Shown here piece by piece: positions 1 to 64,000 of a stretch of 64,000 bases of DNA (within the stretch, counting starts at the first letter, position 1; each line of letters starts with the position of its first letter). The notes below the pieces were generated by a model. It saw only the letters and a list, made by a program, of their open reading frames with translations. It had not been told where the DNA came from and did not search any database. This stretch comes from Methanobacteriota archaeon (GTDB taxonomy: Archaea > Thermoplasmatota > E2 > DHVEG-1): NCBI GenBank assembly GCA_903877165.1, contig CAIRCU010000008.1:1-64000 (forward strand), written 5' to 3'. The position numbers and the translations under genes are program-made.

Positions 1-432
1 ATAAATACCGTAAGCGGTGGTGTGCATATTAACGGCTTTAAGAATGCGCTGCTGAAAGTAATTGAGGAGATTATTGAAAAAGAGAGACTTATAAAAGATG
101 TTTCTTCCACTAATGTATTACCAAGGGATGTTAGCGAAGGGTTGACAGCAATTGTCAGTATTAAATTACCTAATCCACAATTTGAAGGTCAAACTAAGAC
201 AAAGTTGAATAATTTTGATATTAGAATGGAAATAGAAGAAACATGCGTAAAAGAGATTCAAGCATATTTTAAAGCACATCCAGTTGTATCACAAAGTATT
301 ATTTCTAGAGTTGTTGAATCAGTAAGAGCAAGAGATGCAGCTGCAAAAGCAAGAACATTAGTCAGAAAGAAAAACAAGTTCGATTCATTAGATTTCCCTT
401 ATCAAAAATGGTATGCTTTTTACTTTTACTGA
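1..432 (+). pseudogene. gyrB: DNA gyrase subunit B, fragment (5' end outside window; truncated before the TOPRIM domain)
   Basis: In-frame reading from base 1 gives INTVSGGVHINGFKNAL...DVSEGLTAIVSIKLPNPQFEGQTKTKLNN...VVESVRARDAAAKARTLVRKKNKFDSLDFP, typical GyrB transducer sequence. Homology stops near base 400 and a stop follows at 432; no TOPRIM motif follows. Confidence 0.8.
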
Positions 433-522
433 TCGCTGGATAGTCCATTGAAATCGCTTTTCTCCCCTTGATTGAACTGCCATGAAGGTCAATGAAATCC
501 AAATGCGGGTTATGTATAAAAA

Positions 523-981
523 TTAAACTGCCTTCTTTAGTTGCTTTATTACCTTATTTTTACTTTTTACTATGTTATGATTAATTTCACATTCCCAAAG
601 TTCAATCGTTGTCCATCCTGTTTCTTTCAAAGCCCTAATCATGTGCTTGTCACGCTTTTTATTGTTATAAAATTTCCTTCTCCAGAATTCCCTGTTTCTC
701 TTTGGTAAAGGAAGATTACACCGTGGGCATCGATGCCAAAAGCATCCATTAACAAAAATCGCAATTTTTTTTGAAGGATAAGCGATATCAGGTCGCCCGG
801 GAATCTTTTTCCAATGTAGACGATATCCGGGATAACCCGCTTCTCTTAAAGCACGCCTTAAGATAAGTTCGGGGTTTGTGTCTTTGCCTTTATTTGCCTT
901 CATGGTCTTAGTCGTTGCTGGGGAACTCGGAGGTGGGGATGGTCCTAGAGGTGAACTATTCTTTGAGCGCGCCTTGTCCAT
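523..981 (-). CDS. vsr: Very short patch repair (Vsr) endonuclease
   Basis: KGKDTNPELILRRALREAGYPGYRLHWKKIPGRPDIAYPSKKIAIFVNGCFWHRC...NREFWRRKFYNNKKRDKHMIRALKETGWTTIELWECEI matches the Vsr family. ATG at 981 avoids overlap with the divergent gene at 1004. Confidence 0.9.
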   Translation of the reverse strand: MDKARSKNSSPLGPSPPPSSPATTKTMKANKGKDTNPELILRRALREAGYPGYRLHWKKIPGRPDIAYPSKKIAIFVNGCFWHRCPRCNLPLPKRNREFWRRKFYNNKKRDKHMIRALKETGWTTIELWECEINHNIVKSKNKVIKQLKKAV

Positions 982-1003
982 TGAGGATGAATAATTATTT
1001 CTA

Positions 1004-1822
1004 GTGGATAAAACCTTTCTTTTATCGGGATTTGTGAGGAAGGGCATGCCGCCATACTTCACTAGCGAAAGACAGCTCTTAGAGTATGCTGTAAAATTAC
1101 AAGGCCGAAAAATCTCTGATATAAGCTCGGAAATAAAGAATCTGGATTGTATTCCGCGGAATCGTACTAAAAGCGTGATTGCAAATATCATCGAGACAGA
1201 TTATTTTGGTATTCCGACGAATTCGTACGAAAATCCTGATTTCCAGGACCTGAAAATAGAACTGAAGGTCAGCCCATTAAAATATGTGCAGCGAGTCAGC
1301 TTAATCAACGCAAAGGAAAGGAACGTGCTGGGAATGGTTGATTATTACGACGTTCTCAATCATCCAATATGGCATGACAACAAACGATTGGCATGTAAAC
1401 TGGAACGCGTCCTATTCGTGTTTTATCTGCACAACTCAGAAAAGCCCGCCAGCACATGGAAAGTGCTCTCGGCGTTCTTGTGGTCTCCAAATAACGAGGA
1501 GGACCGACTAATCCAGTATGATTATCAGATAATAAGGAATAAAATCATTGGGGGAGAAAGGAACAGTGAAAAAGACAACACCATCCTTGCGACATGCCCG
1601 AAGCATCAGGGCGGGTATGATAGCAAGAATCCTGCTGGTTCAGAAGCACACTCGCTCTGTAAACATCCGGTTATGGGGGCGGCAGAGAGAAGAGGATTCT
1701 GTCTGAGGAATAACTTCGTAACAACCTTGGTAGCGACCTACGGCTTAGGGACCAACGTCGCTAAGAAAGGTAACTCCTTGGGGATACCTCCAGCCGCATT
1801 TAAATTCGATATCTTTTCTTAG
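1004..1822 (+). CDS. Sau3AI/MutH-type type II restriction endonuclease
   Basis: DLKIELKVSPLKYVQRVSLINAKERNVLGMVDYYDV and C-terminal AERRGFCLRNNFV segment, as in MutH/Sau3AI; flanked by vsr and an m5C methylase. Confidence 0.75.
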   Translation: MDKTFLLSGFVRKGMPPYFTSERQLLEYAVKLQGRKISDISSEIKNLDCIPRNRTKSVIANIIETDYFGIPTNSYENPDFQDLKIELKVSPLKYVQRVSLINAKERNVLGMVDYYDVLNHPIWHDNKRLACKLERVLFVFYLHNSEKPASTWKVLSAFLWSPNNEEDRLIQYDYQIIRNKIIGGERNSEKDNTILATCPKHQGGYDSKNPAGSEAHSLCKHPVMGAAERRGFCLRNNFVTTLVATYGLGTNVAKKGNSLGIPPAAFKFDIFS

Positions 1823-1848
1823 AAAAGAAGTATTGGACTTGCCGAAAA

Positions 1849-3513
1849 TCAGATACGGTTGATTTTTTTGATATACTCATTCATAGCATATTGGCCGACG
1901 AGAATCCGTAGAGGTATCTCGCGGCGTGGTAACCGTACGGCGCGCAAATCATTGAAGATGTAGGTGTCTTGGTAATCTTCTTCGGGGTAGTGTTCATCGA
2001 TGAGATCCCTGATTTGCTGCAATATCTCGTCTGGACCGGGTTCACCTTCATGAGTGTCGGGATTACAATATATATCTTGTAGTTCTCTTGAATTTGGAAT
2101 GCCGTTCCTTAGATTCCTGTTCAGGCCCCTCTTGAAGTTTTTGAAACCCTTCAAATCCTCCATTAGATGCTCGAACTCCTCGTTCATACATTCACACCGC
2201 AGGGGATGTTTACCACATCCTTGGTGCATGATTGAGGACCAGATGATGTCGTTTTTTTCGAAATCCGATTTCAGGTTGTTGAGCTCTACACGGAATCCTC
2301 TGACCTTGAGGTATGGGATGTGCCGAGCGAACTTTGATGCTGGGTTCCTTGCAATCAGAGGTTTGGGCTCGTGTCTTGTGCCGGTGAGGTCGAAGCTGGG
2401 TCTACGATTTCCTTCCAGCGGAATAAAGTCCTCTGGAATCTTAATACCGTTTTCAACGAGTATTGCTTTCGCTAAAGCGCGCGCCTGAAGGCAGCAGACG
2501 GCATTGCCGACAAGGCGGTATTTAGCGGATTCGTTCGTCGCTTCGAACTGGTACGTTATTGGGAACGACATAATCGAAGCAATCTCACGAATGGTGGGCA
2601 TACGGTACGAGGTATATACATCGTCCTCGCCTTTACTCCCTCCGAATATCAAAGCCTCACGAGTAGAACCGGACCTGGTCGCCATGATGGTCCGCGACGG
2701 CCTGTCGAGGTCCTCCGGAAACGACATACGTCCCATGTACCCGTGGTCCTCCTTCAGCCTCTTCGCCCGCTGCCACTCCCACTCTTCGACCGTCGTGTCA
2801 TAAAAGTGGTCTGTCAAATTTTTCCTTGGTATTTTAAAGCCATAGACTGGGTCAGTGATAATCTTGGCATTGTTTTCTTCGAGAGGGTCGGACAGACACT
2901 CCAGCACACGTCTGGTAAAAACCTTAGATGATTCACCGTTTTCTTTTATCGGCTTCGGATAATCCCCGCAGAAGAATCTCAATCGGCCCTGTGGTGCCCC
3001 GTAGTCGGCTGCATCTAGGATGTTCCGTTCCTTAATACGAAGAGCGACTTTTTCTCCACCTGGAAGGTTCAAGTCGTTGAATGTATAGCTGTCCTTCACA
3101 TATGGGGACGAGTTCGGGACGTTCTCTAATATCCAGTATCTAAGGATGCTCTTAGGCCTGTTCAGTTTCCATGCAACAATTCTTAGGTAGTACTCGATAA
3201 GTTGTATTCCGAATCCTTTTTCGGCCTTGCCCGCCTTGTTCGATCCACTAAATGCGACGCATGGGGGTGATCCGATTATGATTTCGACATCAGGTACGAC
3301 CCTATCAATGTCCTCCGGTGTTTTCAAGGACAGGATGTCTAATTTGACCGTATTAGATTCGGGATGGTTCAATTTATGTGTGTTGACTGCGGGCTGCCAG
3401 TTATCAAGTCCGAAGACGACATTGAACCCCATCTGACGGAACCCTTCTGAAAAGCCTCCTGCCCCACAGAAGAAGTCCGCCACCCTCATTTTTGCGGCCT
3501 TCATAGATGTCAC
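1849..3513 (-). CDS. DNA (cytosine-5)-methyltransferase with C-terminal extension
   Basis: VADFFCGAGGFSEGF, GSPPCVAFSG, ILENVPN, SFPITYQF...RLVGNAV motifs of m5C methyltransferases. Confidence 0.93.
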   Translation of the reverse strand: MTSMKAAKMRVADFFCGAGGFSEGFRQMGFNVVFGLDNWQPAVNTHKLNHPESNTVKLDILSLKTPEDIDRVVPDVEIIIGSPPCVAFSGSNKAGKAEKGFGIQLIEYYLRIVAWKLNRPKSILRYWILENVPNSSPYVKDSYTFNDLNLPGGEKVALRIKERNILDAADYGAPQGRLRFFCGDYPKPIKENGESSKVFTRRVLECLSDPLEENNAKIITDPVYGFKIPRKNLTDHFYDTTVEEWEWQRAKRLKEDHGYMGRMSFPEDLDRPSRTIMATRSGSTREALIFGGSKGEDDVYTSYRMPTIREIASIMSFPITYQFEATNESAKYRLVGNAVCCLQARALAKAILVENGIKIPEDFIPLEGNRRPSFDLTGTRHEPKPLIARNPASKFARHIPYLKVRGFRVELNNLKSDFEKNDIIWSSIMHQGCGKHPLRCECMNEEFEHLMEDLKGFKNFKRGLNRNLRNGIPNSRELQDIYCNPDTHEGEPGPDEILQQIRDLIDEHYPEEDYQDTYIFNDLRAVRLPRREIPLRILVGQYAMNEYIKKINRI

Positions 3514-3710
3514 CTAAATCACTTTGGAACTATTTAAATCTGGATAACTTCTACATAAAGTAATTCAAATTATATACCTCCAGAGGGGGTCATCGAATGT
3601 ATTAAATTTTTAGATTTGCCAATTTTTACCTGATACATCCATTAACCTTTCTTTTGAAATATTCCTCCTTGGCGCGGGGTTATGAATCTCGAGAATTCTG
3701 AAAAAGGTCA

Positions 3711-4376
3711 TTATTTCTCTACATCCATGTTTGCAAACCCCTGCTGCCCTATAATCACATGATCAAGAACATTAATTCCCAGCACGTCTCCCGCACTCCT
3801 AAGCATCTCAGTTACCTTTTCGTCTTGTGGACTCGGTGTGCACTCCCCACTCGGATGATTATGTACTAAGATGATCGCCTTGGCATGGTTCTTAATCGCT
3901 GACGCAAACACCTCCCGCGGATGGATCAAGGACGCATCCAGCAGTCCCACGGAGATCAACTCCTCGGCAATGATCCGGTTCTTCGTATCCAGCAGCAGCG
4001 CGTAGAAGTACTCCTTCTTCTTGTCCGCAAGACGCGCCGCGAAATGATGGTACACATCCTCCGCGCACGTAATCTTCGCAGAGAACCCCTTCTGGCGCAC
4101 CTGCTCCGTGCGCCGCAGCACCTCAAACATCGCCACAAGCTTCAGCGCCTTCACCTCATCATGCACCAGGTCCTGCAGCTCCGCAAGCGAAAGCACAGAC
4201 AGCTTCGGCAGGTTGCAGCTCGCCAGCACCCGATGCGACAAATCAATAGCGTTCTCCCGTTGGTCACCGCGCCACAAGACGATGGCGAGCAACTCGGCAT
4301 CAGACAGGGACTCAGCGCCCTTGCGCTTCAAACGAGCACCTGGCCTCTCAAACCACGGCATCTCCCGGACTTTCAT
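3711..4376 (-). CDS. radC: RadC family JAB/MPN-domain protein
   Basis: ESLSDAELLAIVL, HPREVFASAIKNHAKAIILVHNHPSGECTPSPQD...VLDHVIIG; GGAGGT ribosome site upstream of ATG 4376. Confidence 0.92.
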   Translation of the reverse strand: MKVREMPWFERPGARLKRKGAESLSDAELLAIVLWRGDQRENAIDLSHRVLASCNLPKLSVLSLAELQDLVHDEVKALKLVAMFEVLRRTEQVRQKGFSAKITCAEDVYHHFAARLADKKKEYFYALLLDTKNRIIAEELISVGLLDASLIHPREVFASAIKNHAKAIILVHNHPSGECTPSPQDEKVTEMLRSAGDVLGINVLDHVIIGQQGFANMDVEK

Positions 4377-4543
4377 GGAATGTGTACCTCCCAAACTAAA
4401 ATATGAATCAAAGGATAAATATTAATAACTATCGCAATCGCCGGTTTATCTCTAAGAATGCAATTAAAATAAGCCAACCAAGAAAAAAATACTTTCACCA
4501 CTCCCACGAGACCTTAAAAACGAAGAACGGATTCTTTCTCTCC

Positions 4544-5377
4544 ATGCGGACCGGTCGACAGCAGTACCTCGCTTCCTTCCTGCAGACCGCTGGATCCTGC
4601 TCCAAGATGAAGCTTGCCAAGGTGTTTTTCCTCCTTAAATCAGAGAAATCCTCCTTGCTCCATGGGAAGTTCTACAGTTTCGTCCCCTATAAATTCGGTC
4701 CGTATTCCTTCGAGCTTTTCCATGACCTTGATCTCCTTGAACAAGCCGGGGTGGTACGGACAGACAAGAACACCGTAACCATTGAAGACGACACGGATCC
4801 AGTAGCTTTTCTACCGCAACCCCTTCTCGACTATTTTACAACTGTTTCCAAACAAAGCGACCGACAGCTCATCGACTACGTCTACGCGCACTATCCAGAG
4901 TACACGATTTTCAGCTCAATCGAGAAGAAAGTCGAGTACACTCGAGATCGAACCGGGATACTGACGATCGGCTACGAGGGGTGTTCCATCGACGAGTTCC
5001 TGCATCGCCTCATTACCGACAAGACTCAGGTTCTCGTCGACGTCAGGAATAACCCCTGGAGCATGAAGTACGGGTTCACCAAAGGCACCCTCATGTCGTT
5101 TTGTAAGAAGCTTGGCGTCGAATACCTCGGCGCACCCATGCTGGGAGTACCTCGGGCACAACGGGCATCACTACAGACCAATGAAGACTATCAACGCCTC
5201 TTCGTGGCCTATCGCAAGCACTTGATTACTCAAAAAGGGGAATTGGGGAGGCTCGTTGAATTGTCACGACAAAAACGGCTCGCCCTCGTGTGTTTCGAAA
5301 AAGACCCTATGTGTTGCCACCGCCATGTCCTCGGTGAAGAACTCAGGAAGCACGGTGCAGAGGTAACAATCGAATGA
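4544..5377 (+). CDS. DUF488 family protein with N-terminal Panacea-like helical domain
   Basis: N-term KLAKVFFLLKSE...YSFVPYKFGPYSFELFHDLDLLEQAGVV; C-term ILTIGYEGCSIDEFL...VLVDVRNNPWSMKYGF...LVCFEKDPMCCHRHVL characteristic of DUF488. Confidence 0.85.
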   Translation: MRTGRQQYLASFLQTAGSCSKMKLAKVFFLLKSEKSSLLHGKFYSFVPYKFGPYSFELFHDLDLLEQAGVVRTDKNTVTIEDDTDPVAFLPQPLLDYFTTVSKQSDRQLIDYVYAHYPEYTIFSSIEKKVEYTRDRTGILTIGYEGCSIDEFLHRLITDKTQVLVDVRNNPWSMKYGFTKGTLMSFCKKLGVEYLGAPMLGVPRAQRASLQTNEDYQRLFVAYRKHLITQKGELGRLVELSRQKRLALVCFEKDPMCCHRHVLGEELRKHGAEVTIE

Positions 5378-5485
5378 ACTGGGAGATGAAACAAAGCAGA
5401 AAAGGAAAGCAGACTCAGATTGCTATCTAGCCTCCCTGAATTACAATCTCTGGCACCAAGTTTTATATACGGGGTGATGGCATAA

Positions 5486-5581
5486 ATGGTTGTCATGCCG
5501 AAGAAAAAGGAACTAAAGGATATCGACAAATTCGTCGACGAGCACCGCGAGTACATCATGTTTTGCGCGAAGGCTCACTAG
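5486..5581 (+). CDS. Candidate small protein (31 aa), diverged copy at 9281
   Basis: MVVMPKKKELKDIDKFVDEHREYIMFCAKAH preceded by ttttatata; second copy at 9281-9367 differs mostly by conservative changes. Confidence 0.4.
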   Translation: MVVMPKKKELKDIDKFVDEHREYIMFCAKAH

Positions 5582-6041
5582 CGTAATGTTTCTGTAGCCA
5601 TCGTTTTATCTCTTTTCCATACGGAGAATCAATAAGCCGTTCGATTTCTCTGATTCGCTCTTTCGCGGATTCAAGATTCGTTATTCGAAAGAATTCTCGA
5701 TGAAGTTCGTGCTCTTCTTCGTACGTGAGCCGCCATTTTTCAAGAGCGATTCTATCTTTATCTGTCCCCGAATAGATGAAGTTGTTTTTCTGAAGGAACA
5801 AGTCGGCGGAGAGTAGCGAGGTCCGATGGTTCCCGTTCTTGAATGGATGCAAAGTAATTAGGGAGATACAGTAAGCGGTCGCTTGTTGAAAAGGGTCGTC
5901 TTGGACGTGAGTAGAAACGTATCGAATCACAAATCGGATGTCGTCAGGTTGAACAACAACATTGTTAGAAAGCTCTCCACTGACCTCAAGGGACCGGCGA
6001 TTAAGACGGCGGATGTCTTCCTCGGTGAGATACTCAACCAT
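5556..6041 (-). CDS. Fic/Doc family protein
   Basis: HPFKNGNHRTSLLSADLFL resembles the Fic/Doc motif HxFx(x)xN(x)R. Confidence 0.88.
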   Translation of the reverse strand: MVEYLTEEDIRRLNRRSLEVSGELSNNVVVQPDDIRFVIRYVSTHVQDDPFQQATAYCISLITLHPFKNGNHRTSLLSADLFLQKNNFIYSGTDKDRIALEKWRLTYEEEHELHREFFRITNLESAKERIREIERLIDSPYGKEIKRWLQKHYASEPSRKT

Positions 6042-6370
6042 GGCTAATCCCTATTAGCTGACTAAACATAAATCTATTTCATGGTTGCATCCTAGATTCC
6101 TCTGCTGCCGGGGTATAAAATTTTTTATGCGATAGTTATCATTTTTGATATCTTACGATGGTGAAATTTTTTCGAGGAAATCGAGTCTTCCTGAGTCCAG
6201 TCTGAAATAAAAAAAAGAACACGATCATTTCGAATACTTTCAGTGAACCTTGGGAGGTGTATCAACACACGAGCGATCCCTGATGTGTCTGTTTGGACCG
6301 TGGAGATAACCTGGTATTCAAGAAAGTATAAATATATACTCGGTATTAATATTAAGTTAAGGTGCTATGA

Positions 6371-6616
6371 ATGGTTCAGGCGATCATCAACATCAACGAA
6401 CATGCGAACAGAGTCCTCAACATCCTCAAAGCAAAATACGGTCTGAAAGACAAAAGCCAAGCCATTGAGAAAATGGCTGAGGAGTACGAGCAACAGATCC
6501 TCGAACCGGAACTCAAACCAGACTACATCGAAAAGATCAAGAAGATCGAACAACACGGCACATTCACGAAATACAAAACGATAGATCAACTCAAGGACGA
6601 CCTGGAAAATGCGTGA
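6371..6616 (+). CDS. Ribbon-helix-helix/DUF2683-like antitoxin
   Basis: MVQAIININEHANRVLNILKAKYGLKDKSQAIEKMAEEYEQQILEPELKPDY; overlaps a RelE-type gene by 8 bp. Confidence 0.8.
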   Translation: MVQAIININEHANRVLNILKAKYGLKDKSQAIEKMAEEYEQQILEPELKPDYIEKIKKIEQHGTFTKYKTIDQLKDDLENA

Positions 6617-6884
6617 GTACACCGTCGAGGAGGAGCTGAAAAAGACCCTTCGCGTTCTCTTCAAAAAAGATACGAAGAGATACCAGATTGTTCTGAAGAA
6701 AATACAGGAGATCGTCTCATGCGACGACATCGACCATTACAAAAATCTACATAGCCCCCTGCAGCATCTGAAACGAGTGCATATCGACACGCACTTCGTC
6801 CTCGTCTTCCGCCATGACAAAGGAAACGACAGCGTCCATTTCTACGATCTCGATCATCATGAGAACATCTACAAGAAAAAATAA
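6609..6884 (+). CDS. RelE/ParE-type toxin
   Basis: Small basic protein ending HFVLVFRHDKGNDSVHFYDLDHHENIYKK; translationally overlapping partner of an antitoxin-like gene. Confidence 0.75.
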   Translation: MREYTVEEELKKTLRVLFKKDTKRYQIVLKKIQEIVSCDDIDHYKNLHSPLQHLKRVHIDTHFVLVFRHDKGNDSVHFYDLDHHENIYKKK

Positions 6885-7019
6885 GCCACGGAGAGCCAAC
6901 GGAAGGAACTCCTGAGGCTTAAGGAAGGCTCATCGAAACAGCGCGCCCATCCCCGCTCTCGTCATCTTTTTTAAACACACTACTGCTTCAGTATATTGAT
7001 TTCAGGGAGGTGTGAATGC

Positions 7020-7427
7020 ATGAAGAAGGATGTGATTGTCAAAGTCAAATGCGATGGCTGCGGCAAGGAAATCGACTGCCCGGAGGGGATGATGAAGACG
7101 TCGAAGAAGCATCTCTGCTACTCCTGTTTCCAGGACCCGAAGAAGTATGAGCATTTCAGCGAGGACGAACGACGGAACGTCCATATCGATGCTCCCATGG
7201 AGCAGTTCGCGGACACGGTCGCCGATAACATAGCGGCCATGATGGTCGAGAGGGAGTTTCCAGGGATCTGGTCGGAAAAGAAGGAGGAGCTCAAGGAGTT
7301 GTCTAAAAAAGACCTGGCCAAGGAGATGTTCGGCGTCGGGGTCTTCATAGGGGTCCAGGCGTGTATGGACTTTATGGGGAACATGGCGGTACCGCCAAAG
7401 GACGTTGTCACCGTCGGGTCCAAGTAA
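7020..7427 (+). CDS. Zinc-ribbon hypothetical protein
   Basis: VKCDGCGKEIDCPEG...KHLCYSCFQDP; ribosome site aGGGAGGTG upstream. Confidence 0.6.
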   Translation: MKKDVIVKVKCDGCGKEIDCPEGMMKTSKKHLCYSCFQDPKKYEHFSEDERRNVHIDAPMEQFADTVADNIAAMMVEREFPGIWSEKKEELKELSKKDLAKEMFGVGVFIGVQACMDFMGNMAVPPKDVVTVGSK

Positions 7428-7491
7428 GAGAACTGGATTATCTTAAAAAAAAATCACCGTGGAGGATTCCAAGACGGGCATCATGCGGATT

Positions 7492-7593
7492 CGGCTCGCC
7501 CTCCTGTGTTTCGAAAAAGATCCTATGCGTTGCCATCGCCATGTCCTCGGTGAAGAACTCAGGAAGCATGGCGCAGAGGTGACGATCGAATGA
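7492..7593 (+). pseudogene. Remnant of a second DUF488 gene (3' end only)
   Basis: Ungapped match to 5276-5377 (8 differences in 102 nt by eye, 6 of them synonymous); reads RLALLCFEKDPMRCHRHVLGEELRKHGAEVTIE*. Similarity continues about 60 bp past the stop. Confidence 0.85.
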
Positions 7594-7740
7594 AACGGGA
7601 GATTAGACAAAGCCGAAAAGGAAAGCAGACTCAGATTGCTATCAAGCCTCCATGATGGAGCCTGATACTTTCGGTGACCCTCCCTTTGCGTTTATAAATT
7701 CTTAACCTCTTCATTCCTAAATAATTTGGGAGGTATCGAT

Positions 7741-8025
7741 TTGGTACAAGTCAGAATTGATCTTAATTATTGGAATAAAGTGACCCTTCAAAAGGTGATG
7801 AAGAAGTATAAGTTAAAAACCCGAAGTGAGGCAATTGAACTGGTGCTTGAGCAATATCTAGAAAAGATCCTGCTACCTGAATTGTTGTTGAATCAGCTAG
7901 ACCGTCTTGTTAAAAAGAGAGATCTGACGGAGCAGGATGCTGTTAGAATAAGGAACAAGATTAAGAGGGATTTTGCACCGCGGCATCGATTGTATATGAA
8001 GAAAACTGACGGGAGGCAACGATGA
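7741..8025 (+). CDS. Ribbon-helix-helix antitoxin-like protein
   Basis: VQVRIDLNYWNKVTLQKVMKKYKLKTRSEAIELVLEQYLEKILLPELL resembles the 6371 antitoxin; gggaggt upstream of TTG start. Confidence 0.7.
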   Translation: MVQVRIDLNYWNKVTLQKVMKKYKLKTRSEAIELVLEQYLEKILLPELLLNQLDRLVKKRDLTEQDAVRIRNKIKRDFAPRHRLYMKKTDGRQR

Positions 8026-8366
8026 ATTCTAACCAGAGGCAAGTCGCTGTTGACGACATAATCCTTAAATATGAGAATTATATAAACTTATATAATAGGT
8101 ACGAGTCGATGAAAGACCACATCCATTCTCCCACCCTCAGCACCATCGTCATGGTGGAAAAAACCATCCAAAAAATGGAGTACCCAACGAAAACGCAACT
8201 TTGGAAAGCACTCCCGAAAAAAGTCATGTACCAGACCTTCTGCGTCATCATCGAGTATCTCATCGACTCTGGGAAAATCATGGTCGACACCGACCATCGT
8301 CTTGTGTGGACATGGAACCCTGAAATGATCAAGAAGATCGCATCATCCGGGGTTAAATTGCGATGA
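8022..8366 (+). CDS. Winged-helix-like conserved hypothetical, middle gene of TA operon
   Basis: ATGA overlaps with both neighbours; KMEYPTKTQLWKALPKKVMYQTFCVIIEYLIDSGKIMVDTDHRLVWTW looks like a winged helix. Confidence 0.6.
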   Translation: MNSNQRQVAVDDIILKYENYINLYNRYESMKDHIHSPTLSTIVMVEKTIQKMEYPTKTQLWKALPKKVMYQTFCVIIEYLIDSGKIMVDTDHRLVWTWNPEMIKKIASSGVKLR

Positions 8367-8701
8367 GTACCAAATCCATCCATGTTGCCTTCGCGACCCC
8401 GCTTCTTGAGAAAAATTTCGAACGATTAAAACAGGGAACCTTTGAAGAGCAGCAACTCTATGCCTCATTGGAACATGCTATTGAGATATTGAAATTGAAC
8501 CCGATGTACGGAAAGAAAATCCCTCGTCGCCTCTGGCCTCGAAGTTACACAAAACGCTACCAACTTACGAACCTGTGGAAATACAATCTCCCCAAAGCAT
8601 GGAGGATGATTTACACGATTTACGAAGATAAAGTCATGATCCTCAATGTCATTCTTGATTGGTTTCCACATAAAGAGTATGAGCGAGTTTTCAACTACTG
8701 A
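8363..8701 (+). CDS. RelE-superfamily toxin-like protein
   Basis: NPMYGKKIPRRLWPRSYTKRYQLTNLWKYNLPKAWRMIYTIYEDKVMILNVILDWFPHKEYERVF. Confidence 0.7.
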   Translation: MSTKSIHVAFATPLLEKNFERLKQGTFEEQQLYASLEHAIEILKLNPMYGKKIPRRLWPRSYTKRYQLTNLWKYNLPKAWRMIYTIYEDKVMILNVILDWFPHKEYERVFNY

Positions 8702-8766
8702 TTTTTAGAGAAGTGAATCATTGGGTAATGATGATTCAATGTAGAGTCACAATTTCTTATAGAAAA

Positions 8767-9006
8767 TTATAGTCCCAGACGTCTCTTTGCTTCCTCAAGA
8801 GTAACAAATTGTCCTTTTTTATATCGCTCCCTTGCTTCTTCAATGGCTTTGATTGTTTCTTTGCTTAGCTCGGGGTTTTTTTTGATGTTTTTCACGATAT
8901 AGACGAGCTTGCGGATGACTTCATCGTAGCTTTCGTTCTTGTTTTCTCGGAATTGATCGATTTGGAGTTTGGTATCGGTTTGGATTTTGATGGTGGTCGC
9001 GCTCAT
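8767..9006 (-). CDS. Orphan RHH-type antitoxin
   Basis: ATTIKIQTDTKLQIDQFRENKNESYDEVIRKLVYIVKN...IEEARERYKKGQFVTLEEAKRRLGL; no toxin ORF adjacent on the same strand. Confidence 0.75.
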   Translation of the reverse strand: MSATTIKIQTDTKLQIDQFRENKNESYDEVIRKLVYIVKNIKKNPELSKETIKAIEEARERYKKGQFVTLEEAKRRLGL

Positions 9007-9008
9007 CA

Positions 9009-9036
9009 AGTATACTTAGGTATACCAAGGTATAAA
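9009..9036 (-). promoter_or_regulatory. Candidate RHH operator: three GTATAC-type sites at 10-bp spacing overlapping the TATA box
   Basis: agtatact-ta-ggtatacc-aa-ggtataaa directly upstream of the 9006 start codon; the first two 8-mers are perfect palindromes. Confidence 0.6.
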
Positions 9037-9280
9037 TACTTTCCTCTGATCGTTTTTTTTTATTTCAGTTTTTATAGAGTAATGCTAACAGTTCCTCTGA
9101 TGTAAATCCTGTTTTTCTTCGAGAATAAAGAATCTATTTTGCTGTCAAGCCTCCATGATTCATTTTAAAGGCTTCTCTTCTCCGGGTTCCTCCCTTTTCC
9201 TCCATCAGTGTTTATGATAGCATGTTCTCCACTCCATTTCATTAACTATAAATTGAGGAGAGTGCCATAGATACCGTTCA

Positions 9281-9367
9281 ATGGCAAAGAAGCTCGATAA
9301 GAAATTCATCGACGAGTTCGTCGAAGAACACAAAGAGTACATCATGTTTTGCGTGAAGGCTCACTAA
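9281..9367 (+). CDS. Candidate small protein (28 aa), paralog of 5486-5581
   Basis: MAKKLDKKFIDEFVEEHKEYIMFCVKAH versus MPKKKELKDIDKFVDEHREYIMFCAKAH. Confidence 0.4.
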   Translation: MAKKLDKKFIDEFVEEHKEYIMFCVKAH

Positions 9368-9424
9368 TGTAGTGTTCCTGTAGCCATCGCTTTATCTCTT
9401 TTTCATAGGGGGAATGGATGATCT
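9342..9424 (-). pseudogene. Fic/Doc gene remnant (C-terminus only)
   Basis: Reads IHSPYEKEIKRWLQEHYISEPSRKT*, matching the Fic C-terminus SPYGKEIKRWLQKHYASEPSRKT. Confidence 0.8.
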
Positions 9425-9615
9425 GAGACACGGTTTCTTAGAAGCAGTGACGGGCATGATGGTCAGATTCTTGATGAGTGCTCCGACGGCTCGTCAACAG
9501 GATAGACGTCTCGTGGCACTCGGGATCGTCTCCCCTGGCGTTTTGTCAGTGGCGCTACTTTTCCTCACGACGTATATAAGTAAATGAGGCACAAGAGTAC
9601 AACGGTGGTTGGGAA

Positions 9616-9912
9616 TTGGAGAGAAAGCAGTATAGTATAGTGGTTTTCTTGTCTGCGGTCGGCCTGTCGCATGGGACCCAGCGGGTCTCAAAAAGTGAGG
9701 CCATCGAAGAGGAGCAGGCGATCCTGTCGCTCATCGTCTCGGCGTACAAGAAGCCGGGGACGAAGGCGTCCTTCGCCCGGTACGACGAGGCGAGATGCCG
9801 GCTCATCGGCGCGGTCGACGTGCTGGGGGGACGGCAGCTGCGGTCTCTGCAGAAAGAGCTCGTGGACGCCTACGAGGTACTTCTCGAGAAGAGCCCCGCA
9901 CTGAAGGAGTAG
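9616..9912 (+). CDS. Hypothetical protein
   Basis: 98 aa ORF, MERKQYSIVVFLSAVGLSHGTQ...; no family recognised. Confidence 0.4.
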   Translation: MERKQYSIVVFLSAVGLSHGTQRVSKSEAIEEEQAILSLIVSAYKKPGTKASFARYDEARCRLIGAVDVLGGRQLRSLQKELVDAYEVLLEKSPALKE

Positions 9913-9927
9913 GCCGTGGCTCGTCCG

Positions 9928-10539
9928 CTATGGGTTCGTCTTCGGTGGGGATTTCGCGGTACCTTCGAACATCTGGGCGGCGGGGCAGCCGCGCTCACGC
10001 TGCATGCAGTACTTGCAGGCGACCTTACCTCGAATCGTCGCGGTCCCCACGAGGAACATGACGAGGAAGACGACAACGAGACCCAGGGTCAGCCAGGAGA
10101 ACGCGTAGAGCAGTGAGGCGAGTCCGCCGATGACGGGGAAGACCACGACGAGGAAATCCGGGATCAGGTTGAGGGCTGAGACTTCTTTAGTGGCGAAGCT
10201 GGCAGGGTCTCCTTTGGAGAAGAGCCGGGCTGCAAGCCATCCTTTTCCAAAAGCGCAGCGTTTCCCGTAGTAGACGCAGGAGCGGCAGCTGCGGTACATG
10301 ACGTTGAGTTCGACGGCCGCGCAGTACACGAGGTAGAGGAGCGAGGCGGCGGGATGCAGCTTAAGGAGCAGGTATGCGCCGAAAACATACATCACCAGGG
10401 AGAAAAGGATGATCGGCAGCGTGATCCGCAGGGGGAACCGCTCGTAGCATGTCACGTCAGTCATAAATGTGCACCTTTTTTCGTGGGACGGCATCGGCAT
10501 GGCCTGTGAAAAACCCTTCGCATGGGACTGCGTGGTCAT
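9928..10539 (-). CDS. Cysteine-containing membrane protein
   Basis: Several hydrophobic segments; CRSCVYYGKRCAFGKGW and CKYCMQRERGC motifs; TATA-like element just upstream of start. Confidence 0.6.
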   Translation of the reverse strand: MTTQSHAKGFSQAMPMPSHEKRCTFMTDVTCYERFPLRITLPIILFSLVMYVFGAYLLLKLHPAASLLYLVYCAAVELNVMYRSCRSCVYYGKRCAFGKGWLAARLFSKGDPASFATKEVSALNLIPDFLVVVFPVIGGLASLLYAFSWLTLGLVVVFLVMFLVGTATIRGKVACKYCMQRERGCPAAQMFEGTAKSPPKTNP

Positions 10540-10562
10540 GATAGTTTTATAAAGTAACTAGC

Positions 10563-11651
10563 ATGTGGGCAGGAACTATGCCTGGTCAGTCGAACACCGT
10601 GGTAAGCATCCAGAGAGCGTCATACGAGTCTCTTGGTCTTGAGAAACTCTTGCAGCCTTTGGGCGGCCTGGGGTCGTTTGTGAAGCGCGGCGACCATGTC
10701 TTGTTGAAGGTCAACTTGCTGCGGGCGAGCACGCCTGAGCAGATGGTGGTGACAGACCCGCGCCTAGTAAAAGCGGTGGCCGAGGCTGTGCTCAAGGCAG
10801 GTGGGACGCCGTTCATCGCGGACTCCCCTTCTGGACCATTCACGAAGCATGCGCTGACACGTGTGTACGAGAAGGCGGGGTTGCTCGAGGTCAGCAGGGA
10901 CCTGGGAATCGAACTGAACATGAACACTGACTCGGAGAAAATCTCGGTTCCGAACGGCAAACGACTGTCGTCGATGAACCTCTGCTCGTACGTAAGGAAG
11001 GCGGACGTTATCATCTCATTGCCGAAGATCAAGACCCATTCGTCCACGGTCATGACGCTTGCGGTGAAGAACATGTTCGGCACGGTCGCAGGCCTGACGA
11101 AGGCGAAGTACCATTCACTGTACATACGCAGGGCTGCGTTCGCGGACATGCTCCTGGATGTGCTGTCCATGGTGCCCCCGCAGCTCAACATCCTGGATGG
11201 CGTGATGGGGATGCAGGGAGAAGGACCAGGGACGGCCGGGACGCCGGTCAAATTAGGAGTCGTCATGGCCTCTGCGGATGCGATAGCCATGGACATATCA
11301 GTGTGCCGGATGCTGGGACTTGAGCCAGTGAGCATCCCGGTGCTGCGCGCGGCGCGGCTGCGCGGGCTGTGGCCCGCAGAGATCTCCTATCCGTTGTCGT
11401 CGCCGGAGGACGTGGCGTACCACGGGTTCGTGTTACCAAGGACTGCAGAGAAACGGGCGCCGACGAGGTCCCCGCGAGTGACGGAGGCATGCATCGGCTG
11501 CGGGGACTGCGCGCGCATCTGCCCCCGATGTGCGATCACGATGGTGGACGGACGGGCGTCCGTCGACTACACACGGTGCATCCGATGCTACTGCTGCAGC
11601 GAGGTCTGCCCGCAGAATGCGATCGCACTTGAGGACCTCAAGAAACATTAA
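10563..11651 (+). CDS. DUF362 domain protein with C-terminal 4Fe-4S ferredoxin domain
   Basis: VISLPKIKTHSSTVMTLAVKNMFGTV...CIGCGDCARICPRCAI...CIRCYCCSEVCPQNAI. Confidence 0.9.
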   Translation: MWAGTMPGQSNTVVSIQRASYESLGLEKLLQPLGGLGSFVKRGDHVLLKVNLLRASTPEQMVVTDPRLVKAVAEAVLKAGGTPFIADSPSGPFTKHALTRVYEKAGLLEVSRDLGIELNMNTDSEKISVPNGKRLSSMNLCSYVRKADVIISLPKIKTHSSTVMTLAVKNMFGTVAGLTKAKYHSLYIRRAAFADMLLDVLSMVPPQLNILDGVMGMQGEGPGTAGTPVKLGVVMASADAIAMDISVCRMLGLEPVSIPVLRAARLRGLWPAEISYPLSSPEDVAYHGFVLPRTAEKRAPTRSPRVTEACIGCGDCARICPRCAITMVDGRASVDYTRCIRCYCCSEVCPQNAIALEDLKKH

Positions 11652-11689
11652 AGTAGTGGTCTTTATTTTCCCCCCTCGGAGGGTAGTAA

Positions 11690-12793
11690 GTGGAGATCTT
11701 CAGTCTTTCACAGGTCATCAACAACATACTGCAAAACGATCATATCATCATCGACCCGATCGTTGGAGAAATTATAGCAGCGCTCATCTTTTTCGCAGTC
11801 GCCATCATCATCGGCTTCCTCGTCTACCACTTCATCGAACACTACCTCGCCAAGCTTGCGAAAAAAACAGCGACGACACTCGATGACGAGATCATCAAGA
11901 ACATCAAGAAACCCATCTACTACCTCGTGATGCTGGCTGGATTCTACTACGGCATCTACCAGGTCACCGCCCTCGTACCGTACCAAGAATACATCGGGCT
12001 CGTGTTCACCGCCCTCGAAGTCTTCCTCGTCGCGTTCATCATCACCAGGATCATCAACGTGTTCATCGCCTGGTACGCGGAACGCAAGGCCAAACAAGCG
12101 GGCAAACCGCTCTCGCAGAACATCCTGATAGTCTTCCGAAAACTGCTCCACGTCCTCGTCTACATCTTCGCGTTCATCTCGATCCTGGTTATCCGTAAGG
12201 TCGACCTCTCTGGAGCGCTCGTCGGACTCGGCGTCGGCGGCATCGCCATCGCCTTCGCACTACAGAACGTGCTGGGCGATGCGTTCAGCGCGTTCTCCAT
12301 CTACTTCGACCGACCGTTCGAGATCGGCGACTACATCGTCATCGGCGACTTCAGCGGCACCGTCACCCACATCAGCATGAAATCCACCCGGCTGCAGCTT
12401 GTCTCGGGAGAGGAGCTCATCGTCTCCAACCGCTCCATCCTCGAAAAGAACATCCAGAACTTCAAGAAGCTGCAGCGCAGAAGCATCATCTTCAAGCTCG
12501 GCATCACCTACGACACCCCGGCAGAGAAGCTGCGCAAGATTAAAGCGATCATCACCGACGTCATCCAAGCCTGCCCGAAGACCACGCTGCAGCGCATCCA
12601 CTTCAAGACCCTGGGGGACTACAGCCTCGTCTTCGAAGGGATGTACACCGTCGACTCCGCGGACTATGCATTCTTCATGGACACCCAGGAACGGATCAAC
12701 TACGGGATACTGGAGGCGTTCCAAAAGGAAGGCATCGCGCTTGCGTTCCCGACCCAGACCATTCACGTGAACAAAGCCGCTGACAACGCATAG
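11690..12793 (+). CDS. Small-conductance mechanosensitive channel (MscS family)
   Basis: GALVGLGVGGIAIAFALQNVLGDAFSAFSIYFDRPFEIGDYI. Confidence 0.92.
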   Translation: MEIFSLSQVINNILQNDHIIIDPIVGEIIAALIFFAVAIIIGFLVYHFIEHYLAKLAKKTATTLDDEIIKNIKKPIYYLVMLAGFYYGIYQVTALVPYQEYIGLVFTALEVFLVAFIITRIINVFIAWYAERKAKQAGKPLSQNILIVFRKLLHVLVYIFAFISILVIRKVDLSGALVGLGVGGIAIAFALQNVLGDAFSAFSIYFDRPFEIGDYIVIGDFSGTVTHISMKSTRLQLVSGEELIVSNRSILEKNIQNFKKLQRRSIIFKLGITYDTPAEKLRKIKAIITDVIQACPKTTLQRIHFKTLGDYSLVFEGMYTVDSADYAFFMDTQERINYGILEAFQKEGIALAFPTQTIHVNKAADNA

Positions 12794-12838
12794 AACAATT
12801 CTCAAAGGGGAAAACGCTTGCCTCTCGTTTTTCCAAGG

Positions 12839-13468
12839 TTACTCAAGCATGGTCACCGACACGGTTTCCCCCAGGTCGATAACCGCGCCTTCGCCACGAC
12901 GCCCAAGACTGCAGTTCACCACCGTAGTCCGGCCCACCATAGCAACACCCGGGTCCTCATGGATATGACCGCAGAGCACGAGCAGCGGCTCACGCTCCTC
13001 CACGAGACGACGCAGGCCCTTGCTGCCCCCATGCGACCCCAGCGACATCCGATCCTTTGTTTTGAACGGAGGGACATGCGTCACCAGCACGGTACCACGG
13101 TCGACGCACTCCTCCACGGGACGCATCCGGGAGCCGTCAGCAACCGATAAAGTAGTCAAAGAAGACGGCAGCATGTCACCAAGACCGACGAACGAAACGC
13201 CATTAATGACGACGCGGCGCCGGTCGATGTTCTCCACGCGACTCGCCGCGATGCCATCACCGACATCGGGCGTATCCATATTGCCGGATACCGCGACCGC
13301 CCGCACCGGGATCTGATTCAACAGAAGCGTCGCGGTCTGCGCTGGGCCGTTCTGGGTGACGTCACCGCACACCACCACGAGGTCAGGCTGATGCGCTGCG
13401 ACCTGCGCAAGCAGCAGGTTCACCCGATGCTGAGACCCGTGCAGGTCAGCGACCGCCACAAGACGCAT
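12839..13468 (-). CDS. Metallophosphoesterase (YfcE/Calcineurin-like)
   Basis: VAVADLHGSQHRV, VVCGDVTQNGP, VSGNMD, VLVTHVPP, LLVLCGHIHEDP. Confidence 0.85.
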   Translation of the reverse strand: MRLVAVADLHGSQHRVNLLLAQVAAHQPDLVVVCGDVTQNGPAQTATLLLNQIPVRAVAVSGNMDTPDVGDGIAASRVENIDRRRVVINGVSFVGLGDMLPSSLTTLSVADGSRMRPVEECVDRGTVLVTHVPPFKTKDRMSLGSHGGSKGLRRLVEEREPLLVLCGHIHEDPGVAMVGRTTVVNCSLGRRGEGAVIDLGETVSVTMLE

Positions 13469-13540
13469 GCCGACCCATCAGACCACGACTGAATATAAAC
13501 CTGCCTTCAGACACAAAAAGAAAGAAGAGAGAGGGGGCTT

Positions 13541-13624
13541 TCAGAACTCCCCGAGATGATGCCCCTCATCGCTATAGAAGAAAATCTCGGAGAACTTGTC
13601 AACAAACTCCGGACTGAGTTTCAT
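13541..13624 (-). CDS. Candidate 27-aa small protein gene
   Basis: MKLSPEFVDKFSEIFFYSDEGHHLGEF; upstream gtaggagagagg ribosome site and AT-rich promoter-like stretch; T-rich tract after stop. Confidence 0.4.
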   Translation of the reverse strand: MKLSPEFVDKFSEIFFYSDEGHHLGEF

Positions 13625-13822
13625 GTATAGATTCCTCTCTCCTACTTCTCCTCGAAGAGAAAATAACCTACGGACTTAAATAATTTATGATACCACGAAC
13701 TCAGAGCAATCACAGCCAGCAAACACCATCAATCATCAGGAGGGGATAACGTTTTAATACTACCTTGCCGGTTAGAGGATACTTTCACGCAACTCACAAG
13801 CAAAGGTTAGGAGAAACAGCGT

Positions 13823-14242
13823 ATGACGCAAGAGGAAGACATCACCCGGAATCTCACCCTTATCGAGTACTACAAACAGCAGCTCGAATCCCTGGACGTC
13901 CAGCTCCAGATGCTCCAGTCCGCGCTCGCCGAGTACCAGCGCGCCCGCCTGACCGTGGACCAGCTCCAGACCAACACCGGAAAGACCGACATCCTCATCC
14001 CCGCGGGCGGCGGCGTGTTCCTCAACGGATCCCTCGGAGCCACCTCCACGATGCTCGTCAGCATCGGCGCCGGCTACGTCATGGAGAAAACCCCGCAGGA
14101 CGCGATCGCCAAGCTCGACGACCACACCAAACGCATCCAGGAGAACCAGGAGAAGCTGTACCAGCTGGCGACACGACTCCAAAGCGAAGCCGAAGAACTC
14201 TCCCAGAAAACCCAGCAGATGATGGACGCCGCACAAAAATAA
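13823..14242 (+). CDS. pfdA: Prefoldin alpha subunit
   Basis: Coiled coil with ILIPAGGGVFLNGSLGATSTMLVSIGAGYVMEKT, adjacent to ftsY. Confidence 0.9.
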   Translation: MTQEEDITRNLTLIEYYKQQLESLDVQLQMLQSALAEYQRARLTVDQLQTNTGKTDILIPAGGGVFLNGSLGATSTMLVSIGAGYVMEKTPQDAIAKLDDHTKRIQENQEKLYQLATRLQSEAEELSQKTQQMMDAAQK

Positions 14243-14267
14243 ACCACACCATCACACTCGAAGACCT

Positions 14268-15455
14268 ATGTTCAATTTTCTCAAGAAGAAACTAAAAATC
14301 TTTGAAAAAAACCTCGAAGACGAAATCGAGGCGGCCCTGAAGAAAGAGGCGGCGCAGCCGCCGACCCAGACCAAGCCGGCCGCACCCCCGCCCACACCGA
14401 TAGAGCCGACACCGACCGCCCCACCGGCCGAGAAGACAGCTGAGCCGACACGCAAACGCGCCCTGCGCGTACGCAAAGAGCCGGCAGCACCGACCCAAAG
14501 CCGCGCGGAGCAGCAGGATCGCCAAATAGAGGAGAGCATCGAAAACGAGCTGCAGCGCGCAGTCCAGACCCGCCGGAGCATCGAGCAGACGGTCGTCACC
14601 GAGAAAAGGCCGGCGCGGACCATCGATGAGAAGCGGCTCAACGACCTGCTCTGGGACCTCGAGATGGGGCTGATGGAGGCGGACGTCGCCTACAACGTCA
14701 TCGACTCCATTAAAAAAGACATCAAGAACGAGATTTCCTCCCTGCCGTTCGACAAGACCAAAGCCGGGGATTTCATCGAGACCATCCTGAAGCACGCCAT
14801 CGGCCATATCCTTCAGGCGAACAACTTCAACTTCGACACCTTTCTAGCGACGCATGAGAAACCGATCGTCATCATGTTCGTCGGCGTCAACGGCACCGGC
14901 AAGACGCTATCCATCGCGAAGATGGCGAACCTTCTGCAGAAGAAAAACATGACCTGCGTCATGGCCGCTGGGGACACCTTCCGGGCCGGAGCCATAGAGC
15001 AGCTGACCATCCATGCGGACCGGCTAGGCGTGAAGATCATCAAGCACGGGTCGGGCGCGGACCCCGCCGCGGTCGCGTTCGATGCGATTGAGCATGCGAC
15101 CGCGAAACACAAGGATGTCGTCCTCTTGGATACCGCGGGGCGGATGCAGACGAACTCAAACCTCATGGACGAGATGGCGAAAATCAAGCGGGTCGCAAAA
15201 CCCGATCTCATCATCTTCGTCGGCGACGCGCTCTCCGGCAATGACGCGGTGGAGCAGGCGAAGCGGTTCAACGAGGTCGTCGGCATCGACGGCGTCATCC
15301 TCACAAAGGTCGATGCGGATGCGAAAGGCGGCAGTTCGCTGTCTATCGCGTATACCATCGGCAAGCCGTTGTTGTTCGTGGGCGTCGGCCAGGGGTACGA
15401 CGACCAGATTCCGTTCGACCCTGACTGGATGATTAAAAACATTTTTGAGAAATAA
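14268..15455 (+). CDS. ftsY: Signal recognition particle receptor FtsY
   Basis: FVGVNGTGKTLSIAKMA, AAGDTFRAGAIEQL, LLDTAGRMQTNSNLMDEM, GVILTKVDADAKGGSSLSI. Confidence 0.97.
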   Translation: MFNFLKKKLKIFEKNLEDEIEAALKKEAAQPPTQTKPAAPPPTPIEPTPTAPPAEKTAEPTRKRALRVRKEPAAPTQSRAEQQDRQIEESIENELQRAVQTRRSIEQTVVTEKRPARTIDEKRLNDLLWDLEMGLMEADVAYNVIDSIKKDIKNEISSLPFDKTKAGDFIETILKHAIGHILQANNFNFDTFLATHEKPIVIMFVGVNGTGKTLSIAKMANLLQKKNMTCVMAAGDTFRAGAIEQLTIHADRLGVKIIKHGSGADPAAVAFDAIEHATAKHKDVVLLDTAGRMQTNSNLMDEMAKIKRVAKPDLIIFVGDALSGNDAVEQAKRFNEVVGIDGVILTKVDADAKGGSSLSIAYTIGKPLLFVGVGQGYDDQIPFDPDWMIKNIFEK

Positions 15456-15467
15456 CCGTCTTGGGTG

Positions 15468-16142
15468 TTAGACGAGGATGCGGGTGCCGTCGAAGGGCTG
15501 CCCGCGGATCGCGCACTCGAGTTGGTCGAGTCGTTTGCCATTGACGACGAAAGTAGGGATTTTCGCGCGTTTGATGATTGCGAGAGCCGGCTCGTCCATG
15601 AAGATATTCTTTCCAGCGGAACCCCATTTGGTGCCGTACTGGGCGATCAGCTGGTCGATGGAGACTTCTTTGAGCTGCTTGGCATCAGGGAACTTGTTGG
15701 GGTCTTTATCGTAGATGCCGTCGACGTTCGTCGCGTTAACGAACCTGGCGGCATGGGTTTTCTCCGCAATCTCCGCACCTACGGTATCCGTGCTGTGCTT
15801 GGGGTCGGTGCCGCCCATGACCACGACCGGGTTTTTCAGACGGATGACATCATCCGTGGTGTGAGGAATTTCGATGTTCGAAGTACCCAGGAGATATGCG
15901 ATGGCACGGGCGTTGACCCTGGTGACGTCGATGCCGAGCTGGTCGAGACGGTCTTCATCCAATCCGAGGTCACGACCGAGCGCGATGTACTGACGGGCGA
16001 TCTTCCCGCCGCCGACGACGACGAACAGCTTAAAGTGCTGACTGAGTCTGTTGAGGAGGGCGGTCAGGTGTTTGAGATAGTCGATGTTCGGCTCATCGGA
16101 GACGACGATCGAGCCGCCCACGGAGACCACGACGGTGTTCAT
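15468..16142 (-). CDS. pyrH: UMP kinase
   Basis: VVVSVGGSIVV, FVVVGGGKIARQYI, VVMGGTDPKHSTDTVGAEIAEKTHAARFVNATNVDGIYDKDP. Confidence 0.93.
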   Translation of the reverse strand: MNTVVVSVGGSIVVSDEPNIDYLKHLTALLNRLSQHFKLFVVVGGGKIARQYIALGRDLGLDEDRLDQLGIDVTRVNARAIAYLLGTSNIEIPHTTDDVIRLKNPVVVMGGTDPKHSTDTVGAEIAEKTHAARFVNATNVDGIYDKDPNKFPDAKQLKEVSIDQLIAQYGTKWGSAGKNIFMDEPALAIIKRAKIPTFVVNGKRLDQLECAIRGQPFDGTRILV

Positions 16143-16202
16143 CGGTTACCGATAACAGCTTGTTTTTATTAAAAGATGCGCAAGGAGAAAGAACCAGGCG
16201 GG

Positions 16203-16655
16203 TTAGGCGACTTCCATGCCGCCCTGGCTGGACTTCGCGGCGGTGTTCAGCTTGACCTGCGGTAGAGGGATGGGTGGTGGCAGGCCGAGGTCCTTGGCGA
16301 CGCCGACAGCCTCAGGGACGCAGGCGTGCATGACCGCGGTGTGTATGTTGCTGGCGAACAGGTCCGGCATCTTGCGGGTGTCGAGCCATTCTTTCGCGAT
16401 TTTCTTGGCGTCATCATCCTCGCAGAGAAGGGTCCCTTCGAGTTTGATGATCCCGATGGGTCCGTAGCTGGCCGTGTATTGGAACTCGATGGTGAGGTTT
16501 TTGTCCGTGGTGCTTATGAGCTGGTTGACTTGGCTGTTGTGGTCAATGCGGATCTGGCGGGGTTTATCGTCCGGTTCGACGTAGCGTCGTGCTTCGATGG
16601 TCTTGAGTTTTATCGCGGTGATCCTCGTCATAGGCGATGTCGTAACAGAAGTCAT
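16203..16655 (-). CDS. Hypothetical protein, possibly SecB-like fold
   Basis: Beta-rich pattern followed by HTAVMHACVPEAVGVAKDLGLPPPIPLPQV, resembling archaeal SecB-like proteins; tentative. Confidence 0.45.
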   Translation of the reverse strand: MTSVTTSPMTRITAIKLKTIEARRYVEPDDKPRQIRIDHNSQVNQLISTTDKNLTIEFQYTASYGPIGIIKLEGTLLCEDDDAKKIAKEWLDTRKMPDLFASNIHTAVMHACVPEAVGVAKDLGLPPPIPLPQVKLNTAAKSSQGGMEVA

Positions 16656-16680
16656 GTTTATGCCTCTTTCGATAGGGATG

Positions 16681-17148
16681 TTATGCGGATGAGACGACGA
16701 TTTGCTGCTCGGCGCGGACGTCGATTTTCAATGGGACGTCGAGGTGTCCGTTGACGGTCCAGAGGATGACAGTACTGAGGGGAGCGTTGCTCATTTGTAG
16801 AGGGAGGGTGTGGCCGAAGAGCTCCAGATTGTGGACCGGGGGTTTCTGGTCGATGGTCGCAAGCAGGTCCGCGGGGATCTTGATCTCGAAGGGGTACATC
16901 TCGGTGAGGTACGTGTTTTCCTCGTCCAAGGGCAGCTCGAAGTTGTAGATGATGGTCTTGATTTTCTCCATATGGGAGGAGGGGATGCCTTTCGAGTCGG
17001 TGGTGCGGACCATGACGGTGTCGACGCGGGTGCCGCGGAAGGCGACGAGCAGCTTGCGGCCCTGCTGCGGCTTGCGCAGGTTGAGCTTGACGTACCCTTT
17101 GATGACGTCCCCAGGTTTGAAATCGTATTTCTCGAGCTGTAGCGTCAT
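16681..17148 (-). CDS. Arrestin-like fold protein
   Basis: FKPGDVIKGYVKLNLRKPQQGRKLLVAFRGTR...LPLDEENTYLTEMYPFEIKIP...ILWTVNGHLDVPLKIDVRAEQQIVV. Confidence 0.65.
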   Translation of the reverse strand: MTLQLEKYDFKPGDVIKGYVKLNLRKPQQGRKLLVAFRGTRVDTVMVRTTDSKGIPSSHMEKIKTIIYNFELPLDEENTYLTEMYPFEIKIPADLLATIDQKPPVHNLELFGHTLPLQMSNAPLSTVILWTVNGHLDVPLKIDVRAEQQIVVSSA

Positions 17149-17328
17149 TTGGTCTTTATGGAAGAGACTGATGGGTGGTTCCTCCTGAGGGTCGTCTTAG
17201 GAGGTTAGGAATCCTTGCGGGGACTTTAACTTTTCTCTCTGAAGGGTTACAAATATTATTTTTATAGCGCAGAACGAATCGGTAAAAAGATTTAAATAAA
17301 GAGATAATGATAAAAGGGTGGTGCAGAA

Positions 17329-18306
17329 GTGAAACGGTTTCATGTCCTTGTTTTATGCACAATCGTCTTGTGCATAAGTCTTGTTCCCTGTCAAGCGTGG
17401 GTTATACCGGCTTCGTCATTTTCGAATACGGTGTCCCTGACAATTCTTGATGACGGCTCTGGGAACGCGACGGATCTGCTCGTGGATATCCCCTCGTATA
17501 TCCCCGGGTCGGCGCAGACGCCTGCACTTGCCATCCGTTTCTCGATCGAGGGGACGAGCGGGGGTGCCCAGCGGTTCTACGGAGACGATCCCTGGGAGGA
17601 CTGGAAGAACATCTCGCTCACCGGTGATGTCCTGACTCCATTAGGCCCTCAGAATCTCTGGTACAGTCATACCCGCGGGGAATGGATGGCTATAGTCACA
17701 CCCATCACGCCCGGTGGGACGCTGAACTTCACTATTAATTGGCCAGGGAACGGGACCGCGAGTCAAACCCTCCACGTCGTGAACGGGACGTTCGTTCGCT
17801 CCTCACCTTCGACCTTCCTTTACTTAAAAGACATCTCCACGGTCATCACCGTCACTGATGTTGACGGGGAACCGCTGAAATACTGCGACGTGTACGCTTT
17901 CAGAATGAATGATTCGGTTGAATTCGCGGTCAATCATGGTACCAACAGCGTCGGTCACGGGAAAAACGGCGAGTATGTTTTCTCTCTAAATGCTTCAAAC
18001 GAGGGCGGCCGTCCTCAGAATCTTGTCTTCGCAGCACACTGGCCTCCCGACTTCTGGGGGTACGTCAAACTCGAGCCGACCATCGCCCCCGTCACCGTCC
18101 AACTCATCCGGGGAAAACTCGCGAACCTCAGCATCGATAACGGCACCATCTCCTTTAAAGCAGTCAACATCTACACCTGCGCGATTCCCTCCCTGAACAC
18201 CACCCAGTACACCACCCATGAGAAAATCATCATCCACAAAATCATCATCGCCTTCATAAGCCAACGCTACATCCTGGGAATCTGCCGCGCCGCCGTCATC
18301 GCCTGA
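17329..18306 (+). CDS. Secreted/cell-surface hypothetical protein
   Basis: Signal peptide MKRFHVLVLCTIVLCISLVPCQAW; many NxT/S sites. Confidence 0.6.
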   Translation: MKRFHVLVLCTIVLCISLVPCQAWVIPASSFSNTVSLTILDDGSGNATDLLVDIPSYIPGSAQTPALAIRFSIEGTSGGAQRFYGDDPWEDWKNISLTGDVLTPLGPQNLWYSHTRGEWMAIVTPITPGGTLNFTINWPGNGTASQTLHVVNGTFVRSSPSTFLYLKDISTVITVTDVDGEPLKYCDVYAFRMNDSVEFAVNHGTNSVGHGKNGEYVFSLNASNEGGRPQNLVFAAHWPPDFWGYVKLEPTIAPVTVQLIRGKLANLSIDNGTISFKAVNIYTCAIPSLNTTQYTTHEKIIIHKIIIAFISQRYILGICRAAVIA

Positions 18307-18384
18307 CCGGACCTGCCTTGGAAATAAAGTGCGATGGGATAAAACCCTTTTAAACAATCGACTCCATACCCCGACCGGGTCCGT

Positions 18385-19413
18385 ATGAAAACCATGAACG
18401 TCGCCGTGTACTACAACAACAACGATGTCCGTCTTGAACAACGCCCCATCCCCAATATCGCGCCTGACGAGCTCCTCGTCCGCGTGAAAGCCAGCGGGAT
18501 CTGCGGCAGCGACGTCATGGAGTGGTACCGTATCAAGAAGGCACCCCGGATCCTCGGCCATGAGATCGCCGGGGACATCGTCGAGGTCGGATCCAAGGTG
18601 AAAACCTACAAGGTCGGCGACCGGGTCTTCGTCTCCCATCACGTCCCCTGCAACACCTGCGAATTCTGTCTTCATGGGCAGCAGACGCTGTGCCATACGC
18701 TGCATTCCACGAACTTCGACCCCGGCGGGTTCGTTCAGTACCTGCGCGTCCCCGCAATCAACGTGGACCGCGGCGTGTTCCTCCTCCCCGATGCCATGTC
18801 CTATGACCAAGGCGTGTTCGTTGAACCGTTCGCCTGCGCGATCCGCGGATTGCGGCAGGCGGGATTTTCGGCGGGACAACGGATTCTCGTACTCGGCAGC
18901 GGCATCTCCGGCCTCCTGTTCATCAAGCTTGCTAAGGCCTGGGGGGCACGGCAGATCATCGCGACCGATATCACGGCATTCCGGCTCCAGGCTGCGACGC
19001 GGTGCGGGGCCGACATGACTATTAACGCCCGGGATGACGTCGCAGCACGCGTGAAGGATGCGACGGCGGGTCATCTTGCGGATCTCGCTGTCGTCAGCAC
19101 GGGTGCCCCATCTGCTGTGCAGCAGGCGCTCGCAAGCGTCCGGCCGGGGGGGACCGTGCTGTTGTTCGCCCCGACAGAACCCGGCGTCCAGGTCCCGTGT
19201 GATCTCTTCGAAGTCTGGAACAAGCAGCTGCGCATCGTCTCAACCTATGCGGGAAGCCCCCGCGACATTACGGAGGCGGTCTCCTTGCTTGCCAGCAAAC
19301 AGGTCGAAATCGAGGATCTGATCACCCATCGTCTCCCGCTCTCGGAGGCGGCGAAGGGGTTCGCGTTGGTGGCGAAGGCGCAGGACTCTATCAAAGTCAT
19401 CCTCGAACCATAA
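18385..19413 (+). CDS. Zinc-dependent medium-chain alcohol dehydrogenase
   Basis: GICGSDVMEWY, GHEIAGDIVEVGSKV, PCNTCEFCLHGQQTLC, VLGSGISGLLFIKLAKAWGA. Confidence 0.93.
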   Translation: MKTMNVAVYYNNNDVRLEQRPIPNIAPDELLVRVKASGICGSDVMEWYRIKKAPRILGHEIAGDIVEVGSKVKTYKVGDRVFVSHHVPCNTCEFCLHGQQTLCHTLHSTNFDPGGFVQYLRVPAINVDRGVFLLPDAMSYDQGVFVEPFACAIRGLRQAGFSAGQRILVLGSGISGLLFIKLAKAWGARQIIATDITAFRLQAATRCGADMTINARDDVAARVKDATAGHLADLAVVSTGAPSAVQQALASVRPGGTVLLFAPTEPGVQVPCDLFEVWNKQLRIVSTYAGSPRDITEAVSLLASKQVEIEDLITHRLPLSEAAKGFALVAKAQDSIKVILEP

Positions 19414-19424
19414 TCCTGATCTGG

Positions 19425-20453
19425 TCAGCCGTGGGTGAGGATGCTGAGATCAGGGACATGTCGCGCCATGAAGTTCATGGATTCGATGTAGAAATTCGGG
19501 CGAATCTTGCAGAATATAAGATTGAGACGCAGGTAGGTTCTGCTGAGCATCTCCCATCTCAAGAACTCCCGCTCCATGAGGAGTGGGTATTTTTTTGCCT
19601 CATGGTTTGCGAGGCATTGACCGGCGGCATTGCCGCTTATGAGGGCGCGGTAGATTCCCTGCCCGGAGAGAGGGAAGGCGCCGACGCCGGCGTCGCCGAC
19701 GAAGAGGATATGGTGACGTCGAAGTGGGCGTTGGAGCCCGAGGGGGACGAGGCCGCCGAGCGTGTAGTTGACGGTCCCGGTGATCCCGCGCTCGGCCTTG
19801 AATCCTTCGAGAAGGGCTTTGAGGTCGAAGCCGTAGTTGCCGAGGACGCCGACGCCGACGTTGACCTCATGGATCTTGGGGTTGCGGGGGAAGACCCAGA
19901 AGTACCCCCGGAAGGGGGTGAAGGTGACATCGATGGTATTGGGGACGAAGCAGTTCGCGTTCTCCAGGGTGTGCTGGTACGTGGTGCCGAAGTAGCCCAT
20001 AGGCAGCCCGAGGTCGCGTTTGATGGTGCTGGGGCAGCCGGAGGCGTCGACGATGTAGTCGCCGTCGAGGTCGTCTGGTGATTTCACGCGGTCGTCGGTC
20101 TGGATGACGGCGCCGAGCCGCTGCGCCTGTCTGGCGAGCTGGCTGATGAACTCCTGACGGTTGAGCATGAAGGCGGTGCCTGGGGCGCGGGTGGCTTTGT
20201 ACTCGGTGGTGCCCATGTGGACGGTGGCATGGAGGATTTCGCCAAAGACGCTGGCTGGCTCCGGCTTCCATTTCGCCCAGCCGGATTCGAGGCTGTATGC
20301 TTCGCCGCAGCGGCGGCCTTCGTGGTTGTAGCCGATCTGTTTATATTTTTCGTGGACGACGACCGTGATGCTGGGATCGCGTTCTTTCAGGGAGATAGCG
20401 GTACTCAGGCCGCCGAGACTGCCTCCAACAATGTCGATCTTGATGCAGACCAC
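19425..20453 (-). CDS. Geranylgeranyl reductase family FAD protein
   Basis: IDIVGGSLGGLSTAISLKE...RRCGEAYS...VDASGCPSTIKRDLG...LFVGDAGVGAFPLSGQGIYRALISG. Confidence 0.88.
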   Translation of the reverse strand: MVCIKIDIVGGSLGGLSTAISLKERDPSITVVVHEKYKQIGYNHEGRRCGEAYSLESGWAKWKPEPASVFGEILHATVHMGTTEYKATRAPGTAFMLNRQEFISQLARQAQRLGAVIQTDDRVKSPDDLDGDYIVDASGCPSTIKRDLGLPMGYFGTTYQHTLENANCFVPNTIDVTFTPFRGYFWVFPRNPKIHEVNVGVGVLGNYGFDLKALLEGFKAERGITGTVNYTLGGLVPLGLQRPLRRHHILFVGDAGVGAFPLSGQGIYRALISGNAAGQCLANHEAKKYPLLMEREFLRWEMLSRTYLRLNLIFCKIRPNFYIESMNFMARHVPDLSILTHG

Positions 20454-20589
20454 CTGACGAGAGTTAAGGAAGAATCAGAGAGGGAGGTTTAAGTGTTTTT
20501 CGTCCACCAATTCTGGGGGGTCGGCCTGTTGTGCTCGATGGATGGTGTCGATGGGTTCTTAACACTTGAACGGATGTCCTAGAATAGGT

Positions 20590-21471
20590 ATGCGGACCGC
20601 GAAGGCCATATGGGAGCTGCTGCGACTTGAGCATGGGGTGATGATCGCCCTGGGCATCCTGGTCGGTGCGGTCATCGCCGTCCCCTCGTTGCCTCCAGTG
20701 CTGATGTTCGTGCTGACGTTTTGTGTCGCATTGTTCCTCGAGGCGAGCACGTTTGCGCTCAACGACTATTATGACCGGGAGATCGACCGCAGGAACAAGC
20801 GGATGGACCGACCACTCGTACGTGGGGATGTGTCGCCACGGATGGCCTTGCTGCTGGCCGCGGTGCTCTTCCCTCTCGGGCTCCTCGCCGCGTACTTTGT
20901 GAACCTGCCGTGTTTCCTCATCGCTGTGGTCACCGCCGCTTTTGCTCTGGTGTACGACGTGGTCTTGAAGCGCCTGAAGGTCGTCGGGAATTTCTTCATC
21001 GCCTATGTGATGGCCATCCCGTTCGTGTTCGGCGGCGTCGCCGTGATACCATCCGGTGGGGACATCGGGGAGCTCCACCCCGCGATCCTGATGGTCGCGG
21101 TCATCGCGTTCCTCGCTGGCGTCGGCCGGGAGGTCATGAAGGACGTTCAGGATTACGAAGGCGACCGGGCCATGGGGGTGAGGTCGTTTCCTCGGTACCT
21201 AGGCCTGCGGGGGGCGGATGCGCTTGCCGCTTGCTTCTATGCCGCGGCCGTCATCCTGAGTTTCCTGCCGTTTCTCAATTCGGTGTTCGGCAGGTACTAC
21301 GGGAACTACGTCTATCTGGGTTTCATCGTGATTACCGACCTCATCCTTCTTGGGGTCTCATGGCAGCTGCTGCGGAGGAAGCCGGCGGACTACCCGCGGC
21401 TGCGTACGCTATCGCTCGTCGCACTGCTCTTCGGTCTCCTTGGGTTCCTGATAGGGGCCTTTGTGGGGTGA
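20590..21471 (+). CDS. UbiA family prenyltransferase
   Basis: NDYYDREIDRRNKRMDRPLVRG and DVQDYEGDRAMGVRSFP aspartate motifs. Confidence 0.92.
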   Translation: MRTAKAIWELLRLEHGVMIALGILVGAVIAVPSLPPVLMFVLTFCVALFLEASTFALNDYYDREIDRRNKRMDRPLVRGDVSPRMALLLAAVLFPLGLLAAYFVNLPCFLIAVVTAAFALVYDVVLKRLKVVGNFFIAYVMAIPFVFGGVAVIPSGGDIGELHPAILMVAVIAFLAGVGREVMKDVQDYEGDRAMGVRSFPRYLGLRGADALAACFYAAAVILSFLPFLNSVFGRYYGNYVYLGFIVITDLILLGVSWQLLRRKPADYPRLRTLSLVALLFGLLGFLIGAFVG

Positions 21472-21475
21472 ACAG

Positions 21476-22144
21476 ATGAACTATGGCGATATCATCGGAG
21501 TCCTGGTCGTCTACGGGTACGTCGCGTTCCTGCTGGTGTTGACGGAGAAAGTCCTGTCGAAGCGCTATCCCTTGCAGAGCCGCAAGCTGCTGCATATGCT
21601 CACGGGCAACATCGCGTTCCTGCTCCCCGTGTTCCAGACCCGGGAGATGATGGCGTTCGTGGCCGCTGGGCCGTTCATCCTCTTCACCTTCCTGATGAGC
21701 CCGTACTCCCCGATCAAGTCCATGCGGGGGCGCACCTCCGAGGCGGGGCACGGCCTGGGACTGGTGTACTACGCAATCACCTGGACGATCCTTGCGTACG
21801 TCTTCTTCGATAACCGGGTGGTCATCGCGATCGGGATCCTGGCGATGAGCTACGGGGACGGCCTGGCATCCCTGATTGGCGTGAAGTACGGGAAACACAC
21901 CTACCGAATCATCCATGATACGAAAAGCTACGTTGGCTCGCTGACCATGGCCGTCGCGACGTTCGCCATACTGCTCATAGCTGTCGGCTACTACCTAATC
22001 CCGGTGACATCCACCCTCGTAATAAGCCTGGTGGTGATTGCCATAATCGCTATGGTGGTGGAAGGCGTGACTCCCTTCGGACTCGATAACCTGTCGGTGC
22101 CATTCGTCGTCGCCGTATTGTACTGGTGGCTGGTGATCCATTAG
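21476..22144 (+). CDS. Phytol/dolichol kinase-like (CTP-dependent polyprenol kinase) protein
   Basis: RKLLHMLTGNIAFL...MSYGDGLASLIGVKYGKHTYRIIHDTKSYVGSLTM...VEGVTPFGLDNLSVPF. Confidence 0.85.
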   Translation: MNYGDIIGVLVVYGYVAFLLVLTEKVLSKRYPLQSRKLLHMLTGNIAFLLPVFQTREMMAFVAAGPFILFTFLMSPYSPIKSMRGRTSEAGHGLGLVYYAITWTILAYVFFDNRVVIAIGILAMSYGDGLASLIGVKYGKHTYRIIHDTKSYVGSLTMAVATFAILLIAVGYYLIPVTSTLVISLVVIAIIAMVVEGVTPFGLDNLSVPFVVAVLYWWLVIH

Positions 22145-22729
22145 ATGCGCTTGATCATCGTGGACGGGCTGGACGGCGTCGGCAAGGACACCCACGCCCA
22201 GCGCATCAAAGAACGGTACGAAGCCTTGGGGGAGACCGTAATCGTCCGGTCCCATCCCTCCTCAGACAACTTCTATGGACGCAAGGCGAAAAAGGCGCTG
22301 CTCGCCCAGGGGAAGCTGAACCAACTGAAAGCCTCCCTGTTCTACGCCATGGACGTGATGTACTCCCTGCGCCACTATCATCGCCATCCGAAGTCCGACA
22401 CCCTGATCATGGTGCGGTACCTCATGGGGACCGCGTACCTGCCGAGACGGCTCGCGCCCATCGGGTACCGGTTCTTCGAAAAACTCGTCCCCACCTCCCG
22501 CTACATGTTCTTCCTGGACGCCTCACCGGAGGAGCTGGTGCAGCGGATGAAGCAGCGCCGGGAGACCGAGATGTTCGAGACCCTGGAGGCGTTCATGAAA
22601 GTACGATCGAAGGCCATCCTCCTTGCGAAAGGCTGGTACATCGTCAACACGAGCCGACCGCTAGAAGAGACGGCAAGCGAGATAGCGGGCATTCTGGATG
22701 TGTTGGACAAACGGGCGCCGGCGACCTAA
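22145..22729 (+). CDS. Thymidylate kinase-like P-loop kinase
   Basis: MRLIIVDGLDGVGKDTHAQRIKERYEALGE...YMFFLDASPEELVQRM; immediately follows the polyprenol kinase-like gene. Confidence 0.75.
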   Translation: MRLIIVDGLDGVGKDTHAQRIKERYEALGETVIVRSHPSSDNFYGRKAKKALLAQGKLNQLKASLFYAMDVMYSLRHYHRHPKSDTLIMVRYLMGTAYLPRRLAPIGYRFFEKLVPTSRYMFFLDASPEELVQRMKQRRETEMFETLEAFMKVRSKAILLAKGWYIVNTSRPLEETASEIAGILDVLDKRAPAT

Positions 22730-22763
22730 GGCCCACTGGACTGCCCTGTTTTTCGTTGACTAC

Positions 22764-23222
22764 TTAACTGGATAGTTTGCCGGGGAAGAAGAAGACCAAC
22801 GGGCCAAAGCTGATTCCGAGCCGAGCTATTACGCGATCATTGACTGTCGCGGTGACTCGGATTACTGATACCCGGTGGTCATCTTCGATAAGGAAGGACC
22901 AGGAGTGTCTCTGATGATTGCTGAGATTGCCTGTCCAATTCTGGTAAACGGGAAACGCCTCATTATTAGTGTACGCTTCAACTAGAATATGAGCATCAAC
23001 CGGGATAGACTCATTCATATTATTCTCGACCGCTACTGTACAGCCGAGATGGCCGCTAATAAAACCGCCATGCGTATCTCCAGGTTGGATAACAATCGTG
23101 AAATTATCGGTGGTTGGGCGCGGTACCGGTGAAACTGCAGATTGTGCGACCGCGGGAAGGACGAACAAGAGCACGATACCGAAGGGAACCAGCCTCAATA
23201 TGGTTTGAACTGCTGTTTTCAT
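22764..23222 (-). CDS. Secreted hypothetical protein
   Basis: N-terminal signal peptide MKTAVQTILRLVPFGIVLLFVLPAVAQS. Confidence 0.45.
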   Translation of the reverse strand: MKTAVQTILRLVPFGIVLLFVLPAVAQSAVSPVPRPTTDNFTIVIQPGDTHGGFISGHLGCTVAVENNMNESIPVDAHILVEAYTNNEAFPVYQNWTGNLSNHQRHSWSFLIEDDHRVSVIRVTATVNDRVIARLGISFGPLVFFFPGKLSS

Positions 23223-23457
23223 ATCCACCAAACTCCCTCTTGTCTGATGCTAACAATAAGCATCCACGGCATAATGAATGGTTGTTCCTCTTATTAAATA
23301 TTATGATAGAAAAAAGTCAATAATTTCGCTTATAAAAAAATAAAATCCAATCTTCTTGAGAGGAAATACAATACATCTGTATAATAAGATTTAAATACTC
23401 ACAAACAAGACTTCTACCCATGGATGGGGAATAATGAATCCTTTTCCTCTCTCTTCC

Positions 23458-23895
23458 TCACCGCATCTCCACCCTTCCCCATCCTCCTTTCCTCAATAGG
23501 TTTTTCACGGTCTCGGGGAAATGCGGGACGGTCGGAAGGCCGGATAGTTCTTGTGGGTCGATCCAGCGGTGCTCCGTGTGCTCCCAGTCGATTTTTAACG
23601 GGTGTTCGTGTTTCAACTGGAACAGGAACGGACGGACGACCCAGTCGTACCGCTCGCCCTCATCCGTATCGGTGAAGGTGAGGACGTCACCGGTCACCAG
23701 CAGCTGGACATCATCAGGACGCAGACCAATCTCCTCCTGGATTTCCTTCATCGCAGTCTGCAGCGGCTCCTCCCCGGGCTCGATGTATCCGGCGACCCCG
23801 CCCCACAGTCCCTTGTAGGTACGAACAGAAGAGCTGCGTCTGAGCACCAGGATCTTCCCCTGATACTCTAGGACACAGGTGACGACCTGTGGCAT
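23458..23895 (-). CDS. NUDIX hydrolase
   Basis: GGVAGYIEPGEEPLQTAMKEIQEEIGL Nudix box. Confidence 0.93.
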   Translation of the reverse strand: MPQVVTCVLEYQGKILVLRRSSSVRTYKGLWGGVAGYIEPGEEPLQTAMKEIQEEIGLRPDDVQLLVTGDVLTFTDTDEGERYDWVVRPFLFQLKHEHPLKIDWEHTEHRWIDPQELSGLPTVPHFPETVKNLLRKGGWGRVEMR

Positions 23896-23910
23896 TTCCC
23901 GCTCCCTTTG

Positions 23911-25395
23911 TTACCCGAGTTTGTAGGTGACCATGGCCTCCGGGTATCGTGCGGAGAGATCCAGCAGCTCTTGCATGGGGTGGCCCTCCAAGTACACCTC
24001 GAAGAAGGTCACCTCGTAGGCTCGGGTGATGTTCACCATTCGTTTCGGGGTGATCGTCCCGAAATTCAAAGCTTTGGGCGGAATGAAAGGAACGAGATGC
24101 GACAGCAACACGCCGACATCCGTGTACGCGTAGTGCGTGGAGCCGTAGATGCCGACGATGAAGGTATCGTTAGTGGTGTGGTTCCAGACGTACATGGTGT
24201 TGTTATCGATAACGGGGAGGTACCGAGACTCCTGCACCATCATGCAGAAGGGCTGATGGATCGTGCCGTTGAGGAAGCTCGGGCTGAAGTACCCATCCAA
24301 CGTTAGTCCGGCTTTGAACCGGGCATCCTCAAAGCAGCAGGACCCGGTGTTCCCCCCGCCGAAGGAGTGGCCCAGCATCCCGACTCTGGAGAGGTCGAAA
24401 TGCCCGGCGAACACGGGGTCGCTGGTATTCATGCCGGTGAGGACGTCTAGGGTGAACTTCGCGTCACCAATCATGGTTCGCAGCGACATCGCCAAGAACG
24501 CATCATGTTCCGCGGGGTCGGAGGGTGGCGTCGCGATGTCCACGGTTCGATTGCCTGGGAAGACGACGATGCCGGAGACATAGGGATGGTTGATAGCGGC
24601 GACGACGAACCCATGGCTCGCCAGGTCCTCTATCAGGGAGGTGTAGATCTGGTAGACGCCGTCATAGCCAGGTGAGAAGATGAGCACTGGATGCTGCCCA
24701 GGGGCGATGGGCGCCTGCGTTCGTCCGTGGGGATGCACGAACTCGTAGGCGGTGTCCGGGATGGTGAAAAGGGGGATGGGAGACTGGTTCTTCAGCCATA
24801 GGAACGTCAAGGGGTCCATGTACTGGACGGGGTCTCCTGCAGTGGTGGAGTCGGTAGGGTACCAGAGTTGGACCATGATCTCGCGGGTGTCGTTGGGATC
24901 CGATGTGAAGTTCTCCGGGCGGGTGGTATCGATGAGGTGGAGGCTTTGGACGCCGATGTTATACGGGCCGGTCAACGCTGGCATGAATGAGGCGTCGTCC
25001 TGCCCGGTGATCTTTATCATACCGAGGCCCTGGCAGAGCAGGAGGCCGGAGAACGAGGCGTTCGCCGACCTGAACACTCCGGTGAACGGGTGGCTGGAGT
25101 TGCCTTCGATCCAATGTCCGGAGATCATGGGGCCGAGGTACAGGCCGGTGACGCTGCCTGTTGTCGTGGTGCTGTTCCAGGTTGCGGAGAAGATGCCTAT
25201 GGTGTTGCGCCTGCCTTGGTTCAGGGATCCTTTGATGCTGCCTGAACTGGTCTTGGTGCTCCAGGTGCCGTGGAACGTTCCGTCCGGCCAGTCAGGATTG
25301 CTCACCTTGAACCATGGTGTTGCCTGCAGTGAGGATGGGATGATCATGAGGAGCAGGAGGATGGCGGTGCTAATCGCAACGATCTTTACAGTCAT
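23911..25395 (-). CDS. Secreted alpha/beta hydrolase (PAF-acetylhydrolase/dienelactone hydrolase-like)
   Basis: Signal peptide; VLIFSPGYDGVYQIYTSLIEDLASHGFVVAAINHPYVSG; nucleophile elbow GMLGHSFGGGNTG. Confidence 0.8.
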   Translation of the reverse strand: MTVKIVAISTAILLLLMIIPSSLQATPWFKVSNPDWPDGTFHGTWSTKTSSGSIKGSLNQGRRNTIGIFSATWNSTTTTGSVTGLYLGPMISGHWIEGNSSHPFTGVFRSANASFSGLLLCQGLGMIKITGQDDASFMPALTGPYNIGVQSLHLIDTTRPENFTSDPNDTREIMVQLWYPTDSTTAGDPVQYMDPLTFLWLKNQSPIPLFTIPDTAYEFVHPHGRTQAPIAPGQHPVLIFSPGYDGVYQIYTSLIEDLASHGFVVAAINHPYVSGIVVFPGNRTVDIATPPSDPAEHDAFLAMSLRTMIGDAKFTLDVLTGMNTSDPVFAGHFDLSRVGMLGHSFGGGNTGSCCFEDARFKAGLTLDGYFSPSFLNGTIHQPFCMMVQESRYLPVIDNNTMYVWNHTTNDTFIVGIYGSTHYAYTDVGVLLSHLVPFIPPKALNFGTITPKRMVNITRAYEVTFFEVYLEGHPMQELLDLSARYPEAMVTYKLG

Positions 25396-25559
25396 AGTCG
25401 AACCTTTAGGTAAGAAAGGGCTTTCATCATATAAAAGCGTTCCTGAACAGGAGGATGAGGCGGCATGACCGTGGGTTTTATTCTAAATCTGTATTATTGA
25501 AAAATTTGTGATAGGAGTTGTACTCCAAAGGAGGAGTGCATGACTTCAAACAACTTTTT

Positions 25560-26396
25560 TTAAAATTTCTTCGAAATATAATCCACCACGGACTCGAAGA
25601 TCGCCCTGCCGTCGCCGATCTCGCTGCCGAGTCCCGTCCGCGTCCACGTCGGCTGCTGATGGACGTAGAAGCTGCGCTCCGGATGCGGCATCATCCCGAA
25701 CACCGTACCGGCGGGGTTGCAGATCCCGGCGATGTTCCACGGCGACCCGTTCGGATTCCAGGGGTACCCCGCGTACTTCCCGTCAGGATCGACGTACCGG
25801 AACACGATCTGGTCGTTCTCCAGCAGCCGCTTGATGTACGCATCCTGCTTCTCCTGAGGGAACAGGAGCTTGCCTTCCGCGTGGGCGCTGGGGATCAGGC
25901 GGACCGAGTCTTTCGGGATCTTCCGGGTGAACACGCAGGTGCCGCTGTTCTCATGTTTCAGCAGCGTCGGCCGGCACTCGAACCGGCTCGAGTCGTTCAG
26001 ATACAAGCACGCATCCGGCACGTTCCTGATGGTCTCATCGAACCCGGGCAGCAGCCCCAGCTCCGTGAGGACCTGGAAGCCGTTGCAGACCCCGAGAACC
26101 GGGTAGCCCTGCTCCACGAACTCCCGGAGCGGACGTGCCAGCTGGCTTTTCATGCGCGCCGCGAAAATAGCGCCCGCACGGATGTAATCCCCTGCGGAGA
26201 ACCCGCCGGGAATCATGAGGCACTGGTAGTCGAATAAGTTACGGGTCTCCTCCTTGGTGCAGTCGATCCCGAGGAGCTGCTTGAGGTGCACGAACTCAGG
26301 TGCGGTCCCCAGTCGCTGGAACGCATCCAACGACTCCTGTTCGCAGTTCGTCCCTTCAATCCGGATAACCCCCACGCGAATGTCCGCGAGCTTCAA
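25560..26396 (-). CDS. purQ: Phosphoribosylformylglycinamidine synthase, glutaminase subunit
   Basis: GTNCEQESLDAFQRLG, MIPGGFSAGDYIRAGAIFAARM, PVLGVCNGFQVLTELGLLPG, GMMPHPERSF. Confidence 0.95.
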   Translation of the reverse strand: MKLADIRVGVIRIEGTNCEQESLDAFQRLGTAPEFVHLKQLLGIDCTKEETRNLFDYQCLMIPGGFSAGDYIRAGAIFAARMKSQLARPLREFVEQGYPVLGVCNGFQVLTELGLLPGFDETIRNVPDACLYLNDSSRFECRPTLLKHENSGTCVFTRKIPKDSVRLIPSAHAEGKLLFPQEKQDAYIKRLLENDQIVFRYVDPDGKYAGYPWNPNGSPWNIAGICNPAGTVFGMMPHPERSFYVHQQPTWTRTGLGSEIGDGRAIFESVVDYISKKF

Positions 26397-26898
26397 ACGT
26401 AATCACCTGGTCAGACGGGAGAATAGAAGGGGTATTATTTTAAGGATTCCGCAGCCGCCCGCAGGACGAGGTCTCTCCTGGTTGTATCCTCCTATCGTTT
26501 GGGAAACACCAACCATTTTCTGACCCTTTATAAGTAGGATTGACCCATACCGGTTCCTGGAGTAAAGGGCCATAACCAAGCCACCTCATTGAAGATGATT
26601 GGTGGTCTGTTCCGTCATCAGGACGCCTCCCATCCGGAGCAGATCACGATTCCCGTGGGGGGAGAGGCGACGGTGTCCTGTACGCCTTTCCTGGGACTGA
26701 GACTCATCCACATAAATGTGACGGTGGATGGCGTCTCTAAGGACTACGAAGGGCATCAGCTGCTTTTCCTGACTCTTCTCCAGCCGTAGTCCTCTCCTCC
26801 CTTACTTCTCCTTTTTTCCTATTTTCTCTGGTGGAATAAGATTAATGATGAGGCAGTGTATTCGGGGGTGCAACTGAATCTCAGGAGACGTATCTACT

Positions 26899-27240
26899 AT
26901 GAAGCATGTCCATTACTCCAAGGTTGAGTTGGAGCAGCCTAAAGAGGAGGGAGCTAAGGGCCTGAAAGTCCGCTGGATGATCTCCAAGAAGGATGGGGCG
27001 GAGAACTTCGCTATGCGCATGTTCGAGGTTCAGTCGGGTGGCTGTTCCCCGCTGCATCAGCACGACTGGGAGCATGAGGTCTTCATCCTCGAGGGCACGG
27101 GGCTGCTGCGGGACAAGACCCATGAGGAGCCGTTTGGGCCCGGGGACGTCGTCTTCGTCAAGCCGATGGAATGGCATCAGTTCGTGAACTCCGGCAAGAC
27201 CATGCTGCGGTTCCTGTGTCTCATCCCGATCAAAGAATAA
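26899..27240 (+). CDS. Cupin domain protein
   Basis: GGCSPLHQHDWEHEVFILEGTGLLRD...GPGDVVFVKPMEWHQFVN. Confidence 0.9.
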   Translation: MKHVHYSKVELEQPKEEGAKGLKVRWMISKKDGAENFAMRMFEVQSGGCSPLHQHDWEHEVFILEGTGLLRDKTHEEPFGPGDVVFVKPMEWHQFVNSGKTMLRFLCLIPIKE

Positions 27241-27294
27241 ACCTTCTTTTTTTCTGGGTTAATCTTATAATCCTATCCTGTATGGGATATTTCT

Positions 27295-27528
27295 GTGTGC
27301 CTTGCGATTCCAGGGAAGGTTGTGACGATTGATGCAAAGACCGGCCACGCGCAGGTCGATTACGGGGACGGCACGTCACGTACGGTGAACGTGTCGCTTG
27401 TGGATGTGAAGGTCGGTGAGTACGTCCTGGTCCATGCGGGATTCGCGATCCAGGTGGTGGACCGCAAGGAGGCGGAGGAGACCATCGCGCTGTTCAAAGA
27501 GATGCTTGAGATGGCGGGTGAGGCCTAG
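27295..27528 (+). CDS. hypC: Hydrogenase assembly chaperone HypC
   Basis: MCLAIPGKVV...VDYGDGTSRTVNVSLVDVKVGEYVLVHAGFAIQVVD. Confidence 0.95.
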   Translation: MCLAIPGKVVTIDAKTGHAQVDYGDGTSRTVNVSLVDVKVGEYVLVHAGFAIQVVDRKEAEETIALFKEMLEMAGEA

Positions 27529-28607
27529 TGTTCGAGCTGCGCGACAAGACGGTGGCTGACGAGATCCTCTCGCAGTTGAAGGCCGCGAAGGTGAAGCTTC
27601 GGTTCATGCACGTATGCGGGACGCATCAGGAGACGCTGGTGCGGCATGGACTGGATACCGTTTTAAAAAAGTGTGGTGTCACGGTCAGCCAGGGCCCGGG
27701 GTGCCCGGTGTGCGTAACGACCGCGAGGGAGATCGAGGAGGCAATCGCGCTCGCCCGCCGGGGGTACACGGTCGCGTCGTTCGGCGACATGCTGCAGGTG
27801 CCTGGGAAGGATGCATCCCTGGCGCAGGTGAAGGCGCAGGGCAGTGACGTGCGGATGGTGTACAGCATCGAGGATGTAGTGAACCTGGCGAAGCAGCATC
27901 CGCAGAAGCAGGTCGTTTTCTTGGCGGTTGGGTTTGAGACGACCGCGCCGTCGACCGCCGCAGTCATCGAAAACGGGCCTCCCGAAAATTTTTCGATTTT
28001 GAGTTGCCATCGGATGATTCCGCCTGCGCTTCAGGCAATCTTGAGGGCGGGGGAGCTGCGGATCGATGGGTTCATCGAGCCTGGTCATGTGTCCACAATC
28101 ATCGGGCTGAAGCCGTACCAGCTGATTTCTCGGCAGTATCATGTGCCTCAGGTGGTGGCTGGGTTCGAGCCGCTGGATGTGCTCATGTCAGTCTGGATGC
28201 TGGTGCAGCAGGTGCAGCAGGGGAAGGCTGCTGTGGAGAACGAGTATGCCCGGGCGGTGAATGCAGAGGGCAACGTCAAGGCTCAGCGTGTGATGCGTCA
28301 GGTGTTTGCTGCTGGGGATGTCGCCTGGCGTGGGTTCCCGGTGATCCCGAAGTCAGGGATGTTCTTGAAACCGCAGTACGCGGCGTTTGATGCTCGGAAG
28401 CGGTTTGCAGATGATCTTTCGGTGCTGGCGGGTGAGTCGTTCCCGGAGCCGCAAGGATGCTTGTGCGGGGCGGTGCTGCGGGGGGTGTGTGCATCGCAGG
28501 AGTGCCCGCTGTTCGGCTGTCAGTGTACGCCGCAGACGCCACTTGGTCCGTGCATGGTGAGTCGTGAGGGGAGCTGTCGGATCGAGTTTCAGTATCAGAA
28601 GAAGTAG
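27528..28607 (+). CDS. hypD: Hydrogenase maturation protein HypD
   Basis: FMHVCGTHQETLVRHGL, GPGCPVCVTT, VVFLAVGFETTAPSTAA, PEPQGCLCGAVLRGVCASQECPLFG. Confidence 0.96.
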   Translation: MFELRDKTVADEILSQLKAAKVKLRFMHVCGTHQETLVRHGLDTVLKKCGVTVSQGPGCPVCVTTAREIEEAIALARRGYTVASFGDMLQVPGKDASLAQVKAQGSDVRMVYSIEDVVNLAKQHPQKQVVFLAVGFETTAPSTAAVIENGPPENFSILSCHRMIPPALQAILRAGELRIDGFIEPGHVSTIIGLKPYQLISRQYHVPQVVAGFEPLDVLMSVWMLVQQVQQGKAAVENEYARAVNAEGNVKAQRVMRQVFAAGDVAWRGFPVIPKSGMFLKPQYAAFDARKRFADDLSVLAGESFPEPQGCLCGAVLRGVCASQECPLFGCQCTPQTPLGPCMVSREGSCRIEFQYQKK

Positions 28608-28701
28608 GTTCTGTTTTTTACGATATTTTTATTGCATTATTTATAGGGGTCTGCATACTTTATTATATAGTCCGTGTGTTGTTTTATATGGAGGAAGTTG
28701 T

Positions 28702-29565
28702 ATGCAGCGTGTGTCGCGGGTTTGGGTGATCTCGTTTTGTGTAGTTGGTTTGTTGGTGAGTCTTGCTTTTATTCCGTGTGTTGAGAAGGTTCGTGCTGAT
28801 GATGGGGGGGTTGAGGTAATGGTTGAGGGATGTGGGTTTCCTGGTTTTCATAATCGTTCGATAAAACTCACTTCGTCTCAGGCTCATGATCTTCAGGACT
28901 TCTTTGTGCAGTTGCAGGTACGACTTGGGCAGGCGAGGACAAAGCAAGAAATGGTGAGTAGTATCAGGGATATTTTTTCGCGTTTATCTGCCATAGGTCT
29001 TCTTCCTTCTTCCCGGTCTGTAAAGTACGTTGAGAAGTTGATGGAGGATCGTTGTGAGGTAGGTGCGGATGCGTCTTCGATAGTAACCAATGGTCTGGCT
29101 GAGAATCGCCATTGTGTCTTGGTCGGGGCTGCGAGTGATTCGACGTTCTGGGGGTTAATACCGAAATTGATGTTGAATTCTTCTTTTTGGTATATATTTG
29201 CTATGATGTTCTTGGGTATCTATTCATTGTATGCCATTTTTAAGCCGTGTAATCTCTTTGGTGATGTGACGTTCGGGGGGTACACCGTTTACTCGATGGT
29301 CGATTCGGGGAAATCTCCGGCTCCAATTTATCATAGTCCTTCTGTCGGCTGGATCTGGACAACGGGCAATAATGGTGTTGTTCAGTGGAATCAATCGTTT
29401 TATGGAAATATTGGAACGAGTTATTTCTTGCCTCCTGCCCTAGGTGTATATACCGGGGCGACTGGGTTTACTGGGTTTAGGATTAGTGGTTTTTTCGTCA
29501 CGTACTTCATGTTTGGTATCGCTTCGCATGTGAAGCTTGGCTCGTCTCCACCGTATAGTCGATGA
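28702..29565 (+). CDS. Secreted protein, tandem paralog 1 with C-terminal GFTG motif
   Basis: Ribosome site ggaggaag; signal peptide; C-term GATGFTGFRISGFFVTYFMFGIASHVKL. Confidence 0.65.
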   Translation: MQRVSRVWVISFCVVGLLVSLAFIPCVEKVRADDGGVEVMVEGCGFPGFHNRSIKLTSSQAHDLQDFFVQLQVRLGQARTKQEMVSSIRDIFSRLSAIGLLPSSRSVKYVEKLMEDRCEVGADASSIVTNGLAENRHCVLVGAASDSTFWGLIPKLMLNSSFWYIFAMMFLGIYSLYAIFKPCNLFGDVTFGGYTVYSMVDSGKSPAPIYHSPSVGWIWTTGNNGVVQWNQSFYGNIGTSYFLPPALGVYTGATGFTGFRISGFFVTYFMFGIASHVKLGSSPPYSR

Positions 29566-29680
29566 AAAAGGTTTTATTCACTGGAGAAGCGGAAGTAACA
29601 GGCCGTTTGTTTTCTTTTATTAAGGGGTTGCGTTTTTTTTAAATATCTGGTATTTGTTATTAATTGTGGGGTTGTTTGCT

Positions 29681-30493
29681 ATGTGGACGTCTGCGTTCGT
29701 TCGTGGTGTGGTATCAGTTGGCGTTGTCGTCTTGTTCCTTAGCATTTCGTGTAGTCCCTTGATCGAGTCGGTTCATGCACGTGATGCCGGGGATTGTCGG
29801 GTCAATGTGTGTGGGATGCCAGGTGTTCAGAAAACGGTCAGGCTTACACCTGAGCAGTGTCGTGAAGTCGAGTATGCGTTTGAAAGATTTCAGGAAAGAA
29901 TATCCTGCGGTCTTTCCCATGAGGAACTAGTTGTAGAAGTTTCAGGGTTGCTTGATGTCTTGAAATCATGTGGCGTGGTTTCCCGGGTAAGTAGTGATGA
30001 GATTTCTCAGCGTGTCTCGGGTCTTGGTGGGTGCTCTGCTTCGCGGTCCGGGCAAGGATCTGGAGTGTATGAAAATTCGCGGTGCCTGATTGTGGGGAAG
30101 GGCGATACGGTGTTGGTTGCCGGGATGGCGTCGAGATTTTTGGAGCGTGTGTTCTCCGGGCATTATGGTCCTCTGTTTGAGTATGTGTTTGCGTTTCTTT
30201 TCTTTCGTGGGATGCTTGGGGTGGTGAGTGTGGCTGGTGAGCTTGGGTTTGGGGTTGATTTTGGTATTGCGGCTGGTCCTTGTACTGGTTGGATTGCAAC
30301 GGCGGGTCGGAATGGCACGTTTTACGTGCGGGGTGACTATTATGGTGTGCTGGGGACGACTGCGTATGTCAGTATGACGGGGGCGGAGGGGTTCACCGGC
30401 ATTCGCCTGCTGATCGGTTTTAAAAGTTATTATCTCGGTGTTGCCCAGGAAGTGAAAATTGAGACGATGCCAAACGATTCTTCCTGTGAATGA
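29681..30493 (+). CDS. Secreted protein, tandem paralog 2 with C-terminal GFTG motif
   Basis: Signal peptide; N-terminal helical segment and C-term GAEGFTGIRLLIGFKSYYLGVAQEVKI align with the preceding protein. Confidence 0.65.
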   Translation: MWTSAFVRGVVSVGVVVLFLSISCSPLIESVHARDAGDCRVNVCGMPGVQKTVRLTPEQCREVEYAFERFQERISCGLSHEELVVEVSGLLDVLKSCGVVSRVSSDEISQRVSGLGGCSASRSGQGSGVYENSRCLIVGKGDTVLVAGMASRFLERVFSGHYGPLFEYVFAFLFFRGMLGVVSVAGELGFGVDFGIAAGPCTGWIATAGRNGTFYVRGDYYGVLGTTAYVSMTGAEGFTGIRLLIGFKSYYLGVAQEVKIETMPNDSSCE

Positions 30494-30530
30494 TTCGGGA
30501 TGGAAGGAAAGACGGCCAATGTTTTTTTTA

Positions 30531-31316
30531 TTATTGTAGAAGAGAGCGGAAGAGGTAGAGGATGAGGGAGACGGCAACGCTGATGATGACTGCTCCTATG
30601 GTTCCGGTCAGGATTCCTGTCATGGGATAGAGGAAGTAGATGGCGGCGCCGTAGGCGACGACGCTGGGGCTGCCGTAGATCATGCCTTTGGCGAGCGCCT
30701 TGGTGAAGAGCGGCCCGTGCTCGATGTACGCGATGAGCATCGTTGAAAGGAAGATCGCGGGGAACATGGCGAGGATGCCGCTGAGCGCGACGCTGAGGTT
30801 GGAGAGGGAGACGGCGGCGGCGATGACGACGCCGGCGAGCAGGCCGCGTAAAAGGATTTTGCGGTAGGTGTACTGCATGTGGATCTTCTGCTGGGACGCG
30901 ACGTGTTCGTGTTTCTCGAGGTACCACAGGCAGACGGCGAAGGCCACTGCGAAGATGACGAGGGGGACGAGGATCGCTGTGAAATCCGCGATGTACAGCA
31001 GGGCGGTGAAGAAGGTCCAGAGGGAGAACGAGCCGATGAGGATTATGGGTAGTGACCGGGTGCTGAGGGCGGCGAAGGCGACGAGGAAGAGGACGTTGAT
31101 GCCCATTTCTGCGACTGCGATGGACACGGAGTGGGCGGCGAAGGGGATGCCGCGGTTGAGGGCGATGAAGAGGAAGGCGATGACGATGGTGGAGGGTAGG
31201 GTGCCGGCGATGCCGCCGATCTTGGTGCCGAAGCGCTCGGCGAGCATCGTGATGAGGATGACGACTGTAAAAGAGAGGAAGAAGGGGAGGATGAGTTCGA
31301 CGAGGGGGGAGAGCAC
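30531..31316 (-). CDS. Polytopic membrane protein (DUF3147-like)
   Basis: Multiple TM segments; AERFGTKIGGIAGTLPSTIVIAFLFIALNRG and repeated second half. Confidence 0.6.
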   Translation of the reverse strand: MLSPLVELILPFFLSFTVVILITMLAERFGTKIGGIAGTLPSTIVIAFLFIALNRGIPFAAHSVSIAVAEMGINVLFLVAFAALSTRSLPIILIGSFSLWTFFTALLYIADFTAILVPLVIFAVAFAVCLWYLEKHEHVASQQKIHMQYTYRKILLRGLLAGVVIAAAVSLSNLSVALSGILAMFPAIFLSTMLIAYIEHGPLFTKALAKGMIYGSPSVVAYGAAIYFLYPMTGILTGTIGAVIISVAVSLILYLFRSLLQ

Positions 31317-31406
31317 GAGTGGGTGAATCCGTCGTGGTTTATTAAACGACGCAGGCCATGGAAGAAATCGTAAGGTTTATTAACACGACATGGATTCGGT
31401 CCTACA

Positions 31407-31421
31407 TTGTAATCATTACAA
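31407..31421. promoter_or_regulatory. Fur/PerR-type operator (7-1-7 inverted repeat)
   Basis: ttgtaat-c-attacaa, a perfect 15-bp palindrome, 27 bp upstream of a PerR-like gene. Confidence 0.8.
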
Positions 31422-31447
31422 GTTAGGATGAAGTCCAGGCACAAACC

Positions 31448-31888
31448 ATGTACGAACCCTACATCACCCTCCTCAAAGAACACCACCTCAAAGCCACACC
31501 CCAACGCCTCCAGATCATCCACTACCTCCACACCCACCACACCCACCCAAACGCAGACGACATCTACACAGCCCTCAGACACACCAGCCCCTCCCTCTCA
31601 CGCACCACTGTGTACAACGCCTTGGAAACCCTCAAAAAAGAGAACATCATCCACTCCATCACCATCTCCGCAGGCGAAACCCGCTACGACGCCCGGATCG
31701 ACACCCACCACCACTTCCTCTGCACCACCTGCAACACCATCTCGGACATCGAACTCGTCTGCCCCAACATCAAACGCGTCGAAGGCGGCGGGTACTGCAT
31801 CGAAGAAGTCCACGGCTACTTCAAAGGCATCTGCCCGCAATGCGCCCAGAAACAGGAGCGAAAACATGAACCCAAAGACGCTGCATAA
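31448..31888 (+). CDS. Fur family regulator, PerR-like
   Basis: [29 protein letters not shown]...[18 protein letters not shown]...[16 protein letters not shown]...GICPQCAQK. Confidence 0.9.
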
Positions 31889-32564
31889 AATCCCGTACGG
31901 ACTCTACATCGTCAGCTCACGCAGCGGCGACAAGCTCAACGGCCAGATCGCCAACGCCCTCTTCCAGGTCACAGCCCAGCCCCAGACCATCGCCGTCAGC
32001 ATCAACAAACAGAACCTCACCCACGAGTACATCGACACAAGCAAGGTCTTCTCCGCCTCCATCCTCTGCCAGGACGCACCCATGGCCCTCATAGGACTCT
32101 TCGGCTACAAGTCAGGCCGCGACGTCGACAAATTCAAGACCATCAAGTACAAGACCGGCGTCACCGGCGCACCCATCGTCCTGGACTCCTGCCTCGGCTA
32201 CCTCGAAGCACGCGTCATCGACCAGATCTCCGTCGGCACCCACACCATCTTCATCGGACGAGTCGAAGACGCAGAACTCCTCTCCAGCGACCCGCCCATG
32301 ACCTACGAATACTACCATGAAATCAAAGGCGGCCGGTCCCCCAAGACCGCGCCGACCTACCAACCAAACGAACAACAAAAAAAGAAAAAGGAGGAAAAAA
32401 CCATGAAAAAATATGTCTGCACCGTGTGCGGCTACATCTACGACCCAGAAATCGGCGACCCGGACAGCGACATCGCCGCAGGCACCGCCTTCGAAGACCT
32501 CCCAGACGACTGGGTCTGCCCACTCTGCGGAGCCGGCAAAGACGCCTTCGAACCCCAGGAGTAA
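31866..32564 (+). CDS. Flavin reductase-rubredoxin fusion (high-molecular-weight rubredoxin type)
   Basis: N-term flavin reductase-like domain; C-term [50 protein letters not shown]. Confidence 0.92.
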
Positions 32565-32571
32565 ACACCCC

Positions 32572-33804
32572 ATGGAGCCCGCCGAAATAAAACCAGAGGT
32601 GTACTGGGTCGGCGCCATCGACTGGAACCTCCGCGAGTTCCACGGCTACCGCACCCCGCGCGGCACCACCTACAACGCCTACCTCATCATGGACCGCGAC
32701 ATCACCCTCGTCGACGCCGTCAAACAACCCTTCTACCCCGACCTCGTCGACCGCATCTCCAAGATCACCGACCCCCAGAACATCAAATACATCGTCTCCA
32801 ACCACGTGGAAATGGACCACACCGGCGCACTCCCCCAGCTCCTAAGCCTGATCCCGAACGCGACCGTGGTCACCTCGACGAAAGGCCAACCCGGGCTGCA
32901 GAAACACTTCAAAGCCAACTGGCTGATGAAAGTGGTGAAAACCGGCGAGACGCTCTCCATAGGCAAACGCACCCTGCACTTCCACCACATCCCCATGGTC
33001 CACTGGCCGGACTCCATGGTCACCTACAGCCCCCACGACAGCCTCCTGCTCCCCAACGACGCCTTCGGGCAGCACATCGCCTCAGCCTACCGGTTCGACG
33101 ACGAGATCGGCTGGGACATCCTCAGAGAAGAGGCCGCGAAGTACTACGCGAACATCGTCCTGCCTTACAGCGACCAGGTCGCCGCCGCCCTCACCGCCCT
33201 CTCACCTCTGAAGTTCGACATGATCGCCCCCAGCCACGGCGCGATCTGGCGACGATTCATCCCACAGATCCTCCAGCAGTACCAACAGTGGGCGACCTAC
33301 CAGACCATCCCACAAGCCGCTATCGTCTACGACACCATGTGGGGCTCGACCGACCGCATGGCAGGCGCGCTGCGCGACGGCCTCGAAGCTGCAGGCATCC
33401 CCGTGACCATGCACAACCTCAAGACAAGCCACATCTCGGACGCCATGACCACCGTGCTTGACTCCCGGCTCATCTGCATCGGCTCACCGACCCTCAACGG
33501 CGGCGTCCTCCCCAGCATCGGCGCCTTCCTCACCTACCTCAAAGGGCTCCGACCCAAGCAACGGATCGGCCTCGCCTTCGGCTCGTACGGATGGGGCGGC
33601 CAGTCCATCCCAGACATCGAAGCCGTCATGAACGCCTTGGCCTGGGAGATGCCGGAACACAGCCTGAAAACCCAATACCTGCCGGATGAAAACGATCTGA
33701 AAACCGTCTATGCCACGGCACAGAGGCTGGGCAACTATATCAAAGACCAGAAACGCGTACACGCGACCGGGGCTGAGAACAGGCAGGAAGCCCAACACTC
33801 GTAA
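32572..33804 (+). CDS. fprA: A-type flavoprotein / flavodiiron protein
   Basis: TTYNAYLIMDRDITLVDAV, SNHVEMDHTGALP, APSHGAIWR, IVYDTMWGSTDRMA flavodoxin domain. Confidence 0.94.
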   Translation: MEPAEIKPEVYWVGAIDWNLREFHGYRTPRGTTYNAYLIMDRDITLVDAVKQPFYPDLVDRISKITDPQNIKYIVSNHVEMDHTGALPQLLSLIPNATVVTSTKGQPGLQKHFKANWLMKVVKTGETLSIGKRTLHFHHIPMVHWPDSMVTYSPHDSLLLPNDAFGQHIASAYRFDDEIGWDILREEAAKYYANIVLPYSDQVAAALTALSPLKFDMIAPSHGAIWRRFIPQILQQYQQWATYQTIPQAAIVYDTMWGSTDRMAGALRDGLEAAGIPVTMHNLKTSHISDAMTTVLDSRLICIGSPTLNGGVLPSIGAFLTYLKGLRPKQRIGLAFGSYGWGGQSIPDIEAVMNALAWEMPEHSLKTQYLPDENDLKTVYATAQRLGNYIKDQKRVHATGAENRQEAQHS

Positions 33805-33993
33805 TGAGAAACACGTCTACAGCAAAACGAGACTGCAAACGAAAAGCAAAACCATCTGAAAAACCTTCGAAAGAGGTAACACAAAATTCCCATTCGCTGA
33901 TGCCCGCAACCACCCAAACATGCCTTGGCACCGTAGCCCTGGCGTACGGGCATCCGCACCTATCACGAGACAAGAAAAAAAGGAGGAACACCA

Positions 33994-34488
33994 ATGCTTA
34001 GCAAACGAATTGAGAAAGCCCTCAACGAACAAGTCAACGCTGAACTCTGGTCAGGCTATCTGTACCTCTCCATGGCAGCCTATTTCGAAAGCAGCAACCT
34101 GTGCGGCTTCGCCCACTGGATGACCGTGCAAGCCAAAGAAGAGCTTGGCCATGCTATGCGGCTCTACCGCCATATCGTGGACCGCGGCGGACGCGTCACT
34201 CTCACCAGCATCGACAAAGTCCCGACCAGCTGGGCCTCGCCCCTCGATGCCTTCGAGGCGTCCTACAAGCACGAGGTCAAAGTCACCGGCCTGATCAACA
34301 GCCTCGCCACCCTCGCGAAGAAAGAAGGCGATCACGCCACCGACGTCATGCTCCACTGGTTCGTCACCGAGCAAGTCGAAGAGGAATCATCGACGCAGCT
34401 CATCGTCAGCAAACTCAACCTCATCGGGAAATCCAGCGGCGGACTCTTCATGCTCGACCACGAGCTAGGCAAACGAGGACAAAAATAA
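33994..34488 (+). CDS. Ferritin
   Basis: IEKALNEQVNAELWSGYLYLSMAAYFESSNLCGFAHWMTVQAKEELGHAMRLYRHI...HWFVTEQVEEE. Confidence 0.93.
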   Translation: MLSKRIEKALNEQVNAELWSGYLYLSMAAYFESSNLCGFAHWMTVQAKEELGHAMRLYRHIVDRGGRVTLTSIDKVPTSWASPLDAFEASYKHEVKVTGLINSLATLAKKEGDHATDVMLHWFVTEQVEEESSTQLIVSKLNLIGKSSGGLFMLDHELGKRGQK

Positions 34489-34493
34489 GGAAT

Positions 34494-34994
34494 GTGACCA
34501 GCGTGGACCTGTCAGCCTACACCCTCAAGGATATCCTCCTCTCTGCTCTGAAAAGCGAAGTCGACAGCAAAGCCCTGTACACCGACCTCGCCGCCCAGGT
34601 GAAGAACGGCCTGCTCAAAGACAAACTCGCCTACCTCGCCAAAGAAGAGGAGAAACACCGCGCGTACCTCAGAAAAATGTTCACAACGAAATTCCCCAAG
34701 CAGCGCCTGACCCTGCCGGCTACCACACCCGTGCCACTCCCCATGATACCCGTTGCTGACGAGGACATTCCGCTCAGTACGATCATCGGCCATGCGATGA
34801 AGGCAGAGCAGGCGGCCACAGCATTCTACGAGGCGTTCTCCACCAAGATACCGGAACCAAAGGCGCAACGCATGATCCGCTACTTCGCGGACATGGAACG
34901 TGGCCACTATGAACTCCTCAAAGTCGAACAGGAAGCGATGGAACGCTTCGAAGAAGCGGACGTGTACTGGCCGATGGTCCATGTCGGCCCCTAA
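34494..34994 (+). CDS. Ferritin-like/rubrerythrin-type diiron protein
   Basis: Two ExxH motifs: KEEEKHRAYLRKMF and DMERGHYELLKVE. Confidence 0.85.
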   Translation: MTSVDLSAYTLKDILLSALKSEVDSKALYTDLAAQVKNGLLKDKLAYLAKEEEKHRAYLRKMFTTKFPKQRLTLPATTPVPLPMIPVADEDIPLSTIIGHAMKAEQAATAFYEAFSTKIPEPKAQRMIRYFADMERGHYELLKVEQEAMERFEEADVYWPMVHVGP

Positions 34995-35027
34995 CCTATT
35001 ACAACAAAAAATGAGGAAGAGAGAACC

Positions 35028-35603
35028 ATGAAATCACTCAAAGGAACTGAAACCGAACGCATCTTGCTCGCCGCATTCGCCGGAGAGTCACAAGCCCGCA
35101 ACCGCTACACCTATGCCGCCTCCGTCGCTAGAAAAGAAGGCTACGAACAGATCGCAGCCATCTTCCAGGCGACCGCGGATAATGAAAAGGAGCACGCACA
35201 AGTCTTCTTTAAACACCTCCAAGGAGGAATGGTCGAGATCACCGCGGCCTATCCCGCAGGCACTATCGACACCACCGAAGGAAACCTCAAGCATGCCGCG
35301 GACGGCGAGCACATGGAATGGGGCACGTTGTACCCCAACGCCGCCACGGTCGCGGATCGCGAAGGCTTCCCTGAGGTCGCCCGCAGCTTCCGCAACATCG
35401 CCAAAGTCGAAGCCGAGCACGAAAGACGCTACCTCAAACTGCTGGAGAACATCAAGACCGGGAAGGTGTTCAAACGAGACAAGCCGGTGAAATGGCGCTG
35501 CCGCAACTGCGGATACCTTCATGAGGGCCCTGAAGCCCCGAAGATCTGTCCAGCGTGCCAGCACCCGCAAGCCCACTACGAACTCTTCGTGGAGGCCTAT
35601 TAA
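35028..35603 (+). CDS. rbr: Rubrerythrin
   Basis: FAGESQARNRYTYAASVARKEGYEQIAAIFQATADNEKEHAQ...WRCRNCGYLHEGPEAPKICPACQHPQAHYELF. Confidence 0.95.
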   Translation: MKSLKGTETERILLAAFAGESQARNRYTYAASVARKEGYEQIAAIFQATADNEKEHAQVFFKHLQGGMVEITAAYPAGTIDTTEGNLKHAADGEHMEWGTLYPNAATVADREGFPEVARSFRNIAKVEAEHERRYLKLLENIKTGKVFKRDKPVKWRCRNCGYLHEGPEAPKICPACQHPQAHYELFVEAY

Positions 35604-35615
35604 CACCTGGAGCAT

Positions 35616-35855
35616 ATGAGCGAGCCACACTACGACGCTGAGGTGGATTGCGTCGGCTTCTTCTGCCCGATGCCGATCGCCATGACCAAGGAGGCGATCG
35701 AGCAGATCGCGGTCGGACAGGTCCTCAAAGTCGAGGCAGACGACCCCGCAGCAGAAGAGGATCTCAAAGCCTGGGCGAAACGCACCGGCCATGTGATCGT
35801 AAAGTTCGAAAAAGAAGGCATCCTCATCCGATTCTATTTCAAACGCACGAAGTGA
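35616..35855 (+). CDS. TusA family sulfur-carrier protein
   Basis: VDCVGFFCPMPIAMTKEAIEQIAVGQVLKVEADDPAAEEDLKAWAKRTGH. Confidence 0.9.
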   Translation: MSEPHYDAEVDCVGFFCPMPIAMTKEAIEQIAVGQVLKVEADDPAAEEDLKAWAKRTGHVIVKFEKEGILIRFYFKRTK

Positions 35856-35861
35856 TGGAAT

Positions 35862-36224
35862 ATGAAGGAACCCAACAGCATCCTGTATGTGCAGACCAGT
35901 GACATGCCGGAGCGGCAGTACTCACCGCTGGTCCTGGCACAAACCGCGAAAATGATGGACCTCAAACCCCGGGTGTATTTCCTGGGGATGGGCCTGAAGA
36001 TCCTCATGCCGGGGGTCGCGAAGACCATCAAACTCGGCACGTTTCCCAACGTGCAAGAGATGATTGAGAAAACCCTTGCGATGGGCATCGAGATCTTCGC
36101 CTGTGAGGCGTCGAAGCAAATGCTAGGTCTCCAGAAGGTCGAGTTACTTCCTGGCGTCAAGGTCGTCGGCGCTGGAACATTGAACGACTTGGCCCTGGAT
36201 GCAGAGGCCACAATGTGGTTCTAA
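35862..36224 (+). CDS. DsrE family protein
   Basis: Small alpha/beta protein following TusA; MGIEIFACEASKQMLGLQKVELLPGVKVVGAGTLNDLALDAEATMWF. Confidence 0.8.
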   Translation: MKEPNSILYVQTSDMPERQYSPLVLAQTAKMMDLKPRVYFLGMGLKILMPGVAKTIKLGTFPNVQEMIEKTLAMGIEIFACEASKQMLGLQKVELLPGVKVVGAGTLNDLALDAEATMWF

Positions 36225-36239
36225 CCACGGGAGTAAGTT

Positions 36240-37406
36240 ATGGATCAGATTTATTTGGATAACGCAGCCTGCACGCCGGTCGACCTGCGCGTGATTGCCT
36301 ACGCCGCCCCATTCTCCGACGGGACGATCGGAAACCCATCGACCCTGCATTCACGCGGACTTGGGGCACGTGCGGCGTTGGAAGACGCCCGTGAAAAAAT
36401 CAAGGCGCTGCTGCATGCTGAGGACGACAAATGCATCGTGTTCACCAGTGGGGCGACCGAGGCGAACAACCTCGCAATCCAGGGGACAGCACTGCGCAAC
36501 CCGAAACTGGGGAACCACCTGGTCGCCAGCGCCATCGAACATATCTCCGTACTCAACCCGATGAAGGGCCTGCAGAAGCAGGGATACACCTTCGATTTGA
36601 TTCCCGTGGACGCGTACGGCATGGTCGACCTTGAGGCACTCAAGAAGCTGGTCACGAAGGGGACCGCGGTGGTCTCGGTCATGGCCGCGAACAGCGAGAT
36701 CGGGACAATCGAACCGATCCGTGAGGTGAGCGCCATCGTTCATGATGCAGGGGCGTACCTGCATGTGGATGCGACCGCAGCCGCAGGACATATTCCTGTT
36801 GATGTGCAGCGGGACGGCATCGACCTCTGCTCGGTGTCCTCCAATGATTTGACAGGGCCGCAGGGTGCTGGCGCCCTCTACATTAAATCGGGGGTGAAGG
36901 TGCAGCCGGTGCTCGTCGGCGGCGGGCAGGAGCGGGGGCTTCGGCCCGGGACGGAGAACCTCTTCGCCATCGTAGGGATGGGTGAGGCGGCACGGTTAAC
37001 CCAGCTTGAAATGGTACAGGAGGCTGACCGCGTCCGGCGGATCCGTGACGCACTCATCACGGGTATGGTGTCGGTGAAGGAGTCGTACCTCACCGGGCAT
37101 CCCGCGTTGCGGCTGCCGAACCAGGCGAGCTTCCGGTTCAGCTACATCGAGGGCGAAAGCATCGTGCTGCTGATGGATCAGTTCGGAGTGCAGGTGTCGA
37201 CCGGCTCCGCGTGTTCCTCATTGACGCTTGAGCCGTCGCATGTGCTGCTCGCACTTGGGCTGAAGCATGAGCAGGTCCATGGATCGATGGTGCTGTCGCT
37301 GGGGAAGTCGAACACCCCGGATCAGGTGCCGCATGTGATATCGGCGGTGACGGAAACCGTTAACCGCTTACGGGCATTGTCCCCGTTGTCGAATGATCGG
37401 AGGTAG
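36240..37406 (+). CDS. NifS/IscS-like class V aminotransferase-fold protein lacking the PLP lysine
   Basis: IYLDNAACTPVD, FTSGATEANNLAI, STGSACSS loop cysteine; PLP-lysine motif SxHKxxGPxG replaced by SSNDLTGPQG. Confidence 0.9.
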   Translation: MDQIYLDNAACTPVDLRVIAYAAPFSDGTIGNPSTLHSRGLGARAALEDAREKIKALLHAEDDKCIVFTSGATEANNLAIQGTALRNPKLGNHLVASAIEHISVLNPMKGLQKQGYTFDLIPVDAYGMVDLEALKKLVTKGTAVVSVMAANSEIGTIEPIREVSAIVHDAGAYLHVDATAAAGHIPVDVQRDGIDLCSVSSNDLTGPQGAGALYIKSGVKVQPVLVGGGQERGLRPGTENLFAIVGMGEAARLTQLEMVQEADRVRRIRDALITGMVSVKESYLTGHPALRLPNQASFRFSYIEGESIVLLMDQFGVQVSTGSACSSLTLEPSHVLLALGLKHEQVHGSMVLSLGKSNTPDQVPHVISAVTETVNRLRALSPLSNDRR

Positions 37407-37413
37407 GATCTGT

Positions 37414-37800
37414 ATGGCAAGTGTCGGATATAGCAAGAAGGTCATGGAGCATTTCTTGAACCCGCGGAACGTCGGGGTGATCGAGCATCCGGATGGGTAC
37501 GGGAAGGTCGGCAACCCGGTGTGCGGGGATGTCATGGAGATCTTCATTTCGGTGAAGGACGATATTATCACGGATATCAAGTTCCGGACGTTCGGCTGCG
37601 GGTCTGCGATCGCGACGAGCAGCATGGTGACGGAACTAGCGAAGGGTAAGAACGTGGATGAGGCGATGAGGATTACGCGCGGTGACGTGGCCAATGAGCT
37701 AGAGGGCCTGCCGGCGCAGAAGATGCACTGCAGCAACCTGGCGGCGGACGCGTTGCATGAGGCGATCAAGGATTATAGGGCCAGGAAGGCCAAGAAGTAG
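37414..37800 (+). CDS. Fe-S cluster scaffold IscU/NifU N-terminal type
   Basis: [52 protein letters not shown]. Confidence 0.95.
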
Positions 37801-37847
37801 GCATAGAGTACGGAAGTCGAAGGAAGAGTGTCGGAGGCGAACCAAAG

Positions 37848-38225
37848 ATGGTAGCAGTAAGAGAGATCTACAAGTGTAACGAGTGTGGGAACATCGTGGA
37901 AGTGGTGCATGCCGGCGGTGGTACGCTGGTGTGCTGCGGCCAGCCGATGCAACGGCTGGTGGAGAAGACGACAGATATCGGTAATGAAAAACACGTTCCT
38001 GTGATAGAGAAGACTGCACAGGGATTCAAGGTTAAGGTCGGCGCAGTGCCGCATCCCATGGAGGAGAAGCATTATATCGAGTGGATCGAACTGCTGGCCG
38101 ACGGCATGGCCTATCGTCAGTGGCTGAAGCCGGGGATGAAGCCCGAGGCGGAGTTCATGGTGCGGGCGTCTGTCGTGCAGGCGCGGGAGTACTGCACGGT
38201 GCACGGCCTGTGGCTCTCGAAGTAA
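37848..38225 (+). CDS. dfx: Desulfoferrodoxin (superoxide reductase)
   Basis: [28 protein letters not shown]...EKHVPVIE...[14 protein letters not shown]...EYCTVHGLW. Confidence 0.96.
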
Positions 38226-38329
38226 CCATCCTTCTTTCTCTTTTGTTTTCTATAGAGCTATGGTAAGACATGGCAATGCTTAAATATACTTAGTGTATTA
38301 TGTTAGCATGTAACTTAGGAGCGGTGAGC

Positions 38330-38650
38330 ATGGAGAACCATCACAGGGGGCGCATCCCCATCAGCATGGTGGCGGAAAAGGAACTCGACCTCCTCAGCCG
38401 TCATCTCGACGTCCTCAAGAACGTCAGAGACCATGGGCCTATCGGCATCATCCGACTGTCACAGTTGACCGGACAGCCTCAGCACGTCATCCGCTACTCG
38501 CTGCGGACCCTGGAGCACACCGGCGTCGTCAAACCCTCAGCCCAAGGCGCCGTGATCACGGAGAAACTCAACGCGGCACTCGAGCAGTTGGACGCAACCC
38601 TGGACCAGATGATCACGACGATGACCGTCCTGAAGAAAACCCTCCGCTGA
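38330..38650 (+). CDS. Winged-helix transcriptional regulator
   Basis: GIIRLSQLTGQPQHVIRYSLRTLEHTGVVKPSAQGAVIT. Confidence 0.7.
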   Translation: MENHHRGRIPISMVAEKELDLLSRHLDVLKNVRDHGPIGIIRLSQLTGQPQHVIRYSLRTLEHTGVVKPSAQGAVITEKLNAALEQLDATLDQMITTMTVLKKTLR

Positions 38651-38749
38651 CCTCCTGACAGGGACGGCCTCCCCCCGAGACGTCACGGTAATTCTTATAT
38701 AGGGTGTTGAATTAACCTTCTCAGAACAACGGTAGGAGAAACCAAAACC

Positions 38750-39745
38750 ATGCAAAAGACACCTCTTCTCGCAACAGGGCTGATCATCCTGGGGCTCTTC
38801 CTCTCCGCAATCCCGGTGCAAGCGGCCAACGAACACACCTACGGCGACCCCACCGGGGACGTGATGACATTGGATATTAATTCAGGCAACGGCCAGGTCG
38901 TGACATCAAGCCCCTATATGACTATCGCGGATATCGACATCACCAACGTCAACTACTCTGATGACAACGCGGGTACCGCGACCACCACTCTCAAGGTCGC
39001 TGGCGCAATCCAAAACCGAGGGAAAATCTTCGATCAAAACAGCACAGACTACTCGGATTACCTGAAAATGAACAGCATTGAATATACGATTACCATCTTC
39101 ACCAATGAATCGGATTACACCATCACCTACATAAACCATACCTGCCAACTCGTGATCAATGGCGGCGATACGACGAACATCACAGGTTATTCAGTTCACG
39201 ACAATACCCTCACCGTGCCCTTTTCCTTCACCAATCCGCACGAACAGTACGACAGTATCAACGCCACCGCCGACTTCATCAAAACCAATTTCAGCAGTCT
39301 TGACGATCTCAATAATATGAGCGAAAGCGACTTTGCAAAATTCTACATCCAATACGAAGACAACGCACCCAACCCATCCCTTGCCCTCGATGACGTCAGC
39401 GCAGAAAGCAACCTCGTCGCCATCGGCAAGAACGTGCAATTCAACTGCTCCGTCACATTATTCAGCGGTCTTCCCCCATACACCTATCACTGGAGCTTCG
39501 GCGACGGAACCAGCTCCACCCAGCAGAACCCGATCCACGCGTACAGCAGCGCAGGCGACTACACGTACAACTGCACCGTCACAGACAAGGTCGGCACCAC
39601 AGTATTCGAGGCCGGGCAGATCAAGATCCAAGGAAGCAGTGGAACCACAACCGGCTCCGGCAACATGGTCATGATCTTCATCGCCATCATCGTCATCATC
39701 GCGATTGCCGGCGTCGCCATCGTCGTCTACCTCATCCGGCGGTAA
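38750..39745 (+). CDS. Secreted PKD-domain surface protein with C-terminal TM anchor
   Basis: Signal peptide; GLPPYTYHWSFGDGTSSTQQNPIHAYSSAGDYTYNCTVTD; C-term IIVIIAIAGVAIVVYLIRR. Confidence 0.88.
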   Translation: MQKTPLLATGLIILGLFLSAIPVQAANEHTYGDPTGDVMTLDINSGNGQVVTSSPYMTIADIDITNVNYSDDNAGTATTTLKVAGAIQNRGKIFDQNSTDYSDYLKMNSIEYTITIFTNESDYTITYINHTCQLVINGGDTTNITGYSVHDNTLTVPFSFTNPHEQYDSINATADFIKTNFSSLDDLNNMSESDFAKFYIQYEDNAPNPSLALDDVSAESNLVAIGKNVQFNCSVTLFSGLPPYTYHWSFGDGTSSTQQNPIHAYSSAGDYTYNCTVTDKVGTTVFEAGQIKIQGSSGTTTGSGNMVMIFIAIIVIIAIAGVAIVVYLIRR

Positions 39746-39832
39746 CCACCGCCCCCCATCCCCTTTTTTCCCTTTTTTCTACGCTATCTTTTTATGGACA
39801 CGGGAGTTTATGTCAGACCACGAGGATGAGGC

Positions 39833-41176
39833 ATGGCAGAGACGGAGAGCAAATACGCATATAAGAAGAAGACAGCATGGGACGTCCTAACCAAATCACA
39901 GATCGACGAAGCGTTCGCGTACTCTAACGACTACATCGCGTTCCTCAACGCCGCGAAAACCGAACGAGAAGCAGTCTCCATCATCAACAAGACGGCCATG
40001 AAAGCCAAGAAACGCGTCATGGTCAACCGCGGTAAAGCAGCAGCCGTCGTCGTCCCCGGCAGCAAACCCGTTGAGGACGGTATCCGTCTCGTCGTCGCCC
40101 ACGTCGATTCCCCGCGCCTCGACCTCAAACAAATCCCGCTCTTCCAGGACTCCGAAAGCAACCTCGCACTCTTCGAGACCCATTACTATGGAGGCATCAA
40201 GAAATTCCATTGGGTCGTCATCCCCCTCGCCTTACATGGCGTGATCGTCAAAAAGAACGGGGAGACGGTGACCTTCGCCATCGGCGAAGACCCTCATGAC
40301 CCTGTCTTCTCCGTCCCAGACCTGCTCCCGCACCTCGCCCATGAGGTCCAGGACGACAAGAAACTCGATGACGCCATCAAAGGAGAAAGCCTGGACATCA
40401 CCGTCGGCAGCCAGCCCGTACGGCGCGCTGTGAAAGAAAAGATCAAGACCGCTATCCTCGAGAAACTCCACAAGGACTACGACATCACCGAGGAGGATTT
40501 CATCTCCGCGGAACTCGAAGCGGTTCCCGCGTTCAAGGCAAGGGACGTTGGCTTTGACCGATCCTTAATCGGCGGCTACGGCCAGGACGACCGAGCATCA
40601 GCGTACGCAGCCCTGCGGGCCGTCTGTGGCCTGAACCACCCCATGCATACGGCCATCGCGCTGTTCGTCGATAAAGAAGAGATCGGCAGCGAAGGCAACA
40701 CCACCGCGCAGGCGACGATCTTCCTGCGCACCCTCATCCATGAGGTCGATCCCAAGGCGGACATCGACACCGTCCTCCTGCACTCTCGGACGATCTCCGC
40801 GGACGTGAACAGCGCGGTGACGCCAAACTACACCGAGGTCTTCGAGCTGAAGAACGCCTCGTCGCTCGGCTGCGGCGTGGCCATGTCCAAGTACACGGGT
40901 CATGGCGGCAAGTACGCGGCGAACGACGCATCCGCTGAGTACATCGCCGACATCCGCGCACTCCTGGATAAAGCGAAAGTCCCCTGGCAGACCGGCGAGA
41001 TCGGCAAGGTCGACAAGGGCGGCGGCGGCACAGTCGCCAAGTACATCTCCCGCCTCGGCATGGAGGTCATCGACATGGGGCCGGCCGTGCTCTCGATGCA
41101 TTCACCATTCGAGCTGACCAGCAAGGTCGATGTGTACTCCGCGTTCCTCGCCTACAAGGCGTTTCTCAACAGTTAA
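39833..41176 (+). CDS. M18 family aminopeptidase
   Basis: LVVAHVDSPRLDLKQIPL, FVDKEEIGSEGNTTAQ, TGEIGKVDKGGGGTVAKYISRLGMEVIDMGPAVLSMHSPFE. Confidence 0.93.
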   Translation: MAETESKYAYKKKTAWDVLTKSQIDEAFAYSNDYIAFLNAAKTEREAVSIINKTAMKAKKRVMVNRGKAAAVVVPGSKPVEDGIRLVVAHVDSPRLDLKQIPLFQDSESNLALFETHYYGGIKKFHWVVIPLALHGVIVKKNGETVTFAIGEDPHDPVFSVPDLLPHLAHEVQDDKKLDDAIKGESLDITVGSQPVRRAVKEKIKTAILEKLHKDYDITEEDFISAELEAVPAFKARDVGFDRSLIGGYGQDDRASAYAALRAVCGLNHPMHTAIALFVDKEEIGSEGNTTAQATIFLRTLIHEVDPKADIDTVLLHSRTISADVNSAVTPNYTEVFELKNASSLGCGVAMSKYTGHGGKYAANDASAEYIADIRALLDKAKVPWQTGEIGKVDKGGGGTVAKYISRLGMEVIDMGPAVLSMHSPFELTSKVDVYSAFLAYKAFLNS

Positions 41177-41186
41177 AAAAATCTGT

Positions 41187-42818
41187 TTACCGGCGGCGCA
41201 GGAACCCGTTCGTCAGCGACGGTGAAATGCTGGGTTGGACATCCTGACAGAATTCCGGCATGCACGGACGGTCCACCTTTTTGTTGAGGGGGAACCCGGA
41301 GAGGTGCATCATCGGTGCGGTGGCTTTGCTCCCATGGCGCCAGCGGGCGTAGAACCAGTGGCTGAAGAAGAACATGGGGTGGTACAGCCATTTGAGATCC
41401 GGCGCCCAGAAGTCGATGTTGTTGCGCCAGCATTTCGCCAGCACCTCCCATTGCAGTTCGGAGAGGTTCTTGAGGTTCGTGCGGTGCTGGTTCCCCAAGA
41501 CAGCGTCCTGCAGAGGAATGAAGAGGACCGGGGTGTAGAACATCTTGGCGTGATGGTTCCGCAAGTCGTCGATGAGGTCCAGGGTCGCGCGCACGTCCGC
41601 CTCGGTCTCATCCGGCTGCCCGGTCATAATCGTGCAGAGCGGCCACCAATCCGCGTCATTCATCGTCCCAATGCCTTGAAGCACGAGCTGTGGCCAGTCG
41701 TCCACGCTGTACGGGAGGGCCTTGCCCTTCATATGCAGCTTCATGAGCCGAACACTGCCGGTCTCGATGCCGACTTCGACGGAGACGAACGGCTTTTTGT
41801 AAAAGCCACTGGTCTCCGGCCGCCACTTCGTCTTCTCAAGAAGGATCGGGGAGAGCTCATCGAGGAGCTTGCGGTCGTAGATCACAGGGGCAAGCGAGGC
41901 ATGCGACAACAGGATGTTCTCAACGCCGGGGTACGCGGCGATGGATTTATAGAGCTCGACGATAGCGGGGCGGTTGGGCACGAAGTTCGGCTTGGACTTG
42001 TACAAGAAGATGTCCTCGGTGACCGTGAAAATAGACCGGGAGCCGCTCGCGACGTTGACTGCGACCTCTTTCATGATGAAGGGGAGGGGGACCGAGTATT
42101 TCGTACGGTTCGTCGGGCTGCAGAACTGGCAGCCGCGGCCGCAGCCCCGGGTGATCTCCACCATGCCGTAGCTTGCGGCATGCTTGATGAGCGGGATGTG
42201 GGAGCGGTCCGGTTTCTTTGCGGACACAATCGGAGGGACTGCCTCGTTTCGGAGGAGTTTGCTGAAGAGGGGAACGAGGTCGTCTTCGCCTTCGCCTTGG
42301 AACAAGACGTCGACGCCGAGGGCCTCCTGCATGCCTGCCTCCGCGATCTGCCAGGAGCCGGCGCCGCCGACGACAATCGTCGGTTTGTACCATTGGATCG
42401 CAGGATGGCTGATGAGGCGTTTGAACTCAGAGGCATTGAGTGCCTCACCGCCGAAGCCGATGAGGGAGTTGTAGGTCGTGGAGACGTACGCGAGCCCCAT
42501 GGGGTCCATGGAGGAAATGGCGACGATCTTGGTGTCTGGGCCAATCACGCGGTCCAGCATGTCATAGTGGGCGACCGCGACTGCATCGTCTCCGAAGGCA
42601 TCGGTGAGGAGAGATTCGACCTTGCGCAACCCGTAGATCGTCCGGGTGGCGGTGCCGTCAGGGTTACTGGGCAGGTTTTCGAGGTGGTCGCGTAGGAACA
42701 AGCCGGAGAGCTTGTACGGGAAGGTGCAGATGAATGCGGCGAAGGGGTTGTTGTCGTACTCGCTGGCCTCCGCTCTAGAAGCCGTCAAAACAATGGGGTA
42801 GCCGCGGTGCCGTGTCAT
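41187..42818 (-). CDS. B12-binding-type radical SAM protein
   Basis: VEITRGCGRGCQFCSPTNRT (CxxxCxxC), upstream VVGGAGSWQIAEAGMQEALGVDVLFQGEGEDDLV. Confidence 0.88.
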   Translation of the reverse strand: MTRHRGYPIVLTASRAEASEYDNNPFAAFICTFPYKLSGLFLRDHLENLPSNPDGTATRTIYGLRKVESLLTDAFGDDAVAVAHYDMLDRVIGPDTKIVAISSMDPMGLAYVSTTYNSLIGFGGEALNASEFKRLISHPAIQWYKPTIVVGGAGSWQIAEAGMQEALGVDVLFQGEGEDDLVPLFSKLLRNEAVPPIVSAKKPDRSHIPLIKHAASYGMVEITRGCGRGCQFCSPTNRTKYSVPLPFIMKEVAVNVASGSRSIFTVTEDIFLYKSKPNFVPNRPAIVELYKSIAAYPGVENILLSHASLAPVIYDRKLLDELSPILLEKTKWRPETSGFYKKPFVSVEVGIETGSVRLMKLHMKGKALPYSVDDWPQLVLQGIGTMNDADWWPLCTIMTGQPDETEADVRATLDLIDDLRNHHAKMFYTPVLFIPLQDAVLGNQHRTNLKNLSELQWEVLAKCWRNNIDFWAPDLKWLYHPMFFFSHWFYARWRHGSKATAPMMHLSGFPLNKKVDRPCMPEFCQDVQPSISPSLTNGFLRRR

Positions 42819-42829
42819 AGCCTGTCGCC

Positions 42830-43147
42830 TTAGGGTTCTTTGATAATGAGCGCCTTGAAGACCGGATCTTTGATAGTCTCCTGGATCCGCATGAGGAACT
42901 CTTTCCATGAGAGGGTGTGGCGTGCCCATTGGATCATTTCTTTCTTGTGCAACGAGAGGATTTGAAGAAAGCTTTGCCAGGTGTAGCCTTCGGCCTTGAG
43001 CGGCTGAGACCAGCCGGCATCGTGCCAGAGGTAGCGAGGCAGCTGGTTGCCGAACCACAGTCCTAGGGAGTCGATGTCCCAAGAGCAGGGCGTCGTCTGG
43101 GCCGTGGGCTTGAACATGGCTGGTTCTGGTGGAATAGCGAGGCGCAT
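42830..43147 (-). CDS. Hypothetical protein paired with radical SAM gene
   Basis: MRLAIPPEPAMFKPTAQTTPCSWDIDSLGLWFGNQLPRYLWHDAGWSQPLKAEGYTWQSF; 11 bp upstream of the radical SAM start, same strand. Confidence 0.6.
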   Translation of the reverse strand: MRLAIPPEPAMFKPTAQTTPCSWDIDSLGLWFGNQLPRYLWHDAGWSQPLKAEGYTWQSFLQILSLHKKEMIQWARHTLSWKEFLMRIQETIKDPVFKALIIKEP

Positions 43148-43321
43148 ATGGTGATCCCCCATCTACTAGGTAGTTACGTGATGGGAATCCGCCATCCTCT
43201 ATTTATTGATTTTCTGTGCCCCATCAAACCCTGCCGATGCCGACGGTCTTCAGAATTTAAAAATATTTAAATACCCGTTTATGGATTCTTGCCCAGTGAG
43301 GATACAAGGGATGTGGATGAA

Positions 43322-44002
43322 ATGAGAATCGATAGACGCCTAGCTTTTATTGGAATAATGCTGATTATGCTAAGCATGGTTATGGCTACTCAATTTGCGA
43401 CCACGAAGATCTCCTACTCCTACACGCTGGTGCACCCCAGCAACGCGGACATCCGGTTCATCGGCAGCGACAACGCGAGCATGGGGGTAAAAGTCCTTCG
43501 AGTCGAAGGTGACAACAGCTCAGGGAACCGCAACCTCATCCTTGTGTTTGGCACGAACCTCACGGAAAACCAAAACAAGACCTACACAGCAGCGTTCGGC
43601 ATCGTCAATGAAGAGAAATTCCCAGTCTACCTTACCAATATCACCGTATCCTCGACGCCCGCGGACTATATGTACGTCTGGGCACATGGAGACCGGATGC
43701 TCACCAGCGCTACTAAAGCCCTCTGGAGGGAGGGTTCGATCGCTGGATTGACTACTGCATCTAAATCCTGGTTACTCGGGGCTGGAGACCAGAACGCAGG
43801 CAACATGAGCGTCGGCCCTGGCAACGCTTTCCCAACCCCCTGGGACGATACCGCCCACGTCCGCTACTCCTACTGCGACACCAGCGCTGTGAACGGGACC
43901 AGCGACTTCGTCTGGATCATGGTTTCTTTCAATATCCCTGACGGCGCTGCGGCTGGCGCCTACACCGGGACGATCTACGTCAACTTCAGGGCAGCCACAT
44001 AA
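43322..44002 (+). CDS. Secreted hypothetical protein (archaellin/pilin-like signal)
   Basis: MRIDRRLAFIGIMLIMLSMVMATQFATTKISYSYT; NxT/S-rich. Confidence 0.55.
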   Translation: MRIDRRLAFIGIMLIMLSMVMATQFATTKISYSYTLVHPSNADIRFIGSDNASMGVKVLRVEGDNSSGNRNLILVFGTNLTENQNKTYTAAFGIVNEEKFPVYLTNITVSSTPADYMYVWAHGDRMLTSATKALWREGSIAGLTTASKSWLLGAGDQNAGNMSVGPGNAFPTPWDDTAHVRYSYCDTSAVNGTSDFVWIMVSFNIPDGAAAGAYTGTIYVNFRAAT

Positions 44003-44174
44003 GAAAATGGGAATATTTTCCCATCTTTTTTCCTTTTTTCTCGAGAAACTACTCCCTATCTCGAAACCACCTCTGAGCCTTCCCGGAACAAGGCAAAAGC
44101 TTAAATAGAAATACGCCAATGCCGGCTATAAAAGCGTATCGAAAGTTTTAATAGTTTTCAGTGGGGGCGTCGGC

Positions 44175-45131
44175 ATGGTGCAAATGCAATCCAAGAAAAA
44201 AAAGGAAAAACGCCAAAGCATCGAAGAAATCATCCAATGTCCAGAATGCAACAGCACACACCTCAGTAAAGACTACTCCCGCGCCGAACTCGTCTGCGAA
44301 GACTGCGGCCTCGTTATCGACCAAGACTTCATCGACCACGGACCCGAATGGCGTGCCTTCGACAGCGACCAACGCGAAAAACGCGCCAGGGTCGGCGCAC
44401 CCATGACCTACACCATCCACGACAAAGGGCTCTCCACCATGATTGGCTGGAAGAACCGCGACTCCTACGGCAAATCCATCCCCACCCGAAACCGCGCCCA
44501 ACTCTACAGACTGCGTAAATGGCAGCGACGCATCCGCATCAGCGACGCCACCGAACGCAACCTCGCCTTCGCACTCTCCGAACTCGACCGCATGGCCTCA
44601 GGCATGGGGCTGCCGCGCACCGTCCGCGAAACCGCGGCCATGGTCTACCGAAAAGCAGTACTGAAGAACCTCATCCGCGGCCGCAGCATCGAAGGTGTCA
44701 GCGCCTCCGCACTCTACGCCGCCTGCCGCCAATGCAACGTCCCCCGCACCCTCGACGAAATCGCAGCGTCCTCACGCGTCTCCCGCAAAGAAATCGGCCG
44801 CACCTACCGTTTCATCGCCCGCGAACTCGGACTTAAACTCATGCCCACATCACCACAGGACTACATCTCTCGGTTCTGTAGCGAACTCAAACTAAGCGGC
44901 GACGTCCAAGCCAAATCCATCGAGATCCTCAAAGACGCCGCGGACAAGGAACTCACCAGCGGCCGCGGCCCCACCGGCGTCGCAGCAGCCTCCATCTACA
45001 TCGCCTCGATCCTCTGCGGCGAACGACGCACCCAACGCGAAGTCGCGGACGTCGCCGGCGTCACCGAAGTCACCATCCGGAACCGCTACAAAGAACTCGC
45101 TGAACGCCTCGACATCGACATCATCCTCTAA
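44175..45131 (+). CDS. tfb: Transcription initiation factor IIB (TFB)
   Basis: [28 protein letters not shown] zinc ribbon plus two cyclin-fold repeats. Confidence 0.97.
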
Positions 45132-45139
45132 CCAGCATT

Positions 45140-45766
45140 ATGACTCGGTGGTACCAAGAGAAGAAGCGCGAGCACTTCTACCGCGAAGCGAAAGCCCAAG
45201 GCTACCGCGCCCGATCCGCCTTCAAACTCAAACAGATCCAAGAACGCTTCTCGATTTTTTCCCCTGGCGATACCGTCGTTGACCTAGGCGCAGCCCCAGG
45301 AGGCTGGAGTCAGGTCACCCTCGAATACATCGGTGGGAACGGCCGCGTCATCGCCATCGACCTCTCCATGATGGTCCCACTTGCCGGCGTCGACATCATC
45401 CAAGGAGACATCAGCACCGAAACCACCCTAAGTGAACTCGCGGACCACCTCCAAGGAGCCGCCGTCGATGTCGTCCTCTCAGACATGTCCCCAGACATTA
45501 CCGGGAACTACTCTGTGGACCAGGCACGCAGCCTGTGGTTGAGCGAACAAGCACTCCAGGTCGCTGAAAAAATTCTGAAAAACGGTGGCTATTTCGTCTG
45601 CAAACTGTTCGAAGGTGAAGACTCCCCCGGGTTCATCAACCAGGTCCGCAGCCGGTTCCAGCAGGTCAAACGGTACTCCCCGGAAGCCTCCCGCAAAAGC
45701 AGTTCGGAAATCTACATCGTCGCCAAAGGATACCATAAAACAGCAAATTCTCTTCTGTCAAGATAG
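45140..45766 (+). CDS. rlmE: FtsJ/RlmE rRNA 2'-O-methyltransferase
   Basis: YRARSAFKLKQIQERF, VVDLGAAPGGWSQV, VVLSDMSPDITGNYSVDQARS. Confidence 0.96.
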   Translation: MTRWYQEKKREHFYREAKAQGYRARSAFKLKQIQERFSIFSPGDTVVDLGAAPGGWSQVTLEYIGGNGRVIAIDLSMMVPLAGVDIIQGDISTETTLSELADHLQGAAVDVVLSDMSPDITGNYSVDQARSLWLSEQALQVAEKILKNGGYFVCKLFEGEDSPGFINQVRSRFQQVKRYSPEASRKSSSEIYIVAKGYHKTANSLLSR

Positions 45767-45823
45767 AAGACTATATTATATAGTAACCCATATCCACACA
45801 AAATTTGACGCCGGGGAAGACTA

Positions 45824-46786
45824 ATGGACGACGACTCACTTGCTATCGAGATTTTCCTCAAGCACTCTTATGAGGACGTCGAACAGAAGATAAAACAGAT
45901 TGTCAAGGACGACGACATCCTCAACATCCTCAAAGGCGGCAAGCGTCTCCGTCCATTGCTCGCCTGCATCTCCTTTAAAGCCTGTACCGGCGGCAAGGAG
46001 ACCGATGAACTGTACCAACGGTTCCTGGAAGGCACCGTCGCCATCGAGCTCGCCCACGGGGCCTCTCTCGTCCATGACGACATCATTGACGGCGACCTCA
46101 ACCGCCGCGGCGAACCTGCCTTCTACATCCAAAAAGGCATCGACAAAGCTATCCTCATCGGCCATAAGATGCTGGTCATCGGATTCACCATTGCCATCAA
46201 CCATGGGGAGAAGATCGCCAAACTCTACGTCGACGCCTGGAACCAGACCCTCAACGGCCAGCTTAACGAAATCAACTTCAACAGCCAAGACCTGCAGAAC
46301 GCGGACATCACCGCGGACTCCAAGTTTTTCAAAGTGTACAGCCGCATCATCGACCTGAAGACCGGCACCCTGTTCTCCGCGGCCTGCAAAGCAGCTGCGT
46401 ACTGGGCGAACGCCTCAGACCGCGTGGCAGACGTCTTCGCGGAGTACGGCCGAGAGGTCGGCTTCGCGTACCAGCTCGCCGATGACCTCGTGGACCTTGA
46501 GAAAGGCGAGATGATCGACAGCGTCGTCATCCCCCTGCTGACACGACTGGAGAAGCGGACCTCGAAGAACGGGTCGCTCAAAACCCGGGCGATCCGCAAG
46601 AAAATCCAGCAGAACTCCTCAGAAATCAAGAAACTGTACATCGAGGAAATCACCAAACACATCACCAAGGCCCAGGAGCTCAGTAATTCATCGCTCATCC
46701 CGGACAACGACTACAAAAAGTTCCTGCCCGATGCCCCGATCTTCAGCATCAACAAAATGCTCAAAGAGATTCGCATCACGATCTAA
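45824..46786 (+). CDS. Polyprenyl (geranylgeranyl) diphosphate synthase
   Basis: GGKRLRPLLACIS, ELAHGASLVHDDIIDGDLNRRGEPAF, YQLADDLVDLEKGE. Confidence 0.92.
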   Translation: MDDDSLAIEIFLKHSYEDVEQKIKQIVKDDDILNILKGGKRLRPLLACISFKACTGGKETDELYQRFLEGTVAIELAHGASLVHDDIIDGDLNRRGEPAFYIQKGIDKAILIGHKMLVIGFTIAINHGEKIAKLYVDAWNQTLNGQLNEINFNSQDLQNADITADSKFFKVYSRIIDLKTGTLFSAACKAAAYWANASDRVADVFAEYGREVGFAYQLADDLVDLEKGEMIDSVVIPLLTRLEKRTSKNGSLKTRAIRKKIQQNSSEIKKLYIEEITKHITKAQELSNSSLIPDNDYKKFLPDAPIFSINKMLKEIRITI

Positions 46787-47448
46787 CTACGAGGACGGAC
46801 CAGGAACACCGCATGGTCCTTATCGTAGGGCCCAAGCTCCATGGTTTTTTCAACAACATACCCTTTCTGCTGCAAGATCTGACCGACCTGAAGGTACGCC
46901 TGCTTCGGTGGCAACGCCACATCGATGCTGCGCGCTTTGACCATGAGGACGCCGATGCCTCGTGGTTTGAGGAACCATTGGAGATTCTGAAGGAAAATAT
47001 CCGCCTGATTACGCTGCGCGATATCCTGATAGACGAGATCCACGCTAGGAACCATACTCGTATAGCGATCCGGATGGTTCGCGTCTTCAAGGATCGGGAT
47101 GATATTCCGACGCTTCTCACTGACGACAAGCAGCTTTGCCATGGCGAGCGGCGCACTCTCCACTGCATAGACCGTCCCGTCTGATACGATGTCAGCGAGG
47201 TGGCTGACCGTCGTCCCCGTCGCCGCCCCGAGGTACAGCGCCGTGAACGCCGTCGGGATGTTCACCGGTAGTTTTTTCAGGATCGCGGCCGCCAGTTTAC
47301 TGCGGTACGGGTTCCAGGACCGGTACTCGACGTCGTCCTCAGCTACCAGATGCTCCCCGTAGACGGTGGTACCCTGACACGCGGGAGGATTCACAGTGAA
47401 GAGCTTGTCACCGCGATGAAAGACGCCGGGATACTCCGTAGGCTGCAT
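46783..47448 (-). CDS. flpA: Fibrillarin-like rRNA/tRNA 2'-O-methyltransferase
   Basis: YRSWNPYRSKLAAAILK, LYLGAATGTTVSHLADIV, VYAVESAPLAMAKLL, VYQDIAQRNQADIFLQN. Confidence 0.95.
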   Translation of the reverse strand: MQPTEYPGVFHRGDKLFTVNPPACQGTTVYGEHLVAEDDVEYRSWNPYRSKLAAAILKKLPVNIPTAFTALYLGAATGTTVSHLADIVSDGTVYAVESAPLAMAKLLVVSEKRRNIIPILEDANHPDRYTSMVPSVDLVYQDIAQRNQADIFLQNLQWFLKPRGIGVLMVKARSIDVALPPKQAYLQVGQILQQKGYVVEKTMELGPYDKDHAVFLVRPRS

Positions 47449-47536
47449 GTGCCGGGAAAACAGGATGGTTTGATTTAATGGTTTGTCGAAATAGTTAACT
47501 AGGGTATGCGGTATTCAGCCTCGGGGCGTCTCCTCT

Positions 47537-48655
47537 ATGGCCATCCGTTCACCACTCTACCCGCTTCAGGTTCACCTCGGCGCTCGGTTCACCGAGTTCG
47601 CCGGGTTTGAAATGCCGATTCAGTACTCTTCAATCATAGAGGAGCATATGGCGGTCCGCCGCCGCGTCGGACTCTTCGACGTCTCGCACATGAGCAACGT
47701 CTGGATCTCCGGGAAAGACGCGGAACGGCTCATCTCGCTAACAACCGTGGAGGACGCGGCACGCATCGCGGACGGACGCAGCCAGTACACCGAGATCCTC
47801 CGCGAGGACGGCACGATCATCGACGACACGATCTTCATGCACCTCGGCGACCGCTACATGATGATCCCAAATGCAGGGATGGCGACGATCGTCTCAGATT
47901 GGTTGAAGAAACAGGCGAAAACCCACAACCTGAAGGCGGACGTCGCGGACGTGTCCAGAGACTACGTGATCCTCGCCATTCAAGGCCCGCGATCGCAAGA
48001 GACGCTGCAGAAAATCACGGATGCGAACCTGGCGACAGTGAAGTTCTTTGGCTGCCAGTTCATCAAGGTCGCAGGCGTCGACTGCATCATCTCGCACACC
48101 GGATACACCGGGGAGCTTGGCTTCGAGCTGCAGATCACGCCGAACAGCAAGGCAGAGGGCGTCTTCACCAAAATCATGGAGGCAGGCAAGGAGTTCGGCA
48201 TCAGTCCCATAGGCCTCGGTGCGCGGGACACTTTGCGTCTGGAAAAGGCATTCATGCTGGCGGGCAACGAGTTCGCCGGCGGCCGCACCCCCCTGGAAGC
48301 GACATTGGGCTGGACCGTATTCTGGGAGCACTCGTTCATCGGCAAGGAGGCGCTGCTGGCACAGAAAACGAAAGGCACCTTCAACCGCCTCACCTGCCTG
48401 GAATGCACCGAGAAGGGAATCCCGCGGCACGGCTGCGACATCCAGAAAGGCAGCGAGAAAGTAGGGTCAGTCACGAGCGGAACGCTCTCCCCGTGCCTGA
48501 ACACCGGCATCGCCATGGGCTACGTGCGCCAAGACCTCCGCGAGCCGGGCACGACGCTGTCCATCATGGTGCGGGACAAGCCAGTGAGCGCCAAGGTCAT
48601 CAAACCCCCGTTCGTCCCCAAGGAATGGGCACAGACGCACGTCGAAGTCGTCTAA
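47537..48655 (+). CDS. gcvT: Glycine cleavage system aminomethyltransferase (T protein)
   Basis: RFTEFAGFEMPIQYSSIIEEHMAVRRRVGLFDVSHMSNV...ISHTGYTGELGFELQI. Confidence 0.95.
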   Translation: MAIRSPLYPLQVHLGARFTEFAGFEMPIQYSSIIEEHMAVRRRVGLFDVSHMSNVWISGKDAERLISLTTVEDAARIADGRSQYTEILREDGTIIDDTIFMHLGDRYMMIPNAGMATIVSDWLKKQAKTHNLKADVADVSRDYVILAIQGPRSQETLQKITDANLATVKFFGCQFIKVAGVDCIISHTGYTGELGFELQITPNSKAEGVFTKIMEAGKEFGISPIGLGARDTLRLEKAFMLAGNEFAGGRTPLEATLGWTVFWEHSFIGKEALLAQKTKGTFNRLTCLECTEKGIPRHGCDIQKGSEKVGSVTSGTLSPCLNTGIAMGYVRQDLREPGTTLSIMVRDKPVSAKVIKPPFVPKEWAQTHVEVV

Positions 48656-48772
48656 GGAAATATCTGGGACGCGTTTTCACATAATTGGAGCAAAAAAACC
48701 CAATCTGGCTTATATATCCCTTCGATAGTTAGATATGGTGCTTCGGTCATTCCTTGGTCAGGGAGGAGCCCC

Positions 48773-49813
48773 ATGATAAAGAAGTGGGTAGTAATTGGAA
48801 TCATTTTTCTTTTCATCGGAACCTGCATCATTCCATCAGTGACATCAGAACAGACTCGTGGTAAGAATATCATTACGGTTGATGACGAACCTGGTCTTGC
48901 GGATTATACATCCATAAAGGATGCAGTGAACAATTCAAGTCGTGGTGATACTATCGAGGTTTATAGTGGAACATATTTCGAAGAATTGATTACAATAGAC
49001 GAAGAAAATATTTCGTTAATTGGTATTTCTCATGACCTTGTTGGTGGTGATGATACTGGTCAGCCTTTCATTAGTGGGAATGAAACGATGCTTCTAGTGA
49101 AAGCAAGTAATGTGACCGTTTCAAATTTTAGGATTGAAAAGCAGGATGAAAGCGGTGTTTATGATTGTTGCATTTTTCTTGGGGATGTTGTTTGGACAAA
49201 CCAGGGTAATGATTCGATATCAAATTGCACTCTCGGTGGAGGGGGGATTTATTGTCAAGCCGGTGGTCAGGATATTCTTGTGAAAGATAATAACATAAGT
49301 CACTGTGGAAGTTCTGGTATCAATTTTTTCTATACACGAAGTTTCACCGTAACTCAAAATATTATAACTGATGTTCGTCTGAATGGAATTTTTGTTGATG
49401 GCGAACATCACACGATTTCAGCAAACATCATTAAAAGATGTGGAATTGGGATAAAAGAAAGGGGTGAGTATAATCGCATCTATAGAAATGATATTGAAAA
49501 TTGTTCTGTGGGTGTTTATCTCTATGACGGCTTTGGAAATATTATCACAGAAAATAATTTTAAAAATTATAGTAAAATAGGGGCTTGGTGGGAATGGTAT
49601 ATTTTATGTTACCCCAAGAATAAGTGGCAGAGTAATTATTGGGATTCCTGGAGCGGTGTTGGCCCAAAATGGATACTCGGAGTATTAGTCTTATGGATTT
49701 TTGTGTTCATTGACATAATAACCTCACCAATACCTTGGTTTGAATTTGACTGGCATCCTGCAAAGCAACCCTACGATATCCCAACTATAAATGAAGATGG
49801 AGGAACCCAATGA
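48773..49813 (+). CDS. Secreted right-handed parallel beta-helix (NosD/PGBA-like) protein
   Basis: Signal peptide; ITVDDEPGLADYTSIKDAVNNSSRGDTIEVYSGTYFEEL and repeated N-turn units. Confidence 0.85.
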   Translation: MIKKWVVIGIIFLFIGTCIIPSVTSEQTRGKNIITVDDEPGLADYTSIKDAVNNSSRGDTIEVYSGTYFEELITIDEENISLIGISHDLVGGDDTGQPFISGNETMLLVKASNVTVSNFRIEKQDESGVYDCCIFLGDVVWTNQGNDSISNCTLGGGGIYCQAGGQDILVKDNNISHCGSSGINFFYTRSFTVTQNIITDVRLNGIFVDGEHHTISANIIKRCGIGIKERGEYNRIYRNDIENCSVGVYLYDGFGNIITENNFKNYSKIGAWWEWYILCYPKNKWQSNYWDSWSGVGPKWILGVLVLWIFVFIDIITSPIPWFEFDWHPAKQPYDIPTINEDGGTQ

Positions 49814-50706
49814 AGAAGTTGATCACATTTGGGGTTATCCTGCTGTTTCTTGGCTCAAGCATTCCTACGTTAGCCTTCTCCGAGGAGCATACCCGACCAT
49901 TATCCCATACCTTGTATGTTGGTGGTACTGGTCCTGGGAATTTTACGAAGATACAGGATGCTATCAATGCCTCGGTAGATGGAGACACTGTTTTCGTCTA
50001 TTCTGGCTATTACCCGGAATGTCTGCTCATCAAGAAATCAATCAGGGTCTTTGGTGAAAATAGGGACACAACCGTTGTTGGGGTCAACAAGAGTTTAGCA
50101 TGCCTCGTGCAGATTCTTGCCGACAATGTGACGTTCAAGGGTTTTGCCATAAGCCCTGGAGGGTCAGCGGTCATGACAGGGATAAATGTATTGGGGTTAC
50201 AATGCCTGGTGGAAGGCGTTTCTGTCGAGTCGTGCGATTTCGGGATTATCGTCGGTAGCCCTTGCGATTCAACAATTGTTCGAGGCAATGCTCTTCGGTC
50301 TTGTAACTTCGGTATTTACGTTAATGGTGACAGCATCCTAGTCGAGGACAATGTGATAAGCAGTGGAGGAAGTGGCATCTCGACCTATCACGCACAAGGG
50401 ACAAAGATACAGTGGAACGTCATACAAGACAACTCCATGGGAGTCTTCATTGGAGATTCCAGGAATTGTCGTGTGGAAAAGAACACGTTTCTCAATAACA
50501 GTGACCAAGCCGCGTTCAAGGACTCCCTTTACACCCGATGGTCGAGGAACTACTGGAATCGTGCTTCCTCTCTCCCGCACGTCATTTACGGGACGCTCAT
50601 TGGGCTCTCGTATCTCCCTTGGGTGAATTTTGACTGGCTGCCGGCAAGGAAACCCTACGAGACCCCGACCACGGCCTTGATTGCTTATTTGGAGGACGGC
50701 AAATGA
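49810..50706 (+). CDS. Secreted right-handed parallel beta-helix protein, paralog
   Basis: LYVGGTGPGNFTKIQDAINASVDGDTVFVYSGYYPECLLI...; ATGA overlap with previous gene. Confidence 0.85.
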   Translation: MKKLITFGVILLFLGSSIPTLAFSEEHTRPLSHTLYVGGTGPGNFTKIQDAINASVDGDTVFVYSGYYPECLLIKKSIRVFGENRDTTVVGVNKSLACLVQILADNVTFKGFAISPGGSAVMTGINVLGLQCLVEGVSVESCDFGIIVGSPCDSTIVRGNALRSCNFGIYVNGDSILVEDNVISSGGSGISTYHAQGTKIQWNVIQDNSMGVFIGDSRNCRVEKNTFLNNSDQAAFKDSLYTRWSRNYWNRASSLPHVIYGTLIGLSYLPWVNFDWLPARKPYETPTTALIAYLEDGK

Positions 50707-51383
50707 AAAAATTAGTCTTAGCTGGGATAAGTATCTTAGCCGCTGTTCTTCTTGTTCTGGGTTCACAGACGAATGTGGTTGGATATCAGACCGTTCAATC
50801 CTCACAACAGAATGCACTAAAAGAGAGATTAAATCAAAAAGACTTACTCTTCCAGACCATCTGCGACCTCGCTAATAACAAGGAGATTCAGAAGGTCATT
50901 CTCGAGTCCCAAGGAAACAAGTTCCTAACTCCTTTTCCTACAACTCATCTAACCTCATTTCCCACGATTACTAAGAAGCAATTGAATTGCCTATACTATT
51001 TTGGTGTGATACTATCTAAGACAATGGACAAGACTCAAATGGCATCTCTGAAAGAGCATCCTCTACTTAGCGTACAGACCAAAGAGAAGATTAATTCCAT
51101 CCTAGGAAACAATACCATACTCAGTGAGGAAAGGGCACAGTTATCTCTCCTGAATTGTCCCTGCACGAAATCAAATAGGTCTTTCCCAGCAGTATGTTTT
51201 ATTTTAACAATACTAATGTCAATCAGTATGCTTTCTTACTATGGGTTTATTGCTATTCTTATTTTTCTTGGTCTTGGTATTTTAGCACTAATTGGTATTA
51301 ACTTAGTTGTTGTGATTGAATACATTATAAACATACTTTGGACAATTTTTAATTGCGGCTCTTATTTCACCTATATAAATTAA
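50703..51383 (+). CDS. Secreted/membrane hypothetical protein
   Basis: Signal peptide MKKLVLAGISILAAVLLVLGSQ and two C-terminal TM segments; ATGA overlap with upstream gene. Confidence 0.65.
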   Translation: MKKLVLAGISILAAVLLVLGSQTNVVGYQTVQSSQQNALKERLNQKDLLFQTICDLANNKEIQKVILESQGNKFLTPFPTTHLTSFPTITKKQLNCLYYFGVILSKTMDKTQMASLKEHPLLSVQTKEKINSILGNNTILSEERAQLSLLNCPCTKSNRSFPAVCFILTILMSISMLSYYGFIAILIFLGLGILALIGINLVVVIEYIINILWTIFNCGSYFTYIN

Positions 51384-51686
51384 GCCGCTCTCCTGAATGG
51401 TTTTCTACTCCTTCTTCGTGATTTACCTTGGAATGCCACCGGACCCGTGATCCTAAAACCGTATCACTGCTTGACCGCTACACGTAAATAAAATGAGGGG
51501 TTTGTAGCGTTTATTATCAAAAACCTTCTTCAACACTATCTGACGGCAATTTATTATCCGCCGGTATCTGCCCTGTTGCCTTGCAATACCCTGATGTAAA
51601 CAACTCTCTCTTCTTCATCTGTAACTCTGGGGAAGAAAAAGCCTTAAAAGCCGTCTTGGGTTTACCCCCTCCTGGGTGATTCTCGT

Positions 51687-52067
51687 ATGTCCAATGAAGT
51701 ACCCGATGATTTGAAGTACACGAAGTCACACGAGTGGGTCCGCGTGAAGGGAAAACAAGCGGTCGTCGGCATCACTGACCACGCCCAATCCGAACTCACC
51801 GATATTGTCTTCGTCGAACTCCCCGCCGTCGGTAAGGACGTCAAGAAAGGCGAAGAACTCTGCGTGGTCGAATCCGTCAAATCCGTCTCCGAAGTCTATG
51901 CACCCGTCACCGGCAAGGTCGTCGCAGTCAACACACGGCTCGACGACGCCCCCGAACTCATCAACAAAAGCCCGTACGCCGACGGCTGGATCGTCGAACT
52001 CGAAGTCAAAAACCCCGGGGACCTCACCAGCCTCCTCGACCCAGCAGCCTACAAGAAACTCTCCTAA
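51687..52067 (+). CDS. gcvH: Glycine cleavage system H protein
   Basis: KYTKSHEWVRVKGKQAVVGITDHAQSELTDIVFVELPAVGKDVKKGEELCVVESVKSVSEVYAPVTGKV. Confidence 0.97.
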   Translation: MSNEVPDDLKYTKSHEWVRVKGKQAVVGITDHAQSELTDIVFVELPAVGKDVKKGEELCVVESVKSVSEVYAPVTGKVVAVNTRLDDAPELINKSPYADGWIVELEVKNPGDLTSLLDPAAYKKLS

Positions 52068-52131
52068 GGGCCCCTCAGGCTTTTCTCGTTTCTTCTATCC
52101 TTGAGATACCGGGAGGGAGGCCCGTCTCTTC

Positions 52132-52701
52132 TCAGCGGATGATCGTCACGCTCTGGGCGATCCCGATGAAATCGAACCGAGCTGTATTGTGCTTCAGGAG
52201 TCTCGCACGGTCGAACAGGAAGATTCCGGTGAACCCATGCACGACGATGGAGTGCGCCTTATTGAACAGCCACACGAATTTGCTCGCGTTCACCGCGACC
52301 GTCAGGCTCCCGTACCGATGCCGTAGCCTCGGCAGGTTCAACACCTTGGAGTAGTTCACCTGGAAATCCAGGCCGGACATCAGCACCTGCAAATGCGGGC
52401 AGACCATCTGCAGCGCATTGTGTGAGAACAGTATGCCGAGCAGCTTCACCTGCCACGGCTTCCCGCCAAGAACCGTGAAATTCGAATAATCCCTCAATCG
52501 CAATGGCGTCAGCGCCCCACCCGTCTCAACAAACGTCCAATTCCCAGCACGGGCACCAACAGCCTTCGATGATACCGCCGTGGAAGACGACGGCGACGCG
52601 CCTGCCGCAACCCACGAGCCACTCACCAGCAAGACAATTACAAACCACAGCAAAATTCCATACGATCTATCACATGCCATACAATATCCCCATATGAACA
52701 A
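52132..52701 (-). CDS. Secreted protein with C-terminal GFTG motif
   Basis: Signal peptide; C-term VVHGFTGIFLFDRARLLKHNTARFDFIGIAQSVTI. Confidence 0.6.
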   Translation of the reverse strand: MFIWGYCMACDRSYGILLWFVIVLLVSGSWVAAGASPSSSTAVSSKAVGARAGNWTFVETGGALTPLRLRDYSNFTVLGGKPWQVKLLGILFSHNALQMVCPHLQVLMSGLDFQVNYSKVLNLPRLRHRYGSLTVAVNASKFVWLFNKAHSIVVHGFTGIFLFDRARLLKHNTARFDFIGIAQSVTIIR

Positions 52702-52846
52702 ACCACAGCCTGTTTATATAATTATTTCCCCAGGTCATTATTAATCTTTCGCCCTGGAGCAACCCCGAAGCCCCCCCCCCCCGACATCCTCCCCCGGATG
52801 CAGACCCTGACCCTTACGTATCTCCCATGGAAACCTCAGAATCAGA

Positions 52847-53365
52847 CTACGGCAGGCCGAACTCCTCCCACGTCTCCGCGAACTGCCGCAGTACCCGACT
52901 CGGCTTATACTGCACCAAAAACCCGACCACCCGCTTCTCATCACACACCGAATACATCCACCCCTCCCCCTCCACCGACACAGCCACCACCCCGCACTTA
53001 ATCAACTTCTTCATATGGTACGACACCGTCGACTTCGACACGGACAGACACCCGCAGATCTCCGGATACCGTGCCCCCGGGTTCTTCAACAAGAACAACA
53101 CGATCCGCAGCGGCATCTCCTGGCGTAGCACCGCAAACAACCGCTGATGCTGCACCCCCACTGCACCCTTCACGTAATACCGCTTGAATCCGCTCTCCTT
53201 CACCACCAATACGAGCCCATGCTTCTCAAAATACCGCGTATGATAATCCACCAGCGGCACGTTCATCTCAAGCAACTGCGCAATCGTACTCAGATTCACC
53301 CCAGGATGCTGCTCGATGACCTCATAAATCCTCCGCCGTGTCTCAAGGTCAAACAGCTCGCCCAT
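52847..53365 (-). CDS. ArsR-like tandem winged-helix transcriptional regulator
   Basis: RRRIYEVIEQHPGVNLSTIAQLLEMNVPLVDYHTRYFEKHGLV and NPGARYPEICGCLSVSKSTVSYHMKKLIKCGVV. Confidence 0.85.
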   Translation of the reverse strand: MGELFDLETRRRIYEVIEQHPGVNLSTIAQLLEMNVPLVDYHTRYFEKHGLVLVVKESGFKRYYVKGAVGVQHQRLFAVLRQEMPLRIVLFLLKNPGARYPEICGCLSVSKSTVSYHMKKLIKCGVVAVSVEGEGWMYSVCDEKRVVGFLVQYKPSRVLRQFAETWEEFGLP

Positions 53366-53374
53366 AGGATACCA

Positions 53375-53638
53375 CTACGGCTTCACAGCAACCAGATACA
53401 GCACACCCAGAATCACTACGTCAAACACCCAGACGTACACGCTCGACGTGAACCCCGCGACCACGGGGAAAAACAGCCCAAGACTGAGCAGCACGCTCTG
53501 CACGAAAAACAACCCAAGCATCACGCTGATCAACACCATCCGAGACGAGCGGTACTTCCAATAACTCAACAGCGAAATAGTTAACACCACACAAGAAAGA
53601 ATCGTCATCACCGAAAAAACAATCGCCCCTTCAAGCAC
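53375..53638 (-). CDS. Small membrane protein co-transcribed with the wHTH regulator
   Basis: Three hydrophobic segments; ends 9 bp before the regulator ORF. Confidence 0.55.
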   Translation of the reverse strand: MLEGAIVFSVMTILSCVVLTISLLSYWKYRSSRMVLISVMLGLFFVQSVLLSLGLFFPVVAGFTSSVYVWVFDVVILGVLYLVAVKP

Positions 53639-53685
53639 TCCGTCTCACCCGCAACAGGCAATCACACCTGGTCTTATAACGATTA

Positions 53686-56442
53686 TCACCGACGCCTCCG
53701 CTCCACGACAACAATAGGCAACACGACAATGAAGGCCATAACGACCGCCACGCCGAGATAAAGAACAAGAGCCTCCGAGCCAGCCGCCTGCAGAACGCTC
53801 CGAATCTCAACCGTATGACTGCTGAAATGCGGCAGATACACCAGACAATACACCACGGTCTGCCCGTCCACCACATCAATCACACGGGCATAGGCCGCCG
53901 AGCCGTTATCCGCAGCCATCAGCTCGCTGATACTCACCTGTGGAACCAGCCGGCCATCTACAAGAACGCTGACGTCATCGACGCCTCCAAGGTCCACGAG
54001 GCGGGTCGCAATAATCGCCCCTGCAGCCTCGGTATCCGAGACCATGAAAGACATCGTCCCTTTCACGAAACGCACCATGGAAGCGGAGAAGGTCTCATCA
54101 TACGAGGTGACCGAAAACGTACCGGACGCGCCCATATCAAGCCTGCCCGCGATTTTCTCCGCTACAACCCCGGCATCAATGACCGCTTCAATCAAATCCT
54201 GATTCCCTGACGGCCTATTGATGATAGTGGTGGGTGAGAGGGCGACATTCACCTCGACGGCATCGAGAGCATTCACGACTACCTCAGATAGCAGACCGGT
54301 TTCATAACCGATCTTGCTTGCTTCAATCGTATATGTCCCGGGGGGAACCGGAATCGCGTACCGACCGGCGTCGTCACTAAACGCGCAGCGGTTTATACCA
54401 TCAGTTGAAGAATTAGCGCAGACTTGGACATTACGGAGATCCGCACCAGTACTATTCGTAACACTGCCATAAATCCAGCCTGTTGACGCATCAGGTACCG
54501 TTGGCGTGACAATGATAGTTTGGTTATTTACATTGTAACCAGGGAAGGAGGTAGTCACGGGGTAGGTCTGGGTGCGGGATGCAGAAGGCGCGGTGAAACT
54601 GGCGACACCCGAAGCATTCGTCGTACGAAGAATACTCATGAAACGGATCACGACACCGGCGATGGGATGCCCGTCAGTAGTCACCGTTACGTTGAATTCA
54701 TCGCCTTCAACGACCGTTTTTGGTATAGTTAAAGTGAGTGGAGTCTTATCTATTATAGCAATTGTTGCTGGTGGGGACCAAGAGGAGATGGCACCAGAGT
54801 TATCCTGGGTTCGTACTCGAATCTCATAGACACCCGATTGCTCCCAAATATGTGTTATATTCTGTGGGACTTCTGGCATAAGATAAATCCAGTTTAACGG
54901 ACTACCATCACCATAGTCCATCTGATAATAGAGATCGTCGATATTATTACTCTGGATGGTGAAGGTAACGATGGAGCCGATGAGTGCGCTGTTAGGCCCT
55001 TGGGGCATTGGTGGGGTGGATCCGAATATGCGAAAACTAGAGATCGTGGTTTGGTTCTGGTTTCCACTCGTATCTTGGAAGAGGATGCGCCAGCCAATGG
55101 TTCTTCCAGGTGTAATCTGGGGGTTGTCCCAGGTAAAATTGGCCCATTGTGCACTGGACGTCTCCACTAGTTTAAAAGGATAAATAGGCTGCATTTGGGA
55201 GCCCTGCGAGGAAACAGCACTAGAGGATAGGAACGTTTCCGGAGAGTCAATCATGGTATTTTCCGTAGTAATCCAAGAATCATTGAGGGCACGAGCACAG
55301 AAACGTAACTCATCTAGGTTACCACTAAAAAAGGTATTATGAGTGATATTCGAACCTATTATTAACCCTTTTATTTCGGTGATAATGCCACCTGAGACGG
55401 CTGATGTTGCCTCATGAATATCATTGATGATAAGATTTTGTGTCCATGTTATTGGGTCGACTCGATTGTAAATGGAGTTCCATCCTATTTGAAGTGGGCT
55501 TGAGCTGTAACAATAGGAGGGACCAGCTGTAGTCTGGGCGATGGTTTGAATTTTATTAACATTGTTGACGAAGAGAGCGAACCCACCTGTACTGTTACCT
55601 TGTGTAATAGCAGCCAAGGGTAGATCCGTTTGTTCAAGAGAAATCCATGTACTTAGCGTATAAGGGGCTCCTTCAGTAGTACGAAAACCGGGAACGTACA
55701 TGAAGAAGTTAGAACTTAGTGGGAAATTGATACAGGAACCGATTTTACCTATAGCGTTAAAGATAGGAATATTATCAGCATTGGCGTTCGTGTAATTACC
55801 AGTACTGCTTTTTATGCTGTTAGCAAAATGGAAAACGAAAATGTATTCTGACCAGAGTTCTTTGCTATGTACTTGGTCGGGACAAGTAGGGTTGCCATAA
55901 TATAGGTATAGTGTGACATCTTGAGTCGAACTGAGGCGCGGGATACGAACCCAAGCAATTAGGGTTTTATTGACGGGGTCGTAACTTTCGATCTCGTGTG
56001 GATATTGGGTAGTGTTGGTTGGGTCGGTGAAGGCGAAGTCGGCGCCGTTGGGTTGTGCGTGGAGGGGAAAGTCGGTGTTGGTGATTTTAACGAGGAGAGG
56101 GAAGTTGGTGAGAGTGCCTGTGACTTTGGTATGGTCGACGGTTATTTTAATAGAGCGGGTCCAATGGCTATCCCACCATGGGGAGTTGCGCTGCCAGATT
56201 CCGGTTTCGTTGGTAATAAGGTAAGCCCAGCTCAAGGCATAGTAATCAATGGCCTGAGCTGAAAGGAGGATAGAGTCCGAGACGTTAATGGCCATGTTTG
56301 ATTGATTGATAGCGAGGATGATGGGTGGGGCTGTGTCAGGTAGCTTAAGCGGAGGTTTACTGTGCACCAGAGGAATCCAGAGAGCGGCTAAGAGAAGGAT
56401 GGCTAAGATAGCATAGGGGGATGCTCTTGAAAGCCTCAACAT
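53686..56442 (-). CDS. Large surface protein (DUF2341/LamG-like, PKD and carboxypeptidase-regulatory-like domains)
   Basis: WWDSHWTRSIKITVDHTKVTGTLTNFPLLVKI; VTGSVTNSTGADLRNVQVCANSSTDGINRCAFSDDAGRYAIPVPPGTYTIEASKIGY-type module; C-term TM plus RRRR. Confidence 0.85.
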   Translation of the reverse strand: MLRLSRASPYAILAILLLAALWIPLVHSKPPLKLPDTAPPIILAINQSNMAINVSDSILLSAQAIDYYALSWAYLITNETGIWQRNSPWWDSHWTRSIKITVDHTKVTGTLTNFPLLVKITNTDFPLHAQPNGADFAFTDPTNTTQYPHEIESYDPVNKTLIAWVRIPRLSSTQDVTLYLYYGNPTCPDQVHSKELWSEYIFVFHFANSIKSSTGNYTNANADNIPIFNAIGKIGSCINFPLSSNFFMYVPGFRTTEGAPYTLSTWISLEQTDLPLAAITQGNSTGGFALFVNNVNKIQTIAQTTAGPSYCYSSSPLQIGWNSIYNRVDPITWTQNLIINDIHEATSAVSGGIITEIKGLIIGSNITHNTFFSGNLDELRFCARALNDSWITTENTMIDSPETFLSSSAVSSQGSQMQPIYPFKLVETSSAQWANFTWDNPQITPGRTIGWRILFQDTSGNQNQTTISSFRIFGSTPPMPQGPNSALIGSIVTFTIQSNNIDDLYYQMDYGDGSPLNWIYLMPEVPQNITHIWEQSGVYEIRVRTQDNSGAISSWSPPATIAIIDKTPLTLTIPKTVVEGDEFNVTVTTDGHPIAGVVIRFMSILRTTNASGVASFTAPSASRTQTYPVTTSFPGYNVNNQTIIVTPTVPDASTGWIYGSVTNSTGADLRNVQVCANSSTDGINRCAFSDDAGRYAIPVPPGTYTIEASKIGYETGLLSEVVVNALDAVEVNVALSPTTIINRPSGNQDLIEAVIDAGVVAEKIAGRLDMGASGTFSVTSYDETFSASMVRFVKGTMSFMVSDTEAAGAIIATRLVDLGGVDDVSVLVDGRLVPQVSISELMAADNGSAAYARVIDVVDGQTVVYCLVYLPHFSSHTVEIRSVLQAAGSEALVLYLGVAVVMAFIVVLPIVVVERRRR

Positions 56443-56474
56443 AGGTTTGCTTTAGGTTGAGCGTTGCTATTAAA

Positions 56475-56497
56475 GGTTTATTTGAAAAGTCTCGAAC
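56475..56497. repeat. Dispersed repeat copy 1
   Basis: ggtttatttgaaaagtctcgaac. Confidence 0.55.
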
Positions 56498-56643
56498 AGG
56501 AGGAGATGGCGGGACGAGAAAATGGTATGGGGGACCGTGCGAGGGGGGATGAAGACACAAGGGTGTGAAGGGGAATACGTTGTTTGGCCTTGCAGGGTCA
56601 CTTCCCATACCGTGATTTTTATATAAATAATTATTTTTAAATA

Positions 56644-56665
56644 GTTTGTTTGAAAAGCTTCGAAC
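56644..56665. repeat. Dispersed repeat copy 2
   Basis: gtttgtttgaaaagcttcgaac, with tttttatat 20 bp to the left. Confidence 0.65.
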
Positions 56666-56920
56666 CGAGCGGGCGCGGAGGAGTCTTTTGGGGTGGCCTT
56701 GAATGAAGAGACAGGATAGGGCCATGGATGGTCTCCTCCGCGTGTGGAGTGCCGCTCGAAAGGCTGGTTACCTCAGGATTGTTATGAAGTGGGTGGGGGA
56801 AGGCAGTTGGGAGGCAGGGCAGGATTCTTGAAGGGTTTCCCAGGACATGAAGAAGAGAAGAACGTATGAAGCCTGCTTTGCCTCCCATGAGTATTTTTAT
56901 ATCTCATTTTGAATTATATA

Positions 56921-56942
56921 GTTTGTTTGAAAAGATTCGAAC
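56921..56942. repeat. Dispersed repeat copy 3
   Basis: gtttgtttgaaaagattcgaac, with tttttatat about 19 bp to the left. Confidence 0.65.
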
Positions 56943-57028
56943 AACATCCTCCTTTGGATCATGGATAGGGGGGCGGAAAAAAGAGGGGATTCGAGGGGAT
57001 GTATTGATCCCCCCGGATCTGCGTGCGG

Positions 57029-58009
57029 CTAGAAGGTGTAGTACTTGCCCGACATGTAGAAGGTGGGTCCGACGAAGAACATGAGGCGGAAGTAGAACTC
57101 GCTGGTGGTGGCGTTGCCGGATCCGAGGCTGACGAACCAGGCTGCTTTCCCGGTGGTGAGGTTCTTGATGGCGCCGATCATGAACGGGCCGAAGACGACG
57201 CCGGTGAGGCCGTTCGTGGCGTTGTGGATCGGGGTGTTGAACGGGGCGAAGATACCGTCATACCCGAGGAGGAATCGTTGCCGGGTGAAGCCGGTGAACC
57301 AGCCGCTGGGAGGCAGAGGGATGCCTGCGGGGCAAAGGCCCCAGACGCCGGAGTACATGCCGGTGGCCCAGGAGGGGGCGTCACGTCCGTAGGTCTGGAA
57401 GGCGGCGTCACCGTCGTTACCGAGCAGGGACCAGTTCTGTCCGTTATTGATGGTGTAGTAGGCGCTGCCGTTGGGGTAAGGGTTGCCGTCGCTGCCGGAG
57501 GCATAATAATAGTTGCCTGTGGCGTTATCTGTCCAGAGGACGAGGTAGTACGTGGTGTTGATTGTGATTGGGATGTCGTCGAAGTTGAATTCGACCCAGT
57601 CGAAGCTAGGGTAGTCCGGGAAGGCTTGAGGGTTCATGGTGGCATACGCGAGGTTCTCCCCGGTGAGGTTGCTGCGGATGGCGAGTACACAAGGCATAGT
57701 GGAGTTCGGGTTTTTCGCGCTATAGATTTGGACGCGAGTCAAGATCTTTTTCGTGGGGATGAAGGATTGAGCGACGGAGAGGTTGTGAAAGCCGTAGAAA
57801 TTGACGTAGCCGACGGAGATGTTCCCGGTGTAGTTCGTGGTCTGGGCTTGATCGACTACATCTTCGTAGATGGAGACATCCGCTGGGATCGGGGTGATCA
57901 TGTGGTGCGGGAGTTGGCGGGCTGCGCTCTGTGTTGAGAGTGGGGCTGCTGCCGCTACCGTACTAAGCAGTACACTAGCAGTGATTGCGATAAGTAACAA
58001 TTTTTTCAT
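57029..58009 (-). CDS. Secreted hypothetical protein (jelly-roll-like N-domain)
   Basis: Signal peptide MKKLLLIAITASVLLSTVAAAA; SVAQSFIPTKKILTRVQIYSAKNPNSTMPCVLAIRSNLTGENLA. Confidence 0.7.
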   Translation of the reverse strand: MKKLLLIAITASVLLSTVAAAAPLSTQSAARQLPHHMITPIPADVSIYEDVVDQAQTTNYTGNISVGYVNFYGFHNLSVAQSFIPTKKILTRVQIYSAKNPNSTMPCVLAIRSNLTGENLAYATMNPQAFPDYPSFDWVEFNFDDIPITINTTYYLVLWTDNATGNYYYASGSDGNPYPNGSAYYTINNGQNWSLLGNDGDAAFQTYGRDAPSWATGMYSGVWGLCPAGIPLPPSGWFTGFTRQRFLLGYDGIFAPFNTPIHNATNGLTGVVFGPFMIGAIKNLTTGKAAWFVSLGSGNATTSEFYFRLMFFVGPTFYMSGKYYTF

Positions 58010-58148
58010 ATTTTTCCTCCTTTCTTGGAAAATGGAATGGAGGGGAAGGTAATAAACCTTCGTTTGCGTCAGGTCTGTGTTTTCTCCTGGTTTTTGCATA
58101 ATTTTTTATACTGCCATGTGTTAAGCTATCGCAAGGAGATGGTGCGGG

Positions 58149-58586
58149 ATGGCGGATCCGATTGCCGTCGTGCTCGACGATTTGCTGAAGCTGGATGATA
58201 TTTTGGCGTGCATGGTGGCACGTCGCAACATGATTACAATCATGCCGACGGGTGAGGCATTCAAGCCCGAGGTGCACGGGATCTGGGACATCATCCATCG
58301 GGCAATGGATGATGTGTTCGGTGTGATCGGGGCGTACGCGCAGACGGGACTTGGGGAGATGGAGTTCCGACTGCAGGACTACGAGGTCTTGTTCTACGTG
58401 TTCCCGGATACGGAGAACGCGCTCGTCGCGATCGTGCCTGCGCTGGCGAACAAGGGGCTGCTTGAGGTAGAACTGGAGAACGCGCGGCGCGAAATCCTCA
58501 AAATCATGAAAGAGCCTGCGAAAGAGCCTGATTGGATTGATGGCGCGTCTAATCAGCAACAAGAAGGCCGTGTTCAGGCCGTCTGA
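58149..58586 (+). CDS. Roadblock/LC7-like domain protein
   Basis: IAVVLDDLLKLDDILACMVARRNMITIMP...YEVLFYVFPDTENALVAIVPALANKGLLEVELENARREI. Confidence 0.55.
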   Translation: MADPIAVVLDDLLKLDDILACMVARRNMITIMPTGEAFKPEVHGIWDIIHRAMDDVFGVIGAYAQTGLGEMEFRLQDYEVLFYVFPDTENALVAIVPALANKGLLEVELENARREILKIMKEPAKEPDWIDGASNQQQEGRVQAV

Positions 58587-58647
58587 ATCGCAATGAGAAT
58601 ATCGTAGTCCGTGTTGACATCAGCATGACTTTTCATACCCTGCCTTT

Positions 58648-59598
58648 CTATTGAAAAATCGGTGTTCCGAAATTTGTCAATTCATTGAGTAGAAAACCAT
58701 ACTCGATACCCCATGCTTCTGTGAGGTGGAGGTGGTCTAATTCTATTGATCCGACGTGATGCTGCTTCTCTTCTTTCAACGCCTGCATGATGACTTCTGC
58801 TATGCAGGCGAAATTCTTCCCAGGTGGCATCCCTGGAATGGGGATGGGAACAGGGAAGTCTACGAGCCCGCCGTCCACGCGGCAGACGTCAGGGCGGGCT
58901 CTGCAGACATCAATGGCGAGGTTCACGGGTTGCGACACATCAACGACGATAGCATTTTTCTTCAGATGCTCAGAGCCTAATAATGCAGTCGGATGGCTGG
59001 TCGCGGTAACCACGACATCCGCGTTCTGCGTGACTAACTTCACCGTGGTTTCAAAATTACCCGTGAGGCTTTTTTCCAGCTTATCGAACTTCGATTGGTC
59101 TCGCCCGATAAGTATCGAGTGCGAAAACTGTGGAACGATTAATTTGGACACGGCCTCACCGATGATCCCATACGCCCCCACAATAGCCAACGTGAGATCT
59201 GCGGGATCTCTGTGCACCATTGAAAGCACCTTTCGAACCGTTTGGCAGGTGACCGCTGCGGTGTAGCTATCGCCATGGTTCACATAGCCGTTGTATTGGT
59301 GCTGATCGGTGAGCCATTTGCCGCCATTGGTAACCGAGGTCGTCAGGGCCCCGAGCTGCACGACGTCAACTGCATACTCATTCTGCAAGAAGAGCGCGGC
59401 ATCAAGGATTTTCTGTCTGACTGCAGAGCGTGGCTGGGTCATCATCGCTTTGGCGGTGATCAGGATACCGGACAGATGCCCTTTCGTCCCGTAGACGTCC
59501 AGTTCAGGGGAGATGATGAAGTCGTGTTGTATCCATGAAGCAGGTAGTTGCCGTAGGGTGTTCTCATCGAGAAGATGGCCGATAGTCGCGAACTTCAT
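58648..59598 (-). CDS. Acyl-ACP reductase (cyanobacterial AAR)-like protein
   Basis: MKFATIGHLL...VVQLGALTTSVTNGGKWLT...GDSYTAAVTCQTVRKV...LAIVGAYGIIGEAVSKLIVPQFSHSILIGRD...FACIAEVIMQAL. Confidence 0.7.
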   Translation of the reverse strand: MKFATIGHLLDENTLRQLPASWIQHDFIISPELDVYGTKGHLSGILITAKAMMTQPRSAVRQKILDAALFLQNEYAVDVVQLGALTTSVTNGGKWLTDQHQYNGYVNHGDSYTAAVTCQTVRKVLSMVHRDPADLTLAIVGAYGIIGEAVSKLIVPQFSHSILIGRDQSKFDKLEKSLTGNFETTVKLVTQNADVVVTATSHPTALLGSEHLKKNAIVVDVSQPVNLAIDVCRARPDVCRVDGGLVDFPVPIPIPGMPPGKNFACIAEVIMQALKEEKQHHVGSIELDHLHLTEAWGIEYGFLLNELTNFGTPIFQ

Positions 59599-59626
59599 GG
59601 GGTGACACCGAGTCTGTGGATGAAAA

Positions 59627-60904
59627 TCAGTCGAACTCGTATAAAGATGATTCCGAGGGCTTAAATAAGCGGACGGCCGGGTAGGCTTTCGCTTCAAAGG
59701 CTTTCCCGTTTTCGTAGACGATTTTGATATGGCTTATGTAGCGGACGATGGCGCTGCTGAGGAGGTCGGGGAGGGTATGTGAGACAGAGGCGAGTGGGTG
59801 CATGACGCTATTATCCCGGGCGCCGTTGGATTCTACCCCGGGGAACCGCAGGAGTGCATCGCGTTTCTCGGGTAAGCAGAGGCCTTTGCAGACGAGGTAG
59901 TCGAGGAAGGCCGCCCAACGGGGTTCTTGATGGTACCCGTCTGCTTGAAATGAGCATTCAAGGCCGAGGCGAGGTCCGATACCTTTCGGGGTGACGTCGA
60001 AACCGAGGACGAACCGATTCGCGAGCGGTTCTATCTCAGTAAGCATGGTGGCGAGGGCGTCTCCGTCGCCCATCCAGCCGATGGTTCGCAGGTAGTGAAG
60101 AATTTGTGAAGGGGCGAGATGGTTGATGAAGAGGCGAAGGTTCTCGTTGTCCCCTCTCGATAGCATGACGCCGACCTGAAAGAGATTGGCGTTCTCCGGG
60201 AGTTGCCGTAGGCATGTCGCGAGCTGCTGTTTGATAGAGGCGTGGACGGCATGGCCTTTGAGGAGGGGAAGGGCTGAACGGGTGAGCCATGCGTACTCTG
60301 AGACGGTGTTGGAGGCGACTCCTTTGGGGAGGCGGTTTGGCCCGAAGAAGACGCTGGGGAGGGACACGGTCGGTGGCTGCTCTGGCATGTCGAACTCAAG
60401 CCAGAAGCATTGGATGCGCCGGTCGAGGGCGGACTGCGGGGTGGCCCAGGCCTTTGCGAATTTTTGTACCCGCTGCCATGCATCCTCTTGGAGGTAATAA
60501 TCAGGGATATATCCTTGGCTGAGGAAATTCGCGAGGACGTTTCTATCCGTGCCAGATCCGGAGACCGCGAAGGCCCAGTCGGTCCGTGAGACTGGTTCGG
60601 TTAATCGACATTCAAAACCGAGGAAACTTGTCAGATTGCCTGGGAACTGTCGGGCTAAGGTGATGATCTCTTGGTAGTTCTCGGGGGTGATCAGATGGTC
60701 GATGAACGGTTGGGTGGTGGAGAGGTACGTGCTGGCGTAGATGCTGTGGATGGGGAGGCGGCGGCTCATCCGTGTGTACTCTGTGGAGAATGAGTCGGTG
60801 GAGAGTGTCGTCTCTAGCCCCAGCTCTCGAGCCTTGAAGGATTGGATGAATCCCGTGGGATGTTGAAGATTCGTATGCATAGTTCTCTGGTTCGCTATGG
60901 TCAT
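59627..60904 (-). CDS. Uncharacterised protein, paralog A of tandem pair
   Basis: FLGFECRL, CFWLEFDMPEQPPTVSLPSVFFG, VGVMLSRGD, GPRLGLECSFQ, HIKIVYENGKAFEAKAYPAVRLF shared with paralog B; TATA-like element upstream. Confidence 0.7.
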   Translation of the reverse strand: MTIANQRTMHTNLQHPTGFIQSFKARELGLETTLSTDSFSTEYTRMSRRLPIHSIYASTYLSTTQPFIDHLITPENYQEIITLARQFPGNLTSFLGFECRLTEPVSRTDWAFAVSGSGTDRNVLANFLSQGYIPDYYLQEDAWQRVQKFAKAWATPQSALDRRIQCFWLEFDMPEQPPTVSLPSVFFGPNRLPKGVASNTVSEYAWLTRSALPLLKGHAVHASIKQQLATCLRQLPENANLFQVGVMLSRGDNENLRLFINHLAPSQILHYLRTIGWMGDGDALATMLTEIEPLANRFVLGFDVTPKGIGPRLGLECSFQADGYHQEPRWAAFLDYLVCKGLCLPEKRDALLRFPGVESNGARDNSVMHPLASVSHTLPDLLSSAIVRYISHIKIVYENGKAFEAKAYPAVRLFKPSESSLYEFD

Positions 60905-60987
60905 CGTCTCAACGCCTCATTGGAATTATATACCTTGTTTGCACCTGCGTACGCATTTGAATAGGAATCGATAGAATTCATCGGTCT

Positions 60988-62223
60988 TCATTCCCCCGCA
61001 GCTGGTGAGAGCGCCCCGAAGAGGCGAACACCGGGGTACGCCTTGGCTTCGAGAGGATGCCCGGGGCTGTAGACGATTTTCACATGGCTGAGGTACCGGA
61101 TCAAGGCCTTTGAGTATTGGGCGTGCGGAATGCGGACGGCCATGGTATAGCTATCGAGGGAGAATGCTGTCGTTGAGTCTTCAAGATCGGCGCCCATAAA
61201 GTCTGTGATGAGGTCTTTTTTTCCTTGTAGACAGATGTGTTTGCTTTCGAGGTAGCCGAAGAGGTCAGTCCATCGGGTTTCCAACTGATAGCGGTCCGGT
61301 GCGAAGGAGCATTCCAACCCTATTTTCGGTGCGACACCCTGGTCGGTAATGGTGATGTGCAAGACGAGACGGGAGGCGTGAACGGTAAGTTCTTCGATTA
61401 ATGATGCCAATTCGCCGTCGGTGTCGGTCCAACCAAGGGACTGAAGGTAGGGGATCATCTCCTTTGGTTGCAGGTGTCGGTAGACCAGTCTCACGCCAGA
61501 GCTTGCTCGTGAGAGCATGACTCCGACATCCATGATGGACGCCGTATCAGGGAGTTTATTGAACGCCTGAATCAGGCGGCTGCGCACGGTGGATGAGAGT
61601 GGGTGACCTAGGAGCACAGGGAGGGTGGATGATAAAAGCCAGTCGTAGTCGGAGTCGTGTTTCGCTGCTTTCATGGGGATGGTATGGATGAACACGCAGG
61701 GGATCGGTATGTTCGTGGAGGCTGGGTCTATGTCGAACTCAAGCCACAGCCCAAGCACATGGGTGTGAAGAATCGAGTGTGCATCTACCCAGTGTTGGAC
61801 GAAAGATCGCACTTGCTGCCATTCTGGTACCTGGAGATATTCAGTCGGAAAGCTACCCGCGGTGAGGAGTCGTGCGAAAGCCTCTCGCTCTCCTCGTTCG
61901 GAGGAGACGGCGATGAGGAAGTCCGCATGTGCAGTGGGTGACTGTAGGCGATGTTCGAACCCAAAGAAGCTGGAGATGTCCTCAGTAAAAAGGCAGGAGA
62001 GCCGGCTGATCGCTGTATAGGTGAGATCCGAAATCAAGGCCTTTGGGGTTGTTGATTGGATGGCCTGAAGGTAGTCGATAAGATAGCTACGGGAAAAGGC
62101 ACAAGATACAGGATGAAGGGGCAGAGCGATCTGTGTCTCAAGGGAGGATAGATGACCTTGGAGCCGCCTCGTTAAAGATTCATCGATTTCAGAACAGGGA
62201 AGCAGGTCAGGGGATGATGTCAT
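60988..62223 (-). CDS. Uncharacterised protein, paralog B of tandem pair
   Basis: FFGFEHRL, LWLEFDIDP, VGVMLSRAS, APKIGLECSFAPD, HVKIVYSPGHPLEAKAYPGVRLF; ggaggtt ribosome site. Confidence 0.7.
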   Translation of the reverse strand: MTSSPDLLPCSEIDESLTRRLQGHLSSLETQIALPLHPVSCAFSRSYLIDYLQAIQSTTPKALISDLTYTAISRLSCLFTEDISSFFGFEHRLQSPTAHADFLIAVSSERGEREAFARLLTAGSFPTEYLQVPEWQQVRSFVQHWVDAHSILHTHVLGLWLEFDIDPASTNIPIPCVFIHTIPMKAAKHDSDYDWLLSSTLPVLLGHPLSSTVRSRLIQAFNKLPDTASIMDVGVMLSRASSGVRLVYRHLQPKEMIPYLQSLGWTDTDGELASLIEELTVHASRLVLHITITDQGVAPKIGLECSFAPDRYQLETRWTDLFGYLESKHICLQGKKDLITDFMGADLEDSTTAFSLDSYTMAVRIPHAQYSKALIRYLSHVKIVYSPGHPLEAKAYPGVRLFGALSPAAGE

Positions 62224-62245
62224 CTTTTTTCAACCTCCAAGACTA

Positions 62246-62308
62246 CTAATTCATCGGAGAAACATAAAGCCCGTCTCCGAGGAAATCCGTCAAAATGCCA
62301 AAAACCAT
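62246..62308 (-). CDS. Very short candidate ORF between radical SAM and paralog B
   Basis: MVFGILTDFLGDGLYVSPMN*, 20 codons; no strong ribosome site. Confidence 0.2.
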   Translation of the reverse strand: MVFGILTDFLGDGLYVSPMN

Positions 62309-62342
62309 GGTTTCTCTGTGTGTTTGCTGAAAAAAAGGGGTT

Positions 62343-64000
62343 TTAGGAATTGACGAGAATCTGAGAGGTGGCTGATTCCACGAATTGTGCGTTTTGGGGT
62401 ATGGTGCTTCGGTATTGGAGGGGAAGACTGAGGTAGGAGTCGTCTTCATGGTAGACGAGACCGGCGTGTTCGAACGATTGGAGGATCGCAGCGAGTGTGA
62501 ACTCAGGAACTGTGGAAAGACGCTGCTGAAGCTCCTGGTACGAAATAACGTCATGGCAGGCGAGGAGGACGTCGCGCTCCACGGCGTTGAGCTTGAGGAT
62601 ACGGATGTGCTGCTTGTCGCGTTTGTCGTAGATTTTCATGAACGTACCGCCGTCGACGCTGTAAAAGACGAGGTGGCCGATGAGGGCATGGGTTTTCACG
62701 GCCTCGGCTTCCGTTGACTCGCGAGTCTTCGTCCAGTCCTGCACCAATGTTTCCCAGTCATGGGCTGGGACGGGCTTGGTGGTGGAGAATGTGTAGACGA
62801 ACGTGAAGTTCTTTTCGAGGACATCTGGGGGGTACATCAGGAGGTCGAGGGGGGTTGTCTGTAAGGCGCTGATGTTATATTTTTCGGGGAGTTGCTGGAT
62901 TGGGCTGCCATGCATGATGCGCAGTGGGCAGAGCTGCGGGGAATCTAGGTAGCCTTGCAGTTGTTGAACGATTTTTTTTGTTTCCTCGTAGTCCACTGGT
63001 TCTTCGTTGGGATAGCGGACGATGAGGTTGTAGCTATTGTAGATGCCGTATTGTGCGCAGAACTTGAGGGCGGCGATGTTGTCGATGACCCGTACGCCTT
63101 TATTCATGGTGCGGAGGTAGTGTGTGCTGAAGGATTCGATGCCGGTCTGGATAGTGGTGAAACCTGCCTCTTTCATGAGCCGATAGTCGTCGCTGGTGAG
63201 TTGCCCGGCGCGTGCCTCCACGAAAAACGAGAAATCCCGTCCGAGAAGTTTCAAGGCTTCGAAGAGTCCTCGATACTGTGTCCTTGGCAGGGTGTTGCCG
63301 ATGAGCTGGAAGTCAAGGATATGGTACCGGTCTGACAGCAGCTGGATCTCATGTGCAATGTGATCAATTGGCTTCTCTCGGTAGCAGGGATGCTGGATGT
63401 TGAGGTTGCAGAAGGTGCAGCGGTTCCACCAGCAGCCACGGGAGATTTCCACCGGGAGGCGGCCGTAGTACTGGAAAAACTGCTGGAGTTCGTCTGAGCA
63501 TGAGTGCAGCTCGTCGAAGAACGGGTCGTACGATGGTATCGGTGATGCTGCGAGGTCGATGACTGATTCGGTGGTATTCCATCGCACCTCGCCGCTGTCT
63601 CGGTAGATAAGCCCGGGGATTGAAGAGAAATTCCCTAGGTCTGAAGCAAGAAGGACGAGTGCATCCTCCCCGTCTCCAGAGACGACGTAGTCGATGAAAT
63701 CGAAGGCGCGCAGGACACCTCGGCCCATTTCGCCAGCTACTCTGCTTCCGCCAAGTACGATTTTTTTCTCCGGGGCTTGCTGCTTGATGTGTTTGGCGAT
63801 GGCAAGCGAGGGAAGCAGTTGTCCGTAGTTCAGGGTGAACCCGATGAGGTCGAACGACTGCCAGTCGAGATGCTCTAGTACCCAGTGATAGAAGACGTCG
63901 GTGCGGCGGAGGTACTCTTCAAATGGGAAGGACGAGGATGAGACAAAAGTGGCATAGTACTCCTTGATTTTTTCGATATTTTTTTGCCAGTGTTCCGGAA
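62343..64000 (-). CDS. B12-binding radical SAM protein resembling RiPP-maturation radical SAM enzymes (partial, N-terminus beyond window)
   Basis: IGFTLNYGQLLPSLAIAKHIKQQAPEKKIVLGG (B12-type domain) then LPVEISRGCWWNRCTFCNLN...FFVEARAGQLTSDDYRLMKEAGFTTIQTGIESFSTHYLRTMNKGV; frame open to base 64000. Confidence 0.8.
   Translation of the reverse strand, partial: PEHWQKNIEKIKEYYATFVSSSSFPFEEYLRRTDVFYHWVLEHLDWQSFDLIGFTLNYGQLLPSLAIAKHIKQQAPEKKIVLGGSRVAGEMGRGVLRAFDFIDYVVSGDGEDALVLLASDLGNFSSIPGLIYRDSGEVRWNTTESVIDLAASPIPSYDPFFDELHSCSDELQQFFQYYGRLPVEISRGCWWNRCTFCNLNIQHPCYREKPIDHIAHEIQLLSDRYHILDFQLIGNTLPRTQYRGLFEALKLLGRDFSFFVEARAGQLTSDDYRLMKEAGFTTIQTGIESFSTHYLRTMNKGVRVIDNIAALKFCAQYGIYNSYNLIVRYPNEEPVDYEETKKIVQQLQGYLDSPQLCPLRIMHGSPIQQLPEKYNISALQTTPLDLLMYPPDVLEKNFTFVYTFSTTKPVPAHDWETLVQDWTKTRESTEAEAVKTHALIGHLVFYSVDGGTFMKIYDKRDKQHIRILKLNAVERDVLLACHDVISYQELQQRLSTVPEFTLAAILQSFEHAGLVYHEDDSYLSLPLQYRSTIPQNAQFVESATSQILVNS

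Follow-up and report, generated by a model that had tools for sequence, protein, structure and literature searches.

What is made by four genes that lie in close succession in an uncultured Thermoplasmata archaeon, and do they serve one pathway? An initial annotation of the stretch of DNA analysed here (64,000 nucleotides, the window) had proposed that the genes at 58,648–64,000 form a horizontally acquired RiPP-like cluster of a B12-type radical SAM enzyme, two tandem unknown paralogs (A and B) and an acyl-ACP-reductase-like enzyme, with a modified peptide or a lipid aldehyde as product. Our analysis favors an archaeal RiPP-type biosynthetic locus with isoprenoid tailoring, a reading that we consider reasonably probable. 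Reviews describe ABBA prenyltransferases from bacteria and fungi (PMC7253389). A survey of RiPPs in archaeal genomes lists YcaO, radical SAM, lanthipeptide and lasso classes, with prenylation unmentioned (PMC12144867). If our reading is correct, peptide-prenylating chemistry would be added to Archaea. So would a radical SAM clade that is new and altered in its cluster motif, and a new family of short precursors, whose readable cores could be ordered and tested at once.

Layout of the locus

All four consecutive minus-strand ORFs were found in an ORF check of the window, and the radical SAM, B, A and reductase genes make up a single short-gap operon (Table 1). The motifs quoted in the initial annotation are likewise present (SRGCWWNRCTFCNLN, TGIESF, MNKGV, LKFCAQYG, WLEFD, GLECSF and HIKIVY/EAKAYP). 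An Rfam search of 58–64 kb gave no matches, and neither a dedicated exporter nor a dedicated peptidase was apparent. The GC3 of the operon is 0.60–0.69, compared with 0.74–0.85 in six genes elsewhere in the window, but its total GC of 0.54 equals that of the window, so that composition provides only weak evidence for a recent transfer.

Table 1. Features of the locus. Coordinates above 64,000, for the whole radical SAM gene and the features upstream, are positions on the same contig beyond the window.
Feature	Position	Strand	Size	Remarks
Radical SAM enzyme, predicted B12-type C-methyltransferase, TIGR03975 family	62343–64000 (full gene to 64235)	−	630 aa	First 235 bases beyond the window; full ORF L002:5344–7236
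Paralog B, predicted ABBA-fold prenyltransferase	60988–62223	−	411 aa	AlphaFold2 model and PDB fold matches
Paralog A, putative ABBA-fold prenyltransferase	59627–60904	−	425 aa	By homology to B
Acyl-ACP-reductase-like NAD(P)H oxidoreductase	58648–59598 (ORF to 59697)	−		Conserved start Met at 59598
Element E1, candidate operator or promoter	62259–62304	−	46 bp	36 nt ahead of gene B
Small ORF MKTDEFYRFLFKCVRRCKQGI	60926–60991	−		Start overlaps stop of gene B
c5, conserved protein	58149–58586	+	145 aa	Adjoins operon
Divergent double-HTH Lrp-like regulator	64326–65312	+		Upstream of operon, outside the window
Candidate precursor peptide	65323–65415 (stop 65320–65322)	−		1.3 kb beyond the window

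The radical SAM enzyme

The 551-residue part of the radical SAM enzyme that lies inside the window scores 307.4 bits against TIGR03975, the curated RiPP C-methyltransferase model, where the cut-off is 281.85. Its sequence thus places it in TIGR03975, as had been suggested, and not in some other family. The B12-type segment seen in the initial annotation is less clear: the B12-binding Pfam model reaches 22 bits against a cut-off of 32, although TIGR03975, which matches well, is itself a C-methyltransferase model. The enzyme would be expected to C-methylate a peptide in a B12-dependent manner.

It resembles bacterial members such as that of the S. globosus pheganomycin-type cluster in its score above the profile cut-off and in the YLSL-LPL end at its C-terminus. 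The archaeal enzymes differ from the bacterial ones, to which they are 25–28% identical, in the cluster motif, which is CX4CX2C in all 31 archaeal rows of the alignment; CX7CX2C (CWWGAKxHCxFCGLN) is found in three bacterial TIGR03975 plasmid proteins and is absent from the archaeal clade.

The C-terminal domain is modelled with a β-β-β-α-α-α topology at low confidence (pLDDT 60). The only Foldseek matches with a probability above 0.5 are RRE proteins, headed by the TbiB1 RRE, with E-values of 0.25 or worse. The topology fits an RRE-like winged helix, through which the enzyme may recognise the precursor.

Paralogs A and B

The AlphaFold2 model of B (pLDDT 85, pTM 0.84) consists of five α-β-β-α repeats, which on the predicted secondary structure and Foldseek comparison form a barrel of ten strands. 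Every one of the 49 PDB structures matched at E ≤ 0.001 is an ABBA prenyltransferase, and we conclude from the model that B has this fold. The invariant residues R239, R245, R376, H380, K382, K394 and Y396, candidates for the basic and Tyr residues that bind diphosphate in ABBA prenyltransferases, lie on or beside predicted strands. A and B are 33% identical over the fold and have common invariant residues, showing them to be true paralogs; A can therefore be assigned the same fold by homology to B.

The relationship was found by the fold search alone: a sequence search with A and B against the PDB gave no matches, none of 24 A/B members matched a curated prenyltransferase family in Pfam or NCBIfam, and neither A nor B matched a family of any kind in these collections. 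The known ABBA subfamilies are also very divergent from each other. A and B had been described as unknown paralogs with bacterial natural-product relatives; such homologues do exist, but with an ABBA fold the proteins are not merely unknown, and they do not match a housekeeping family. It is very probable that A and B transfer prenyl groups. That they act on the same peptide as the radical SAM enzyme is a more tentative suggestion.

The bacterial homologues adjoin LanM, Nif11 leaders and TIGR03975 enzymes; in Pseudanabaena and Acaryochloris they are next to Nif11 leaders and LanM or TIGR03975. A close parallel is provided by the cyanobacterial mpp clusters, where MppC is a characterised α-β-β-α lanthipeptide prenyltransferase and MppE carries a Nif11 leader (PMC12715784). 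The likeness, a soluble ABBA prenyltransferase within a RiPP cluster, is drawn at the level of cluster and fold. The archaeal locus differs in its host, in lacking LanM and a Nif11 leader, in having two tandem prenyltransferases, and in having a radical SAM enzyme in place of lanthionine formation.

The reductase and the neighboring elements

The fourth gene had been likened to cyanobacterial acyl-ACP reductase (AAR), and its best solved relatives are indeed AAR (E 2e-9). It aligns with PDB 6jzu over residues 58–269, a region that includes the FAC-AE segment; the Cys aligned there is invariant in 14 relatives, as is the start Met, and presumably corresponds to the AAR active site. The archaeal protein is more distant than the AAR equivalog model TIGR04058 allows, at 63.8 bits against a cut-off of 449.7, and we describe it on sequence as acyl-ACP-reductase-like. 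A gene for a geranylgeranyl-reductase (GGR)-like flavoenzyme accompanies the locus in many relatives.

In most relatives E1 is one half of the inverted repeat TTTCCTACAAAA-N26-TTTTGTAGGAA, followed by GGGGCTTTATG. The copy at this locus scores 48 bits with a leave-one-genus-out PWM, compared with −10 in a shuffled control, and the same element precedes PT, c11 and c246 genes in relatives. That E1 might be a small gene for a protein was considered and rejected, since more than one of its frames, indeed several, seem to be conserved; we regard it as an element of DNA or RNA. As for the small ORF, relatives have T-C-[IV]-x-R-C-E-K either ahead of the PT gene or as part of a fusion with it. The prenyltransferase slot in other genomes holds either c11 or a gene pair with a DDLADN motif, and in other families c11 adjoins two GGR-like genes without a radical SAM gene. 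An assignment of c11 as a UbiA enzyme had no hhalign support and no PDB or Pfam match, and c11 is left unnamed.

The c5 protein is 75–85% identical to c5 of relatives, where its gene is usually paired with a FIST-domain gene (c3), and had no match in Pfam or NCBIfam. It was rejected as a precursor because of this high identity and its position after the FIST gene.

A candidate precursor peptide

The initial annotation had suggested a search for precursors beyond base 64,000, and a precursor-like peptide of 31 residues, MTEIIIAGAVAGAIVAA-GYMPGYMPLGVMPK, is encoded there. Its gene lies on the radical SAM strand with its own Shine–Dalgarno sequence, 1.1 kb off, with the regulator gene between. 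Within the archaeal family, relatives of the peptide recur at 29 sites, and most of their genes converge on that of an Lrp-like regulator. They are hydrophobic and 24–33 residues long; the hydrophobic leader is conserved, and the core varies and often contains repeats (for example GYMPGYMP, GVFPLQGVFP and ICPRICP). Judged by sequence, the family has what is expected of a RiPP precursor, a genetically encoded peptide with a leader that is conserved and a core that is not. The peptide genes have the codon pattern of a translated gene, with a pooled pN/pS of 0.44.

Beyond the training set, a genome-wide search detected members in G100, G069, G181 and G066, the first three adjoining an Lrp homologue, and a second copy in G114. 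Almost all matches are confined to Lrp or radical SAM neighborhoods, with one orphan copy (L133), and in three loci (L082, L084 and L096) the peptide is directly upstream of the radical SAM gene. The peptide is probably the radical SAM substrate.

A Nif11-type precursor was rejected, since the Nif11 leader PF07862 was absent from all 45 genomes of the family while the positive control matched. The NHLP leader TIGR03793 was also found in none of the 45, in a search whose control likewise gave no match. The archaeal radical SAM is linked to a new leader, short and hydrophobic, in contrast to Nif11, NHLP or pheganomycin-type precursors.

Distribution and history

Among the 390 genomes of the phylum surveyed, A/B homologues occur in 15, all of one family, and radical SAM orthologues in 29, all within the same family. 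The reductase is found in 15 genomes, 14 of which also have A/B (Fisher p 1e-9). The presence of the radical SAM is associated with that of A/B or c11 (p 0.0015, uncorrected for phylogeny); seven genomes, whose assemblies are incomplete, have it without either. Since the genes are confined to one family or co-occur across the survey, their grouping is beyond chance. Co-occurrence of the genes in other genomes, whose absence would have spoken against the initial annotation, is therefore seen, but the four do not always stay together: in several relatives the radical SAM gene and the A/B module are on separate contigs.

The archaeal copies of A and B are monophyletic in our tree, and the duplication that separated A from B came early in the archaeal family, so that any bacterial transfer was ancient. 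The initial annotation had proposed horizontal acquisition; in our analysis these genes are old residents of one archaeal family.

A proposed pathway and its alternatives

From the genes, folds, peptide family and linkage established by sequence or model, we infer every chemical step of the following pathway. A short hydrophobic precursor would be made from the gene just upstream. The radical SAM enzyme would bind it, probably through the putative RRE-like C-terminal domain, and C-methylate the variable core. Isoprenyl groups would then be added by the two ABBA-fold prenyltransferases, and the product would be tailored by the AAR-like reductase, joined in many relatives by the GGR-like flavoenzyme.

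It is rather less likely, though to be taken seriously, that two separate systems share the neighborhood: the radical SAM, peptide and regulator on the one hand, and on the other A/B with the AAR-like and GGR-like enzymes, making a small prenylated or terpenoid metabolite that has no connection with the peptide. Such a division would fit the five genomes where A/B and the reductase are away from the radical SAM (G085, G222, G088, G240 and G243), the conserved upstream element of the A/B module, the c11 or DDLADN replacements, c11 with two GGR-like genes elsewhere, and the GGR, squalene-hopene-cyclase-like and CrtC-like genes nearby in relatives. It would also fit the cores that have no aromatic residues; some A/B genomes have cores without Tyr or Trp (ICPRICPL), making a single prenylation residue not obvious. 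It is opposed by the single operon in the window, by the correlation of the radical SAM with A/B or c11, and by the common RiPP clusters in which bacterial A/B and TIGR03975 homologues are found.

We consider it improbable that the peptides are small membrane peptides (a regulator-linked toxin or a membrane-protein subunit) and that the radical SAM substrate is elsewhere: their size, hydrophobicity and orphan copy, and a closest neighbor that is the regulator and not the radical SAM gene, would suit this, but the variable repeat-bearing cores behind a conserved leader, the three positions directly upstream of the radical SAM gene and the confinement to Lrp or radical SAM neighborhoods argue against it. 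Least probable of all is that the radical SAM enzyme, derived from the RiPP family, C-methylates lipids or isoprenoids, at a locus modifying membrane isoprenoids or quinone, as the GGR-like, CrtC-like and cyclase-like neighbors, the diverged CX4CX2C clade and a broad conservation in one family resembling core metabolism might suggest; the TIGR03975 score, the retained C-terminal domain and the linked peptide family speak against it, as does a search for the futalosine menaquinone genes MqnA/MqnD, which found neither in any of 45 genomes while its positive control matched.

We note that several features do not sit easily with the single pathway that we prefer: the missing Nif11 leader, the weak RRE matches, a precursor beyond the regulator, A/B on other contigs and with an upstream element of its own, cores free of Tyr and Trp, the seven genomes with the radical SAM but neither A/B nor c11, and the lack of a recognised exporter or peptidase.

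Pairing of peptide and regulator

A more speculative suggestion, which we regard as plausible though rather unlikely, is archaeal peptide signalling with pherotypes, in which the double Lrp-type regulator encoded next to each peptide would sense its methylated and prenylated form and would control the modifying enzymes, perhaps via E1. Peptide communication in uncultured archaea would then become open to experiment. The arrangement resembles Rgg/SHP signalling with RaS-RiPPs in streptococci (PMC13361665), where the gene of a very short hydrophobic peptide lies beside that of a regulator, the two being convergent in Group III, and radical SAM peptide chemistry belongs to the same biology. The archaeal regulator differs in being a double Lrp-type HTH protein and not a TPR Rgg, and signalling at the archaeal locus is only proposed.

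Core similarity tracks regulator similarity when radical SAM similarity is removed (partial Mantel r 0.18, p 0.015, in one exploratory test). The radical SAM enzymes of G085 and G222 are 93% identical and their regulators 63%, with the core going from GVFPLQGVFPKLF in the one to ICPRICPL in the other. G181 has an apparent second peptide and regulator unit, cut by the contig end, and in G117 (locus L077) three such units occur in tandem.

The locus and its radical SAM enzyme

All four ORFs of the initial annotation are present on the minus strand, as listed in the table. The source genome is 1.98 Mb in size and 92% complete, the window being positions 1–64000 of contig C8, and the related genomes are MAGs of uncultured Thermoplasmata, among them SG8-52-3 and Lake Pavin bins. 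The radical SAM ORF is cut by the window end and encodes 630 residues at full length. Beyond the adjacent Lrp-like gene lie TCA-cycle and acetyl-CoA genes. Another large gene (window 41187–43082) appears to encode a radical-SAM-like CxxxCxxC segment.

The radical SAM protein matches TIGR03975 with 307 bits, above the cut-off of 282, as had been anticipated. Of 390 genomes sampled from the phylum, 29 carry orthologues (45–68% identity), and every one of these 29 belongs to the same family as the source genome. Bacterial plasmid-borne relatives are 25–28% identical, and the annotated ones are named RiPP maturation radical SAM proteins. The cluster motif is CX4CX2C in 31/31 archaeal rows, whereas it is CX7CX2C in three bacterial proteins. 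Folded alone, the last 130 residues are predicted to be β-β-β-α-α-α (pLDDT 60), the topology of RiPP recognition elements (RREs). Foldseek matches with probability >0.5 (E 0.25–1) all fall on RiPP proteins that contain an RRE: TbiB1 with leader peptide, a sactipeptide radical SAM and TigE. This topology and these matches support, although they do not prove, a predicted leader-binding domain.

Coordinates of features at the locus and in extracted loci of relatives (L numbers)
Feature	Position	Remarks
Reductase (fourth gene)	window 58648–59598	minus strand
Paralog A	window 59627–60904	minus strand
Paralog B	window 60988–62223	minus strand
Radical SAM	contig 62343–64235	minus strand
Element E1, 46 bp	window 62259–62304; about 20 relatives	inverted repeat, 26-nt gap, plus GGGGCTTTATG
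T-C-[IV]-x-R-C-E-K small ORF or extension	window 60926–60991; L082, L089, L092, L038	also prenyltransferase-gene N-termini in L041, L042, L039
Lrp/AsnC-like regulator	contig 64326–65312	two HTH regions; divergent from radical SAM
Candidate precursor MTEIIIAGAVAGAIVAAGYMPGYMPLGVMPK	contig 65323–65415	radical SAM strand; small-ORF scan and profile
Paralogous DDLADN-motif proteins	L094:3168–4139 and 8379–9338	one directly behind E1; terpene-synthase-like by eye
Three tandem peptide and convergent Lrp-like regulator units	L077:2626–6457	G117; before one radical SAM

Paralogs A and B as predicted prenyltransferases

Sequence searches of A and B against Pfam, NCBIfam and the PDB gave no match, even using 24 members. 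The AlphaFold2 model of B (23 sequences; pLDDT 85, pTM 0.84) has five αββα repeats and ten strands. The fold search suggested in the initial annotation returned 49 PDB matches with E ≤ 0.001, every one an ABBA prenyltransferase, including AmbP1, IptA, PriB, CloQ, NphB, EpzP, FgaPT2 and PatF (TM-scores about 0.5, identity 9–13%). Invariant Arg, His, Lys and Tyr residues are on or adjoining predicted strands. The archaeal sequences form a single clade (support 100/100), with an early split into A and B. Bacterial homologues occur in two settings: one contains LanM, Nif11 leaders, 2OG oxygenases and TIGR03975, the other LanM together with a C39 peptidase and a polyprenyl synthase. MppC, a characterised cyanobacterial αββα lanthipeptide prenyltransferase, acts on a Nif11-led precursor (PMC12715784). 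A Pseudanabaena homologue within a LanM/Nif11 cluster is fused to a 2OG-Fe(II) oxygenase (L004:7980–9773).

The nearest solved relatives of the fourth gene are long-chain acyl-ACP reductases (AAR; E 2e-9), in agreement with its initial description. The cysteine of its FAC-AE segment aligns with AAR and is invariant in 14 relatives. The fourth gene and A/B are each found in 15 genomes, 14 of them shared (p 1e-9), and in many relatives a geranylgeranyl-reductase-like (GGR-like) flavoenzyme lies directly 3′ of it. Among relatives, a squalene-hopene-cyclase-like protein follows the reductase (L041:3483–4442), and a CrtC-lipocalin protein was seen at L033:17865–19352, its gene adjoining the radical SAM elsewhere in the genus.

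An exchangeable module behind a conserved element

Where A/B is absent, the slot is occupied by c11, a hydrophobic protein of about 200 residues that is present in one copy or two. A/B (15 genomes) and c11 (11) are mutually exclusive among 45 genomes (p 0.008), and genera g3 and g6 each include both states. In G123, two copies of a DDLADN-motif protein, which has no Pfam match, are found nearby instead. These modules are non-homologous, and E1 lies upstream of all three kinds; therefore we regard the site as one regulatory slot for different enzymes, consistent with isoprenoid tailoring. Leave-one-genus-out scores for E1 were 22–66 bits, compared with at most 4 for shuffled sequence, and a few loci are without it. 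The 46-bp element includes one half of an inverted repeat, whose arms stand a constant 26 nt apart at most loci. In G088 the two arms show a matched change; within the window, the half nearer the gene is the only one that can be recognised.

At the positions listed in the table, T-C-[IV]-x-R-C-E-K occurs just before the prenyltransferase or c11 gene, either in a small ORF or in an extension of the N-terminus, and AbiEi/AbiEii-type toxin–antitoxin genes repeatedly adjoin these genes (L032:295–1601, L127:7472–8995, L083). Elsewhere in the phylum, in families other than this one, c11 adjoins two GGR-like genes where the radical SAM is absent (L121:3816–6766, L126:6268–9211), and this grouping may represent a wider uncharacterised isoprenoid module.

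Candidate precursor peptide and proposed pathway

Scanning small ORFs near the radical SAM, including the sequence beyond base 64000 where a precursor had been suspected, identified a family of peptides of 24–33 residues. Their genes are on the radical SAM strand and converge on the Lrp-like gene at its 3′ end, and a GGTGA-type Shine-Dalgarno sequence precedes most of them; in three loci the peptide is directly upstream of the radical SAM. With profiles built leaving out the genus concerned, the peptide ranked first in 20/21 loci (E <0.001 in 17). The source-genome candidate gave E 6.8e-9, the next best shuffled ORF scoring 5 bits. Genome-wide searches gave mostly one match per genome, and new members outside the profile set were found in G100, G069 and G181 (two), genomes in which the Lrp homologue adjoins the peptide, as a second copy in G114, and more weakly in G066. 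The second G114 copy (L133:3888–3959) is an orphan, with neither Lrp nor radical SAM neighbour. Pooled pN/pS is 0.44, and the cores are variable and often repeat-bearing (GYMPGYMPLGVMPK, GVFPLQGVFPKLF, ICPRICPL, GITPLLCKGITPFQF, STWVMPSL).

In the pathway we propose, a precursor peptide would be made, its leader bound by the radical SAM enzyme and its core C-methylated by that enzyme, as its family suggests; A and B, judging from their fold and bacterial context, would prenylate the core, and the reductase and GGR-like enzyme would finish the product. In the main alternative, the product of the prenylating module is a separate small molecule; this is favored because the module can lie apart from the radical SAM and because some peptide cores contain no aromatic residues. 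The earlier RiPP proposal is partly supported and extended, the product itself being predicted. Systems of this kind are already known; the gene combination, archaeal ABBA enzymes, radical SAM variant and precursor family appear to be new within the literature searched.

Peptide–regulator pairs

The peptide and Lrp-like regulator behave as a unit. The arrangement resembles Rgg/SHP systems, in which short hydrophobic peptide genes adjoin their regulator gene (PMC13361665), and a signalling system is conceivable, if rather unlikely. One exploratory test of core against regulator similarity gave p 0.015; G100 is among the exceptions. The third regulator of G117 is nearer to those of other genera than to its own. 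G085 and G222 differ in both peptide and regulator, yet their radical SAM proteins share 93% identity.
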